The translations under genes and the position numbers were made by a program. A stretch of 50,580 bases of DNA, taken from positions 1 to 50,580 of the IMG/VR virus record IMGVR_UViG_3300020174_000010; one strand, 5' to 3'. Under the pieces are notes generated by a model. The model saw only the letters and a list, made by a program, of their open reading frames with translations, searched no databases and was not told the DNA's origin. Of this stretch, positions 1 to 50,580 are shown in pieces. The stretch comes from a virus. Each line of letters starts with the position of its first letter. Positions within the stretch are counted from its first letter, which is position 1.

Positions 1-2
1 TG

Positions 3-146
3 TTTCTACATGAGTATGACCACATGATGGGTATTGACTTTACACAACGAGCATCAAAGTTAGTTCTAGAAAGAGGACTAAAAGCAAGAGATAAGAAACT
101 AAAGAAGTTAGTGCTACAAGGAAAGTTGAAGTTGAATGTTGCCTAA
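3..146 (+). CDS. C-terminal end of an unidentified protein (truncated by window edge)
   Basis: An open frame enters from the left edge and ends at TAA 144-146, giving 47 residues. The tail is strongly basic (KARDKKLKKLVLQGKLKL) with a short hydrophobic start, too little to assign a family. Its stop codon lies inside the first codons of the next gene (ATG at 136), so the two are translationally coupled and probably in one operon. The start codon and most of the protein lie outside the window. Confidence 0.6.
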   Translation, partial: FLHEYDHMMGIDFTQRASKLVLERGLKARDKKLKKLVLQGKLKLNVA

Positions 147-603
147 TTTTAGACAAGTTTTTGAATATGACTTTGATTTATTTGATTGGAATGATGTAGC
201 ATATGCATATGCATATTCAATCGAACAGAGAGGTTCGGAAGGCGTAAAACATAACAAAGATAACTTTATCATATTGTGTGCGGAGTGTATTCCGCAAGTA
301 GAAGAAACTAGAAAATTTATATTCGAAAAAAGAAGACTTTCTGATAAAGATAAAGTTAACTGTCACATATATTCTAACATGTCTCCTCAACAAAACACTG
401 TTGATGTTCATAGTGATATTGACGATGTGTATATTTGGCAGGTAAAGGGGAGAACTAATTGGTGGGTAGAAGATTGCTTTGATGATTGTCAACTTGGTTT
501 AAATCAAATGATATATATTCCAGCAAATGTTAATCACAAACCAACAGTCACAGTGCCAAGAATATCTGTGAGTTTTAGTATAGAGTATGGAGCATATGAA
601 TGA
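136..603 (+). CDS. JmjC/cupin-like Fe(II)/2-oxoglutarate oxygenase, putative
   Basis: The protein has 155 residues. Its second half reads as a double-stranded beta-helix: an HSD triad (about residues 92-94) followed by a VYIWQVKG strand, then a second metal-ligand candidate His in PANVNHKPTV near residue 135 and an SVSFSIEY closing strand. That His-X-Asp...His spacing is what Fe(II)/2OG oxygenases and JmjC-type cupins use. The substrate is unknown. The gene overlaps both neighbours (10 bp upstream, ATGA downstream), so it belongs to a cassette with a GNAT/hydroxylase fusion, a PLP enzyme and another oxygenase. The fold call is an inference from motif pattern; a non-catalytic cupin is the main alternative. 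Confidence 0.6.
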   Translation: MLPNFRQVFEYDFDLFDWNDVAYAYAYSIEQRGSEGVKHNKDNFIILCAECIPQVEETRKFIFEKRRLSDKDKVNCHIYSNMSPQQNTVDVHSDIDDVYIWQVKGRTNWWVEDCFDDCQLGLNQMIYIPANVNHKPTVTVPRISVSFSIEYGAYE

Positions 604-1736
604 CAGAAGAAATGAAAGATTGGCAGAAAGGTTATCAGTTAGATTACCTAAAAGAAATTACTACGGAGTATGACCACTATAATTCATACACGGATAGTCC
701 TTTTGCACAATTTAAGAAGAATAATATTGCAGACTACTTAGATAAGAAGTCACTCAGAAAAGCAGGTGATGCTTGGATTAATATTACAGAAGCGAAAGTT
801 CGCTCAAAGATTACAATGCATGGTGCAGGTCCAATTATTGGATATAAAGAACCAGGAGATGTAGTTATTCAAAACATCTCACATCATACAGAAAATGTAA
901 AGAACTATATCAGTAACTATGAGAGTAGAAATTGTTGGTTAATTGGTTGGGCAGAAGATGATAACTTTATCAAATTTGCTAAAGATTGTGGATTTGATTA
1001 TGTTGGATGTAAGATTACAACATTTGCAGAGATTTATAGCATATTCTTTCGCAATTCAAGCACTTCTTTCGAGGATCGTTCTCATCCGCCTATAGACGGC
1101 GCTGAGGAGGTTTCCATAGCAAAGTGTGACTTTGATACTATCGATACCTCGCGTATACGCATCGAACTACAAAAATTGACGATGGAGTATACAAATCACT
1201 ACTCAAATTACAACAAAAAAGGTGCATGGTCAGCAATCTCACTACGAGGTTACCGTCCAGACCCATCATTTATTGCAAAACCAGTAGAGATGAATAAGAA
1301 ATGGAAAGCAGATAATGATACATGGGAAGATTGGCAGTGTGAAGACACACCATTGCGTGAACAATTTCCATATGTAAATGAAATTCTTGCAAAGATTCCT
1401 ACCGATAGAATTGAGAGAGTTAGATTTATGTCTCTCGCTCCAGGTGGCGGTGAATTGAGTAGACATACAGACCAAGTTGATCCATATCTTGGAGTAGCAG
1501 ATGGCACTATGATGCGTCTACATATTCCGGTGATTACGAATCCAAATATGGAGTTCACATCATGGTCAATGCATGGTGTAAAGAATGTAGTTAATATGAA
1601 AGAAGGTGAACTGTGGTACCTCGATATTCGAAAACCACACATGGCAGTGAATAATGGTGATGATACTAGAATTCATTTAGTAGTGGATATTGAAGCAAAT
1701 GATAAATGCAGAAGATTATTTAGAGTTAGTCAATGA
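600..1736 (+). CDS. Two-domain protein: GNAT-like N-terminus fused to aspartyl/asparaginyl beta-hydroxylase-like domain
   Basis: The protein has 378 residues. The C-terminal part (about 220-370) fits the aspartyl/asparaginyl beta-hydroxylase family (2OG/Fe(II)): a GGGELSRHTD segment carries the first His-X-Asp ligands, a MRLHIPV strand follows, and GELWYLDIRKPHMAVN supplies the distal His, with an Arg in DDTRIHLVVD fit to hold 2-oxoglutarate. The N-terminal part (about 80-150) ends in a segment like the last strand and helix of GNAT acyltransferases (KFAKDCGFDYVGCK). Such a fusion could modify one substrate twice, but this is inference. An SD-like GGAG lies about 10 bp before the ATG, which overlaps the upstream stop as ATGA. 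Confidence 0.65.
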   Translation: MTEEMKDWQKGYQLDYLKEITTEYDHYNSYTDSPFAQFKKNNIADYLDKKSLRKAGDAWINITEAKVRSKITMHGAGPIIGYKEPGDVVIQNISHHTENVKNYISNYESRNCWLIGWAEDDNFIKFAKDCGFDYVGCKITTFAEIYSIFFRNSSTSFEDRSHPPIDGAEEVSIAKCDFDTIDTSRIRIELQKLTMEYTNHYSNYNKKGAWSAISLRGYRPDPSFIAKPVEMNKKWKADNDTWEDWQCEDTPLREQFPYVNEILAKIPTDRIERVRFMSLAPGGGELSRHTDQVDPYLGVADGTMMRLHIPVITNPNMEFTSWSMHGVKNVVNMKEGELWYLDIRKPHMAVNNGDDTRIHLVVDIEANDKCRRLFRVSQ

Positions 1737-2466
1737 TTGGGAAGACCCTTATGATGCGCCTGTTCTTAGCAATCATGATGATGTTATCGTGGTTCGGGAC
1801 GACCTACTACCTGCAGGTTCAAAAATGCGGTTCATCGATAAACTCATACGGGATACCGATTGCGAAGAGTGGGTGTTCGGTGGTTCGAACAAAGTAGGTT
1901 GGGGTCCAATCTCATTAGCATATGTTTGTCAAAAGTATGGTAAAAAATCAACTTGTTTTTGGGCAGATAGAAAAGAACCAACTTGGCATCAGCAAAAGTA
2001 CATGGAGTATGGAGGTCGTATCGAATGGGTGAAGATGGGAATGCTAAATGTTACTCTGTCAAGAGCAGAGCGATACCGCAGAGAGAGTCCGCAAACCCGC
2101 AGGACGTTGCCTTTAGGACTAGAACACGATTGGGTTCTCGGAAGTATAGTGAAAGTAGCGCAGTCGCTACCGCTAGTGCCAGACGTAATCTGGACAGTAG
2201 GGTCATCAGGAACACTGAACCGAGGGTTGCAACTTGCATTCCCAGAGTCCGAAGTACATGTGATACAGACGGGTCATAAGTTAGATGAAAGGCAGATTGG
2301 TCGTGCGAAGTTGTGGGAGACTGCATACAAGTATGATAAACCTGTGAAAGCATCTGAAGCACCACCATTTCCATCTGCGCCTGAATATGACGCAAAAGCA
2401 TGGAAAGTAATACAAGAAAATATAGATAGAAGCAAAACCAATTTGTTTTGGAATGTTGCGGCATAG
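1699..2466 (+). CDS. PLP-dependent enzyme-like protein (ACC deaminase / D-cysteine desulfhydrase-like fold)
   Basis: The protein has 255 residues from ATG 1699; an in-frame TTG at 1690 is a poorer start. An RDDLLPAGSKMRF segment near residues 35-47 matches the RDDL...GGNKxRK signature of the ACC deaminase/D-cysteine desulfhydrase branch, whose Lys binds PLP. It is followed by a FGGSNKVGWGP loop where that family has GGIQSNH. A TVGSSGTLNRGL loop near 165-176 resembles the glycine-rich phosphate-binding loop. The protein is shorter than the usual 320-340 residues and the SNH motif is altered, so substrate and activity are uncertain. It overlaps the upstream hydroxylase gene by 38 bp. Confidence 0.6.
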   Translation: MINAEDYLELVNDWEDPYDAPVLSNHDDVIVVRDDLLPAGSKMRFIDKLIRDTDCEEWVFGGSNKVGWGPISLAYVCQKYGKKSTCFWADRKEPTWHQQKYMEYGGRIEWVKMGMLNVTLSRAERYRRESPQTRRTLPLGLEHDWVLGSIVKVAQSLPLVPDVIWTVGSSGTLNRGLQLAFPESEVHVIQTGHKLDERQIGRAKLWETAYKYDKPVKASEAPPFPSAPEYDAKAWKVIQENIDRSKTNLFWNVAA

Positions 2467-2475
2467 GAGAAAGAA

Positions 2476-3045
2476 ATGATTGAAATTAATAATGAATTGC
2501 AGGCAGACGTTCTTATTGTTGATGGGGCATTTGATGAGACTTTCATTCAGTGGTCAAGTGAATATTTTACTAAGAGATATAATTGGAAGTATGGTAATCG
2601 TAGTGGCGCGGTAAACGATGAGAGCATTTTCTGGATTTCAATAGATAGTGAAATGGGAATGAAGATTGAAGATGATCCTCTAGTTACATATATTCAATTA
2701 GTAGCACAACGAGAATTTCAGTATCACCTAAATGAAGTTGATGACATTTATCTTAACGGACACACATATGAGTTAGACGGAACACTTCATTCTGATGTGC
2801 CTACAACAAAGAGTATTGGTAAAAACTTATGGACTTTATTATACATGCCAAATTATTTAAATACAGACCTGATAGGTAACTTTGAATTTATGCGCGAAGA
2901 AATTGATTATAAACCAGGTCGATTAGTAATGTTTCCTTCAATTCATACTCATAGAGGACTTGCACCTAAAAATAAATCAGACTTGAGAATTACTCTTGCC
3001 TGGAAATGTATGAATATTACCTGGAAGAAACAAGATAACGCTTGA
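2476..3045 (+). CDS. 2OG-Fe(II) oxygenase
   Basis: The protein has 189 residues. It shows the ligand set of a 2OG-Fe(II) oxygenase: HSD in LDGTLHSDVP (about 108-114), a TLLYMPNYLN strand, then GRLVMFPSIHTHRGLAP carrying the distal His, and an Arg in SDLRITLAWK suited to bind 2-oxoglutarate. The layout resembles small phage prolyl-4-hydroxylase-like enzymes. The substrate is unknown. A good ribosome site (AGGAGAAAG) precedes the ATG. The TGA stop (3043-3045) lies within the -35 hexamer of the next promoter, so the cassette ends here. Confidence 0.8.
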   Translation: MIEINNELQADVLIVDGAFDETFIQWSSEYFTKRYNWKYGNRSGAVNDESIFWISIDSEMGMKIEDDPLVTYIQLVAQREFQYHLNEVDDIYLNGHTYELDGTLHSDVPTTKSIGKNLWTLLYMPNYLNTDLIGNFEFMREEIDYKPGRLVMFPSIHTHRGLAPKNKSDLRITLAWKCMNITWKKQDNA

Positions 3046-3070
3046 CAAAGTTTCCTATATAGTGTATGAT
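3042..3070 (+). promoter_or_regulatory. sigma70-type promoter for the methyltransferase genes
   Basis: TTGACA (3042-3047), 17 bp spacer, TATGAT (3065-3070). The -35 hexamer contains the TGA stop of the upstream oxygenase gene. The expected transcript starts near 3077 and leaves a leader of about 23 nt before ATG 3100, without a clear Shine-Dalgarno sequence. Confidence 0.85.
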
Positions 3071-3099
3071 GAATAAATTAGTAAAGTTGAGATTATAGT

Positions 3100-4656
3100 A
3101 TGAAGCATTTTTATGAGAAGAATAATTATCTATTAGACCACGAAGTCAACAAGACATTCGAAGAGGTTCTATGGATGACAGATGACGAGTTCAGACAGTG
3201 GTTGCGCGATATGCGTAGAGAAGTTGTCTACTCATGGGATACGCTTGGTCTACCACCTAGAGTTGGTTGGGATGAGCAAAGCATTATTGACCAGTTCAAT
3301 AAAATGTCATCATTCAATGTGAAAGACTTTGAGTGTTATAATGAAGAGACAGGTGAAACTGATGTTATTCGTAACACTAGTGTAGTGGGTAATGCCGCTA
3401 ATCAGTTCTTTCCTACAATGATGAAAACAAAGATTGTTTATAACGATATCAGCAAAGCAAAATCTATCTACGACCACTTTGTTGATGAAGATTTATTTCA
3501 AAAGGTATACACATATGGTCACCGTCATTTCAAGCGCGATAGTTTCTATCATTATTCTAACCCTATTAAGGCGGGCGAACTACTGGAGTTTGGATCCAAT
3601 CGTCACACTGCTAATAGGGGTGTTGATTTTATTAATTGGTTTGAAACTACATGTCGCACATACGATACACATGATTACTGGTTGAAACCTGATAAAGAGC
3701 AAGAGTACACAGGTTATGATGATAAACTACGAGGTGTAAATTGGTTAACTCTAACGAGAGATGAAATCGAAACACTGAACATTCCTGATAAGTGTAAAGT
3801 GAACATGAAAGAAGAATTCGATGTTTATCAAATTATGTACTTTAAGAAAGGTCAGAAAATCTTTCCATTAGGTTTCAAACCTTTTAGAATTTCATGGTGT
3901 CAATATGCAGTCAATTTTCCTCCTCTTACAGCAAAGTATCTTTATGAGAAATATACTGAACATTTTAAAGACCAGTCTACTATTCGTATTTGGGACCCTA
4001 GTGCTGGTTGGGGTGGTCGCATTCTGGGTGCTATGTCTGTTCGTGATGACCGTTCAATACATTATATTGGTACTGATCCCAACACTGACCACACTGTTGT
4101 ATTGGAAGATGGTACCAAGTCAACAAAATACGAAGAACTAGCGAGATTTTTTAATGAAAAAACATACAGAGGTAACGGACTCTTCCCACACACAAACACA
4201 TACGAAATTCATCAAGTCGGTTCAGAGACCTTTGCGTGTGAGGAAAACAGCATCGACATGGTATTCACTTCACCACCATATTTCGCGAAAGAAGCGTATA
4301 GTGAAGATGAGGAGCAGTCATATAAGAAGTTCGGACAATATGACGCATGGGTAGAGGGGTTCTTGCAACCGACTTTAGAGAATGCATATAAATACTTAAA
4401 GAGTGATAGATACTTATTGTGGAATATCGCTGACGCAAAGTTTGGCAATGAAATGCTACCTCTTGAAGGTGACAGCATTAGAATTTGTGAAGAACTTGGT
4501 TTTGAATATGTTACTACCTTAAAGATGGCACTTGCACAGATGCCAGGTGGTAACAGAGTTGATGAGGAGACAGGCAAACCACGAGCAAAGAATTTTTGCA
4601 AAGTGAATGGCATCTGGTTAAAATATGAACCAATATTCGTTTTTTATAAAAAGTAG
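3100..4656 (+). CDS. DNA N4-cytosine/N6-adenine methyltransferase-like protein
   Basis: The protein has 518 residues. A SAM-binding motif I-like loop DPSAGWGGR (about 298-306) precedes the catalytic motif IV TSPPYF (about 390-395), the signature of amino-methylating DNA methyltransferases (N4-C or N6-A). The sequence then continues as a Rossmann-like domain to the C-terminus. The first 270 or so residues are an extra domain I do not recognise; it may hold target recognition. No restriction partner is adjacent. It could protect phage DNA, mark it, or serve base modification. It is the first gene after a strong promoter, suggesting early expression. The recognition sequence cannot be read from the protein. 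Confidence 0.8.
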   Translation: MKHFYEKNNYLLDHEVNKTFEEVLWMTDDEFRQWLRDMRREVVYSWDTLGLPPRVGWDEQSIIDQFNKMSSFNVKDFECYNEETGETDVIRNTSVVGNAANQFFPTMMKTKIVYNDISKAKSIYDHFVDEDLFQKVYTYGHRHFKRDSFYHYSNPIKAGELLEFGSNRHTANRGVDFINWFETTCRTYDTHDYWLKPDKEQEYTGYDDKLRGVNWLTLTRDEIETLNIPDKCKVNMKEEFDVYQIMYFKKGQKIFPLGFKPFRISWCQYAVNFPPLTAKYLYEKYTEHFKDQSTIRIWDPSAGWGGRILGAMSVRDDRSIHYIGTDPNTDHTVVLEDGTKSTKYEELARFFNEKTYRGNGLFPHTNTYEIHQVGSETFACEENSIDMVFTSPPYFAKEAYSEDEEQSYKKFGQYDAWVEGFLQPTLENAYKYLKSDRYLLWNIADAKFGNEMLPLEGDSIRICEELGFEYVTTLKMALAQMPGGNRVDEETGKPRAKNFCKVNGIWLKYEPIFVFYKK

Positions 4657-5308
4657 AAATCTATTCAATAATCCTCCTGTTCCATATGAGGATTTTGACA
4701 CGGCATATAATTATGATGAAATTGTAGGCATTGAAAAATATGCCTACAACACCTATCGTCATTATGCGTTACCTTATATCGTGAATCCAAAAGAGCAAAC
4801 TGTAATGGATATAAAATGCGGTAAGGGATATGGCGCATCTATCTTAAAAGCACAATATGGATTTAAGAAAGTAATTGGATATAGTAATGTCCAAGAGTTG
4901 ATAGATGAGTGTAAGATTAGACATAGTAATATCCATTTCTACAAAGACTTTATTATGTCAAAACAGATAAATGCAGACTTGATTTTTTCTATGAATGCAT
5001 TCAATGATTATGATAATAAGAGTGCATTATTGTTAAGATTGCGCCAAGCAGTTGCGGATAATGGTACTATAATCATTATTCAAGAAACTGCCGACCAAGA
5101 AGAATATAAGCGATATGAAGAAATTTTAGTGAAAACTCATGGATTGAAGCAGGTATATCATAGCGATATAACAAAAGATGTTGTACTTGCCGTAGAAAAA
5201 ATTGCGGATAAAAATCAAGTACTATCTCCCAGATATGCTCATTTCGCATCGAATGCACATAACCCAAATTATAAAATATTTTCATCAATCTTTAAAAATA
5301 GTGCTTGA
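4625..5308 (+). CDS. SAM-dependent methyltransferase-like protein, divergent
   Basis: The protein has 227 residues. Residues about 58-75 (VMDIKCGKGYGASIL) look like motif I of class I methyltransferases, followed by a strand and acidic turn (KVIGYSNVQELIDEC) and a NADLIFSMNAFNDY segment in the motif IV position, then a DNGTIIIIQE strand. This is the Methyltransf_11/25 pattern of small-molecule or protein methyltransferases rather than a TSPPY DNA enzyme. The start overlaps the previous gene by 32 bp in another frame, so translation is probably coupled. Its TGA stop lies in the next -35 box. The substrate is unknown. Confidence 0.6.
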   Translation: MNQYSFFIKSRNLFNNPPVPYEDFDTAYNYDEIVGIEKYAYNTYRHYALPYIVNPKEQTVMDIKCGKGYGASILKAQYGFKKVIGYSNVQELIDECKIRHSNIHFYKDFIMSKQINADLIFSMNAFNDYDNKSALLLRLRQAVADNGTIIIIQETADQEEYKRYEEILVKTHGLKQVYHSDITKDVVLAVEKIADKNQVLSPRYAHFASNAHNPNYKIFSSIFKNSA

Positions 5309-5333
5309 CATATAAATAATTCTGTGGTATAGT
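5305..5333 (+). promoter_or_regulatory. sigma70-type promoter, predicted leaderless transcript
   Basis: TTGACA (5305-5310), 17 bp spacer, TATAGT (5328-5333). Only six bases separate the -10 from the first ATG (5340), so the transcript should begin at or next to the start codon. The -35 overlaps the upstream TGA stop. Confidence 0.8.
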
Positions 5334-5339
5334 TTACCT

Positions 5340-5486
5340 ATGATGATGATTATTGAAGCACTATGGTTTGGACTAACACTCCCTTTCAGAATTATTTACT
5401 GGACAATGTGTTGCATTTTTGCAACAGTTGGAGTGTTTTTCGGATTATTTTTCATTCTTGCCGTAATTAGTGCAATTATCGCTTGA
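5340..5486 (+). CDS. Small membrane protein (48 residues)
   Basis: A 48-codon frame starts with three consecutive ATGs (5340, 5343, 5346) and ends at TGA 5484-5486. It encodes an almost entirely hydrophobic peptide with a long run of F, I, L, V, A and G from about residue 24 to the end, enough for one or two membrane spans; a Trp/Arg patch lies near the N-terminus. There is no Shine-Dalgarno sequence; the strong promoter ends six bases before the first ATG, so leaderless translation is expected. The gene sits exactly between two promoters, which supports it being real. The function is unknown; small early membrane proteins in phages often act on the host envelope or on superinfection. Confidence 0.6.
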   Translation: MMMIIEALWFGLTLPFRIIYWTMCCIFATVGVFFGLFFILAVISAIIA

Positions 5487-5511
5487 CATTAGTTCAAAAT
5501 TATGCGATAAT
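5483..5511 (+). promoter_or_regulatory. sigma70-type promoter of the CobT-like gene
   Basis: TTGACA (5483-5488), 17 bp spacer, GATAAT (5506-5511). The hexamer overlaps the TGA of the small membrane gene. The -10 and leader (ATGCGATAATGTATACATAA) recur almost identically before the CobS-like gene. Confidence 0.88.
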
Positions 5512-5543
5512 GTATACATAATGATGAGAAAAGAGGTGACGTA

Positions 5544-7850
5544 ATGAGTTTTAGCGAATACAAAGTAAAAGAGGTCAAGTCAAACCTTGCAAAATTGCTT
5601 GCAATGGAAAACTTGCAAGTTGAATTCGCAAATGTCGAGACTGCTAGTTTCGATGTAAAAAACCGTATACTCTTACTTCCTAATTACTCGCATACTGACC
5701 AAGATGTTATTGACCTCTTTGTTGGTCATGAGGTTTCTCATGCTCTCTTTACGCCAATGGATGGTCTAGCAACTCTAGAAGATAAACCTAAGAATTTTCA
5801 TTCTTTCGTTAATGTTGTAGAAGATGTTCGTATCGAAAGAAAAATTCAAGACCGTTATCCTGGTTTACGAAAGTGCTTCTATTCTGCATATTCAAAACTG
5901 AACGCCGCAGATTTCTTCAATATCGCCGAGCGTGATGTTGATAAAATGCTATACATTGACCGTCTTAACATCAAAGCAAAACTAGGCACTCAAATTGATA
6001 TTCAATTCAACGAACAAGAATTGCAATTCAATGCCAGAGCGAAAAAAACAGAAACCTTTGATGAGGTTCTACAGTTAACCGAAGAAATTTGGGAGTACTG
6101 TAAAGACGAGTTAGAAGAAAAATCTAATGATAACGATATGTCAATGGATGATTATCTAAGTACTGGTGCTACTGAAAATCAAAATGAGAAGGATCAGGAA
6201 GATAAAGATACTGGCGAAGGTAAACAGTCAGATAATGCTCAGTCTGGTGATAGTGTTCTATCAGGTAAAGAGCAGTTAAGTGATACTGATGATTCCGAAT
6301 CCGATGCATCAGAAGGTGAAGGTGACCAATTGCCTGAAGCAAAAGGTCCTAGTATAGATGATGATGTTGAAACTCCTATGGATTCTCAACAACCAGAAGA
6401 GCAATCTGGTCCTGGTGCGTTAACAGATATTGCATCGCGTAAAAGTATGCGCGAGAATATCATTACTGATCCTGAGCGGCAGATTGGTTATATTGACATT
6501 CCAAAAGATATAAAACTTGAGAATTTTATTATCAGTCACGATAATGTTGTTAAGGAGTTACATGAACATTGGTTTGGTGGTAATGGTGACTTTTCTTCTT
6601 TCGCACGCCGCAAAGCATTGACGCTGACCGCTAAAGAATTTAAAACAAAGAACCAGAAGGTAATCAACTACCTTCACAAAGAATTCGAAATGAAAAAAGC
6701 GGCGATGCAATATGTTCGTTCAAGTGAGAATAAGACTGGTGTTCTTAACACTGAAAAATTATATTCTTACAAGTACAATGAAGATATTTTCAAAAAAGTT
6801 ATGAGCATTCCTAACGGTAAGAACCACGGTATCGTATTCTTCCTTGATTGGTCTGGTTCTATGGCAGAAAATATGAAAGGCACTATGGAGCAATTGCTTT
6901 GTCTTGCGCTATTCTGTAAAAAAGCAAACATACCTTTTTCAGCATATGCATTCACTAGTGAATATGAAAAGTCTGTTAGAAGGGCAGAAGGTCTACCAAA
7001 GAATTCACAATCAACAAACTATAATGAAATTGATTGTAGTGGTGTAACACTCCTAGAACTTTTTGGTGACAAGATGAATAATGTCGCATTTCAGAATTCA
7101 TTAGAATGCTGTTTGGCAATGTCATCAATGTTTGAGCGTAGAACCTCTGGTGACTTTCGTTGGTGGGGACTTCCTCGCAACTATTATCTTGGTGGTACAC
7201 CTCTTGATTCCGCATTGGTTGTTGCTCACAAACTAGTTAGTAAATTCAAGTCAAAGAACCGTATCGAAATTTGCAATGCAGTATTTTTGACTGATGGTTC
7301 ATCACACACCATTAGTGGTGCTTATAGTGATATAGAGCGTCCTGATTATTCGGTTCATGATAATCTTTATGCTGGCAGTTTGAGAATTCGCGATAAGACT
7401 GCCAGAAAAGAAACTGAAATTTCTAGAGTTTCGAACCTTGGGTATCGCCGTAGAATGAGTATTACTAAAGCACTATTCGGTTCTTTGCGCTCCGTTACTG
7501 GTTGCACTACAGTTGGTTTCTTTATCGCCAGCGGCAGTGATACAAAATATGCATATGAAAACTTTGTGGCGACTAATTCCCAGTTAGAAACAACTACTGC
7601 ATTCTTTGGTGGATACGATGAGTTTCGTAAAGTGTTTACGAAAGAAAAATCTGTAGTTGCTCATAATAGTGGTCTGGATGAGTTCTATATTCTGAAAGGT
7701 GGTAAGCACCTAGAGGTTGGTCCAGAAGAATTGACAGTTGATAGTGATGCTACTAAAGCGCAGTTGACCACAGCATTCAAGAAACTGACCAAAGGAAAAC
7801 TTCAGAACCGTGTGATTTTGAGCAAATTTATTGACAAGATTGCCGCATAA
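5544..7850 (+). CDS. cobT: CobT-like VWA protein with N-terminal HExxH metallopeptidase-like motif
   Basis: The protein has 768 residues. The C-terminal third is a von Willebrand A domain like the CobT subunit of cobaltochelatase: MIDAS DxSxS in LDWSGSM (about 434-440), the MIDAS Thr in GGTPLDSA (about 550) and the Asp in LTDGSSH (about 582). The middle (about 195-290) is a long acidic, low-complexity linker, also typical of CobT. The N-terminus carries GHEVSHALFTP (H62-E63-x-x-H66) and a downstream NVVEDVRIE, the zinc-ligand pattern of gluzincin-type peptidases. With the CobS-like AAA+ protein downstream it probably forms a MoxR/VWA-type remodelling machine; no CobN chelatase is present, so cobalt insertion is only one possibility. 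The ribosome site is AAGAGGTGA. Confidence 0.75.
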   Translation: MSFSEYKVKEVKSNLAKLLAMENLQVEFANVETASFDVKNRILLLPNYSHTDQDVIDLFVGHEVSHALFTPMDGLATLEDKPKNFHSFVNVVEDVRIERKIQDRYPGLRKCFYSAYSKLNAADFFNIAERDVDKMLYIDRLNIKAKLGTQIDIQFNEQELQFNARAKKTETFDEVLQLTEEIWEYCKDELEEKSNDNDMSMDDYLSTGATENQNEKDQEDKDTGEGKQSDNAQSGDSVLSGKEQLSDTDDSESDASEGEGDQLPEAKGPSIDDDVETPMDSQQPEEQSGPGALTDIASRKSMRENIITDPERQIGYIDIPKDIKLENFIISHDNVVKELHEHWFGGNGDFSSFARRKALTLTAKEFKTKNQKVINYLHKEFEMKKAAMQYVRSSENKTGVLNTEKLYSYKYNEDIFKKVMSIPNGKNHGIVFFLDWSGSMAENMKGTMEQLLCLALFCKKANIPFSAYAFTSEYEKSVRRAEGLPKNSQSTNYNEIDCSGVTLLELFGDKMNNVAFQNSLECCLAMSSMFERRTSGDFRWWGLPRNYYLGGTPLDSALVVAHKLVSKFKSKNRIEICNAVFLTDGSSHTISGAYSDIERPDYSVHDNLYAGSLRIRDKTARKETEISRVSNLGYRRRMSITKALFGSLRSVTGCTTVGFFIASGSDTKYAYENFVATNSQLETTTAFFGGYDEFRKVFTKEKSVVAHNSGLDEFYILKGGKHLEVGPEELTVDSDATKAQLTTAFKKLTKGKLQNRVILSKFIDKIAA

Positions 7851-7896
7851 TTAGAAAAATATTTCACATTATTACCATAAATCGTGTGGATAATGC

Positions 7897-7925
7897 TTGA
7901 CTTCTTCTAAAAAATATGCGATAAT
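7897..7925 (+). promoter_or_regulatory. sigma70-type promoter of the CobS-like gene
   Basis: TTGACT (7897-7902), 17 bp spacer, GATAAT (7920-7925). The region from the -10 to the ribosome site repeats that of the upstream CobT-like gene, so the pair should be expressed together. Confidence 0.85.
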
Positions 7926-7959
7926 GTATACATAATGATGATGAATGAGGTGACTAAAT

Positions 7960-9144
7960 ATGATGAATAAGCGTGAAGAATTCCTCGGCACCGCCGCGGA
8001 GATGTTTCCAACCAAGACTGATTTCACTCGGTCCGAGTTGGTTGAAGTTGCAAACAAGTTGGGTATGAAATATGCTCCTTCTTGGATTGTAAAATCAGAT
8101 GAGTTCAAACTCGGCAACGGGTTATATTCATTAGTATCAAATCCTGTTAGTACTCAAGTTGCTCCGGTAGCAACGGTTCGAACTAATGCTGTTGTGGAGA
8201 CCCTTGTGACTGAACCTGTTAAGAAAATTTCTATTGCCGATACTACAATTAATAATATTATTCCAACGGCATATCCAAATTATGTCCCATTTGGACAATT
8301 CAGTGATGTAAAGAACATTATCAAATCCGCGATGTTCTATCCAATCTTTATCACTGGTCTATCTGGTAATGGTAAGACTATGATGGTTGAACAAGTTTGC
8401 GCCGCCTTGCGCCGCGAGTTCTTCCGCGTCAACATTACTATTGAGACCGATGAAGATGACCTGCTAGGTGGTTACCGTCTTAAAGATGGTGAGACTATCT
8501 GGTTCGATGGTCCTGTTGTCCAAGCAATGAAGCGCGGTGCTGTATTGCTCCTTGATGAAGTTGACCTTGCGTCTAACAAAATCATGTGCATTCAACCAAT
8601 CCTCGAAGGTAAAGGTGTTCTGCTTAAAAAGATTAATCAGTTCGTTGAACCTGCTCCAGGATTTCAGATTGTCGCTACTGCCAATACTAAAGGTAAAGGC
8701 AGTGAAGACGGACGCTTCATTGGCACTAACATTCTAAACGAAGCGTTCCTTGAGCGTTTCCCAATTACGATTGAGCAAGAGTATCCATCGATTGCAACCG
8801 AAAAGAAAATTCTTGAAAAAGAGTTGACTTCTGCCGGTTCAAAAGATATGGACTTTGCTGATAAACTGACCAAGTGGGCAGATATCATTCGTAAGACATT
8901 CATGGATGGAGGCATCGATGAGTTGATTGCAACTCGCCGCCTTGTCCACATCGTCAAAGCATACACAATCTTCAACAATCGCACAAAAGCGATCCAGATG
9001 TGTATTAATCGTTTTGACGATGAAACCAAATCTGCCTTCCTCGACCTTTACTCAAAGGTTGATGCAGATGCCATCGGTACTGATTTTGGTACTGGTGAAA
9101 GTGTAGTCGGCACCGAAGAAGTTGTTGACAAAACCCCGTTTTAA
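7960..9144 (+). CDS. cobS: CobS-like MoxR-family AAA+ ATPase
   Basis: The protein has 394 residues. An N-terminal segment (about 1-60, DFTRSELVEVANKLG) looks like a helix-turn-helix-like adaptor. A central AAA+ module follows: Walker A GLSGNGKT (about 132-139), Walker B AVLLLDEVD (about 193-201), sensor-1-like IVATANTKG (about 238-246) and an arginine-finger-region NEAFLERFP. This is the CobS/MoxR pattern, and phage CobS homologues are common in marine T4-likes. The CobT-like partner lies immediately upstream. The likely role is ATP-driven remodelling with the VWA partner; the target is unknown. Two ATGs (7960, 7963) are both usable behind GAGGTGA. Confidence 0.85.
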   Translation: MMNKREEFLGTAAEMFPTKTDFTRSELVEVANKLGMKYAPSWIVKSDEFKLGNGLYSLVSNPVSTQVAPVATVRTNAVVETLVTEPVKKISIADTTINNIIPTAYPNYVPFGQFSDVKNIIKSAMFYPIFITGLSGNGKTMMVEQVCAALRREFFRVNITIETDEDDLLGGYRLKDGETIWFDGPVVQAMKRGAVLLLDEVDLASNKIMCIQPILEGKGVLLKKINQFVEPAPGFQIVATANTKGKGSEDGRFIGTNILNEAFLERFPITIEQEYPSIATEKKILEKELTSAGSKDMDFADKLTKWADIIRKTFMDGGIDELIATRRLVHIVKAYTIFNNRTKAIQMCINRFDDETKSAFLDLYSKVDADAIGTDFGTGESVVGTEEVVDKTPF

Positions 9145-9159
9145 GCGTATACTTAAAAC
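9138..9159 (+). other. Inverted repeat (8 bp arms) over the cobS stop codon
   Basis: GTTTTAAG (9138-9145) pairs with CTTAAAAC (9152-9159) around a 6-base loop. The TAA stop of the CobS-like gene lies within the left arm. There is no T-run after it, so it is more likely an mRNA 3'-end or processing structure, or an operator, than a classical terminator. Confidence 0.5.
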
Positions 9160-9167
9160 AATTGATA

Positions 9168-9188
9168 GAGGTGTCATGTCGGCACCTC
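9168..9188 (+). other. RNA hairpin between cobS and the winged-helix gene
   Basis: GAGGTGTC (9168-9175) pairs with GGCACCTC (9181-9188), eight pairs including one G-U, with a 5-base loop. It is not followed by a T-run. It sits about 35 bp before the next ATG and could set the level of the downstream gene or protect an mRNA end. Confidence 0.5.
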
Positions 9189-9222
9189 GACATTTAACAT
9201 AACTTAATGGAGTGAATATAAT

Positions 9223-9480
9223 ATGTCAAAAGTAAAAACGTCTGTAAAGACAAAAATTATGAATGCCCTTTCAACTGGTGAGTCCTTCACCCGCAAGCAA
9301 CTTGCACGGAAAGCACGGACTGATACAGTCAACGTGTCTCGCCGTATCAGTGAACTTCGCGCTGAAGGTAATATGATTTATGCGAACCCTGTAACAGGTA
9401 AGCGTACTGTATCATATCGTGTTGGTACACCATCAAAGGCAGTCATCGCCGCTGGTGTAACTGCGATGCGTGGCGCATAA
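9223..9480 (+). CDS. Small winged-helix DNA-binding protein
   Basis: The protein has 85 residues. A FTRKQLARKARTDTVNVSRR segment (about 22-41) reads as a helix-turn-helix, followed by ISELRAEGNMIY and a hydrophobic strand pair (TVSYRVG), the winged-helix layout. The charge is strongly basic at the N-terminus, in keeping with nucleic-acid binding. No own promoter is visible, so it is probably transcribed from the cobS promoter through two hairpins, and a strong terminator follows it. It may be a transcription regulator or a small accessory protein; the target is unknown. The ribosome site AATGGAG lies nine bases before the ATG. Confidence 0.65.
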   Translation: MSKVKTSVKTKIMNALSTGESFTRKQLARKARTDTVNVSRRISELRAEGNMIYANPVTGKRTVSYRVGTPSKAVIAAGVTAMRGA

Positions 9481-9501
9481 CTCATCATTATAGTCACCTA
9501 A

Positions 9502-9529
9502 TGGGTGGGGGCAACCCCACCCACTTTTA
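9502..9529 (+). terminator. Rho-independent terminator after the winged-helix gene
   Basis: TGGGTGGGG (9502-9510), GCAA tetraloop (9511-9514), CCCCACCCA (9515-9523), then CTTTTA. It is a nine-pair GC-rich stem with a GNRA-type loop and a short T-run, closing the cobT/cobS/winged-helix block. Confidence 0.8.
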
Positions 9530-9548
9530 CCATGAGAAAAGTGAGAAT

Positions 9549-9830
9549 ATGAAGACAATCGATTATAAATTTAATGAGAAGAAACTTATTGAAGAGTTTC
9601 AAGCATACATTGATAGCACCTATGAGAATGGTCACTATTCAAAAGACAAGTTTCAAGCAACCGAGTTCATCATTGATGGTGGACACGGCACTGGTTTCTG
9701 TATCGGTAACGTACTAAAGTATGCACAACGATACGGCAAAAAGGGTACTGCTAGTGATGCCCGCAAAGACCTGTTGAAGGTTCTACACTACGCACTAATA
9801 CAACTGTATATACATGATGAGGATTTGTAA
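9549..9830 (+). CDS. DUF3310-like phage protein
   Basis: The protein has 93 residues from ATG 9549. A longer frame from 9501 would begin inside the terminator hairpin and is not used. The C-terminal half contains GNVLKYAQRYGKKGTASDAR and a following helix (KDLLKVLHYALIQLY), the conserved core of DUF3310, a small phage family sometimes annotated as a nucleotide kinase without proof. Its stop codon overlaps the gp45 start (TAATG), so it is translationally coupled to the clamp operon. A role in nucleotide or replication control is an inference from context only. Confidence 0.65.
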   Translation: MKTIDYKFNEKKLIEEFQAYIDSTYENGHYSKDKFQATEFIIDGGHGTGFCIGNVLKYAQRYGKKGTASDARKDLLKVLHYALIQLYIHDEDL

Positions 9831-10495
9831 TGAAAATTAGTAAACAAACTTTTGAAGTTTTGAAAAACTTCTCTGAGATTAATGAGAACCTACTTATTAA
9901 ACCAGGTACGAAACTGCAAACTATTTCAGTAATGAAAAATGTTCTAGCAGAAGCAACAGTAGAAGAAACTTTTGAAAAAGAGTTTGCTATCTATGACTTG
10001 AACTCTTTATTGAGTGTGTTATCACTATATGAAGCACCAGAGATTTCTCTTGGCGATGATTACTTAACAGTGTCACAAGGTAAGTCGAGTTCTAAGTTCT
10101 GGTATGCTGATGCTAGTCTGGTTGTGTCTCCAAGTAAAACTATCACTATGCCTAGTGCAGAAGTGAAGGTTCGCATCACACAATCGAACTACACTGACTT
10201 GCTCAAAGCATCAAACATTATGCAACTTCCTGACGTTGGACTTGTCTCTGATGGTGATACAATTAATCTTGTCGCAACTGATAAGAAGAACCAAACATCA
10301 AATCGTTTTGATGTTGAAGTTGCAGAAGGTAATGGAACTAAGTTCAACTTCTACTTCAAGCGTGATAACCTGCGTATGATTCCTGGTGAGTATGACTTGA
10401 CTGTTTCAAGCAAAAATATCTCACATTGGGTCAATGCTAATAAGAACCTACAATATTGGGTTGCATTGGAGACTGATAGCACATACGAAGGTTAA
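9830..10495 (+). CDS. 45: DNA polymerase sliding clamp (T4 gp45-like)
   Basis: The protein has 221 residues, close to the 228 of T4 gp45. The call rests on the whole-length pattern (an N-terminal ISKQTFEVLKNFS helix, AIYDLNSLLSVLSL, a second-domain FYFKRDNLRMIPGEYDLTVS and the closing VSSKNISHW strand) together with its position directly before gp44 and gp62. Gp45 forms the trimeric ring that tethers gp43 to DNA, and in T4 it also activates late transcription with gp33/gp55. The ATG overlaps the upstream stop. There are no oddities. Confidence 0.92.
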   Translation: MKISKQTFEVLKNFSEINENLLIKPGTKLQTISVMKNVLAEATVEETFEKEFAIYDLNSLLSVLSLYEAPEISLGDDYLTVSQGKSSSKFWYADASLVVSPSKTITMPSAEVKVRITQSNYTDLLKASNIMQLPDVGLVSDGDTINLVATDKKNQTSNRFDVEVAEGNGTKFNFYFKRDNLRMIPGEYDLTVSSKNISHWVNANKNLQYWVALETDSTYEG

Positions 10496-10516
10496 TTTAA
10501 CAACGAGGATTATATA

Positions 10517-11464
10517 ATGGATATTAAAAGTGATGAATTTCTGTGGGTCGAAAAGTATCGTCCACAGACTGTAGAAGATGCTATTTTACCTAAACATTTA
10601 GAGAAGACTTTTCTTGACTTTGTTACACAAGGTGAAATACCAAACTTGTTGTTGTGTGGAACTGCTGGCGTAGGTAAGACTACTGTAGCAAAAGCACTAT
10701 GCCAGCAAATGGGGTACGATTGGATTATTCTCAACGGGTCTTCCGAAGGAGATATTGATACTCTACGAACTAAGATTGTAAATTTTGCTTCAACTGTATC
10801 ATTTGGAGGTAAAGGCAAGGTCGTCATCTATGATGAAGCAGACTATCTAACTGCCGTTACCCAACCAGCACTCCGTAACTTCATCGAAGAGTTCAGTAAG
10901 AATTGTAGATTTATCTTTACTTGTAATTACAAGAATAAGATTATTCCCGCACTACATTCTCGCTGTTCTGTTATTGAGTTTAACATTCCCAAGCAAGAGC
11001 GTCCTGCGATTGCTATGCGCTTCAACAAGCGTGTGCAAGATATCTTAGCACAAGAGAATGTCTCATACGATGAAGGTACGGTTGCTGGTCTTCTAATGAA
11101 GTTCTTTCCTGATTATCGCAGAACTCTTAACGAGTTGCAGAAACTTTCTATCGGTGGTACTATCGATGCTGAAAGCGCAAGCAATAGTGGTGATGTTGAA
11201 ATCAAGGCAGTTATTCAGTTCTGTAAAGACAAAGACTTTCAGAAGATGCGTAAGTGGGTTGCTGAAACTGTTAATACAAGTGACGCCGCAGACATCTTTC
11301 GTAAAGTCTACGACACTATGACTGAAACTTTACAACCACAATCTGTTCCTGCTTGTGTATTGAAGATTGCTGATTATCAGTATAAACATGTTCATGTTGC
11401 TGATCCAGAAGTAAACATGGTAGCATTCTTCACTGAAGTCATGGTCGATTGTGAGTTTAAGTAA
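10517..11464 (+). CDS. 44: Clamp loader large subunit (T4 gp44-like AAA+ ATPase)
   Basis: The protein has 315 residues (T4: 319). It opens with LWVEKYRPQTVEDAILP, the usual start of clamp-loader AAA+ subunits. Walker A GTAGVGKT lies at about 48-55, Walker B VIYDEAD at about 101-107, the sensor FIFTCNYKNKI follows, and the arginine-finger SRC motif (HSRCSVIEF) is near 149. It hydrolyses ATP with gp62 to open and load gp45. Gp62 is not next to it: an oxygenase-like gene is inserted between them. The ribosome site is AACGAGGA. Confidence 0.95.
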   Translation: MDIKSDEFLWVEKYRPQTVEDAILPKHLEKTFLDFVTQGEIPNLLLCGTAGVGKTTVAKALCQQMGYDWIILNGSSEGDIDTLRTKIVNFASTVSFGGKGKVVIYDEADYLTAVTQPALRNFIEEFSKNCRFIFTCNYKNKIIPALHSRCSVIEFNIPKQERPAIAMRFNKRVQDILAQENVSYDEGTVAGLLMKFFPDYRRTLNELQKLSIGGTIDAESASNSGDVEIKAVIQFCKDKDFQKMRKWVAETVNTSDAADIFRKVYDTMTETLQPQSVPACVLKIADYQYKHVHVADPEVNMVAFFTEVMVDCEFK

Positions 11465-12183
11465 TGCCTGTTCCTTATATTCCTATGGAGATGTTTTCAG
11501 TCTCAAGTAATATTGAAGTTGAAATATATAATATTGATGGTATAGGTCCTATTTTTATCTGTGATAACTTCTATAAAAATCCAGATGCTATTCATGATAT
11601 GTTAATTGATGCTCATGTACCTGCATTCAAAAAGAATTACTTGGATAAAAACTTACCATCTTTTAACTTTGAAAAATATTATGATTGTCGTTTGACTATA
11701 GAAGATAATTATAGTAACGATACTTCACAAAATAATAATCAAAGGATTATATGGGACGCGATTGATGCATCATTCGACATGTGTAAAGTTGTAAGAAGTC
11801 CAGAACCTGGTAGATTTAATTTATTCAAATGGATTGAAACTCCCACACAAAACTTTCAACAATTTCCTCACACAGATAGTGACACTAAAGTTGCGGGTAT
11901 CGTATATCTAGATAAGCATTCTGAAGGTGGAACTGCATTCTATCATGTAGATGGTAAATTGCAAATTGAAACCACTCTAGGATATAAAGAAGAGAATGAT
12001 ATTCGTGTAGATTTAAACGCACTTGGCATCAAGTATGATATTGTTGATGCTAAGTATAATAGACTTGTTGTATATCCTGGATGGTATATGCATGGTGGTT
12101 ATATAAGTAATCATGAAGTGTATACAAAAAACTGGAGACTTAATCAAGTATTTTTTTGGAATGTAAAACGTGATGACCGATAA
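11464..12183 (+). CDS. 2OG-Fe(II) oxygenase-like protein inserted between gp44 and gp62
   Basis: The protein has 239 residues. Ligand-like residues are present: FPHTDSD (first His-X-Asp, about 137-143), a KVAGIVYLDKHSEGGTAFY strand pair, and VVYPGWYMHGGYISN carrying the distal His (about 206). Large phage/bacterial proteins of this type (DUF6445-like) have the same layout. The ATG overlaps the gp44 stop (TAATG) and its end overlaps gp62, so it is produced with the clamp loader. The substrate is unknown; the position suggests a replication-time function, possibly on DNA or a replication protein, but this is inference. Confidence 0.65.
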   Translation: MPVPYIPMEMFSVSSNIEVEIYNIDGIGPIFICDNFYKNPDAIHDMLIDAHVPAFKKNYLDKNLPSFNFEKYYDCRLTIEDNYSNDTSQNNNQRIIWDAIDASFDMCKVVRSPEPGRFNLFKWIETPTQNFQQFPHTDSDTKVAGIVYLDKHSEGGTAFYHVDGKLQIETTLGYKEENDIRVDLNALGIKYDIVDAKYNRLVVYPGWYMHGGYISNHEVYTKNWRLNQVFFWNVKRDDR

Positions 12184-12556
12184 TCCTTTTGAATATATTA
12201 AAGCAATCAATTACACTAAAGAGAATTTGATTGTTGATGATTTGACAGAAAAAAGTTACAATGCTTTTATTGTCAATAGAGGTTTGAGTATGGGTATTGA
12301 TACCGTACTGCAAGCGAATGAGATGAACCAACGCCCACACCTTGCTAAAAAGTTACAATTTGATTATTTACTAAATAGTATAAGTAAGCGAAAGCGATTT
12401 GATAAATGGCAGAAGTTTGAGAAGAGTGACGATATAGAATGTATAAAAGCATACTTCAACTACTCATACCCAAAAGCAATTTCTGCTCTATCTATCCTTT
12501 CTGAAAAACAAATTGAACTTATAAGAAAAAGATTAAATAAAGGTGGAGCAAAATGA
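12173..12556 (+). CDS. 62: Clamp loader small subunit (T4 gp62-like)
   Basis: The protein has 127 residues from ATG 12173, directly after an in-frame GTG. It is shorter than T4 gp62 (187), as in other marine relatives. The conserved FDYLLNSISKRKRFDKW segment (about 61-77) and the DDIECIKAYFNYS / LSEKQIELIRKRL helices, together with the position between gp44 and regA, support the call. It works with four gp44 subunits to load the clamp. It starts within the end of the oxygenase gene, and its stop overlaps the regA start. Confidence 0.82.
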   Translation: MTDNPFEYIKAINYTKENLIVDDLTEKSYNAFIVNRGLSMGIDTVLQANEMNQRPHLAKKLQFDYLLNSISKRKRFDKWQKFEKSDDIECIKAYFNYSYPKAISALSILSEKQIELIRKRLNKGGAK

Positions 12557-12963
12557 ATGAGTGGACAGTTGAAAATATGGTTGAGGTTAAACTTTCTCAA
12601 CCTGATGATTTTCTAAAAATTAGAGAAACGCTTTCTAGAATTGGGATTGCGTCTAAGAAAGATAAAAAGTTATATCAGTCTTGTCATATCTTACATAAGC
12701 AAGGTAGATACTTCATTGTACATTTCAAAGAACTTTTTGGACTAGATGGCAAGCAAACAAACTTTTCAGATGAAGACCAAAGTCGTAGAAACACAATTGT
12801 AAAATTACTAAGTGATTGGGGACTTGTATCTGTAATCAATGAAGCAAAGATTGATGTTCAAGCACCCTTATCGCAGATTAAAGTAATTGCGTTCAAAGAG
12901 AAGAACGAGTGGGTTCTAGAAACAAAATACAATATTGGGAAGAAAAAACAAGAGACAGTTTAA
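12553..12963 (+). CDS. regA: RegA translational repressor
   Basis: The protein has 136 residues (T4: 122). The core SCHILHKQGRYFIVHFKELF (about 44-63) followed by GLDGKQ is characteristic of RegA, which binds ribosome sites of early phage mRNAs and blocks their translation. The gene order gp62-regA is the T4 order. The start overlaps the gp62 stop (ATGA type) behind AAGGTGGAGC. Likely targets in the window are the AG-rich leaders of the early genes, but no site can be proven by eye. Confidence 0.92.
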   Translation: MNEWTVENMVEVKLSQPDDFLKIRETLSRIGIASKKDKKLYQSCHILHKQGRYFIVHFKELFGLDGKQTNFSDEDQSRRNTIVKLLSDWGLVSVINEAKIDVQAPLSQIKVIAFKEKNEWVLETKYNIGKKKQETV

Positions 12964-13632
12964 ATGAATGACTTTATGGCATCACTTGAAACGCAAATAA
13001 GTTTTGCTAATAGTGATATTGATATTATAAAACCTTTCGGACCTGCAATATTAAAAACAAAAGTTTCGAATGAAACACTTAAAAGTTTTCAAGATAAATT
13101 TGCAAGTTTGGATTATAATGGAAAATTATTACCTACATTTCCTGTATTAGGTGATCCTAATTGGGTTGAAGATACTAAAAATTCTGTTGTTAAGAGTTAT
13201 GACTTATATAAATGGTTTCATTCTCAAGCAGATGTTAAAACAGAAATAACTTCTATAGTCTCATCTTACTTAGTTGCATTATATAATGAACCTGTGGAAG
13301 CAAGAGATTATAAACGAAAATCTATCACCGTATATTCTATATGGGCAAATAGACAACTTGCTAATACATGGCAACCTAGACATATACATGCCAAGGGTAT
13401 ATCATTTATTGTTTATGCTCACAAACCAAAAATAAATGACTTCCCACATGCTGGTGATATTCAGTTCTTTTATGGTGAAAATAATGAGTATAATGAGAAT
13501 TTATATTTCATATCACCAGAAGAGGGAGATATGTTAGTATTCCCTAGTTGGTTACAGCATCAAGTGATACCTTATCACAGTGAAAATTTAAGGGTATCAA
13601 TTGCAGGAAACGCGGAAATATTGACTAAATAG
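12964..13632 (+). CDS. 2OG-Fe(II) oxygenase (TIGR02466-like)
   Basis: The protein has 222 residues. The family signature is clear: an N-terminal KPFGPAILKTKVS, a metal-site HIHAKGISFIVYAHKP (about 138-153), AGDIQFFYG, then GDMLVFPSWLQHQVIPY with the distal His and NLRVSIAGNAEI at the end with the 2OG-binding Arg. The protein at the window end (49933) is a paralogue with the same elements. The ATG immediately follows the regA stop. It ends the clamp/regA operon before a terminator. The substrate is unknown. Confidence 0.8.
   Translation: MNDFMASLETQISFANSDIDIIKPFGPAILKTKVSNETLKSFQDKFASLDYNGKLLPTFPVLGDPNWVEDTKNSVVKSYDLYKWFHSQADVKTEITSIVSSYLVALYNEPVEARDYKRKSITVYSIWANRQLANTWQPRHIHAKGISFIVYAHKPKINDFPHAGDIQFFYGENNEYNENLYFISPEEGDMLVFPSWLQHQVIPYHSENLRVSIAGNAEILTK
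13625..13631 (+). promoter_or_regulatory. Late-promoter-like CTAAATA over a stop codon
   Basis: CTAAATA overlaps the Lys-stop end of the oxygenase gene and resembles marine T4-like late promoters. A terminator hairpin lies 39 bp downstream, before hsp20, so its activity is doubtful. Confidence 0.3.
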
Positions 13633-13669
13633 TTTTATATTATGATGATTGATGATATATATATTATGT

Positions 13670-13698
13670 GAAGACGCCTATGGTAGGGTCTTCTTTTT
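13670..13698 (+). terminator. Rho-independent terminator before hsp20
   Basis: GAAGAC (13670-13675) pairs with GTCTTC (13688-13693); the inner part CCT/AGG can also pair, with one bulged base. Five Ts follow (13694-13698). It closes the gp45-regA operon. Confidence 0.85.
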
Positions 13699-13730
13699 AT
13701 AAACAGTCTTGCTTAATAGGAGATAAAAAC

Positions 13731-14186
13731 ATGACTAATTTAACCACACTAAGGTCGGCGTTACAATCGTTTGACCAAAACTTACTAACCCCATATGCTG
13801 TTGGATTCGACCACACCTTCAATAGGTTGTGGGACTATGCGACACATCAGGCAGAATCCACAGGGTTCCCACCATACAATATTGTCAAAGATGCTGAAGA
13901 TGGTTATAAATATACTATCGAAATGGCACTTGCTGGTTACAGTAAAGATGATATTGAAATCGATTTTGCAGAAGGTTGTCTGACAATCAAATCAAAAAAA
14001 CAAGAGGACACTAAAGATAAGTTGTCGATTTGGAAAGGTATTTCTAATCGCTCTTTCACTAGAAAGTTTACTCTTGCTGATGAAGTTGTTGTCAACGGAG
14101 CAGAACTCAAAGATGGTATGTTGAGGGTTGAACTTGAGCGTATCATTCCTGAGGGGAAACTACCTAAGAAGATTGATATTAAATAA
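13731..14186 (+). CDS. hsp20: Small heat-shock protein (Hsp20/IbpA-like)
   Basis: The protein has 151 residues from ATG 13731 behind AATAGGAGAT; the longer frame from 13668 would start in the terminator stem. The alpha-crystallin core is clear: PPYNIVKDAEDGYKYTIEMA, an ALAGYSKDDIEIDF strand pair (about 71-84), NRSFTRKFTLADEV, and an ELKDGMLRVEL end strand followed by the IIPEGKLPKKI tail. Hsp20 is widespread in marine T4-like phages and is thought to assist folding of phage proteins such as capsid or photosystem/respiratory partners. Terminators flank it on both sides, so it forms its own expression unit. Confidence 0.92.
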   Translation: MTNLTTLRSALQSFDQNLLTPYAVGFDHTFNRLWDYATHQAESTGFPPYNIVKDAEDGYKYTIEMALAGYSKDDIEIDFAEGCLTIKSKKQEDTKDKLSIWKGISNRSFTRKFTLADEVVVNGAELKDGMLRVELERIIPEGKLPKKIDIK

Positions 14187-14205
14187 TCCTTCGGAGGGCA
14201 CCACC

Positions 14206-14233
14206 TGAGCATGTGATAAAACTGCTCATTTTT
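14206..14233 (+). terminator. Rho-independent terminator after hsp20
   Basis: TGAGCA (14206-14211), 11-base loop, TGCTCA (14223-14228), then five Ts (14229-14233). Confidence 0.75.
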
Positions 14234-14250
14234 AAATTATGGAGAACCAG

Positions 14251-14472
14251 ATGGCAGAAAAAACACCAGTTACGGATAAACTTGAAAAGATGAATGTTTC
14301 CAAATCAATCATCGAAACTAAAATATCTGAATTAGAAGAAATATTTGAACAACAAAAATCAGCAATTAAGCAATATCAAGGTGCAATCGCGCAATTAGAG
14401 CGTGAAGCAAATAGTACTGTTGGCGCAATTGCAGTCTTAAAAGAACTATTACAGGAAGATGATAATGCTTAA
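14251..14472 (+). CDS. Short coiled-coil protein, unknown function
   Basis: The protein has 73 residues from ATG 14251, chosen because GGAG lies eight bases upstream; an in-frame ATG at 14239 has no ribosome site. After a short polar start, almost the whole chain is a heptad-like helix (KISELEEIFEQQKSAIKQYQ and on), ending in an acidic tail. No domain is recognised. It overlaps the next gene and lies between hsp20 and the polymerase, a place where marine T4-likes carry small conserved genes. Confidence 0.65.
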   Translation: MAEKTPVTDKLEKMNVSKSIIETKISELEEIFEQQKSAIKQYQGAIAQLEREANSTVGAIAVLKELLQEDDNA

Positions 14473-14770
14473 TATTAAATTGATTAAAATGATTAACGGT
14501 GAAGAGATTATTGCTAAAGTAAAAAGTGAAAATGATACTCACATCCATGTAGATAAACCTGCTATTGTAATGATGGCGCCAGGACAAAATGGTAACATGT
14601 CTGTTCAGATGGGTCCTTATTGTCCATATACAGACAACCATTTAGAAATTGGTAAACATACAATTGTTTATGTTGCAGAACCAAACAACGAATTACTGAA
14701 CGGATACAACAAAGCATTCGGCAGTGGACTTGTAGTACCACCATCACCATCTCAACTCCTAAAGGGGTAA
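14465..14770 (+). CDS. Sm/LSm-like phage protein
   Basis: The protein has 101 residues from ATG 14465. The N-terminal half (NIKLIKMINGEEIIAKVKSE, then HIHVDKPAIVMM) matches the beta-barrel strands of the Sm-like fold proteins annotated in T4-like marine phages, where the motif NGEEI(I/V)(A/G) opens the second strand. The C-terminus (about 70-101) is flexible and Pro-rich. It may bind RNA like Hfq or form a ring for another purpose; no direct evidence exists in the sequence. It overlaps the coiled-coil gene by eight bases. Confidence 0.6.
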   Translation: MLNIKLIKMINGEEIIAKVKSENDTHIHVDKPAIVMMAPGQNGNMSVQMGPYCPYTDNHLEIGKHTIVYVAEPNNELLNGYNKAFGSGLVVPPSPSQLLKG

Positions 14771-14785
14771 AAGACAATAAAAGAC

Positions 14786-14814
14786 TTGACAAACTATACG
14801 CAATCGTGTATAGT
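14786..14814 (+). promoter_or_regulatory. sigma70-type promoter of the DNA polymerase gene
   Basis: TTGACA (14786-14791), 17 bp spacer, TATAGT (14809-14814). The leader to the TTG start is about 24 nt and contains GAGGTGA. Confidence 0.88.
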
Positions 14815-14844
14815 ATTATAATAATGTAAATGTGAGGTGACTTC

Positions 14845-17364
14845 TTGAAGTTCTATACAAATGTCCAGCAATGGGGTAATAATATTCTAGTTCGTGGTGT
14901 TGACAACTATGGTCAACGCATCATGGAACGACATAAAGAGTTCTCACCCACACTGTTTCTAGCATCCCAAGAACCCACAGAGTATAAAACTCTTGATGGT
15001 CAATATGTCGGCGCAGTACAACCTGGCGGTATCAAAGAGAGTAAAGAATTCTTAGAGCGTTACAAAGAAGTATCAAACTTCAAAGTATATGGTCAAACTC
15101 AATTTCAATATCAATGGATTTCTGACAACTTCTATGAACAGAATGATATTGATTTTGATACTAGTCAAATCTCAATTCTTTCACTTGACATTGAGACCTC
15201 TACTGAGTATGGGTTCCCAAACATCGAAACTGCTAACGAACAAATTCTACTCATCACTGTTCGCAATAGTCTCAATGGTCAATATACTACATGGGGTCTT
15301 CACCCATACAACAACAAACGTGATGATGTAGACTATCGATATTTTGAGTCCGAACATAATATGTTGCGAGACTTTATTCGCTATTTGGATGAAGTTAAAC
15401 CTGATGTACTGACTGGTTGGAATTCAAAGTTCTTTGATATCCCATACATTGTAAATCGTGTAGAGCGATTGCTTGGTGAAGACCAAGTTCGATATCTATC
15501 ACCTTGGAAGATTGTCAAGGGTGGTAAGGTAACTATTCAAGGTCGCGAACAACAGTACTATGATATCTTTGGTCTTGCTGGTCTAGATTATCTTGACCTG
15601 TTTCGTAAGTATCGCGGTATTGGTTATGAGAGTTTCAAACTTGACTTTATCGCTAATGCTGAACTCGGCGCAGAGAAACTTAATCATGATGAGTTTGAAA
15701 ACTTCAAAGACTTCTACACAAAAGACTGGCAGAAGTTTGTAGACTATAATATTCGTGACGTTGAACTCGTAGCACAACTTGAAGACAAACTTGGTCTTAT
15801 TGACTTGTGCTTGACGATGGCATATGACTTTCGCGTAAACTATGAAGATGTATTCTCACAAGTTCGCTGTTGGGATATGCTCATCTATAATCACTTGCGT
15901 AAGCGTGGTGTTGTGATTCCACCTAAGAGATTGGGTATGAAGTCTGATGGTTATGCTGGTGCGTATGTGAAAGACCCTGTGATTGGACAACATGAGTGGG
16001 TTATGTCTTTTGACTTGAACTCTCTATACCCACATTTGATTATGCAGTACAATATCTCTCCTGACACTATTGTTGAGAAGAGTGTGCATGTTTCTGTTGA
16101 CGACCTGCTTGCAAAGAAAGAAATCGATACTGAAGGTTATTGCATGGCGGCGAATGGTCAATTCTTTAGAAAAGACTTTCAAGGGTTTCTTCCTGCTATG
16201 ATGGAAGAGATTTACGAAGGTCGAACATTCTATAAGAAGAAGATGCTTGAAGCAGAACAAGAATATGAGATTACAAAGAAACCTGAGTTGCAGAAAGTTA
16301 TTGCAAGAAATCATAACATTCAGTTAGCAAAGAAGATTGCTCTCAACTCTGCTTATGGTGCTTTGGGTAATCAGTACTTTAGATATTTCGATATTCGACA
16401 AGCAGAAGGCATCACACTTTCTGGTCAGTTGTCTATTCGTTGGATTGAGAATGCTATTAATAAGTACTTTAATAACTTGCTGAAAACTGATGGAGCGAAC
16501 TATGTCATTGCAAGCGATACGGATTCGGTTTACATTAATCTTAGTGGACTGGTACAAAAAGTGTTTAATGAGGGAGAACCTCTATCGAAGGATCAAAGTC
16601 GTGAACTCACGCCTAAGATTGTTAGATTTCTTGATAGAGTGGGTTCCGAGAAGTTGGAACCGTTTATTGATAAGAGTTATCAAGACCTTGCTTCTTATAT
16701 GAATGCATATCAGCAAAAGATGTTTATGAAGCGAGAGGTTATCGCTGACCGAGGCATCTGGACTGCTAAGAAAAGATACATTCTGAATGTGCATAATTCT
16801 GAGGGTGTTCAATATGCTGAACCAAAACTCAAGATTATGGGACTTGAGGTTGTCAAATCTTCAACACCCGCGCCTGTTCGTCTGATGTTGAAAGAAGCAA
16901 TCAAAGTTGTTGTGAATGGTTCGAATGATGATTTGATTGAGTACATTGAAAAGTGTCGTGAAGAATTTAAAGAGATGCCTCCAGAAGACATTGCGTTCCC
17001 TCGCTCTGTGAATGGTGTACAGAAGTATGCATCTGAAATGAAAGTCTACACTAAGGGTACACCGATGCATGTGCGTGGTACTCTGATGTATAACAAGATG
17101 GTCAAAGATAAGAAAGTATCTGAAAGATATCCTCTTATCAAAGATGGTGAGAAGATTAAGTTTATTCACTTGAAGATGCCTAATCCTATCGGTGAAAATA
17201 TTATATCTTTTCTTTCAACTCTCCCTAAAGAGTTTGACTTACATAGATATATTGATTATGACATGCAATTTCAAAAGGCATTCTTAGACCCACTTACATT
17301 TATTGCAGATAGTATTAAATGGCAGTTAGAAAAGATTGCCACGCTTGATGACTTTTTTAGTTGA
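14845..17364 (+). CDS. 43: Family B DNA polymerase with proofreading exonuclease (T4 gp43-like)
   Basis: The protein has 839 residues and the start codon is TTG. The choice is firm because GAGGTGA ends four bases upstream and the first residues (MKFYTNVQQWGNN) align with the N-terminus of T4 gp43. Exonuclease motifs: LDIETS (about 114), GWNSKFFDIPY (about 191), YNIRDVEL (about 301). Polymerase motifs: A DLNSLYP (about 390), B KIALNSAYGALGN (about 497), C ASDTDSVY (about 557), and KKRY near 642. It is the replicative polymerase, held by gp45. The C-terminus ends in DDFFS, a clamp-binding-type tail. Its TGA stop is inside the uvsX -35 box. Confidence 0.97.
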   Translation: MKFYTNVQQWGNNILVRGVDNYGQRIMERHKEFSPTLFLASQEPTEYKTLDGQYVGAVQPGGIKESKEFLERYKEVSNFKVYGQTQFQYQWISDNFYEQNDIDFDTSQISILSLDIETSTEYGFPNIETANEQILLITVRNSLNGQYTTWGLHPYNNKRDDVDYRYFESEHNMLRDFIRYLDEVKPDVLTGWNSKFFDIPYIVNRVERLLGEDQVRYLSPWKIVKGGKVTIQGREQQYYDIFGLAGLDYLDLFRKYRGIGYESFKLDFIANAELGAEKLNHDEFENFKDFYTKDWQKFVDYNIRDVELVAQLEDKLGLIDLCLTMAYDFRVNYEDVFSQVRCWDMLIYNHLRKRGVVIPPKRLGMKSDGYAGAYVKDPVIGQHEWVMSFDLNSLYPHLIMQYNISPDTIVEKSVHVSVDDLLAKKEIDTEGYCMAANGQFFRKDFQGFLPAMMEEIYEGRTFYKKKMLEAEQEYEITKKPELQKVIARNHNIQLAKKIALNSAYGALGNQYFRYFDIRQAEGITLSGQLSIRWIENAINKYFNNLLKTDGANYVIASDTDSVYINLSGLVQKVFNEGEPLSKDQSRELTPKIVRFLDRVGSEKLEPFIDKSYQDLASYMNAYQQKMFMKREVIADRGIWTAKKRYILNVHNSEGVQYAEPKLKIMGLEVVKSSTPAPVRLMLKEAIKVVVNGSNDDLIEYIEKCREEFKEMPPEDIAFPRSVNGVQKYASEMKVYTKGTPMHVRGTLMYNKMVKDKKVSERYPLIKDGEKIKFIHLKMPNPIGENIISFLSTLPKEFDLHRYIDYDMQFQKAFLDPLTFIADSIKWQLEKIATLDDFFS

Positions 17365-17389
17365 CATTAACAAGATAATAGTGTATAGT
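17361..17389 (+). promoter_or_regulatory. sigma70-type promoter of uvsX
   Basis: TTGACA (17361-17366), 17 bp spacer, TATAGT (17384-17389). The -35 contains the gp43 stop codon, so polymerase and recombinase are separately transcribed without any spacer. Confidence 0.88.
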
Positions 17390-17412
17390 ACAATAATACA
17401 ATAGGAGATATT

Positions 17413-18435
17413 ATGAATGATTTTTTAAAAGATATCGTTAAAGAAAGTAAGAACGAGTATGCTGGCATTGTCGCTGATGGAGTAGAAGCAGGAGACGTTT
17501 CAACTTTCATCGACACCGGGTCTTACATCTTTAACGCACTACTGAGTGGTAGTATCTATGGCGGTCTGCCTGCTAACAAGATTACAGCAATCGCTGGAGA
17601 ATCCGCAACTGGAAAGACCTTCTTTGCTCTCGGTCTAGTCAAGTACTTCTTAGATACGAATCCTGATGCAGGTGTCGTATACTTTGAAACTGAAAGTGCA
17701 TTGACTAAAGACATGATTGAAGAACGCGGTATCGATACAAATCGTATCGTCATGATGCCTGTGACTACTGTACAAGAGTTTCGCACACAAGGCATTAAAA
17801 TTCTTGACAAGTACATCGAACAATCAGAAGCAGACCGTAAACCTTTGATGTTTGTACTTGATAGTCTTGGTATGTTATCAACAACAAAAGAGATTGAAGA
17901 TACTGCAGATGGTAAAGAGACTAGAGACATGACAAGGGCGCAGTTAACTAAAGCGGCATTTCGTGTTCTGACATTGAAACTAGGTAAAGCAAAAGTACCA
18001 ATGATTGTTACTAATCACACATACGACCAGATGGGTACTATGTTCCCACAGAAAGTCATGGGTGGTGGGTCAGGTCTTCAGTACGCCGCATCAACAATTG
18101 TATTCTTATCTAAGAAGAAAGAGAAAGATGGTACAGAAGTCATTGGTAACATCATTCACTGTCGATTAAACAAGTCTCGCTTAACTAAAGAGAATTCTCT
18201 AGTTGATGTGTCACTACGCTACAAAGGCGGTCTATCGCGCTACTACGGTCTATTAGAACTTGCTGAAGAAGCAGGTATCTTCAAGAAAGTAGCAACTCGT
18301 ATCGAACTACCAGATGGGTCTAAGATGTATGGTAAGCAGATTTTAGATAATCCTGAGAAGTACTTTACTGAAGAAGTGATGACACAATTAGATGAATATG
18401 CAAAAGGAAAGTTTAAGTATGGCGGCGAAGTATAG
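17413..18435 (+). CDS. uvsX: UvsX recombinase (RecA-like)
   Basis: The protein has 340 residues. Walker A GESATGKT lies at about 62-69, a [10 protein letters not shown] strand follows, Walker B-like [11 protein letters not shown] is at about 141-151, and a [14 protein letters not shown]2-like segment is near 218. It forms filaments on single-stranded DNA for recombination-dependent replication and repair. It has its own promoter and ribosome site (ATAGGAGAT). The small next gene starts within its last codons, so they are coupled. Confidence 0.95.
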
Positions 18436-18703
18436 TTATGTTTCTAAGAAAGATACAATCGCAACTCGCATCTGTGAAGGTAAGTTTGAAGATGTAGTAT
18501 ATCAAGTAGGTCGTGTGCAGTTTAGTGAAGTAGACGAAAATGGCAATCGTTCTATGAGATTTAAGTATGAGGTGCTTGATAATCCTCATGATGTTGAGAT
18601 TTACAAAGATGAGTTCATGCCAGTAGTCGGTAGTATATTGGTAGAACAAATAGAAGAAAAATTGAAAGAACAGGAAATAGTATATGCAAACGGCAAGGAT
18701 TGA
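18419..18703 (+). CDS. Small conserved protein between uvsX and gp41 (position of T4 gene 40)
   Basis: The protein has 94 residues from ATG 18419, preceded by AAAGGAAAG; a frame from 18392 has a poorer start. The sequence is a mixed alpha/beta protein with a [18 protein letters not shown] middle and a charged helix at the end. I recognise no domain. It overlaps uvsX and the helicase gene, so it is made with them. T4 has gene 40 at this place, but the sequence gives no proof of homology. Confidence 0.65.
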
Positions 18704-20120
18704 ACGAACAATTCTATCAAATCTGATGAGTAACGAACCTTTCATGCGAAAGGCGTTGCCGTTCTTACAATCTAAGTACTTCCATGATAGTTCTGAGAAG
18801 ATGATTTATGAGGCAATCTCTGATTTTATTACGAGGTACAATAAAATGCCATCTGCTGAAGTTCTAACTATTGAGTTAAACGAAGCACATAATATTCCTG
18901 AACCAGAGTTCAAATCTACTGTTGAAGTTATTAATACATTAAATACAGAAAATGCTGACCTTGACTGGTTGATTGATGTTACTGAGAAATTCTGCAAAGA
19001 GAAAGCAATCTACAATGCCATTGCAGAGGGTATTCAGATAATTGAGGGAAAAGACAAAACGAGAAATCCAGATGCTCTTCCATCTCTTTTATCTGATGCC
19101 CTAGCAGTATCATTTGATCCTCATGTTGGTCATGACTATTTCGAAATGTCTGATGAACGATATGATTTCTATCACACAAAAGAAGAGAAGATACCTTTCA
19201 ATCTAAAGTATTTTGACTTGATTACAAAAGGTGGTCTACCAAGCAAAACACTTAATGTAGCACTAGCAGGAACAGGCGTTGGGAAATCCTTATTTATGTG
19301 CCATCTTGCCGCAAACTATATGATGCACAATAAGAATGTTTTGTACATTACTATGGAGATGGCAGAAGAGCGTATTGCAGAACGTATTGATGCTAATCTA
19401 ATGCGTATGGATATTCAGACGCTAGAAGACTTACCGAAGACAATGTTTCAAAAGAAAATCGCGGCAGTGCAGAAAGAAACACATGGTAAGTTGATTATCA
19501 AAGAGTATCCTACTGCATCTGCACATGCTGGACACTTTGAGTCCTTGCTAAGTGAACTTGCATTGAAGAAGAGTTTTAAACCAGATGCTATCTTTATTGA
19601 TTACTTAAACATCTGTGCATCATCTCGCTTCAAAGCAGGTTCAAACATTAACTCTTACACACTGATTAAATCTATAGCAGAAGAATTGCGTGGACTTGCA
19701 GTTAAGTTTAATGTACCAATTATCTCTGCAACGCAGACAACAAGACAAGGTTTTAGTAGTACTGATATTGGACTAGAAGATACATCAGAGTCCTTTGGTC
19801 TACCTGCTACTTGTGACTTTATGTTTGCTCTCATATCAAATGAAGAGTTAGAACAACAACATCAAATTCTAGTTAAGCAACTTAAAAATCGATACAATGA
19901 TCCAACCAAGTACAAGCGTTTTGTATTAGGTATTGACCGAGCAAAAATGCAGTTGTATGATGTAGAAGAATCCGCACAAGATGACTTAATCGAAAACATG
20001 AACAAACCTAAACAAACTGTAAGCGAGGTAAAAGTAGTTGAAAACAATAATGGATTTGATAAATTACGGGACAGAAATAATGACAAAAAGCATAAAGACT
20101 TCTCACAATTCAAGGTTTAA
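18684..20120 (+). CDS. 41: Replicative DNA helicase (T4 gp41-like, DnaB fold)
   Basis: The protein has 478 residues (T4: 475). The N-terminal helical domain (about 1-150) is followed by a RecA-like motor: Walker A ALAGTGVGKS (about 193-202), the LYITMEMAEERIAERIDANL segment after it, Walker B-like AIFIDYLNIC (about 304-313), and SATQTTRQG (about 350). It is the hexameric 5'-3' helicase that unwinds for gp43 and recruits primase gp61, whose gene lies 13 kb away in this window. The C-terminus is charged and disordered. Confidence 0.95.
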   Translation: MQTARIERTILSNLMSNEPFMRKALPFLQSKYFHDSSEKMIYEAISDFITRYNKMPSAEVLTIELNEAHNIPEPEFKSTVEVINTLNTENADLDWLIDVTEKFCKEKAIYNAIAEGIQIIEGKDKTRNPDALPSLLSDALAVSFDPHVGHDYFEMSDERYDFYHTKEEKIPFNLKYFDLITKGGLPSKTLNVALAGTGVGKSLFMCHLAANYMMHNKNVLYITMEMAEERIAERIDANLMRMDIQTLEDLPKTMFQKKIAAVQKETHGKLIIKEYPTASAHAGHFESLLSELALKKSFKPDAIFIDYLNICASSRFKAGSNINSYTLIKSIAEELRGLAVKFNVPIISATQTTRQGFSSTDIGLEDTSESFGLPATCDFMFALISNEELEQQHQILVKQLKNRYNDPTKYKRFVLGIDRAKMQLYDVEESAQDDLIENMNKPKQTVSEVKVVENNNGFDKLRDRNNDKKHKDFSQFKV

Positions 20121-20292
20121 AATAGTCTTCAATGGTGAAGAGAACTGTTGGTATATTCATGATAATCAATATGGTGACTTAATTCAAGTTTCACCATCTA
20201 AAATTGATGCTAAGAATATGTGCGACAATATGAACAAAGGAAGTGGTTTCGGTGAGTTTGCCGTTCCTAAATTTCTACAAAAAACTTCATAA
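20080..20292 (+). CDS. Small unknown protein after the helicase gene
   Basis: The frame is open from a TTG at 20038; ATG 20080 (70 residues) with GGGACAG upstream is the most likely start, with ATG 20050 as an alternative. The chain contains WYIHDNQYGDLIQVSPSKID, a beta-rich segment, then a helix and a Gly/Phe-rich end. No family is recognised. It overlaps the helicase 3' end in another frame and is followed by a promoter. Confidence 0.45.
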   Translation: MTKSIKTSHNSRFKIVFNGEENCWYIHDNQYGDLIQVSPSKIDAKNMCDNMNKGSGFGEFAVPKFLQKTS

Positions 20293-20330
20293 GTTGTTGT
20301 TTTTACACAACATTTAAATTCAATTAGTAC

Positions 20331-20359
20331 TTGACATATCGTCATTTATATCGTATAAT
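20331..20359 (+). promoter_or_regulatory. sigma70-type promoter of the SprT-like gene
   Basis: TTGACA (20331-20336), 17 bp spacer, perfect TATAAT (20354-20359). The leader (ATAATGATGAGAAAAGAGGT) matches that of the CobT-like gene. Confidence 0.9.
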
Positions 20360-20389
20360 ATACATATAATGATGAGAAAAGAGGTGCGT

Positions 20390-20815
20390 ATGAACTTAGT
20401 TGAAGCGAATGGTGGTAATAAAACTCAACGAGATATTGCTATCAAAGTAGTTAATTATCTTTGTAAGAGACTTATGCCTCGCGTAAGAACTCTTAATATC
20501 GAAATACAATTCAGAAATATCAAGTCTGATGCTATCGGTTATTGCATGATGACAGATGATAATCGTACTTTCGAAATTGAAATCGACAAAAAGCAAAACA
20601 TTAAAACATTAGTAACTACCATCTGTCATGAAATGGTACACGTTAAACAGTATGCCAAAAAAGAGATGGATGATGGCATTCGGTCAGGTAGTGCAAGATG
20701 GAAAAACACACAAATATCATTTGATACTGAGTACTACGACCTGCCGTGGGAGAAAGAAGCATATCGTCTACAAGACAAACTTGCTGAAGAATGCTGGAAA
20801 TCAAATTTAATTTAG
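20390..20815 (+). CDS. SprT-like zinc metallopeptidase
   Basis: The protein has 141 residues from ATG 20390 (AAGAGGTG upstream; a frame start at 20369 lies in the leader). The zinc site ICHEMVHVKQ (HExxH, about 77-81) and a following Glu in DLPWEKEAYRLQ are the SprT/Spartan pattern. Spartan-type enzymes remove protein crosslinked to DNA, and phage SprT-like genes are common in T4-likes. The natural substrate here is unknown; the short length argues for a stand-alone protease domain. It has its own strong early-type promoter. Confidence 0.8.
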   Translation: MNLVEANGGNKTQRDIAIKVVNYLCKRLMPRVRTLNIEIQFRNIKSDAIGYCMMTDDNRTFEIEIDKKQNIKTLVTTICHEMVHVKQYAKKEMDDGIRSGSARWKNTQISFDTEYYDLPWEKEAYRLQDKLAEECWKSNLI

Positions 20816-20832
20816 ACCCTTGCCCGTAAAAG

Positions 20833-20840
20833 GATAAATA
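20833..20840 (+). promoter_or_regulatory. Possible late-promoter octamer before 20846
   Basis: GATAAATA lies six bases before ATG 20846. It resembles the T4 late element TATAAATA, but AGGA in the same stretch (20831-20834) may simply serve as a ribosome site. Confidence 0.3.
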
Positions 20841-20845
20841 CTATT

Positions 20846-22042
20846 ATGGCAAATCTATCAGTACCACAGATATCGAAATACGCATACCGTCCAACGCTTT
20901 TAGTTGAGAAGGTATTAGAGATGAATAGTAAATCATCTACTTTTCATACAGACGATGGCACGTTTGAAGCAACTGCAATTATCATCAATGATAAAGAAAC
21001 ATTGAGAACAGCATCAAACTCTATGAACAGTGTGCGCGATGAATTAGCACAAACTATACTCGCATTTGCTGGACAGACAGGTAATACCATTCAGTTGAAA
21101 GGTCATTATACTGGTCAAGAGAGAACATCAATAATTCCTGTAACAAAACTTACAAAGACTGAAGAGTTTGGTGGACAACCAGCAGGTGGCAAGAAAGAAA
21201 ATCTCGGACTTAAATTTGAGCGCGATTTATCTACCGCACTAGTTGAAAATGCAAACGGTATCAAATCAACAAACGTAAATGCTAAATTGGCAGAACAGTT
21301 AATTGCAGAAGTTTGCAAAAGAAATCGTTCACCAGTCAAAGAGATTAAACAAATGGGTGGTGCGAATGAAAGTCGACCATTCATAATGTTGGGTGGTAAG
21401 GTTGCAATCGGTCCAGGTAATCCAGCAGATGTTGGAAAGAAGTTGACTGATATCACAGTCTATCATGCCGACAGAACTGAGTCCTATATTTCTGCTAAAT
21501 TCTCAAGCACACTTACATTTGTTAATACTGGTGTGAAGGGTCCTGGAAAACCATTCACTGAGCAAGAAGTTACAAATGGAATCATCACCAACGATATGGG
21601 TGTGAAACTACTTAAAGCATTAGGTATTGATAACGCCACATTCTGTGCAGTCTTTAATAACTATGGCACAGGAAAGAAAGCGGCAAATCCACACATTGTT
21701 GATGTGACTGCGAATGTTGATAAAGTGCTACTCACATCACTACTACAAAGTGCAATTGGTGCCAACTATTGGATGGCACACGGACAAGGTGGCGGTAAAG
21801 CATATTGCTGGTGGGTTGGTGTTGATGAGAATAAGAAGTATGCAAATATTCAAGGTTCTAAATTTACACTATACTATGGTGGTATTACAAACGGATTAGC
21901 AAAACGTATTGATATGAAGTTCTCAAATTCGTACTTTGATTTTAAACTAAATATAAGAAACAAACAAGGTGGTATAGCACCAACTCACTTTTTGCTTGAT
22001 TATGTGTCCAAACCGGCGACCGGTAAGAAGTTATTGGGATAA
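20846..22042 (+). CDS. Conserved phage protein, PD-(D/E)XK nuclease-like, putative
   Basis: The protein has 398 residues. LGLKFERDLSTALVE (about 120-134) could give the helix Glu. KLTDITVYHADR (about 199-210) and TESYISAKFSS just after it have the spacing of the Asp ... (D/E/S)-x-Lys catalytic core of PD-(D/E)XK nucleases, with Ser in the middle position. The rest is rich in Gly and Asn, with a YWMAHGQGGGKAYCWW segment near 308-323. The call rests on pattern only. It lies directly before a ligase-like gene, so a DNA-end-processing pair is possible. A perfect inverted repeat follows its stop. Confidence 0.45.
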   Translation: MANLSVPQISKYAYRPTLLVEKVLEMNSKSSTFHTDDGTFEATAIIINDKETLRTASNSMNSVRDELAQTILAFAGQTGNTIQLKGHYTGQERTSIIPVTKLTKTEEFGGQPAGGKKENLGLKFERDLSTALVENANGIKSTNVNAKLAEQLIAEVCKRNRSPVKEIKQMGGANESRPFIMLGGKVAIGPGNPADVGKKLTDITVYHADRTESYISAKFSSTLTFVNTGVKGPGKPFTEQEVTNGIITNDMGVKLLKALGIDNATFCAVFNNYGTGKKAANPHIVDVTANVDKVLLTSLLQSAIGANYWMAHGQGGGKAYCWWVGVDENKKYANIQGSKFTLYYGGITNGLAKRIDMKFSNSYFDFKLNIRNKQGGIAPTHFLLDYVSKPATGKKLLG

Positions 22043-22043
22043 G

Positions 22044-22063
22044 TTTGTCAAATTATTGACAAA
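22044..22063 (+). other. Perfect inverted repeat upstream of the ligase-like promoter
   Basis: TTTGTCAA (22044-22051) and TTGACAAA (22056-22063) with a 4-base spacer, directly after the stop of the preceding gene and 19 bp before a -35 box. It may be a weak terminator or a repressor operator; there is no T-run. Confidence 0.4.
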
Positions 22064-22081
22064 AATAATTGAAAAAAAGAC

Positions 22082-22109
22082 TTGACAAATAAGGAAGATA
22101 TGGTATAAT
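22082..22109 (+). promoter_or_regulatory. sigma70-type promoter, predicted leaderless transcript
   Basis: TTGACA (22082-22087), 16 bp spacer, TATAAT (22104-22109). ATG 22116 begins six bases after the -10 and no Shine-Dalgarno sequence fits between. Confidence 0.88.
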
Positions 22110-22115
22110 ACTATC

Positions 22116-23357
22116 ATGAAAAGTTTTAAAGCACATCAAGAATTGACAGAAAACCGAAATACGCATTTGACGCATATTGAGGAAACTATTATCACCGATG
22201 GTGCTGATGGCGCAGTAAACGCAATCGAGTTCCTTAAAGGTGTTCGCGACATGCTTGGTTCAAGTGTTCGTAGTGCAGTGAACATCACCACAAAGTGGGA
22301 TGGCGCACCTGCTATTTTCTGTGGTGTTAATCCTGAGAATGGTAAGTTCTTTGTTGCTACTAAATCAGTCTTTAATAAAAACCCTAAACTAAACTACACA
22401 TCTGCAGACATTCGCAAGAACCACACAGGTGGTCTTGTTGAGAAGTTAGAAGTTGCATTGAAAGAACTATCTAAATTGGGCATTACAGGTGTCATTCAAG
22501 GTGACATGATGTACACTAAATCTGATTTATCAACTAAGACTATTGATGGTGAAGAGTATATCACGTTTCAACCTAATACAATTGTATATGCTATTCCTAA
22601 GAAAGGACCTCTTGGTAAGTTCGTTCAAAGCACAAAGATGGGTATTATCTTTCATACAGAATACAAAGGTAAGACACTAGAAACGATGAAAGCATCGTTT
22701 AATATAAATATTAGTAAGTTGAGAAAGACGAAGACAGTTTGGTTCGATGATGCCTCATATAAAGATGTTTCAGGCACAGTTACACTAACTAAAGATGAAA
22801 CCGAAAACCTCAATGGTTACATCGAACGGATTGAAGGTTTGCTACCTAAAGTCTCATCCTACTTGGATAAGATGTCTGCAAACTTTGATGAAAAGAACCA
22901 ATTCGCTATCGAAACTAATTTTAAAGTTCATCTGAACTCTTATTTTAGAGGTGCAGATGACTTGCCTGATAGTAACACAATGGTTTCTGACTTTAAGAAC
23001 TATTGGACTACTAAGTTAGACAAGAAGATTGAAAGTGTGAAGTCTGATGCAGGTAAACAAAAATATAATGAGATTAAACTTGACGGATTGAAAAAAATTC
23101 ATCAGCAAGAAACAGACTTGCAAAACACAACTTTGTTATACACTTATATAATGGACGCTAAAAATGTATTGGTGCAGAAACTATCGAAAGTAAAATCAAT
23201 CGGTACTTTTCTGAGAACAGATAATGGACTAAAGACCACTGAACCAGAAGGGTTTGTGGCAGTTGATAGAATTAAAGGTAATGCAGTTAAACTAGTGAAC
23301 CGTTTAGAGTTCAGTCGTGCTAACTTCACTGCCGCAAAAAATTGGGTGAAAAAATGA
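22116..23357 (+). CDS. ATP-dependent ligase/capping-type nucleotidyltransferase-like protein
   Basis: The protein has 413 residues. Covalent nucleotidyltransferase motifs are recognisable: motif I KWDGAP (Lys60), a motif III-like GVIQGDMMY (about 125-133), motif IV EPEGFVAV (about 377-384) and motif V GNAVKLVNR (about 388-396). The spacing is unusual: between motifs III and IV lies about 240 residues, much of it helical, where normal ligases have about 60-70. No OB-fold follows motif V. It may seal nucleic-acid ends or adenylylate another target. It starts a leaderless transcript and overlaps the next gene (ATGA). Confidence 0.6.
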   Translation: MKSFKAHQELTENRNTHLTHIEETIITDGADGAVNAIEFLKGVRDMLGSSVRSAVNITTKWDGAPAIFCGVNPENGKFFVATKSVFNKNPKLNYTSADIRKNHTGGLVEKLEVALKELSKLGITGVIQGDMMYTKSDLSTKTIDGEEYITFQPNTIVYAIPKKGPLGKFVQSTKMGIIFHTEYKGKTLETMKASFNINISKLRKTKTVWFDDASYKDVSGTVTLTKDETENLNGYIERIEGLLPKVSSYLDKMSANFDEKNQFAIETNFKVHLNSYFRGADDLPDSNTMVSDFKNYWTTKLDKKIESVKSDAGKQKYNEIKLDGLKKIHQQETDLQNTTLLYTYIMDAKNVLVQKLSKVKSIGTFLRTDNGLKTTEPEGFVAVDRIKGNAVKLVNRLEFSRANFTAAKNWVKK

Positions 23358-26236
23358 CATTAAAGTTCAATGAACTTCAGCAAAAACTGAAGGAAGCAAA
23401 AGAAAAGAAAGTTGTATTCTCTTTTGGTCGCATGAATCCTCCTACAGCAGGACATGAGAAACTTGCGAATGCAGTAGCGAAAGAAGCGAGAGCATCTGGA
23501 GCAGACGCACGAATTTATCTATCACATACTCAGAACAATAAGAAAGACCCTCTGTCATACAAAGATAAAGTCAAGTATGCAAAGAAAGCATTTGGTTCTG
23601 CAGTTAAATCATCTAGAGCAAGAACAATCATTGAGATTGCAAAAGAATTAGAAGCAGACGGTTATACAGATATCACATTAGTATTTGGTGACGACCGCGA
23701 AGGTGAGATGGTCAATCTCATCAAAAAATACAACGGAAAAGAATTTAACTTTAATTCCATCTCATCAAAGTCTGCAGGTAAGCGCGACCCTAATGCAAAA
23801 GGTGTTGAGGGTATCTCTGGTACTCTATTGCGCGACTATGCGAAGCAAGGTAACTATAAGAAGTTTGCTGGTGCATTAGCATCTAAACTATCTGATGCAG
23901 ACAAGAAAGCAATTTATAACGAAATTCGTAAAGTATTTTCAATTAAAGAAGATGTAGAATTTGAGCGTATTGCATTCAGAGAAGCATACCTAGTAGGCGA
24001 CATGTTTAATGTTGGTGACATTGTAGTAGACTTAAATCTAAATGAAGAATTTGAAATCATAGAACAAGGTACAAACTTCTTGTACTGCAAAGGAGCAGAT
24101 GGTAATGTACATACAAAGTGGTTATCCGACCTTACAGAAAAGAAATCAGCGAAAGACGATGACACCGAAGTTAGACAAGATAAAGATATCGCCGATAAAG
24201 ACGGTACACAACCAGCAAAATACTTTGCAGGACTCAAGTCCAAGTCTACCAAATCTGCCAGAGATGCACATTTCAAGAAGGGCGCAGAAAAATCAGATGA
24301 CGACCCAAGTGCTTACAAACCAGCACCTGGAGATGCTACAGCAAAGACAAAACCTTCAACGCACACTAAGAAGTTCAAAGCGATGTTCGGCGAAGCATCA
24401 TATAAAACAGTACCAGCAATTGCAGACTATCCAGAGCAAGGCGGAGCAGTCCAAGGAACAACACCAGATGACCCATCAGGAGACTGGATTTTAGGCGATG
24501 GTGAAGCACCTATTCTAGGTCTAGATGGTAAGAACGCAAAAGAAGTATTAAAGAAAACAGAAAAAGAAGTAGAGAAAACTCGCAAATCATTTAAAGAACA
24601 TTTAAGTCTTACAGAGCAAGCAGAAGTTGCTTTTGAAGTTGAAGTTGAAGGTGTCGGTAAGATGCTAGTTGCTGGCGCAAATAAGCAAGAAGTTCAACAG
24701 CGTCTTCAAAAGATGTTCAGAGATGCTAGAAAATTTACTGTTGGTAAGAGACTATTAGACCCACAAATTAAATTGTGGTATCGCACAATGGCGAAAGATG
24801 TTACTGAGCATGATAGTCGTTTATCTCATTACGAAGAAGATGAGTTGCGTGAATTCTTTGGTAAGAAAAAGAAACCAGTAAAGCAGAGTCCTATTCAAAA
24901 AGTATTAGCAAATATTGAAACTAATAGAGATACAAGACCAAAAGATGTTAAGTTAGATGATGGTAAGATTGTTAAAGTTACACCTGAAGTTGCTAGAGAA
25001 CTTATTAAGTTTGTAAACAAGAAAAATGCTGAAGGCGATAACAGATTTGACTTATCGAAGTTTGATGTATTTTCTAAAGTTATGAAACAACTTAAATTTC
25101 CTATTGCAGTTCGCGAAGAATACGAATTAGATGAAGAATGGAACATTGACTTATTTTTAGAAGAGAGTGATGAAGATAAAGAGATTGATGTTCCTGATCC
25201 TGATGAAGTTGATGATGACGACCTAGAGGCGCAACTCGACAAACTTATTAACGACTATGATGAAATTGAAGACGTTGATGATGTGTATCCAGACCAAGAT
25301 AGAGATGGAGACCATGATAAAGATGACTTACCTTTACCTCCAGAGGGTGAAGACGATGATGATTTAGAAGAAGATAACTATTCATGGGTTGATACTGAAG
25401 AAGCATTAACGCCCGCACAGCGTTTTAAAAGAGCGCAAATCATGCGTAAGAATAAAGGTAAGATTGCAAGAGCAAGAAAGATTGCATTGAAGCGTATGTC
25501 ATCTCCTGCGAAATTGAAGATGAGAGCAAAACGTCATGCAAGAAATCTATTGCGTAAGCGTTTTACTAAAGGTAAACCATATTCTTCATTGGGTATGGCA
25601 CAAAAAGCACAAATCGAAAAGTTTATTGCTAAGAAACAATCAGTCATTAAACGTATCTCTATTAAGTTAATTCCTACTTTGCGTAAACTAGAGATGAAGC
25701 GTCTGCGTGGTCAAAATAAGAAGGATGTTGTCATGCGGGGCAATGAAGAATTCGAAGCAATCTCTCCTTTGATTGAAAGTAATCAATATAGAGTTGGTTC
25801 TGAGATGTATTATGAGACATTTAATCAGTGGAAAAAAGAAATCAAAATTGAAGAACTGTCTGGTTTTGACAGAGAGTTGCTTGAATCCGACATTGGGTCA
25901 CATGCATTATATGAAGGACAGCATGTTCCTCTTGATTGTCCTATGATGGAAGAAGAAGAGAAACAACCAGAATTAAATAAACCTAAAGCAGGTGGACCTA
26001 AGAAATACTATGTTTATGTAAAAGACCCTAAATCAGGCAACATCAAAAAAGTATCATGGGGCGACACAACTGGTCTAAAGATAAAGTTAAATGATCCAGA
26101 AGCAAGAAAGTCATTCGCCGCAAGGCACCAATGTGATACTAAGAAAGACAAGACTAAACCTGGATATTGGGCATGTCGTATGCCGTACTTTGCAAAACAG
26201 TTAGGATTATCTGGTGGTGGAAACTATTTCTGGTAA
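23354..26236 (+). CDS. Large multidomain protein: HIGH-type adenylyltransferase domain plus acidic, basic and Cys-containing regions
   Basis: The protein has 960 residues from ATG 23354. The N-terminus is a HIGH-superfamily nucleotidyltransferase: FSFGRMNPPTAGH (about 22-34) and ISGTLLRDYAKQGNYKKF (about 153-170), as in NMN or pantetheine-phosphate adenylyltransferases. A long linker follows. An acidic stretch (about 610-680) contains a calcium-loop-like DQDRDGDHDKDD. A very basic helical region (about 685-790, rich in KRxxR) may bind DNA or RNA. The C-terminal about 80 residues carry RHQCDTKKDK and GYWACRMPY, a small domain that recurs in phage proteins. Large size and modularity recall virion or internal proteins, yet the enzyme domain argues for activity. 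Confidence 0.65.
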   Translation: MTLKFNELQQKLKEAKEKKVVFSFGRMNPPTAGHEKLANAVAKEARASGADARIYLSHTQNNKKDPLSYKDKVKYAKKAFGSAVKSSRARTIIEIAKELEADGYTDITLVFGDDREGEMVNLIKKYNGKEFNFNSISSKSAGKRDPNAKGVEGISGTLLRDYAKQGNYKKFAGALASKLSDADKKAIYNEIRKVFSIKEDVEFERIAFREAYLVGDMFNVGDIVVDLNLNEEFEIIEQGTNFLYCKGADGNVHTKWLSDLTEKKSAKDDDTEVRQDKDIADKDGTQPAKYFAGLKSKSTKSARDAHFKKGAEKSDDDPSAYKPAPGDATAKTKPSTHTKKFKAMFGEASYKTVPAIADYPEQGGAVQGTTPDDPSGDWILGDGEAPILGLDGKNAKEVLKKTEKEVEKTRKSFKEHLSLTEQAEVAFEVEVEGVGKMLVAGANKQEVQQRLQKMFRDARKFTVGKRLLDPQIKLWYRTMAKDVTEHDSRLSHYEEDELREFFGKKKKPVKQSPIQKVLANIETNRDTRPKDVKLDDGKIVKVTPEVARELIKFVNKKNAEGDNRFDLSKFDVFSKVMKQLKFPIAVREEYELDEEWNIDLFLEESDEDKEIDVPDPDEVDDDDLEAQLDKLINDYDEIEDVDDVYPDQDRDGDHDKDDLPLPPEGEDDDDLEEDNYSWVDTEEALTPAQRFKRAQIMRKNKGKIARARKIALKRMSSPAKLKMRAKRHARNLLRKRFTKGKPYSSLGMAQKAQIEKFIAKKQSVIKRISIKLIPTLRKLEMKRLRGQNKKDVVMRGNEEFEAISPLIESNQYRVGSEMYYETFNQWKKEIKIEELSGFDRELLESDIGSHALYEGQHVPLDCPMMEEEEKQPELNKPKAGGPKKYYVYVKDPKSGNIKKVSWGDTTGLKIKLNDPEARKSFAARHQCDTKKDKTKPGYWACRMPYFAKQLGLSGGGNYFW

Positions 26237-26486
26237 ACCCTACACTCAAGTAGATGATGTTCGAACTTTCAGCGAAGACGTTGAGAGTGATGAGTTAATT
26301 TGGCACAGGGATAAATACACTAGAGAGATAACTATTCTAGAAGGTGAGGGATGGATGTTGCAATTAGATAATCGTCCTGCTAAGAAACTAGAAAAAGGTA
26401 AGATATATAAGATTCCAGCAATGGAATTTCACAGAGTAATTAAAGGCACAGGGAATCTTGTAATCAAGATATGGGAAGATAAATGA
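26214..26486 (+). CDS. Small cupin-fold protein
   Basis: The protein has 90 residues with a GTG start (26214; a second GTG follows). It is nearly all beta strands: IWHRDKYTREITILEGEGW, LEKGKIYKIPAMEFHRVIKG and NLVIKIWEDK form a single cupin barrel with His in both conserved places (about 31 and 75). The gene overlaps the large protein upstream by 23 bp, so translation is coupled. The ligand is unknown; a metal- or sugar-binding function is possible. Confidence 0.65.
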   Translation: MVETISGKPYTQVDDVRTFSEDVESDELIWHRDKYTREITILEGEGWMLQLDNRPAKKLEKGKIYKIPAMEFHRVIKGTGNLVIKIWEDK

Positions 26487-27088
26487 CAGATAAAACAATT
26501 TACAAATCAATGCGTCAGACTATGAATGAAATGTACTCAGAAGAAATGACTGAGAGTGCAGAAGCAGGTCTGAAGAAAAAGGCAGATAAGTCTGGTATGC
26601 CTCTTGGTGTATTGAAGCAAGTATACGAACGAGGAGTTGCCGCTTGGAAAGGTGGTCATCGTCCAGGAACTACTCCACAACAATGGGGTATGGCGCGAGT
26701 TAACTCATTTGTCACTAAATCTTCTGGTACATGGGGTAAAACAGACGCCGACCTTGCTAAAAAAGTTAGAGGTGAGAGTGCAGAGTTCGACCATTATCAG
26801 TATCAGATTACAGAACAAGACGAACCAGCATCACCAGACGAAGGTTCAATGGCAATGCAACAGTTAGAGTTTATGTCATATGCCGCTGGTAAAATAAAAG
26901 AGCATCTTTCAAGTGGCGGTGAGTTTCCTGAGTGGATGCAAAATAAATTATCAGCAACGCATGAAGATATGAAAAGTTTATATGCGAACATTGACCATAA
27001 AGAAGAAGCAGTAAGTGCCGCACAACAAGCGGCAATCGCAATCTCTAAGAAAGAGCGCGGCGAAAAACCTAAAGGAGAAAAAAAATGA
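26483..27088 (+). CDS. Conserved phage protein with DUF5824-like domain
   Basis: The protein has 201 residues. Residues about 28-92 (LKKKADKSGMPLGVLKQVYE, then AWKGGHRPGTTPQQWGMARV and FVTKSSGTWGKTDADL) are a well-conserved phage module (DUF5824-like) found alone or inside large phage polyproteins. The rest is helical with an acidic middle and a Lys-rich end. The function is unknown. It overlaps the cupin gene by four bases and the next small gene by four, so the block is one operon. Confidence 0.65.
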   Translation: MTDKTIYKSMRQTMNEMYSEEMTESAEAGLKKKADKSGMPLGVLKQVYERGVAAWKGGHRPGTTPQQWGMARVNSFVTKSSGTWGKTDADLAKKVRGESAEFDHYQYQITEQDEPASPDEGSMAMQQLEFMSYAAGKIKEHLSSGGEFPEWMQNKLSATHEDMKSLYANIDHKEEAVSAAQQAAIAISKKERGEKPKGEKK

Positions 27089-27294
27089 GTTTGGGAATTG
27101 ACAATCCGTTCATCTTAAAAGAGAGAGAAAGACCGGAAATCGAAGAGAAAGACCAGAGTGCATATCAGAAGTTCTTTGCTAAAGAACTATCAAAGCGTGG
27201 TGTTAAGTCACCTTCGGAGTTATCTTCCGCTGATAAAAAAGCATTCTATAATTATATTGACGCAAATTGGAAAGCAGATAAAGAGACTGATTAG
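27085..27294 (+). CDS. Small conserved phage protein (helical domain)
   Basis: The protein has 69 residues. A KFFAKELSKRGVKSPSELSS segment and FYNYIDANWKAD end form a short three-helix-like domain that elsewhere occurs repeated within phage multidomain proteins. A clear ribosome site (AAAGGAGAA) precedes the ATG. Its function is unknown; being next to the DUF5824-like gene suggests the two were or are parts of one larger protein in relatives. Confidence 0.6.
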   Translation: MSLGIDNPFILKERERPEIEEKDQSAYQKFFAKELSKRGVKSPSELSSADKKAFYNYIDANWKADKETD

Positions 27295-27318
27295 TATCAG
27301 TCACTTTCAGTTAGTGTT

Positions 27319-27570
27319 ATGGCAAAGCAATTTACAAGGGACGATGTTCCTAAAGTAGAAGATTTGTGGTTTAACTTTATTAAGAAAGTTCGTGATTTAG
27401 GACTTGACTTTTGTGATAAATCTGTTATACTAGAGTTGAAGTTAAAAGAGACACCTGACCATGAGATAACAAATCGCATGGAATTGAAGTTCGACAATAA
27501 CAACAGAGAGACTACAATGAAAGTCACACATAATATTAAGGATAAACCTAAAGAGGAAGATGATTACTAG
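27319..27570 (+). CDS. Small acidic/basic protein, unknown function
   Basis: The protein has 83 residues. Mostly strand-like segments (SVILELKLKE, ITNRMELKFD, TTMKVTHNI) follow a short helix (VEDLWFNFIKKVRDL). No family is recognised. The ribosome site is weak (GTTAGTG). The stop codon TAG is directly followed by the ATG of the HAD gene, so the two are co-translated. Confidence 0.5.
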   Translation: MAKQFTRDDVPKVEDLWFNFIKKVRDLGLDFCDKSVILELKLKETPDHEITNRMELKFDNNNRETTMKVTHNIKDKPKEEDDY

Positions 27571-28092
27571 ATGACATTATCATTACTACAGTTCGAAGCA
27601 AAAGGTCAACAGAAGATATACCTAGATATGGATGGAGTTCTTTGTGATTTCATTAGAGGTATTAAAGACACAACCGGTGAAGACTTTACGTCACCTGACC
27701 TTAACCAAGGTGCAAAGGGTAAAATCAAAGCACAAGTAGAAAAGAAAAGTGACTTCTGGCATAATCTTCAGTGGATGAAAGATGGTGCCGAGTTGTTTCG
27801 GTACGTCAAATCTAGTCATCCATATATTCTATCTGCATATGCAAACTGGGATAAGAATTGTAAAGATGGAAAGAATTCTTGGATTAAAAGACATTTAATG
27901 ATACCTAAACAGCGTATCAATCTAGTAAAACGAGAAGACAAACAAAAATATGCTATGAGTGATGGTGTAGCAAACATCTTAATTGATGATTACATCAAAA
28001 ACATTAGAGAATGGGAAGCGCAAGGTGGTATAGGAATTCATCACACTAGCGCAAAAAATACTATAAATAGTCTAAAGAAACTTGGTTTCTAA
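27571..28092 (+). CDS. HAD-superfamily phosphatase, 5'(3')-deoxyribonucleotidase-like
   Basis: The protein has 173 residues. HAD motif I IYLDMDGVLCDF (nucleophile Asp near 20), motif II-like YILSAYANW (about 90), a Lys in the ...KREDKQKYA region (motif III) and motif IV ILIDDYIKN (about 140-147) are present. This is the arrangement of 5'(3')-deoxyribonucleotidases and related small-molecule phosphatases. It could tune dNMP pools. A T4-type late promoter octamer lies in its last codons, serving the structural gene downstream. Confidence 0.75.
   Translation: MTLSLLQFEAKGQQKIYLDMDGVLCDFIRGIKDTTGEDFTSPDLNQGAKGKIKAQVEKKSDFWHNLQWMKDGAELFRYVKSSHPYILSAYANWDKNCKDGKNSWIKRHLMIPKQRINLVKREDKQKYAMSDGVANILIDDYIKNIREWEAQGGIGIHHTSAKNTINSLKKLGF
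28062..28069 (+). promoter_or_regulatory. T4-type late promoter (TATAAATA) for the structural block
   Basis: A perfect TATAAATA at 28062-28069 lies 49 bp before the start of the predicted virion protein at 28118. T4 late promoters consist of this octamer recognised by the gp55 sigma factor with the gp45 clamp. Confidence 0.65.
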
Positions 28093-28117
28093 CATAAACA
28101 AATAGGAGAAATAAACT

Positions 28118-28666
28118 ATGTCTTCATGGGGCGCAACAGACGCAAACGAGGCAAAACCTAAATGGTTAACTGCCGCACAAAAAACAGATACATTCGCAGA
28201 TAGTCGCGGATGGGTATATCGTGATCCAAATACGGGTCTAGAAGAAGTATTAGTAGCAATTGGACAATTGTCTGGTTCTACTAAACTAAACATTGCAGAC
28301 GTAACTGCAGTTAACTTCACAACTACATCGTTCAGCGAAGCGGCAGGTGGTAACATCGACATTGCTGTTTCATTCAACGAGAAGATTACTGTAACTGGTT
28401 CACCAACTATCACAGTAACTAACGACCAAGCAGGTGCTGGTACAGACGCAACATTTACTGCAACTTACCAGTCAGGTTCAGGACGCAACAAACTTACATT
28501 CCGTGCTACTTATGCCGCCGCTGATGGTGGTGTAGCAGAAGATGATGTATTGTCAATTGCTGACCAGAATATTGCACTTGCTGGTGGTACCTTGGTTGAT
28601 GGCGAAGCAGTTAATGCCGCAGTCGCAATCGCTGGTGTAACAAGCACACTTACAATTAGTGCGTAA
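28118..28666 (+). CDS. Predicted virion structural protein (Ig-like/decoration type)
   Basis: The protein has 182 residues. A polar N-terminus with a WGATDANEAKPKWLTAAQKT segment, of a type seen in marine T4-like virion proteins, is followed by an all-beta, Ala/Thr/Gly-rich domain (KITVTGSPTITVTNDQAGAG, then RNKLTFRATYAAADGG) that looks like an immunoglobulin-like or adhesin-like fold. Low Lys/Arg content and good codon flow suggest high expression. It has a strong ribosome site (AATAGGAGA) and a late promoter. Head decoration or neck/tail location cannot be decided. Confidence 0.6.
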   Translation: MSSWGATDANEAKPKWLTAAQKTDTFADSRGWVYRDPNTGLEEVLVAIGQLSGSTKLNIADVTAVNFTTTSFSEAAGGNIDIAVSFNEKITVTGSPTITVTNDQAGAGTDATFTATYQSGSGRNKLTFRATYAAADGGVAEDDVLSIADQNIALAGGTLVDGEAVNAAVAIAGVTSTLTISA

Positions 28667-28671
28667 TTTAT

Positions 28672-28694
28672 TGGGCGCCATTTAGTTGCGCCCA
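28672..28694 (+). other. Strong hairpin after the structural gene
   Basis: TGGGCGC (28672-28678) pairs with GCGCCCA (28688-28694), loop of nine. There is no T-run. A second weak hairpin follows (TCTATG 28705-28710 with CATAGA 28723-28728). They may protect the mRNA end or partly terminate. The 93 bp gap to 28760 holds nothing else that I can identify. Confidence 0.5.
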
Positions 28695-28759
28695 CCTAGA
28701 AATGTCTATGTCTTGTTAAAAGCATAGAGTGAAAAATAACTGCAAAATAGGAGACTAAC

Positions 28760-29224
28760 ATGGCAGACCAAAAAATTAGTGAACTAACCGCCGCTACTAG
28801 TGGCGCATCCGCTGACCTTTTACACGTTGTACAAGGTGGAGCAAACAAAAAACTAACAGTATCAAATCTATTTGCTGGAATTGATACTAACATCAAACTT
28901 GATGGGTATCTTGCATTTAAAGCAACACCAGAGGCAATCACTGCCGCTGGAGCAACTGTTGCTATTAACCTGACTAGTGCAATCAGTCAGATTACATCAT
29001 CTGCAACCACAACTGGTGCAAATGCACTTACACTCGCAGATGGTACACAAGGACAAATCAAAATTATCACACTTATCACTGATGGTGGTGATGTTCAAAT
29101 TGATCCATCAAACTTTGCAAACGGCACTTCTATTACTATGGAAGATGCTAACGATACTATCACACTGTTATTTACAAACAGTAATTGGATTATTTTATCA
29201 AACAATGGTTGCACAATCGCATAA
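28760..29224 (+). CDS. Predicted virion protein (fibre/decoration-like)
   Basis: The protein has 154 residues. The N-terminus ADQKISELTAATSGASADLL is typical of phage tail-fibre or capsid-decoration proteins, where the KISELT motif precedes a beta-rich region. The rest is a repetitive beta domain (GQIKIITLITDGGDVQIDP, TSITMEDANDTITLLF, a WIILSNNG end) like the needle or spike domains of fibres. A clear ribosome site (ATAGGAGA) precedes the ATG. Host or partner specificity is not visible. Confidence 0.6.
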   Translation: MADQKISELTAATSGASADLLHVVQGGANKKLTVSNLFAGIDTNIKLDGYLAFKATPEAITAAGATVAINLTSAISQITSSATTTGANALTLADGTQGQIKIITLITDGGDVQIDPSNFANGTSITMEDANDTITLLFTNSNWIILSNNGCTIA

Positions 29225-29236
29225 TAGGAGGTTTCA

Positions 29237-30310
29237 ATGAAATCATTTAAACAAAACCTCACCGAACAAACTTTTGATTCCTTCTTGAGTTTGAACGAAG
29301 AGGATTTCGATAAGTTTCTTGAAACTCTCAGCGATGAGGAACTTAATGAACTAGAAGAAGGCATCGTCAGTGGCATCGCCAAAGGCGTTGCCGCAGTTGG
29401 TAAGGGTGCATACAATCTAGCAAAGAAAGCAGTAGTGAACAAGCAAGGTAATGTTCGTGTATCTACTGCTGGACGTGCAGACGCCGCAGATGCTAAACTT
29501 GCTAAAATTAAAAAGAAGCAAGCAGACCGTGAGCGTCTAAAGAAAGCACAAGCAGGTATCGATGCTGAAAAAGCAAAGATGAAAGCAGAACGCGAAAAAG
29601 AAAAAGCATCTGAAAGCGTAGAAATTGATGAGAAGTCATACACACCAATGCAAGTTAAACAAGCAATTGGTATCGCATCAGACAAACGCTATGCTGGTGG
29701 TAACATGAGTGGTGCAGTTAGAGCAATTGAGAAACTTGCAAAAGGTTTATCCAATCATAAACAAGTTGCCGCAGTTCTGAAACGTCAGAATGAAAGCAAG
29801 TCAATTGAAGAGACTGTTGCTAATATCTTAAACCCATCAAGTGAAGTTCAATCGCTTGATGAGAGCATGGATATTATGACATTCGATACTAATGGAAAGA
29901 ATGTTGTTGAGACAATTACAGATTTGTTAGAGGATGGTTATTCACAATCACCAATGGCAGATGGTACTGACTTAGCACTTAACGACATCAAAAATCCAGA
30001 AAGTCTTCAGCAATTGAATGCGCTTGTCGGTACTATTGGTATTCGTGAATATTTGAATCCTAAAGGCGCTTTAGTACAACTTCAAGGTAAGTTGCAGACT
30101 ATTGGTCTAACTTTTGATATTCCTGCTATGACAGAAGGAAAAGGCACCGCGTCTGCTCCTCTGACACAGTATGGTGGTATCACTGGTAAGGGTATTGACA
30201 CTGCAATTGATGCTTTAGATAATGAAAATCCTGCTGAAGGTTTAAATCTTCAGATTGAGTATGAAACAACTCCATATGGATTGACTAAAGTATACGCTAA
30301 AATTGCATAA
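29237..30310 (+). CDS. Conserved phage protein, possibly internal or virion-associated
   Basis: The protein has 357 residues. The N-terminal acidic helix (EEDFDKFLETLSDEELNELE) is followed by a Gly/Ala-rich segment, then a Lys/Glu-rich coiled coil (about 85-135), a YTPMQVKQAIGIASDKRYAG module (about 136-155) and a globular end. A scaffold-like or processed internal head protein would fit this order, but no motif proves it. It follows the fibre-like gene with AGGAGGT 12 bp before the ATG and lies in the structural block. Confidence 0.55.
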   Translation: MKSFKQNLTEQTFDSFLSLNEEDFDKFLETLSDEELNELEEGIVSGIAKGVAAVGKGAYNLAKKAVVNKQGNVRVSTAGRADAADAKLAKIKKKQADRERLKKAQAGIDAEKAKMKAEREKEKASESVEIDEKSYTPMQVKQAIGIASDKRYAGGNMSGAVRAIEKLAKGLSNHKQVAAVLKRQNESKSIEETVANILNPSSEVQSLDESMDIMTFDTNGKNVVETITDLLEDGYSQSPMADGTDLALNDIKNPESLQQLNALVGTIGIREYLNPKGALVQLQGKLQTIGLTFDIPAMTEGKGTASAPLTQYGGITGKGIDTAIDALDNENPAEGLNLQIEYETTPYGLTKVYAKIA

Positions 30311-30331
30311 TTAGTCAGTATACATATTATA

Positions 30332-30697
30332 ATGAATGATATTGAATTGACGAATAAAAACTTCTTGGTCTATGCAATGAAAGCATATAATAATCCTCAT
30401 TGCATGGACCTCGAGGAGTTTCAAGAAGACTTGAAACGAATTAAATATATTAAAAGACTGTTAAAGAAATATGTTGAAACTGGACAGTTAAGAACTAGAT
30501 TACTTATTAATCATGTTGTGGTTTTATATAATGTTTTTGGAGCAGATGCAACGAAAAGAATGCTTTTCTTTAAAATAGAAACAGATATGTTGCCTGCACT
30601 TAAAACATTTTTAGTATTTTTAAACTACATGAAAGATGATGAGCAAACAGATATCGTACTTGACCAGAAAATCGTAAAAGAATTGAGAGAATTATAA
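30332..30697 (+). CDS. Conserved T4-like phage protein (DUF7207-like), unknown function
   Basis: The protein has 121 residues, all-helical in outlook (IKYIKRLLKKYVETGQLRTR, HVVVLYNVFGADATKRMLFF). I associate the pattern with a small conserved marine T4-like family, often called DUF7207; that link is from memory and not testable here. No Shine-Dalgarno sequence is visible ahead of its ATG. The stop is followed at once by the next ATG. Confidence 0.55.
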   Translation: MNDIELTNKNFLVYAMKAYNNPHCMDLEEFQEDLKRIKYIKRLLKKYVETGQLRTRLLINHVVVLYNVFGADATKRMLFFKIETDMLPALKTFLVFLNYMKDDEQTDIVLDQKIVKELREL

Positions 30698-31468
30698 ATG
30701 TCTAAATTAGTTGATAACTTAATCACTCTGAGAGTACTGCGTTTATTCACTGTCGATTACAAAGACACTGAAGCATATCGTCTTGGGATTATCAACGAAA
30801 AAGGCGAACAGTTAATTCCAATGCGTAATTTTATTAACAGAGACCAAGAAAGTTCATACACTTTACTACACAGACTTGTGTTTCGTTTGCGTGGAATACT
30901 TGAAAAGGTTCCATTTGCAAAAAGTCGTTTAGTTAATTACGCCGCGGCATTGCTGTTAATTAAAGAAAAGATTGTTAAAGAAGAAGAATTTTTTGAGACA
31001 GATGATGTCTTATTAGAGAAACTTGATGCTATGCAATATCGTCCTGGATTTTATCTAGCAGAGCAAGCAATCAGAAAGCAGTGGGAAGATGCCGCCGCTA
31101 ATGCAACAGGTCCTGCAGTAGCAGGTACTGGAGATGATAGTAGTACTGTTGTAGTTCGCAAGAAGAAACGCAAGACTGCAATGTTTACAGTAACACCTGA
31201 TGTATTTTCACGTTTTGCTAAAGGTAAAAAGAAGTTTGAACGCTGGAGCAAATACTTAAATGTAGAAGATGAAGCAGAAGCGAGTATCTATAACTTTGCA
31301 CGAAGAAATCCAGATGGTATGATTATTCTACAATGTGCAGATACAGGTAATCAAAAAGCAATTCGATATAATCCTAATGGTGGTGGTCGTTGGAAAAAAC
31401 TTCAAAGACCAGTAAGAGCAGAAAAAGTTTCATCACTAAAGGAATGGATAGATGTTCACACAGATTAA
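30698..31468 (+). CDS. Conserved phage protein with basic linker, possibly head-associated
   Basis: The protein has 256 residues. The helical N-terminus (LVDNLITLRVLRLFTVDYKD, and a LVFRLRGILEKVPFAKSRLV helix) is linked by an Ala/Gly/Thr stretch and a VVVRKKKRKT basic patch (about 150-160) to a C-terminal domain with FSRFAKGKKKFERWSKYLN and GMIILQ. Similar two-part proteins occur next to head genes in marine T4-like phages. No catalytic residues are recognised. It directly abuts the previous gene and overlaps the spanin-like gene. Confidence 0.55.
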   Translation: MSKLVDNLITLRVLRLFTVDYKDTEAYRLGIINEKGEQLIPMRNFINRDQESSYTLLHRLVFRLRGILEKVPFAKSRLVNYAAALLLIKEKIVKEEEFFETDDVLLEKLDAMQYRPGFYLAEQAIRKQWEDAAANATGPAVAGTGDDSSTVVVRKKKRKTAMFTVTPDVFSRFAKGKKKFERWSKYLNVEDEAEASIYNFARRNPDGMIILQCADTGNQKAIRYNPNGGGRWKKLQRPVRAEKVSSLKEWIDVHTD

Positions 31469-31823
31469 AATATTATTCATTATTGTAGCACTAGTTGGCG
31501 CCTCTGGCGCCATTTACTATGTTAAGAAGTTACAACATGAAAATGAAATACTTGTACTCAATCAAGCAAAACTTGAGACTGCAGTAGAAGAACAAAAAGC
31601 AGTAATAGCACAGACAAAAGAATCCTACGAAAAGATACTTCAGTCAAATGTTGCTCTTAACGATAAAATTAACGAAGTAAACAAGACAAAAGATGAGTTG
31701 CAAAAGAAACTTGCAAAGCATGATATGAATTTTCTTGCAGTAGAGAAACCAAAACTAATTGAAAGAATTATTAATAAAGGGTCCATGGGTGTATTAGATG
31801 AAATTGAAAATCTTACTAAGTAG
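31452..31823 (+). CDS. Inner-membrane spanin-like protein (i-spanin)
   Basis: The protein has 123 residues. A single N-terminal transmembrane segment (ILFIIVALVGASGAIYYV, about 7-24) is followed by a long coiled coil (about 27-100), the layout of Rz-type inner spanins that disrupt the outer membrane after peptidoglycan is cut. The next gene encodes a lipoprotein and overlaps its 3' end by 26 bp, as Rz/Rz1 pairs commonly do. It overlaps the upstream structural gene by 17 bp. Confidence 0.75.
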   Translation: MFTQIKILFIIVALVGASGAIYYVKKLQHENEILVLNQAKLETAVEEQKAVIAQTKESYEKILQSNVALNDKINEVNKTKDELQKKLAKHDMNFLAVEKPKLIERIINKGSMGVLDEIENLTK

Positions 31824-32172
31824 TCTATTACTCGTAGCATTGACTGGTTGTAGTTTTCTACCTAGTGTTAAAACAATTGAGACACAGAAGGTAGCAGTAG
31901 AGAAACCTAGACTGAACTTACCTAATCCAGAACCGCTTGACATGAAAAAAGTTGAGTGGGTTGTTGTCACAAGAGAAAATGCAGAAGCAGTATTCGCAGA
32001 TTTAGAGAAGCAAGGTAAACCTATTGCTCTATTTGCAATGACAACAGATGGGTACGAAGCACTAGCACTAAATATAGCAGATATAAAAGGGTATCTTGCG
32101 ACACAAAAAGAAATAATTATACAATATCGCAAGTATTATGAACCACAGAAAGAGGAAGAGAATGTCAAATAA
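31798..32172 (+). CDS. Outer-membrane lipoprotein, probable o-spanin
   Basis: The protein has 124 residues. A signal peptide with lipobox (LLLVALTGCS, Cys about 18) marks a lipoprotein that will be lipidated and sent to the outer membrane. After a Pro-rich linker, a compact domain follows (VEWVVVTRENAEAVFADLEK, GKPIALFAMTTDGYEALAL). Together with the upstream membrane/coiled-coil gene it forms a predicted spanin pair bridging both membranes of a Gram-negative host. The mature domain is longer than in classical Rz1. Confidence 0.7.
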   Translation: MKLKILLSSLLLVALTGCSFLPSVKTIETQKVAVEKPRLNLPNPEPLDMKKVEWVVVTRENAEAVFADLEKQGKPIALFAMTTDGYEALALNIADIKGYLATQKEIIIQYRKYYEPQKEEENVK

Positions 32173-32644
32173 AAAATGGAATGGACTGCTCGTAGGAGCA
32201 TTTAAACGACCTAACAAATGGAGACTTGAAAAACCTCTTACATTTCATGCCGCGGCACTATTAGATAGTGAGATTGCAAAACTGAAAGAATGTAAAGTTG
32301 ATATCAAAATCACATCATCAGGTAAGATTACAGTACCTCTTGGATACGTTACAGACTTGGCATCAGTTCCTAGAGCATGTTGGGCATTCATTGCACCGTT
32401 TGATGTTGCACGACCTGCAGTTATTCATGATATCATGTATGAGCGTATCAACGCAAGACGCGGTGAGATTAGTGCATCAGACTTAGAAGCATGTCGTAAG
32501 ATTGCAGATTGTGTTTTCTTGCAAGCAATGGGTGAGACTGAACCACTCGTAGCATCATGGAAGAAGTATGCCGCATACTATGCAGTTCGTCTATTTGGAC
32601 GCTTTGCAATTAAATCATCAGCACCGAGAACATGGGAGAGTTAA
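32162..32644 (+). CDS. DUF1353-family protein
   Basis: The protein has 160 residues from ATG 32162, preceded by AAAGAGGAAGAG; the frame extends eight codons upstream but those lie in the spanin gene. The core VPLGYVTDLASVPRACWAFI, then RPAVIHDIMYE with an Asp/His pair, is the DUF1353 signature, a family often next to lysis or tail genes in phages. It has been suggested to be a hydrolase, without proof. It overlaps both the lipoprotein gene and the next membrane gene. Confidence 0.8.
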   Translation: MSNKKWNGLLVGAFKRPNKWRLEKPLTFHAAALLDSEIAKLKECKVDIKITSSGKITVPLGYVTDLASVPRACWAFIAPFDVARPAVIHDIMYERINARRGEISASDLEACRKIADCVFLQAMGETEPLVASWKKYAAYYAVRLFGRFAIKSSAPRTWES

Positions 32645-32907
32645 TCTCTAAAATGTTCAGCGATACGTTGTGGATTTACACAGCAATCGCTGGTGCTTTA
32701 TTAGGTGCCGCGTTTCTTGCATGGTTTCGCGATACTCGTATGGGACTATGGGCATACTCAAAGTTTGATGAAGCATTAGATTATCTCGTTAATCGATGGG
32801 GTTGGACTTGGTTACAAGAACCAGATGATATCTGGAGAAAAAGATATCCTCGTATAACTAAAAAGATTGATGAGTTAGAAGAAAGAATAAATAGTTTAGA
32901 GAAATGA
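32632..32907 (+). CDS. Small membrane protein, holin candidate
   Basis: The protein has 91 residues. One strongly hydrophobic segment (LWIYTAIAGALLGAAFLAWF, about 13-32) is followed by a soluble, Trp-rich and charged region (WGWTWLQEPDDIW) and a coiled-coil end. One-span proteins in a lysis block may be holins or anti-holins. Only position and topology support this. It overlaps the DUF1353 gene by 13 bases. Confidence 0.55.
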   Translation: MGELISKMFSDTLWIYTAIAGALLGAAFLAWFRDTRMGLWAYSKFDEALDYLVNRWGWTWLQEPDDIWRKRYPRITKKIDELEERINSLEK

Positions 32908-32908
32908 T

Positions 32909-33331
32909 ATGGCAGAAGAAGTACGCACCGAAATTGAACTCATAAAGAGGGATATCACACAACTTAACTTGGTTATCGGTAAACTCGATTTAACCATAGA
33001 GAAGTTGTCGGAAGTAGCGACCTCAATTAACCGTATGATAGCAGTACAAGAAAATAAAATTGATACTACAGAGAGACATTTGGGTCACAATGTAGAAATC
33101 ATCCATGAGAGAATAGAGAAAAATAAAAACGAAATGACAACTGAAATCGAAAAGTCACACTCACTCATCATGGATGAAATTAAAAAGTTACGCGAAGAGC
33201 AACAAGCACACCATGTTGCTGTAAGCGATAGACTAAACAAACTAGAGCAATGGCGCTGGATTATGATTGGCGGCGCAATGGTCGTTGGTTATCTTGTATC
33301 TGCATTACCACTTGATAAATTAATTGGGTAA
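32909..33331 (+). CDS. Coiled-coil protein with C-terminal membrane anchor (XhlA-like holin/haemolysin type)
   Basis: The protein has 140 residues. A long heptad region (about 5-110, IELIKRDITQLNLVIGKLDL and onward) ends in LNKLEQWRWIMIGGAMVVGY and a hydrophobic span (about 116-135). This is the arrangement of XhlA-type lysis proteins: coiled coil, then a single C-terminal membrane anchor. No endolysin gene is seen nearby. It starts two bases after the previous stop and is the last gene before a promoter. Confidence 0.6.
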   Translation: MAEEVRTEIELIKRDITQLNLVIGKLDLTIEKLSEVATSINRMIAVQENKIDTTERHLGHNVEIIHERIEKNKNEMTTEIEKSHSLIMDEIKKLREEQQAHHVAVSDRLNKLEQWRWIMIGGAMVVGYLVSALPLDKLIG

Positions 33332-33346
33332 TAATAAACTTTTTAC

Positions 33347-33375
33347 TTGACTTATGAAACCCTTTGATGTATATT
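33347..33375 (+). promoter_or_regulatory. sigma70-type promoter of the primase gene, predicted leaderless
   Basis: TTGACT (33347-33352), 17 bp spacer, TATATT (33370-33375). ATG 33383 lies seven bases after the -10 and no Shine-Dalgarno sequence is possible. Confidence 0.78.
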
Positions 33376-33382
33376 ATATATT

Positions 33383-34396
33383 ATGTTGCACACTGAACTT
33401 ACATACATTCATAGTATCTCGCACAAACTAAGAAATTTTAAGAAAAAGAAAGACTATCTTTATAATTTCTCATGTCCTTTGTGTGGTGATTCCACGAAGA
33501 AAAAAACAAAAGCAAGAGGATATCTATATCGTGTCAAAGACATGATGTTATATCGCTGTCATAACTGCGGTGTATCTACTACTTTTGGTAAACTTCTAGA
33601 AAAACTTGATGCTGACACCTATAAACGCTATATTTTCGAAAGATATAGTAATGGTGAGCAGGCGCACACCATGCACGACACGATTGAGTATCAACCTGTC
33701 GTAATCAAAGAAACAACCCTCCTAGACACCGTTAAAACCGTTTCTAGACTATCTTTAGACCATCCAGTACGCAAGTATATGCAGATGAGAAAGATACCTG
33801 AAGAGCGTTGGGATGAGTTGCGACTAGTCAATAAGTTTTACACATTCGTCAACAGAATATTACCTAATAAGTTCACTAATGTAGACCAAGACCACCCTAG
33901 ACTTATCATACCATTCTATGACAAGACTGGTAAACTAATAGGGTTTCAAGGTCGCGCATTCGGTAAAGAGATGCCGAAGTATATTACGATTATGCTTGAT
34001 GAGACTGCACCTAAACTTTATGGACTAGACAAAGTGAACTTTTCCGAAAAAATCTATGTTGTTGAAGGTCCAATCGATTCCATGTTTATAGATAATAGTA
34101 TTGCTATGGCAGGTGCAGATGCAAGCGGTTTAGAGAAACTTGATTGTGCATACAATAACTATGTATTTGTGTATGATAATGAACCGCGTAATCCAGAAAT
34201 TGTCAAGCGTATGAAGAAACATATTGACAATGATGATGCAATTGTGATATGGTCCGACAACATCGGCGAAAAAGATATTAATGATATGATTATTGCAGGA
34301 AAAAGCAAGTTAGACATTATGGACATTATAAGTAAGAACACACATAAAGGTCTAAGTGCAAGAATGAGGTTTAGTGAATGGAAGAAATGCGAATAG
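33383..34396 (+). CDS. 61: DNA primase (T4 gp61-like)
   Basis: The protein has 337 residues (T4: 342). The zinc-binding domain shows CPLCGDSTKK (about 31-40) and CHNCGVST (about 59-66). The Toprim-like catalytic part has VVEGPIDSMF (about 227-236) and VYDNEPRN (about 258-265), as in bacterial and phage primases. It makes primers for the lagging strand with gp41. The transcript is predicted to be leaderless, unusual for a core enzyme. It overlaps the downstream oxygenase gene by 19 bp. Confidence 0.92.
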   Translation: MLHTELTYIHSISHKLRNFKKKKDYLYNFSCPLCGDSTKKKTKARGYLYRVKDMMLYRCHNCGVSTTFGKLLEKLDADTYKRYIFERYSNGEQAHTMHDTIEYQPVVIKETTLLDTVKTVSRLSLDHPVRKYMQMRKIPEERWDELRLVNKFYTFVNRILPNKFTNVDQDHPRLIIPFYDKTGKLIGFQGRAFGKEMPKYITIMLDETAPKLYGLDKVNFSEKIYVVEGPIDSMFIDNSIAMAGADASGLEKLDCAYNNYVFVYDNEPRNPEIVKRMKKHIDNDDAIVIWSDNIGEKDINDMIIAGKSKLDIMDIISKNTHKGLSARMRFSEWKKCE

Positions 34397-34896
34397 ATAT
34401 AGTTGATGGGTTTATTCTACCTGATGAATTGCATAAGATAGAAAAATTAATAGTAGACCTGACATGGAATCCATTTGAGGGTGATGTTTATGAAACTAAA
34501 ACTTATCCTAGTGGCATCAGTGCCGAACTTGAAGGCGAGATTAGAGAAATATTAGATGAGCGTGTATTAGAACAAGCATATGCTCTTACATCTACTAAAC
34601 TAAGAATTAGTAGAGCATATGTAAATGGTTGGAAACCTAATGAAATTAGTTTTCCTCATAAAGACATGGTTCATACAACATGCTTAATATATCTAAACAG
34701 AAAGTATGACCGAAAGTATGGTGGTGAGACATTATTTTATGATGAAACAGGCGATGCTCATTATGCAATAACACCTACACCTATGAGAGCGGTGTTTTTT
34801 GATGGGTGGATAGAGCATAAAGCAACATCATTCAACCATCTATTCATGGGCGGATACAGACACACAATAGCATATAAATTAGTGGAAGAGGAATAA
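34378..34896 (+). CDS. 2OG-Fe(II) oxygenase
   Basis: The protein has 172 residues (ATG 34378; ATG 34387 is also possible). The ligands fit a small prolyl-hydroxylase-like enzyme: FPHKDMVHTT with His-X-Asp (about 97-103), LIYLNRKYD, GGETLFYDETG, then VFFDGWIEHKAT with the distal His (about 144) and a YRHTIAYKL end with the 2OG Arg. It starts inside the primase gene and is followed by a degenerate relative. The substrate is unknown. Confidence 0.8.
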   Translation: MEEMRIDIVDGFILPDELHKIEKLIVDLTWNPFEGDVYETKTYPSGISAELEGEIREILDERVLEQAYALTSTKLRISRAYVNGWKPNEISFPHKDMVHTTCLIYLNRKYDRKYGGETLFYDETGDAHYAITPTPMRAVFFDGWIEHKATSFNHLFMGGYRHTIAYKLVEEE

Positions 34897-34899
34897 ATT

Positions 34900-35409
34900 A
34901 TGAAATTTCAAAGTACAAAAGCAAAAATAAGAAAAGAAACACCAATGTCATTTAATACAAATGAAGTTGATGTGACATTTATTGATAATGTTGTTGACCA
35001 AGAAGATGCGGATCATCTTGTTAAAAACTTAGATGTTAATGATTATGAAGAACTAATTTCTATTGCAGATGAAATTAAAAATCATGTGTGCAATTCTGAT
35101 CCGAAGTATCGCAGATACTTTAATAGTAAACCTTATGATGTTCAGGTACATAATTTTGAATATGATGTGTATCCAGAACCATTTAAAGGAAAAGAGAATG
35201 AAGTACTAGTTATGCTTTGTATGTGTAGTTCTTGGTCAAAAGATTGGGGTGGAGAAGTAATTTTCTTTGAACAATCTGAACCTTCAGAAGTATTAGCATC
35301 GTATCCAGGTAGAATTATCGTCCAAGATGGAGAAACTTGGTCAAAAGTAACACAACCTAATGTCGCGGCAGTAGGTCCACTAAAATATTTATTTTTCAGA
35401 TTGAATTAA
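34900..35409 (+). CDS. Degenerate 2OG-oxygenase-fold protein lacking metal ligands
   Basis: The protein has 169 residues. The order of strands (MLCMCSSWSKDWGGEVIFFE, then SYPGRIIVQDGETWSKV) matches a 2OG-Fe(II) oxygenase, but the first His-X-Asp site is missing and the distal His position seems to be Trp (ETWSKV). So the fold is probably kept without catalysis, perhaps as a regulatory partner of the active enzyme just upstream. The start at 34900 has AGAGGAA upstream; ATG 34945 is an alternative that would remove a basic stretch. Confidence 0.55.
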   Translation: MKFQSTKAKIRKETPMSFNTNEVDVTFIDNVVDQEDADHLVKNLDVNDYEELISIADEIKNHVCNSDPKYRRYFNSKPYDVQVHNFEYDVYPEPFKGKENEVLVMLCMCSSWSKDWGGEVIFFEQSEPSEVLASYPGRIIVQDGETWSKVTQPNVAAVGPLKYLFFRLN

Positions 35410-35419
35410 AGGGAAGCAA

Positions 35420-37723
35420 ATGACACCAACCAGAGAAGATATTCTGGTCATCAAAAATGATGGTCGGAAAGAAACATTAGACATTAGAAAAATTCAAAAA
35501 ATCACACAAGAAGCGTGTGATGGTTTGCATGGCGTATCTGCATCACAAGTAGAAATGAATTCAGGTATTCAGTTCTTTGATGGAATTGAAACTAAAGACA
35601 TTCAAAAAATTCTTGTGAAATCTGCTTCCGACTTGATTTCATTAGAAGCACCTAACTATGAATACGTTGCGGCGCGATTGTTGCTGTACGGATTACGCAA
35701 AAACGTATTTGGTGAGTATGAATATCCTTCTCTGTTAGAGCATGTGAAACATAACATTGACCGTGGTGTGTATGATAAGGAATTACTATCATACTACGAT
35801 GAAGATGAGTGGTCTAAACTAGATGCTATGATTTATCATCAGCGCGACTTAAACTTCACTTATGCTGGATTACAGCAAGTGGTTGACAAGTACTTAGTGC
35901 AAGACAGAAGCAACGGTGATATCTACGAGACACCTCAGTTTATGTATTTGCTTATCGCCGCAACTTTATTCGCGCAATATCCTAAGGAGACAAGACTATC
36001 ATATGTCAAAAGATACTACAACGCAATCTCACTATTCAAAATCAATATTCCAACGCCTGTTATGTCAGGTGTCAGGACCCCTATACGTCAGTTTGCATCT
36101 TGTGTTCTTGTGGACGTTGATGACACTCTTGATTCCATTTTTAATTCTGATAGTGCTATTGGATACTATGTTTCACAACGGGCGGGCATTGGTATTAATG
36201 CTGGCAGAATTCGTGGAATCAATTCTAAAATTCGTGGAGGTGAAGTACAACATACTGGTGTCATTCCTTTCCTCAAAAAGTTCGAAGCGACAGTAAGATG
36301 TTGCACACAGAATGGTGTGCGTGGTGGTTCTGCTACTACTCACTTTCCTATTTGGCACAAAGAGATTGAAGATATTCTTGTACTGAAGAACAACAAAGGT
36401 TCTGAAGATAATCGTGTTCGTAAACTTGACTACTCAATTCAGTTGAGCAAGTTATTCTATGAGCGTTTTTTGAAGAGTGAAGACATTACTTTATTCTCAC
36501 CACATGATGCTCCTGGTCTATATGAAGCATTCGGTACGCCTGAGTTTGATGAAATGTATCTCAAGTATGAGAGAGCATATTCTGTACCTAAGAAGACTGT
36601 ACCTGCTAGAGAGTTGATGATTAATCTACTCAAAGAACGTGCAGAGACCGGTCGTATCTATCTTATGAACATCGACCACTGTAATACTCATAGTTCATTC
36701 AAAGACCGTGTGTACATGAGTAATCTGTGTCAAGAGATTACACTACCAACTACACCTATTCAGCATATCGATGATGAGAATGCTGAGATTGCTTTGTGTA
36801 TTCTATCTGCAATCAACATTGGTCAGTTGAAGCATACAGATGAGTTAGAAGATTTGTGTGACTTAGCAGTTCGCTCACTAGATGAGATTATTGACTATCA
36901 GAAGTATCCTGTCATTGCCGCTGAGAAATCAACTAGAGCAAGACGGTCTTTAGGAGTCGGATATATAGGTCTAGCACATTACCTAGCAAAGAACAAAGTC
37001 AAATATGATGATCCTAATGCATGGGAACTTGTAGATGAACTATCTGAGAGTTTTCAGTATTTCTTGCTGAGAGCATCTAATCAACTTGCTCAAGAAAAAG
37101 GTAAATGTGAGTACTACGACCGAACTAAGTATGCAGATGGTATTCTACCTATTGACACATACAAGAAAGAGGTCGATGAGATTTGCAACAGAAAGTTAAG
37201 TCGTGATTGGGATAATCTTAGAGCAGACATCAAAGCATACGGACTCCGCAACTCAACTCTGTCCGCACAGATGCCATCAGAGAGTAGTTCCGTTGTGTCA
37301 GGAGAAACTAATGGAATCGAACCTCCTAGAGCATACCTGTCCGTTAAGAAAAGCAAAAAAGGGACTCTTAAACAGATTGTTCCACAGTATACTACGCTAA
37401 AGAATTCGTATACTCTATTATGGGATATGAAAAGCAACGAAGGATATATCAAAGTCGTTGCGATGATGCAGAAGTATTTCGACCAAGCAATCAGTGGTAA
37501 CTGGTCATACAATCCAGAAAACTACGAGAATAATGAAGTGCCAATCTCAGTGATGGCGCAAGACCTACTTACAACCTATAAGTATGGATGGAAGACTGCT
37601 TACTATCAGAACACATATGATGGTAAGAAAGATGATGATGAAGAAGTAGAAACAACTGAAGTGCAATTGCAACCTAGTGAACTAAGTGGTGATGATGAAG
37701 CATGTGATGCCTGTGCAATTTAA
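35420..37723 (+). CDS. nrdA: Class Ia ribonucleotide reductase large subunit
   Basis: The protein has 767 residues. An N-terminal ATP-cone-like region (about 5-95, ILVIKNDGRKETLDIRKIQK) is followed by the catalytic barrel: FASCVLVDVDD with the first redox Cys (about 229), NIDHCNTHSSF with the radical Cys and Asn (about 416-426), and NLCQEITLPT with the second redox Cys (about 436-445). The C-terminal tail CDACAI carries the pair that regenerates the active site. It reduces ribonucleotides for phage DNA synthesis with NrdB and probably the glutaredoxin at 44753. Confidence 0.95.
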   Translation: MTPTREDILVIKNDGRKETLDIRKIQKITQEACDGLHGVSASQVEMNSGIQFFDGIETKDIQKILVKSASDLISLEAPNYEYVAARLLLYGLRKNVFGEYEYPSLLEHVKHNIDRGVYDKELLSYYDEDEWSKLDAMIYHQRDLNFTYAGLQQVVDKYLVQDRSNGDIYETPQFMYLLIAATLFAQYPKETRLSYVKRYYNAISLFKINIPTPVMSGVRTPIRQFASCVLVDVDDTLDSIFNSDSAIGYYVSQRAGIGINAGRIRGINSKIRGGEVQHTGVIPFLKKFEATVRCCTQNGVRGGSATTHFPIWHKEIEDILVLKNNKGSEDNRVRKLDYSIQLSKLFYERFLKSEDITLFSPHDAPGLYEAFGTPEFDEMYLKYERAYSVPKKTVPARELMINLLKERAETGRIYLMNIDHCNTHSSFKDRVYMSNLCQEITLPTTPIQHIDDENAEIALCILSAINIGQLKHTDELEDLCDLAVRSLDEIIDYQKYPVIAAEKSTRARRSLGVGYIGLAHYLAKNKVKYDDPNAWELVDELSESFQYFLLRASNQLAQEKGKCEYYDRTKYADGILPIDTYKKEVDEICNRKLSRDWDNLRADIKAYGLRNSTLSAQMPSESSSVVSGETNGIEPPRAYLSVKKSKKGTLKQIVPQYTTLKNSYTLLWDMKSNEGYIKVVAMMQKYFDQAISGNWSYNPENYENNEVPISVMAQDLLTTYKYGWKTAYYQNTYDGKKDDDEEVETTEVQLQPSELSGDDEACDACAI

Positions 37724-37734
37724 GGAAAAAAGTA

Positions 37735-38835
37735 ATGACAAGTGTATTTAACAAAAACAAAGTAGATTTCAAAAAACAACCAATGTTCTTTGGTGAAGAC
37801 CAAGGTATGCAAAGATATGATGAATTCAAGTATCCTGTCTTTGATAAACTCACACAGAAGCAACTTGGGTTCTTTTGGCGTCCAGAAGAAATTTCATTGC
37901 AGAAAGACCGCAATGATTATAATGAATTGCGTCCTGAACAAAAGCACATCTTCACATCTAATCTAAAGTATCAGATTTTGCTTGATAGTGTTCAAGGTAG
38001 AGGACCTGCGTTAGCATTTATGCCTTACTGTTCTTTACCAGAACTAGAAGGTTGTATTATTGCATGGGACTTCATGGAGACTATTCACAGTCGTAGTTAT
38101 ACATACATGATTAAGAACTTGTATGCAAACCCATCAGAGGTTTTCGACACAGTTGTTGATGATGAAAAAATTATGAAACGTGCAGATAGTATTACAAAGT
38201 GTTATGATGATTTCATTGATTATGCAAAACGATATGAATTGAATGGTGAAGGTACCACAAAAGAATTAAAACGCAAATTATGGAGAGCATTAGTTACAGT
38301 GAATATTTTAGAAGGTATTCGCTTCTATGTTTCATTTGCGTGTACTTTTGCATTTGGAGAGTTGAAGCAAATGGAAGGTAGCGCAAAGATTATCTCATTC
38401 ATTGCGAGAGATGAAAGTCAACACCTTGCTATTAGTCAACATATTATTAAGAATTACAAGAATAACGAAAATGACAAAGAAATGCTTGCTGTTATTGATG
38501 AAGAACAAGAGTTCATGTATGACATGTATCGTCAAGCAGTAGATGAAGAAAAAGAGTGGGCAAAGTATCTATTCAAAGATGGTTCTATGATTGGTCTCAA
38601 TGAGAAACTATTATCAGACTATGTTGAGTGGGTAGCAAACAAGCGTATGAAAGCAATTGGACTGAACGCAATCTATGATATCAAACCAGGAGACAACCCA
38701 CTACCGTGGACTCTTCATTGGTTAAATAGTTCTGGTCTTCAAAACGCACCACAAGAAACTGAAATCGAATCCTATGTCATTGGAGGTATTAAGCAAGATG
38801 TTGATAAAGACAGTTTTGCTGGATTTACTTTATAG
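37735..38835 (+). CDS. nrdB: Class Ia ribonucleotide reductase small subunit
   Basis: The protein has 366 residues. The radical site is intact: LLDSVQGR (iron-ligand Asp), METIHSRSYTYMI with Glu, His and the radical Tyr in the same spacing as E. coli R2, and ARDESQHL with the last Glu/His ligands. It forms the di-iron tyrosyl radical used by NrdA. It lies 11 bp after nrdA with AAGGAAAAA as ribosome site, so the two are co-expressed. Confidence 0.95.
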   Translation: MTSVFNKNKVDFKKQPMFFGEDQGMQRYDEFKYPVFDKLTQKQLGFFWRPEEISLQKDRNDYNELRPEQKHIFTSNLKYQILLDSVQGRGPALAFMPYCSLPELEGCIIAWDFMETIHSRSYTYMIKNLYANPSEVFDTVVDDEKIMKRADSITKCYDDFIDYAKRYELNGEGTTKELKRKLWRALVTVNILEGIRFYVSFACTFAFGELKQMEGSAKIISFIARDESQHLAISQHIIKNYKNNENDKEMLAVIDEEQEFMYDMYRQAVDEEKEWAKYLFKDGSMIGLNEKLLSDYVEWVANKRMKAIGLNAIYDIKPGDNPLPWTLHWLNSSGLQNAPQETEIESYVIGGIKQDVDKDSFAGFTL

Positions 38836-38843
38836 AGGACAAC

Positions 38844-39002
38844 ATGGGGAAACCAAAAACATATGCTTGTTTAGAATGTCATGCTGAGTTTAGATTAGCA
38901 CATAACATGGATGAAGAATATTATGTAGTGAGTGCCTGTGCATTTTGCGGAGGTGAATTAGAAACAGAAGAAGAATATTATAGTGATGAAGAGGATGAAT
39001 AA
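38844..39002 (+). CDS. Small zinc-ribbon-like protein
   Basis: A 52-codon frame starts at ATG 38844 behind AGAGGAC and ends at TAA 39000-39002. It contains two Cys pairs, ACLEC (about 8-12) and ACAFC (about 32-36), the spacing of a single zinc ribbon, and a very acidic tail (EEEYYSDEEDE). It follows nrdB by eight bases and precedes the MazG-like gene by three, so it is part of the nucleotide-metabolism operon. The function is unknown. Confidence 0.65.
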   Translation: MGKPKTYACLECHAEFRLAHNMDEEYYVVSACAFCGGELETEEEYYSDEEDE

Positions 39003-39005
39003 TAT

Positions 39006-39401
39006 ATGAAACTGAATGAATATCGTGAATTTGTAAGTGAAGTAACTAGTCAAGAGAGTAAAAACTTGACACACTTAGAAAGAAAATTGCAAGAGTTAGA
39101 CCACAAGTGTAATATTAGTACACTACTAACGGCGAGTATTGGATTATCTAGTGAAGGAGGTGAATTTAGTGAAATCGTCAAAAAGTGTGTGTTCCAAGGA
39201 AAGAATTTGGATGATGATACCATTTTTCACCTCAAACGAGAGTTGGGGGATATCCTTTGGTATTGGGTTAACGCATGTAGCGCATTGGATTTAGACCCAC
39301 AAGACGTTTTAGAAGAAAACGTGCATAAATTAGAAAAGCGTTATCCAGGTGGCGCATTTGATGCATGGTTCAGCGAGAACCGTAAACAAGGAGACTTATA
39401 A
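39006..39401 (+). CDS. mazG: MazG-like nucleotide pyrophosphohydrolase
   Basis: The protein has 131 residues. The MazG magnesium site is visible: EGGEFSEIVKK (ExxE, about 51-61) and ELGDILWYW (ExxD, about 79-87). MazG enzymes hydrolyse nucleoside triphosphates or (p)ppGpp-type signals; phage copies are common in marine T4-likes. A role in lowering alarmones or sanitising the dNTP pool is an inference. The stop overlaps the next ATG. Confidence 0.85.
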   Translation: MKLNEYREFVSEVTSQESKNLTHLERKLQELDHKCNISTLLTASIGLSSEGGEFSEIVKKCVFQGKNLDDDTIFHLKRELGDILWYWVNACSALDLDPQDVLEENVHKLEKRYPGGAFDAWFSENRKQGDL

Positions 39402-39637
39402 TGAGAGATACATTAATCAGTGCTTTCAAAGCACATGCAATTGGACACATTGAGAAGCATCGTGCCAATGTAGAAGTATATCTGCACAATCCTGCAGGAA
39501 TTGGAGAACATCCAGATATCATCGAAGCGATTGAAACTGAAATGAAACAGATTGCAGAATATGATGATATGCTAGAGATGATGTCGAAATATTTCGAACC
39601 AAGTGCAGGTCCATATACAGAAACTAAAATACCATAA
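39401..39637 (+). CDS. Small conserved phage protein, unknown function
   Basis: The protein has 78 residues. A helical chain with a conserved-looking centre HIEKHRANVEVYLHNPAGIG and EHPDIIEAIETEM, of the type common in marine T4-like phages. It has no known domain. The start and stop codons overlap with both neighbours (ATGA types), placing it between MazG and the RuvC-like gene. Confidence 0.6.
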   Translation: MRDTLISAFKAHAIGHIEKHRANVEVYLHNPAGIGEHPDIIEAIETEMKQIAEYDDMLEMMSKYFEPSAGPYTETKIP

Positions 39638-40194
39638 TGTATGTAGGAATTGACTATTCTTTGAGTAGTCCAGCAATTTGTATATCATCGACAGAAGAAT
39701 GTAAAATCGATGATTGCAAATTCTATTTTCTTACAACAAAGAAAAAGTATGAAGGCACCTGGAATAACATCTACGGTGACCTTCATAAAGAATGGACTAC
39801 TCCCTCAGAGAGATACCACAATATTTCGCAGTGGGTTCTTGATACAATTAAGTATATACCTGCACATGGTATTCTCAACCAAGTAACACTAGAAGATTAT
39901 GCTATGGGTGCTAAAGGTCGTGTATTTCATATCGGTGAGAATGCCGGTGTACTTAAATATAGACTTTGGAAACAAAACATACACACTAGAGTTATCTCAC
40001 CGAGTGAAGTAAAAAAGTATGCGACAGGTAAAGGAAACGCCAATAAAGATAAAATGTATGAAGCGTTTCTGAACGAGCATAAATATAACATAAAGCAAAT
40101 TATGGGACAGGATGCTACATTAGATAATCCTGTTACGGACATAGTTGATGCTTATTATATCTGTAAGGCGGGAATACATGCAGTATCTAGATAA
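39637..40194 (+). CDS. RuvC-like Holliday-junction resolvase
   Basis: The protein has 185 residues. RNase H-fold elements: the first Asp in VGIDYSLSSPAI (Asp5), Glu in VTLEDYAMGA (about 87-96), and VTDIVDAYYI with the last acidic pair (about 167-176). In between, a KKYATGKGNANKDKMYEAFL segment matches RuvC-type nucleases. It should cut branched DNA during recombination-dependent replication. T4 uses endonuclease VII instead, so this is a marine-type replacement. The 3' end overlaps the next gene by 17 bp. Confidence 0.8.
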   Translation: MYVGIDYSLSSPAICISSTEECKIDDCKFYFLTTKKKYEGTWNNIYGDLHKEWTTPSERYHNISQWVLDTIKYIPAHGILNQVTLEDYAMGAKGRVFHIGENAGVLKYRLWKQNIHTRVISPSEVKKYATGKGNANKDKMYEAFLNEHKYNIKQIMGQDATLDNPVTDIVDAYYICKAGIHAVSR

Positions 40195-40528
40195 CTTAGA
40201 CGGTGTTATATATCAAGAAACACTAATGAGCAAATATAGAACTCTCTATGAAAATTGGGGAGTATCTAATTTGATATTTGTTTATTTGAACATAGCATAT
40301 ATCAAAAACCAACATAACATTAATGTTGCTGAACATGAAGAGTGGAAGACCATCTGCGATTTATTAATCAGCAAATGGGATGATATGGCAAGTCTTTCAG
40401 ACCCAATATTTGCAACAGAATTAATGTCTAAAGAGTTAGTTGAACAATATGAAATTCCTGAGTTAAGTGAGTGGGAGGATGATATTGTTGAAAGAGCATC
40501 TTCTTGGTATTCTAGACGAACAGCATGA
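40178..40528 (+). CDS. Unknown protein downstream of the resolvase
   Basis: The protein has 116 residues from ATG 40178, with AAGGCGGGA upstream; the frame extends further left within the resolvase gene. The chain is helical with several Trp residues (YENWGVSNLIFVYLNIAYIK, EEWKTICDLLISKWDD). No family is recognised. It overlaps its neighbours at both ends, which fits an operon gene. The function is unknown. Confidence 0.55.
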   Translation: MQYLDNLDGVIYQETLMSKYRTLYENWGVSNLIFVYLNIAYIKNQHNINVAEHEEWKTICDLLISKWDDMASLSDPIFATELMSKELVEQYEIPELSEWEDDIVERASSWYSRRTA

Positions 40529-41562
40529 TATTAGCATTACTCACACTACTATCAGCAATTAGTATATCCGCAGTTGCGGCATTGTACTCATTGTTAGGTC
40601 TTGCCGCAATTTTTAGTGCCGCGAAGATACCTGTACTATTGATGGGTGGAGTTCTAGAAGTATCGAAACTTGTCACAGCATCGTGGTTATATAACAACTG
40701 GAAAAGAACTCCAATACTATTGAAGTCGTATCTAACGATTGCTGTTGTAGTATTGGTATTTATAACATCAATGGGAATCTTTGGATTTCTATCAAAAGCA
40801 CACTTAGACCAGACCATCAGCGCAGGCGACAATACACTTGAAATCACACAAATCGAAAAGCAGATTGATAGACAAAACAAGCGTATCGTTGATGCTGATA
40901 CAGTTATTGAACAACTAGATAAGTCAGTACAAACGCTGATTGACTACGACCGTATCAGAGGTAAAGATGGCGCAATTGCAGTACGCGAGACACAAAAAGA
41001 AGAACGTGCATCACTGAATAGTATCATTAAAGAAGCAAGTGATAACATAGCAGAACTAAATAGTAAGAAATTAGAGTTAAGTAAAGAACAACTTGCAATT
41101 GAAGCAGAAGTTGGACCACTAAAGTATATTGCTGAACTCATCTATGGTGATGAAGCAAAAGACCACTTTGATGAAGCAGTACGTTATGTTATTTTACTTT
41201 TGATATTTGTATTTGATCCATTAGCGGTATTGCTGTTGATTGCCGCGAACCAATCACTAAGAGACTATCGCAAAGTAAAAGTTGAGAATGATAATATTGC
41301 AGACTTTACAGAGGTAGACGCACATGAAATCAAGTTACCGGAAGAAAGTACCGAAACTGAAGAAAGTGGTGAGAGTGCGTCCGAAGGTGACCGAGTTGAA
41401 AAAGCGATGCAAAGCAACGAAGTCGAAGAAGTCAAACTTATTGTAACAGAAGATGAGCGTGAGTTATGGGAAAAGTTCAAAGAGAGAAAAGAACATAAAG
41501 TACCCAACAGTGGAATTATGCATGTTGAGCATGAAGAAGTTATAAAAAAGGTAGAGAAATGA
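40525..41562 (+). CDS. Polytopic membrane protein with central coiled coil
   Basis: The protein has 345 residues. Two N-terminal hydrophobic segments (about 1-45) and a third (SYLTIAVVVLVFITSMGIFG, about 68-87) precede a large coiled-coil region (about 105-200), then a fourth span (YVILLLIFVFDPLAVLLLIA, about 219-238) and an acidic cytoplasm-like tail. The same architecture is common in marine T4-like phages without known function. A large loop between spans three and four would lie on one side of the membrane. Confidence 0.7.
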   Translation: MILALLTLLSAISISAVAALYSLLGLAAIFSAAKIPVLLMGGVLEVSKLVTASWLYNNWKRTPILLKSYLTIAVVVLVFITSMGIFGFLSKAHLDQTISAGDNTLEITQIEKQIDRQNKRIVDADTVIEQLDKSVQTLIDYDRIRGKDGAIAVRETQKEERASLNSIIKEASDNIAELNSKKLELSKEQLAIEAEVGPLKYIAELIYGDEAKDHFDEAVRYVILLLIFVFDPLAVLLLIAANQSLRDYRKVKVENDNIADFTEVDAHEIKLPEESTETEESGESASEGDRVEKAMQSNEVEEVKLIVTEDERELWEKFKERKEHKVPNSGIMHVEHEEVIKKVEK

Positions 41563-41759
41563 TTAAGAATTTTAAAGATGTTGTAGTGCTACTGATTACA
41601 GGTGGCGTACTATTACTACTAGGAGTTATCATTATCGGTGACTATTGGGTAGCACTAGAAGAAAACAGACCAGTTGATGATAGTGTTATTACACTTATGA
41701 AAATGTCAGTAACAGGGTTGATTGGCGTCATCGGTGGATACATCGGTGGGAGTAAATAG
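41559..41759 (+). CDS. Small two-span membrane protein
   Basis: The protein has 66 residues. Two hydrophobic stretches (VVVLLITGGVLLLLGVIIIG, about 8-27, and MSVTGLIGVIGGYIGG, about 49-64) flank a short acidic loop. Such proteins may be holins or accessory membrane proteins. It overlaps the larger membrane protein gene by four bases and probably works with it. The stop TAG is part of an AAATAG sequence. Confidence 0.6.
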   Translation: MIKNFKDVVVLLITGGVLLLLGVIIIGDYWVALEENRPVDDSVITLMKMSVTGLIGVIGGYIGGSK

Positions 41760-41761
41760 TA

Positions 41762-42196
41762 ATGCATGAGTATAAAGCAACTATGTTAAGAATTGTCGAT
41801 GGTGACACAGTAGATGTGGACATCGATTTAGGTTTTGGAGTATGGTTACGCAAGCAACGAATTCGCTTGTATGGTATCGATACACCAGAAAGTCGCACAA
41901 GAGACTTAGAAGAAAAGCACTATGGTAATCTATCAAAGAACTTTATCAAAGACAGACTACCAGTAGGAACTGTGTTTAAGATTAGAACAGAGAAAGATGC
42001 TAAAGGTAAGTTTGGACGTATTCTAGGAATACTACTAGACAGTAACGATATCTCATTAAACGATACTATGATTGCACAAGGATATGCAGTACCATATCAC
42101 GGACAGTCTAAAGAAGATATTGAAGCAGAGCATTTAAATAACAGAGTACGCTTGACCGAAGCAGGTCTTGGATACGATTTTAACTTGGATAAATAG
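41762..42196 (+). CDS. Staphylococcal-nuclease-like endonuclease
   Basis: The protein has 144 residues. SNase landmarks are clear: IVDGDTVDVDIDLG (about 11-24, catalytic Asp), QRIRLYGIDTPESRT (about 34-48, with Arg and Glu), a GKFGRILGIL strand (about 83-92, second Arg) and MIAQGYAVPY. No signal peptide is seen, so it acts in the cytoplasm, perhaps on host DNA or RNA. It ends with GATAAATAG, a late-promoter-like octamer. Confidence 0.9.
   Translation: MHEYKATMLRIVDGDTVDVDIDLGFGVWLRKQRIRLYGIDTPESRTRDLEEKHYGNLSKNFIKDRLPVGTVFKIRTEKDAKGKFGRILGILLDSNDISLNDTMIAQGYAVPYHGQSKEDIEAEHLNNRVRLTEAGLGYDFNLDK
42188..42195 (+). promoter_or_regulatory. Late-promoter-like GATAAATA over the SNase stop
   Basis: The octamer overlaps the Asp-Lys-stop codons, five bases before ATG 42201. 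It resembles T4 late elements; the short distance would give a very short leader. Confidence 0.3.
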
Positions 42197-42200
42197 TAAT

Positions 42201-42545
42201 ATGGCACACTTAATGGAAGACATGAACAATAGAATAGTTAGTCTCATTCGAAAGAGTGATGATAAAGTCTTTCCTGCTGAAGTGAGAGCAATTCCTAATA
42301 GATTTCTTGAAAGTATGGTAGGTGAGACTATCACACTAGCATGGCAAGATAGTGAGGATAACTTTACAAACAAGAGTATAGTTTTAACTTATGATGAGAA
42401 TTCTCGTTGGGACTGGGAAAATGATACGTTTAAATGTACATTTGCTATTCCTGATCCACAACAAGAAGTTGCAGAGCAGACACCTAGAGGGGTGTCACCT
42501 ATTGCCGTAAAGGGTTCTGCAACACCAATATTAACCACTAAATAA
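42201..42545 (+). CDS. Small beta-rich unknown protein
   Basis: The protein has 114 residues from ATG 42201. Strands such as ETITLAWQDSEDNF and KSIVLTYDENSRWDWEN alternate with turns; the last part is Pro/Thr-rich. No domain is recognised. There is no good ribosome site (GGATAAATAG only). It ends with CTAAATAA, again late-promoter-like. The function is unknown. Confidence 0.55.
   Translation: MAHLMEDMNNRIVSLIRKSDDKVFPAEVRAIPNRFLESMVGETITLAWQDSEDNFTNKSIVLTYDENSRWDWENDTFKCTFAIPDPQQEVAEQTPRGVSPIAVKGSATPILTTK
42538..42544 (+). promoter_or_regulatory. Late-promoter-like CTAAATA before a small membrane gene
   Basis: CTAAATA overlaps the stop of the previous gene and lies ten bases before ATG 42555. 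Confidence 0.3.
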
Positions 42546-42554
42546 GGAGTAAGT

Positions 42555-42716
42555 ATGACAAACTGGATTAAAAACAGATTGGCAGAACGTACATCATTAG
42601 ATGGACTTGCAATTATCGCAGTATCAGTAGTAGTTCTAGTGTTAGGACCACTTGCAGACCTCGCCGCATATGCCGGACTTGCATATGGAGCATGGACCAT
42701 CTGGAAAGCAGAATAA
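42555..42716 (+). CDS. Small membrane protein (53 residues)
   Basis: A 53-codon frame starts at ATG 42555 behind AATAAGGAGTA and ends at TAA 42714-42716. It has a polar, basic N-terminus (TNWIKNRLAERT), one hydrophobic span (about 17-33, DGLAIIAVSVVVLVLG) and a second, shorter hydrophobic stretch (AAYAGLAYGAWTIW). A strong terminator follows. The function is unknown. Confidence 0.65.
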   Translation: MTNWIKNRLAERTSLDGLAIIAVSVVVLVLGPLADLAAYAGLAYGAWTIWKAE

Positions 42717-42740
42717 ACCCCTACACACCCAGTATCTAAG

Positions 42741-42770
42741 AAAAAAGCGGCATTTTTGCCGTTTTTTTTT
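42741..42770 (+). terminator. Strong rho-independent terminator
   Basis: An A-run, CGGCA (42748-42752), four-base loop, TGCCG (42757-42761), then nine Ts (42762-42770). It closes the primase/nrd/SNase region and may act on both strands. Confidence 0.9.
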
Positions 42771-42790
42771 GTCTTTTTTGTGGATTTCCC

Positions 42791-42819
42791 TTGACATTTA
42801 CCAATTGATACGTTATAAT
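42791..42819 (+). promoter_or_regulatory. sigma70-type promoter of the small-gene block
   Basis: TTGACA (42791-42796), 17 bp spacer, perfect TATAAT (42814-42819). The leader ends in AAGAAAAGAGGTTATATT, almost the same as those at 5.5 and 20.4 kb. Confidence 0.9.
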
Positions 42820-42850
42820 GACTATGTAAGATAAGAAAAGAGGTTATATT

Positions 42851-43006
42851 ATGAGAATTAAAGGTGCAATGTCAGTCTTAAATAAACGATGTGAATTCTT
42901 TGGGTTCACACTAGAACAGTTAATTGAGTTTATTGAGAAAAATCCTATGGCACAAGACTTGAAAACTCTTGAGGCATACAAAGTTTACAAAAAGGAGAAT
43001 GTGTAA
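42851..43006 (+). CDS. Small unknown protein (51 residues)
   Basis: A 51-codon frame starts at ATG 42851 behind AAAGAGG and ends at TAA 43004-43006, overlapping the next ATG (TAATG). The sequence is basic and helical (MSVLNKRCEFFGFTLEQLIE). Its strong promoter and ribosome site make it a credible early gene. The function is unknown. Confidence 0.65.
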   Translation: MRIKGAMSVLNKRCEFFGFTLEQLIEFIEKNPMAQDLKTLEAYKVYKKENV

Positions 43007-43206
43007 TGTTAGCATATTGTGATAAAATCGCTGATGTAGTTCGTAAAGCACTATTGAAGTATGATCCCGATAATATTATCGGATTGATTGACCCTATCAA
43101 ATGGGACTTACATCCCACTGAGGGATACTTTGTTTCTACCAAAAAGACTATCGACATGTGCGATATGAATGGTAAGAAATACCGTATTACTGTCGAGGAG
43201 ATTTAG
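43006..43206 (+). CDS. Small unknown protein (66 residues)
   Basis: A helix (DKIADVVRKALLKYD) is followed by a compact beta part (GLIDPIKWDLHPTEGYFVST, KYRITVEEI). The ribosome site AAAGGAGA lies within the previous gene. No family is recognised. It is co-transcribed with the flanking small genes. Confidence 0.6.
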   Translation: MLAYCDKIADVVRKALLKYDPDNIIGLIDPIKWDLHPTEGYFVSTKKTIDMCDMNGKKYRITVEEI

Positions 43207-43207
43207 A

Positions 43208-43300
43208 ATGAGTGACTACATCGCCTGCCGGATTGCACAACTGTTTATTATAGTTGTTTTTATAATGGGTGTTATGGCATTTATTGAAGATTTTACTTGA
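43208..43300 (+). CDS. Tiny membrane peptide (30 residues)
   Basis: ATG 43208 to TGA 43298-43300, starting one base after the previous stop with GAGGAG upstream. The peptide has a hydrophobic core (LFIIVVFIMGVMAFI) sufficient for a single span and an acidic end. The TGA stop is within the next -35 box, as for other genes in this window, which supports it being real. Confidence 0.5.
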   Translation: MSDYIACRIAQLFIIVVFIMGVMAFIEDFT

Positions 43301-43325
43301 CAACTCTAAAAAAGTGTGTTACTAT
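43297..43325 (+). promoter_or_regulatory. sigma70-type promoter of the three-span membrane gene
   Basis: TTGACA (43297-43302) over the upstream TGA, 17 bp spacer, TACTAT (43320-43325) preceded by TGT (extended -10 type). A TATAAT three bases further right has too long a spacer (20). Confidence 0.7.
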
Positions 43326-43351
43326 AATACAATAAGAAAAGGAGTTATATT

Positions 43352-43618
43352 ATGAATAATGTGAAAAATAAAATCCCAGAAATATGTGGGTGGATTGGAA
43401 TGATCCTAATACATGGAGCGACTGCTCCAACATCAATTTCAGTACTGATGGGTTGGTCAACCAATCTACCACCACTGAACTTCATACTACTAGTATGGTT
43501 AGGACTGTTCTTGTTCCTAGTACGAGCAATCTATGCTAAAGATGCACTCTATATTGTATCTAATGCAATTGGATTCGCACTAAACTCTCTGTTGTTATCT
43601 TTAATCGCATTTCAGTGA
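43352..43618 (+). CDS. Three-span membrane protein, SemiSWEET/PQ-loop-like
   Basis: The protein has 88 residues. Three predicted spans (ICGWIGMILIHGATAPTSIS, NFILLVWLGLFLFLVRAIYA and LYIVSNAIGFALNSLLLSLI) match SemiSWEET sugar transporters in length and topology, including the AKDALYIVSNAI turn where SemiSWEETs have D(x)P(x)I(x)NA. The first-span PQ motif is not conserved (APTS). A transport role is therefore uncertain. It has its own promoter and a good ribosome site (AAAAGGAGTT). Confidence 0.5.
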   Translation: MNNVKNKIPEICGWIGMILIHGATAPTSISVLMGWSTNLPPLNFILLVWLGLFLFLVRAIYAKDALYIVSNAIGFALNSLLLSLIAFQ

Positions 43619-43626
43619 GAAAGTGC

Positions 43627-43655
43627 TTGACATTCAACATAGAATGTGTTATATT
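43627..43655 (+). promoter_or_regulatory. sigma70-type promoter
   Basis: TTGACA (43627-43632), 17 bp spacer, TATATT (43650-43655). It drives the block from 43682 to about 46856; AATGAGGAGA serves as ribosome site. Confidence 0.88.
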
Positions 43656-43681
43656 AATGACTGTAATGAGGAGAATATATA

Positions 43682-43873
43682 ATGTCTGTAGATGATATCA
43701 AAATGAAAGAACTTCTTGACGAGGTAGTTGTTACTATCGCTGACAAGAAATTGAAGCAGAAGGTCGATATTGAGCGTGACCGTCTTGCTAATGAAATCCA
43801 GCAGTTCGAAGCATGGATTGAAGAAGAGGCGGCGAAGTTTCAATATCAACGCGAAGTCGAGATGGGGTATTAA
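43682..43873 (+). CDS. Small helical protein, unknown function
   Basis: The protein has 63 residues, nearly all charged helix (VVTIADKKLKQKVDIERDRL, then NEIQQFEAWIEEEAAKFQ). It is likely a coiled-coil dimer. No family is recognised. It is the first gene of the 43.7 kb transcript with a strong ribosome site (GAGGAG), so it should be well expressed early. Confidence 0.65.
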   Translation: MSVDDIKMKELLDEVVVTIADKKLKQKVDIERDRLANEIQQFEAWIEEEAAKFQYQREVEMGY

Positions 43874-43875
43874 TT

Positions 43876-44070
43876 ATGTACACATGTGCTAAATGTAAAG
43901 GTAACAACTATGCGGCAGATGAGTTCTCTTGCTATTCTTGTTTTACATGCATTGATTGTGGTGGGTGTGATTGTGACCCGTATCCTGAACAAGACATACC
44001 AGAAGCACAAGAGATGATTGAAAATGAACAAGGGTTTATGGATTTAGATTACGGGCAACAAAAAATCTAA
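43876..44070 (+). CDS. Small Cys-rich zinc-binding protein
   Basis: The protein has 64 residues. Eight Cys occur within residues 4-36: CAKC, CYSC, CIDC and CDC, fit to hold two zinc ions, followed by an acidic tail. Small zinc proteins of this type in phages may modulate transcription or nucleases, but there is no direct evidence. The TAA stop ends at 44070, right before the next gene. Confidence 0.65.
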   Translation: MYTCAKCKGNNYAADEFSCYSCFTCIDCGGCDCDPYPEQDIPEAQEMIENEQGFMDLDYGQQKI

Positions 44071-44081
44071 TGGAGACTGTT

Positions 44082-44753
44082 ATGGAACGCAAATTGAAAG
44101 TAGTTGATATTATTGCTAAGACAATTGACCAGATTATGTTAGATGGTGAATTTGTTGGTAACTCTAATACTGGTTACCGAGGTGACGCTCCAGGAATTCG
44201 GTCAACTAAAGATAAGATTGTCGAATACTATAACACTCCAGCGCAGAAGCAGTTCAACGATGATGTATGGAAAGAAACATTCAATGTATATTCTTACTTT
44301 CAGACTTTAGTTCCTAAAGAGACTGAGAGTGAGTTTCTACATAAGTTGGTTGCTATCTGTCAGAATGAAGAAGTTGACATGAAAGACTTAGGTTATGTTG
44401 TCGCTTCTGTTCCCACTTATCGTAACAAGAAAAAGAAAGAAGATATTGAAAGTGAATATGCTAATAGTACTTATGTTGGTATAGTAGGTAAGCGACAAAA
44501 CTTCTTTATTAAGTTTTTGTCAAAGAAGTTCATTCCTGCCGCCGACTGCTATCTATATACATTTGTTGATAGACATAAAAATCTCATTAAAGCGTGGGTT
44601 TCTATTGAGAAAGATGAGCAGTACAATTTTGTTGAAGGTGATTGTATTGACCTGGATGCATATGTGAACAAACACGAGGCAAATAAATATAACGCATTGC
44701 GCGAAACAGTTATCAACAGAATTAAAATTATTGAAAATAAAGGACAAGCATAA
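44082..44753 (+). CDS. OB-fold-like nucleic-acid-binding protein, putative
   Basis: The protein has 223 residues from ATG 44082 with GGAG six bases upstream; ATG 44070 overlaps the previous stop but lacks a ribosome site. The C-terminal part (about 130-220) runs STYVGIVGKRQNFFIKF, CYLYTFVDRHKNLIKAWVS, GDCIDLDAYVNKHEANKYNA and RETVINRI, an order of strands typical of small OB-fold domains that occur in many phages. The N-terminal half is helical. Single-strand binding is plausible but unproven. The stop overlaps the glutaredoxin start. Confidence 0.5.
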   Translation: MERKLKVVDIIAKTIDQIMLDGEFVGNSNTGYRGDAPGIRSTKDKIVEYYNTPAQKQFNDDVWKETFNVYSYFQTLVPKETESEFLHKLVAICQNEEVDMKDLGYVVASVPTYRNKKKKEDIESEYANSTYVGIVGKRQNFFIKFLSKKFIPAADCYLYTFVDRHKNLIKAWVSIEKDEQYNFVEGDCIDLDAYVNKHEANKYNALRETVINRIKIIENKGQA

Positions 44754-44980
44754 TGAATATAGGTGTATGGACTAAACCACAGTGTCCGTATTGTGATATG
44801 GCAAAACAATTACTCAACCAAAAAGGTCTAGAGTATACTGCAGTAACACTAGGTGAAGAATTTACGCGAGATGATGTAGTGGCGAAATTCCCCACAGCGC
44901 GAACTTTTCCTATAATTACTATTGACAATGAGTACATTGGAGGGTATAATGAACTCAAACGAAAACTTGAAGGAGAATAA
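44753..44980 (+). CDS. grx: Glutaredoxin
   Basis: The protein has 75 residues. The active site CPYC (about 9-12) stands in WTKPQCPYCDMAKQLL, and the cis-Pro loop RTFPIITI and GGYNEL follow, so the complete thioredoxin-fold core is present. It can reduce NrdA as T4 NrdC does. It overlaps the upstream stop (TAATG). Confidence 0.93.
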   Translation: MNIGVWTKPQCPYCDMAKQLLNQKGLEYTAVTLGEEFTRDDVVAKFPTARTFPIITIDNEYIGGYNELKRKLEGE

Positions 44981-44984
44981 GTAT

Positions 44985-45248
44985 ATGTATGATGAATTGA
45001 TTAATGACTTGCGTGATGGTATCTGTAAAGTTACATTCACAAAGAAAGACGGCACAGAGCGTCTAATGAAATGCACATTGAGTGAGAAGTACATGCCGCA
45101 TGTAGAGTTTACAAAAGAGACTAAAGCAGTCAAAGAACCAAGCAAAGAGGTCGTCAAATGTTGGGACCTAGATAAGCAAGCATGGCGCAGTTTTCGTGTC
45201 GATAGTGTGAAGATTGCATTCCTAGAACAGTACGCGGACAAAGCATAG
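44985..45248 (+). CDS. SH3-barrel-like small phage protein
   Basis: The protein has 87 residues from ATG 44985 (GAAGGAGAA upstream; the frame extends left in the glutaredoxin gene). The pattern DLRDGICKVTFTKKDGTERL, MKCTL and VKCWDLDKQAWRSFRVDSVK matches a widespread phage family annotated as SH3 beta-barrel fold. It may bind DNA or RNA. The function is not established. Confidence 0.65.
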   Translation: MYDELINDLRDGICKVTFTKKDGTERLMKCTLSEKYMPHVEFTKETKAVKEPSKEVVKCWDLDKQAWRSFRVDSVKIAFLEQYADKA

Positions 45249-45249
45249 C

Positions 45250-45993
45250 GTGATTAACATTGGATGGACCCCCTATGACCCAGGCATCGAAGATAGTTTC
45301 TGGCGTGATACAGTACTAGATAAACCAGAGAGATTGAATACAAAACCTCTTATTGATGGGGGTCTTAAATATTGTCCTGCGTTTAGAGACTTCTGGAAGA
45401 ACACATTTGTTGTTCGAATGCCATTTGACATGTCGATTGTTAAGATAGGTCCTAGTCTGGTAATGGGTCCATCTAATAATATTCATGCAAATAAACTACC
45501 GGAATCATTTCTATCAATTGAAAGAGATGATACAGGCGTCAATGCTCAAGTTATGCTAAACAATATGTTTGTGAGTGATGTTCCACACACTATGATTGAG
45601 ACACTACCTCCTATACTACATGGGTGTCGTGATGAGATAGTTTATTTAAATGGTAAGTTCGATTGTCATGCTTGGCAACGTCCACTACAGTTTGGATTCA
45701 GAATACCACAGGCAATAGTAGATGAAATGACACCTGAGAATGGAATTTCTCTTGACAAAGGTGAACCGGTAATGTATATTAGATTTAGTACTGTGAATGA
45801 TGATACTGTTAAACTTCATCAGTTGAATGCTGAAGACGTTGAACAACTATCGCAGTATGTACACAGAAATACACAACTACCACGGTTTATGCATAGTTTC
45901 TCATTTAAAGAAATTATTAATCGTGTTAGAAATCGCAGACCTACGAAATTTCTAAGGACATTACATTATGGCGAAAGCAAAAAAAGTGACTGA
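45250..45993 (+). CDS. Conserved marine phage protein, unknown function
   Basis: The protein has 247 residues with a GTG start (45250), two bases after the previous stop, without a clear ribosome site. A GGLKYCPAFRDFWKNTFVVR region (about 38-57), then HAWQRPLQFGF and VMYIRFST segments, suggests a mostly beta protein. DUF6065-like proteins have a comparable opening, but I cannot confirm this. Its 3' end overlaps the next gene by 26 bp. Confidence 0.55.
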   Translation: MINIGWTPYDPGIEDSFWRDTVLDKPERLNTKPLIDGGLKYCPAFRDFWKNTFVVRMPFDMSIVKIGPSLVMGPSNNIHANKLPESFLSIERDDTGVNAQVMLNNMFVSDVPHTMIETLPPILHGCRDEIVYLNGKFDCHAWQRPLQFGFRIPQAIVDEMTPENGISLDKGEPVMYIRFSTVNDDTVKLHQLNAEDVEQLSQYVHRNTQLPRFMHSFSFKEIINRVRNRRPTKFLRTLHYGESKKSD

Positions 45994-46480
45994 TGATACT
46001 CCATCTTGGTTGGATCAAAGACTAAAAGACCATTATGAAGAACATGGTAAATACGTTGGTCCTAAGATGGAACAAGTACTTCTCAAAGTTCGCGAAGATG
46101 GTACTAAGGTGTATATGATGCACACTGTAGACAAGGCGCACCGACTGTTTCCAGATGGTACTAAAGTCTATGAAAGCGAAAATACTCAATGGGTGATGCC
46201 TAATTCATCTCCTAGGAAACCAAAACGCCGAGATATACATACTATGATAGACAAAGAAATCTTCAAAGCAATAGATAGTCTAAAACATGCTAAGAAGAGA
46301 GTTGTTATTAAAACTGTTCGTGAAGCACTCGCTGATAATGAACATCTTCCAAAGAATGTAGGGTCTGCCGTAAGTAGACGTATTACGTTCTTATTGGAGG
46401 GAAGGTATCTAGAGTTGGAAAAGCAAACCAAAACTAGAACCGTACTTGTGAAAGGTAAGTATAAGTATGTCGGACAGTAA
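45968..46480 (+). CDS. Basic unknown protein, possibly nucleic-acid binding
   Basis: The protein has 170 residues. It is Lys/Arg-rich throughout, with an N-terminal MAKAKKVTDD, a central PRKPKRRD patch and a C-terminal winged-helix-like region (VVIKTVREALADNEHLPKNV, SAVSRRITFLLEGRYL). DNA or RNA binding is suggested by charge and outlook only. It overlaps both neighbours, consistent with translational coupling. Confidence 0.55.
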   Translation: MAKAKKVTDDTPSWLDQRLKDHYEEHGKYVGPKMEQVLLKVREDGTKVYMMHTVDKAHRLFPDGTKVYESENTQWVMPNSSPRKPKRRDIHTMIDKEIFKAIDSLKHAKKRVVIKTVREALADNEHLPKNVGSAVSRRITFLLEGRYLELEKQTKTRTVLVKGKYKYVGQ

Positions 46481-46856
46481 TGTTATTCAGTTTCCAAAAG
46501 TAAGTAAGATTGATGCTGTCGATGTTGACACGGCGCAGAATATGATAGAAGATATGCGCCGTGTCAAAGCAGAAGAAATAAGCAATCATCTCGCAGAGAG
46601 TATTCTTGTTGCTGGTGCTAAAGAAATGGTAGCGCATGGTGTCAACGTAGAAGACCCAGAGTTTCTAAAAGACTATGCATTTGCATTAGAAGCATTGCGT
46701 AGTTGTCTGTTGCGCCACGGAAAGGTGCATCATGAATTTCAAGACTTGGTTGATAAATACTGCAAGTTTAATGTAATCAAAAATAGAGCAGGTGAAATTG
46801 CTCAAGTCGGTCTGACACTACTATTAGATGAATTAGAAGAAGATGATGAAGATTAA
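46467..46856 (+). CDS. Conserved phage helical protein, unknown function
   Basis: The protein has 129 residues. A short NVIQFPK start motif, common in a family of small phage proteins, is followed by helices (MIEDMRRVKAEEISNHLAES, FLKDYAFALEALRSCLLRHG) and an acidic tail (ELEEDDED). It is the last gene of the 43.7 kb transcript; a promoter begins four bases after its stop. Confidence 0.6.
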   Translation: MSDSNVIQFPKVSKIDAVDVDTAQNMIEDMRRVKAEEISNHLAESILVAGAKEMVAHGVNVEDPEFLKDYAFALEALRSCLLRHGKVHHEFQDLVDKYCKFNVIKNRAGEIAQVGLTLLLDELEEDDED

Positions 46857-46859
46857 TGC

Positions 46860-46888
46860 TTGACAAACGCATCAAAATGTGCGATAAT
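46860..46888 (+). promoter_or_regulatory. sigma70-type promoter of the RNase H gene
   Basis: TTGACA (46860-46865), 17 bp spacer, GATAAT (46883-46888). Leader of about 21 nt with GAGAGAT. Confidence 0.88.
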
Positions 46889-46915
46889 AAGTATTAACAA
46901 TGAGAGAGATATAAT

Positions 46916-47749
46916 ATGATTTTAGTTGATTTGAACCAAGTAATGATTTCTAATATGATGATGAACCTTCAAGGTGCTACATCTATTGATGAAAATCTAA
47001 TCCGTCACATGGTATTTAATAGTCTACGCATGTACAAGCAGAAGTTTGGACAGAAGTATGGCGAGATGATTATCTGTTGTGATGATAAGAACTATTGGCG
47101 TAAAGAGGTATTCCCACACTATAAAGCATCTCGTAAAGGTGACCGAGAGAAGTCTCAGTATGACTGGAACGCAATCTTTACATGTCTGAATGGTGTGCGT
47201 GATGAGATACGCGAGAATGCGCCATACAAAGTCTTACAAGTAGAACATGCAGAAGCAGATGATATCATCGGCACAATCTGTCATGAGCATGGACAGCAAT
47301 TAGGTGGCGACCCTATTCTTATTCTCTCTGGAGATAAAGACTTTCAACAGTTGCAAGAGTATAGCAATGTTGAGCAGTTCTCGCCTATCTTAAAGAAGTT
47401 TCTTAAATGCTCAGACCCTAGTGGGTATTTGCTTGAGCATATCATCAAAGGCGATAGAGGCGATGGCATCCCTAACATTCTATCACCTAGTGATGTATTC
47501 GTAACAGGTGGTCGGCAGAAACCTATTACTAAGAAGAAAATTGTCGAATTTCTTACAACTCCTCCTATTGATTATGCTAGATTTAAAGAAAATTCCATTC
47601 TTGTTGACCTCAAGCAAACTCCAAAAGATATGCAAACGACTATTTTAGAGCAACTAAATAGTTCTATGCAAGGTAGCAAGCGAAAATTGCTTGACTTGTT
47701 CATATCTAAGAGAATGAATTTATTAATAGAGTGTATTGAGGAATTTTAA
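46916..47749 (+). CDS. rnh: RNase H / 5'-3' exonuclease (T4 Rnh-like, FEN family)
   Basis: The protein has 277 residues (T4: 305). FEN/5'-nuclease acidic clusters are visible: ILVDLNQV (first Asp, about 2-9), YGEMIICCDDKNYWR (about 48-62), VEHAEADDIIGTI (about 108-120), LILSGDKDFQQL (about 132-143) and a GDRGDGIPN helix-hairpin turn (about 180-188). It removes RNA primers and flaps from Okazaki fragments. It is the first gene after its own promoter; the carbamoyltransferase overlaps its stop. Confidence 0.92.
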   Translation: MILVDLNQVMISNMMMNLQGATSIDENLIRHMVFNSLRMYKQKFGQKYGEMIICCDDKNYWRKEVFPHYKASRKGDREKSQYDWNAIFTCLNGVRDEIRENAPYKVLQVEHAEADDIIGTICHEHGQQLGGDPILILSGDKDFQQLQEYSNVEQFSPILKKFLKCSDPSGYLLEHIIKGDRGDGIPNILSPSDVFVTGGRQKPITKKKIVEFLTTPPIDYARFKENSILVDLKQTPKDMQTTILEQLNSSMQGSKRKLLDLFISKRMNLLIECIEEF

Positions 47750-49377
47750 TGAAACTACTAGCAATGCATATTGCTGGACATGATGCCAATGTGACTTATT
47801 ATGATGGTGAAAAAGTTCAGTACTGTAAGATTGAACGTATAGTGCAAAAAAAGCATTATGCCTATACTCAAGCAACTTCTGACTATTACAATTGGATTCA
47901 GGTCAAACAAGACTTACATTTCTTAAATATCGATTGGAACAACTTAGACACAGTATGCTTTAGTTATGCCGGTCGAAGAAGTGCTGATTGGGTGGATAAG
48001 TCTCAACCATTTCGCACCGATGACACATTAGTAGCAGAGGTAACACCAGAACAGTTTGACTATTGTTTTCCTAATTTAAATATAACTGCCAAGAAATATA
48101 TTAGAGTAGACCATCATTATGCTCATCATCTATCCGCACGATTTCTGTACGGAGATGAGTATACCAGCGGTGTTGTTATAGATGGTGCTGGAGATTACTG
48201 GAATCACATCAGTGTATTCAAAGATGATAAAAAAATCATAAAATATGACTTTCAAAATATGTTTTCAATCGGTGAGTTATATACAAATTGGGGTAATCGC
48301 TCACTAGGCAAAGAATATGCGGATGTAGACGAACTAGCACAGATAAGTCAAGATACTGCTGGCAATGTAATGGGTCTTATGTCATATGGTAAGTTTAATG
48401 TTCCATTTGCAAAGAAAGTCGCAAATCTTCATCTAGAAGAATGCGTTGAGGCACTATTGAACGAACACGCTTTTGCTCGACAGTTCATGAACTCTCATCA
48501 TCACTATCATGAAAAGACATGGCAATCGGCAAAACCTGCCGTTGCCGCATGGTGGTACGTTGACTACATGCACACATGTCAAGAAATACTAAGAGAAAAG
48601 ATAAGAGATTTTTTTGCTAGACACTTTACTTCACAAGATAAAATTACATTCTCTGGTGGAGTAGCACACAATGTTCTCATAAATCAAACTCTAAACGACC
48701 ATTTTGTTAATCTTGCTATACCTCCGTGTGTAGGTGATGAGGGATTGTCACTAGGTGCTATGAAATATCTAAGCACTCTGTATAATCTAGATTTATCATT
48801 TCCTACAGGTCAAGCGGCACAGATTACGCCATCTGTTATTCCAGATAAACACATTTCTATCATAGCACAAGAACTATGTAACGGAAAGATTGTAGCAACA
48901 TGTTCAGGTGAAGGTGAGATAGGACCTAGAGCATTAGGTAATCGCTCACTATTATATCGCACCGATATGTTGAACGCACCAAAATACTTTAACTCTAGAG
49001 GTTTGAAGAGGCGTGAGTGGTGGCGTCCATATGGCATTAGTATATTAGAAGAAGATATGGAATCATACTTAAACACAACAACTCTATCTCCATATATGCT
49101 TCATGTTGCCAATCCAACTAGTTTAGGTAAAGATGTATTGTCTGGTGTTCTACATGTAGATAATACAGTGAGATATCAAACAGTGAATGAAAGCAATGGA
49201 TGGTACTACAAACTGCTAGTAGAACTAAAGAACCTGACAGGACACGGTGTAGTTGTTAACACTTCACTAAACTGTCAAGGCGCGCCTTTGATTAACACAC
49301 CTATTGAAGCACTCTCATTTCATCATCAGTATAAACCTGATGCATCTTTTATTGGAGATGAAATGTATGTTTCATAA
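47749..49377 (+). CDS. Carbamoyltransferase (NodU/TobZ family)
   Basis: The protein has 542 residues. The Kae1-like N-terminal domain carries the metal site VDHHYAHHLSARF (about 120-132), VVIDGAGD (about 143-150) and SGGVAHNVLIN (about 302-312). The C-terminal domain has EGEIGPRALGNRSLL (about 389-403) and RREWWRPYGISIL (about 423-435), the carbamoyl-phosphate/adenylate site of TobZ. It transfers carbamoyl groups to hydroxyl groups of sugars, antibiotics or, in some phages, hypermodified bases. It lies beside two oxygenase-fold genes. Confidence 0.92.
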   Translation: MKLLAMHIAGHDANVTYYDGEKVQYCKIERIVQKKHYAYTQATSDYYNWIQVKQDLHFLNIDWNNLDTVCFSYAGRRSADWVDKSQPFRTDDTLVAEVTPEQFDYCFPNLNITAKKYIRVDHHYAHHLSARFLYGDEYTSGVVIDGAGDYWNHISVFKDDKKIIKYDFQNMFSIGELYTNWGNRSLGKEYADVDELAQISQDTAGNVMGLMSYGKFNVPFAKKVANLHLEECVEALLNEHAFARQFMNSHHHYHEKTWQSAKPAVAAWWYVDYMHTCQEILREKIRDFFARHFTSQDKITFSGGVAHNVLINQTLNDHFVNLAIPPCVGDEGLSLGAMKYLSTLYNLDLSFPTGQAAQITPSVIPDKHISIIAQELCNGKIVATCSGEGEIGPRALGNRSLLYRTDMLNAPKYFNSRGLKRREWWRPYGISILEEDMESYLNTTTLSPYMLHVANPTSLGKDVLSGVLHVDNTVRYQTVNESNGWYYKLLVELKNLTGHGVVVNTSLNCQGAPLINTPIEALSFHHQYKPDASFIGDEMYVS

Positions 49378-49933
49378 ACAGAAAGCATTTTATACACCAA
49401 TATGGATTGATAAAGTAGAATTGGACGATAGTTTTCAAACTGCACTAATAGAAGATATTCAAAACTACATCAAAAACGATACCGGTGATAATTACAGAAC
49501 AATGAAAGATGGTCGTAAAGGTTACTATAGTACTTCTATGACATATAGTAATTGCAAACTACAAAGTCTGAAGATGATAGTACAGACTATAGAAGAGAAA
49601 GTCATAACAGAAATTGATCCTGATGTATTTGTTGCAGATTTTGGATTAAATAGCAACGCGACAGGTACATATCAACCAATAGCAAATGATGCTACAGTTA
49701 AATACAACTGTATGTTTATCATAGATTGTGATGCTGATAAACCAGAGTTTAATGGTGAATATAGACTAATAAATCCTAATTCATATGCAAGTCCATTATA
49801 TCATTCTTTACCTGTAAACAAATATCAATTGTTTGTATGGCCCGGACCTGTTTTCTTTGAGATGTTAACTTATTATGGTGAAACAGATAGACTTTCCTTA
49901 CTACTAAATTTTGAAAGAAAGGGCAAGAAATAA
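49367..49933 (+). CDS. 2OG-oxygenase-fold protein, degenerate
   Basis: The protein has 188 residues from ATG 49367 (GGAG nine bases upstream). The N-terminal FYTPIWIDKVELDD and the end SLLLNFERKG resemble TIGR02466-type oxygenases, but the metal-ligand His-X-Asp and distal His are not visible: the second strand pair reads YNCMFIIDCDAD and VWPGPVFFEM. It is probably not catalytic, or it binds something else. It contains the window's only RGCY site (GGCC at 49839). It overlaps the carbamoyltransferase and the next oxygenase gene. Confidence 0.5.
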   Translation: MFHKQKAFYTPIWIDKVELDDSFQTALIEDIQNYIKNDTGDNYRTMKDGRKGYYSTSMTYSNCKLQSLKMIVQTIEEKVITEIDPDVFVADFGLNSNATGTYQPIANDATVKYNCMFIIDCDADKPEFNGEYRLINPNSYASPLYHSLPVNKYQLFVWPGPVFFEMLTYYGETDRLSLLLNFERKGKK

Positions 49934-50571
49934 TGATTTTAAATTTAGAAGTTATGCAAGATGCATTACCTGGTGTTCTAATACATCCTTTTGGACCAGT
50001 AATCTATAAAACAGAGATTGAGAGTGATACTTTAGATAGATTGACAGAGTTATGTGAAAAATCACGCAACAACGATGATGTCCGTCCTACTCTTGCTGGC
50101 AATCTGAGTGATGAGAGACTACTCATTATTGATGATAAGACATCACAGGAAATAATCGACCACTGCGGTGTTTTACATGCGGCAATGTTTGGAAAAACTA
50201 AACGTCACCTAAGTCATTTCACAAGAAATATGTTGATAGATGGTATATGGGTAAATTATCAAAAGGCATTTGAATGGAATCCTCTACACAGTCATACCGG
50301 AGATATTAGTTTTGTTATATACATATCTAATCCAATCGACTATGATTTAGAAAGAAAGCATCCAACGCAAAGAACAAATACACCAACAGCAGGACATATT
50401 TCGTTTCGCTATGGTGAGAAGCACCCAATGAGTAGTCATACATTTATGCATAAACCGGTCGCCGGAGAGATTTTCTGCTTTCCATCGTGGTTAGAGCATC
50501 AAGTGTTTCCATTCACAACAGAAGGCATTGAGCGTATCAGCATCGCTGGTAACCTTAGCATACATAAATAG
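49933..50571 (+). CDS. 2OG-Fe(II) oxygenase (TIGR02466-like)
   Basis: The protein has 212 residues. It contains LIHPFGPVIYKTEI (opening), NPLHSHTGDISFVIYISNP (metal His-X-His/Asp strand, about 117-135), AGHISFRYG, then GEIFCFPSWLEHQVFPF with the distal His (about 185) and ERISIAGNLSIHK with the 2OG Arg. It is paralogous to the protein at 12964-13632. The substrate is unknown; the carbamoyltransferase neighbour suggests that hydroxylation may create an acceptor for carbamoylation. Confidence 0.8.
   Translation: MILNLEVMQDALPGVLIHPFGPVIYKTEIESDTLDRLTELCEKSRNNDDVRPTLAGNLSDERLLIIDDKTSQEIIDHCGVLHAAMFGKTKRHLSHFTRNMLIDGIWVNYQKAFEWNPLHSHTGDISFVIYISNPIDYDLERKHPTQRTNTPTAGHISFRYGEKHPMSSHTFMHKPVAGEIFCFPSWLEHQVFPFTTEGIERISIAGNLSIHK
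50563..50570 (+). promoter_or_regulatory. Late-promoter-like CATAAATA at the window end
   Basis: CATAAATA lies over the His-Lys-stop codons of the last gene and could drive a gene beyond the window. Confidence 0.35.
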
Positions 50572-50580
50572 ATAAAAGAG

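Follow-up and report, generated by a model that had tools for sequence, protein, structure and literature searches.

Known carbamoyltransferases and oxygenases

Phage base carbamoylation is already known from a 5-hydroxymethylcytosine (5hmC) carbamoyltransferase of a sewage phage contig, validated by MetaGPA (Yang et al. 2021, PMC8670742). Three residues, W408, G421 and R423 in TobZ, separate the carbamoyltransferases of cytosine-modified contigs from those of unmodified contigs, and group-1 glycosyltransferases are reported as neighbours of the latter (PMC8670742). Carbamoyltransferases and 2OG oxygenases are also known cargo of cyanophages, having been described among their accessory genes in 2010 (PMC3037559).

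The cyanophage enzymes are Nol-like carbamoyltransferases (PHROG 1601; T4-GC 721 in S-SSM7 and P-SSM7) from marine T4-like phages. Three records have them near psbA with no oxygenase directly beside them, S-CAM9 presenting two about 2.4 kb away. Cyanophage S-SSM7 (L077) also contains an annotated Mom-like DNA modification gene (2915-3538) about 1.5 kb upstream of its carbamoyltransferase (5001-6536). TobZ (PDB 3ven), a member of the same superfamily, acts on an aminoglycoside and is not coupled to a pseudo-oxygenase. The nearest described oxygenases are those of the TIGR02466/PF13759 group (3bvc and 2rg4), both with 2OG-type folds and function unknown. Marine T4-like phages commonly carry carbamoyltransferases and small 2OG oxygenases whose presence is unexplained.

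Organisation of the locus

The stretch analysed, referred to here as the window, is the 50,580-bp IMG/VR record IMGVR_UViG_3300020174_000010. The phage of origin is a marine T4-like myovirus. T4-type genes in the window comprise the clamp, clamp loader, DNA polymerase, UvsX, a DnaB-type helicase, primase and ribonucleotide reductase, the genes for the last sharing about 72% identity with their cyanophage counterparts. The right end is formed by four overlapping genes and the record stops nine bases past the last one:

46916..47749, + strand: rnh, T4 RNase H-like 5'-3' exonuclease (PF02739, 1.1e-16; PF09293, 4.6e-14; PHROG 107)
47749..49377, + strand: CT, predicted NodU/TobZ-superfamily O-carbamoyltransferase, 542 aa (PF16861, 1.8e-45; PHROG 1601, 1.3e-100)
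49367..49933, + strand: PSEU, putative TIGR02466-type oxygenase-fold protein lacking the His ligands, 188 aa (profile methods; blastp to L016)
49933..50571, + strand: OX, predicted intact PF13759 2OG-Fe(II)-type oxygenase, 212 aa (PF13759, 8e-13; PHROG 81, 2.6e-27)

The overlaps are 1 nt between rnh and CT (base 47749), 11 nt between CT and PSEU and 1 nt between PSEU and OX (base 49933). The original prediction of a carbamoyltransferase overlapping a degenerate and an intact oxygenase was borne out by these three intact overlapping ORFs directly after rnh. The latter is a core gene, with pairwise identities of 60-99% within the lineage, and marks the upstream boundary of the cassette. The three cassette proteins are identical in L022 and 98-99% identical in L002, and both of these contigs run on past OX into a PHROG 461 gene (function unknown), followed further downstream in L002 by a P4H-type oxygenase.

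The carbamoyltransferase

CT is an intact full-length protein of the NodU/TobZ type, as had been proposed. The match to PHROG 1601, 'Nol-like carbamoyltransferase', spans residues 1-540, and both halves of the superfamily are present together with the catalytic motifs. No score was obtained on CT with the PF02543 profile, indicating a divergent N-terminal half. The best solved relative is TobZ (E 2.4e-32), with the GPRALG-x-RS and RREWWRP motifs conserved, and the cyanophage enzymes are 32-33% identical. Among 12 homologues the motifs H-D, HHxxH, DGxGD, GGVAHN, GPRALG-x-RS and REWWRPYG are invariant or nearly so; given these conserved motifs, CT should be active. The dN/dS between the window and L002 is 0.89 on 15 changes, too few to show constraint.

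The two oxygenase-type proteins

OX is a predicted 2OG-Fe(II)-type oxygenase of the TIGR02466/PF13759 group. It scores above the PF13759 cut-off, while the match to TIGR02466 (33.3 bits) is below the curated cut-off of 62.5. Residues W106, N108, H119, H121, F183, P184, H189, V191 and N207 are invariant among 17 homologues. The putative metal site is formed by H119-x-H121 and H189, an HxH...H arrangement where the textbook motif of 2OG oxygenases is HxD/E...H, and an Arg is found before the last strand. The AlphaFold model (pLDDT 86.4) gave 3bvc (E 8e-8) and 2rg4 as top PDB matches with Foldseek, and the structural matches also include OGFOD1, PolD, P4H and PHD2.

The reading frame of PSEU is best taken from the ATG at 49367 to the stop at 49933. 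It has no Pfam or PHROG match of its own, and the annotated phage collection contains no relative. The single distant orthologue was identified in L016 (27% identity, blastp E 1e-13), likewise between CT and OX. The window protein aligns end to end with TIGR02466-type phage oxygenases (hhalign E 2.6e-6, 167 columns) and scores 23.4 bits (E 4.7e-6) against a phage-oxygenase HMM built without it, the best of 2,000 shuffles reaching 8.7 bits; the L016 copy alone scores only 6.4 bits. The AlphaFold model is weak (pLDDT 53) and its top-ranked Foldseek neighbours are mostly 2OG oxygenases, none of them significant. In view of this weak model, the oxygenase fold is assigned to PSEU with moderate confidence. 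Granted the fold, the absence of the ligands is predicted with high confidence: the His-x-His and distal His positions hold other residues in both orthologues.

The original prediction of a ligand-less oxygenase-fold gene thus stands with that reservation on the fold, and both proteins are TIGR02466-like rather than TET/JBP, OX by its Pfam family (PF13759) and PSEU by the profiles that it fits. The two PSEU copies share motifs such as FYTP, KGYYS and NPNS, and the recurrence of the gene between CT and OX in so distant a phage argues against a fresh pseudogene.

Two possible origins of PSEU were rejected. As a duplicate of OX it would be expected to resemble the OX-type HMM, which gave -0.2 bits, the TIGR02466-type profile fitting far better. 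As a relic of the small upstream oxygenase found in the second carbamoyltransferase clade (see below) it scored 7.3 bits (E 0.36), and hhalign covered 18 columns only. Three other contigs of the lineage (L010, L012 and L013) have two tandem oxygenases after CT; in the window and L016 PSEU holds the first of these places.

Conservation of the cassette

The scan with the CT profile gave 62 loci, among them the window lineage (clade 1) and a separate carbamoyltransferase clade (clade 2). In clade 1 an oxygenase-profile match lies directly beside CT in 13 of the 15 non-redundant loci, that of the window being PSEU, and OX or PSEU is beside CT in 14 of the 15 contigs once the L016 PSEU is counted. 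The partner is one or two OX, or PSEU plus OX. In clade 2 an oxygenase is directly beside CT in 18 of 22 loci, often upstream. Among the remaining genes of these loci, oxygenases account for 14% (clade 1) and 27% (clade 2), giving odds ratios of about 5 for adjacency, with p values (5e-4 and 1e-5, respectively) that serve only as a guide since the loci are related. The coupling that had been proposed is therefore conserved and above background in two clades. The exception is L009, with CT lacking an adjacent oxygenase and another oxygenase downstream, indicating that OX next door is not obligatory.

An outgroup view was obtained with an rnh scan. In most sampled phages outside the lineage whose rnh is 51-60% identical, the gene directly after rnh is PHROG 461, and CT follows rnh in none of them; a few contigs end too early, and in L086, as in L016, rnh is followed by other genes. 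In the window lineage the slot between rnh and PHROG 461 is filled by CT with OX and sometimes PSEU, inserted together. Pairwise identity averages 78% for rnh and 75% for PHROG 461, with 52% for CT and 46% for OX; CT and OX are a rapidly evolving cassette between conserved flanks. The clade-1 contigs may stem from a single insertion and are not counted as independent events. No bacterial relatives were confirmed in a search of genome contigs, and PADLOC gave only very weak matches on CT, PSEU and OX.

Proposed function and alternative explanations

The explanation that we favour, with a rough probability of 45%, is a hydroxylate-then-carbamoylate cassette acting on a non-base acceptor. CT, PSEU and OX would form an accessory cassette inserted between the core genes rnh and PHROG 461. 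OX would most likely hydroxylate a C-H on the acceptor. CT would draw on carbamoyl phosphate and ATP to cap a hydroxyl of that same molecule as a carbamate. The most likely role of PSEU, which has presumably lost metal-dependent catalysis, would be that of a non-catalytic partner to OX or CT. A sugar, a peptide or a small molecule is a likelier acceptor than the bases of the virion DNA. The non-base acceptor was chosen because of the loss of restriction sites, the absence of PF00303 and PF00145 from the related records (fragments), and residue states and partners unlike those of the 5cmC pathway, where the partner is of the thymidylate-synthase type. The location among DNA-metabolism genes counts against this explanation.

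A rather unlikely alternative is that CT and the oxygenases are unrelated cargo of a common insertion hot-spot, CT modifying a hydroxyl already present and OX having a protein or metabolite as its substrate. Marine T4-like genomes are indeed rich in 2OG oxygenases, as the background shares of both clades indicate, and the three cyanophage records and L009 have a carbamoyltransferase with no oxygenase directly beside it. However, adjacency exceeds background in two clades and on different sides of CT, the reading frames overlap, and CT has an oxygenase or PSEU as its neighbour in nearly all clade-1 contigs. Quite improbable, and compatible with any of the other readings, is that the PSEU gene is in decay and has no function, CT and OX being the working unit. 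The lost ligands and the absence of PSEU from most clade-1 relatives would agree with decay, as would the four differences between the window and L002, which are too few to show constraint. Yet the ORF is intact in two phages whose copies, only 27% identical, are both ligand-less, both placed between CT and OX, and share the motifs given above.

Hypermodification of DNA or nucleotides by the oxygenase and CT, one of the two possibilities in the original prediction being modified DNA, fared less well and is unlikely. OX would make a hydroxymethyl base or oxidise a methylated one, CT would carbamoylate it and the virion DNA would be protected. Such chemistry exists in phages, the 5hmC enzyme sharing with CT the phage origin, the superfamily and the expected use of carbamoyl phosphate and ATP. 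The cassette also sits between rnh and other early or DNA genes, and CT has Thr in place of the TobZ Trp408 that clade-2 and cyanophage enzymes keep. Against this, CT shares only 22% identity with the validated enzyme, which falls on a very long branch of the tree with unsure placement. The states at TobZ 408/421/423 are T/G/R in the window CT, I/C/T in the validated enzyme and W/G/R in clade-2 and cyanophage carbamoyltransferases. CT departs from TobZ at one of the three; Gly421 and Arg423 are kept, and two of the three states of the 5hmC enzyme are missing. The hydroxymethylase of thymidylate-synthase type (PF00303) was found in none of 12 related records, fragments of 10-103 kb (9 controls positive), and the C5-cytosine methylase (PF00145) in none of 10, also fragments (10 controls positive). 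PF12851 (TET/JBP), to which OX does not belong by Pfam, had no match in the records and none in the control either.

The avoidance of RGCY and GCWGC noted in the original prediction is real and very strong. The window contains 2 RGCY against about 819 expected (both strands), the one site left being at 49839 inside PSEU; GCWGC is found 0 times against 83 expected and GATC 52 times against 395. The near-loss of RGCY and GCWGC and the strong depletion of GATC run through the whole lineage (L002-L033, L081-L086), in every clade-1 relative, and are not shared by clade-2 phages. This avoidance had been taken as support for modified DNA but points the opposite way, because no avoidance is detectable in phages whose cytosine is hydroxymethylated: avoidance affects 2.4% of host restriction sites in hydroxymethylated coliphages, versus 55.8% in relatives lacking the enzyme (PMC6286503). 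Judged by this loss of sites, DNA bases are probably not the target. Host Type II restriction may lie behind the loss, or else a phage-encoded nuclease sparing its own genome. Partial avoidance of RGCY and GATC, not of GCWGC, was also observed in HTVC008M.

The other acceptor that had been suggested, a modified envelope sugar, may be right and has indirect support. Related carbamoyltransferases stand among glycosyltransferases in other marine phages, those of several clade-2 phages adjoining PF00534 or PF04488 members. The group-1 glycosyltransferase family (PF00534) was identified in none of the clade-1 records, and the glycan reading is for that reason borrowed from distant relatives.

Significance and other observations

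In the limited library searched, no paper described a carbamoyltransferase-oxygenase cassette at the rnh/PHROG 461 slot or its pseudo-oxygenase. A fixed-slot, fast-evolving cassette with a dead oxygenase is a concrete unit to assay, and it sets this carbamoylation apart from the known DNA 5cmC pathway. A bolder and not very probable reading is that of a new tandem oxygenase/carbamoyltransferase pathway, in which the dead oxygenase would serve as scaffold or specificity subunit, a novel carbamate would be placed on a phage or host molecule, and an arms race would drive diversification at the fixed locus.

The window comprises at least five genes of the 2OG-oxygenase type in 50 kb (600-1736, 2476-3045, 12964-13632, 34378-34896 and 49933-50571). 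Two of them, 2476-3045 and 34378-34896, match PHROG 274, 'DNA endonuclease V', yet their Pfam matches are 2OG oxygenase domains (weak in 2476-3045), and the PHROG label looks wrong for both. Between 600 and 5305 an Asp/Arg beta-hydroxylase, a PLP-enzyme-like protein, an oxygenase, an N4/N6 DNA methylase-like protein of 518 aa and a second methyltransferase are found in a row.
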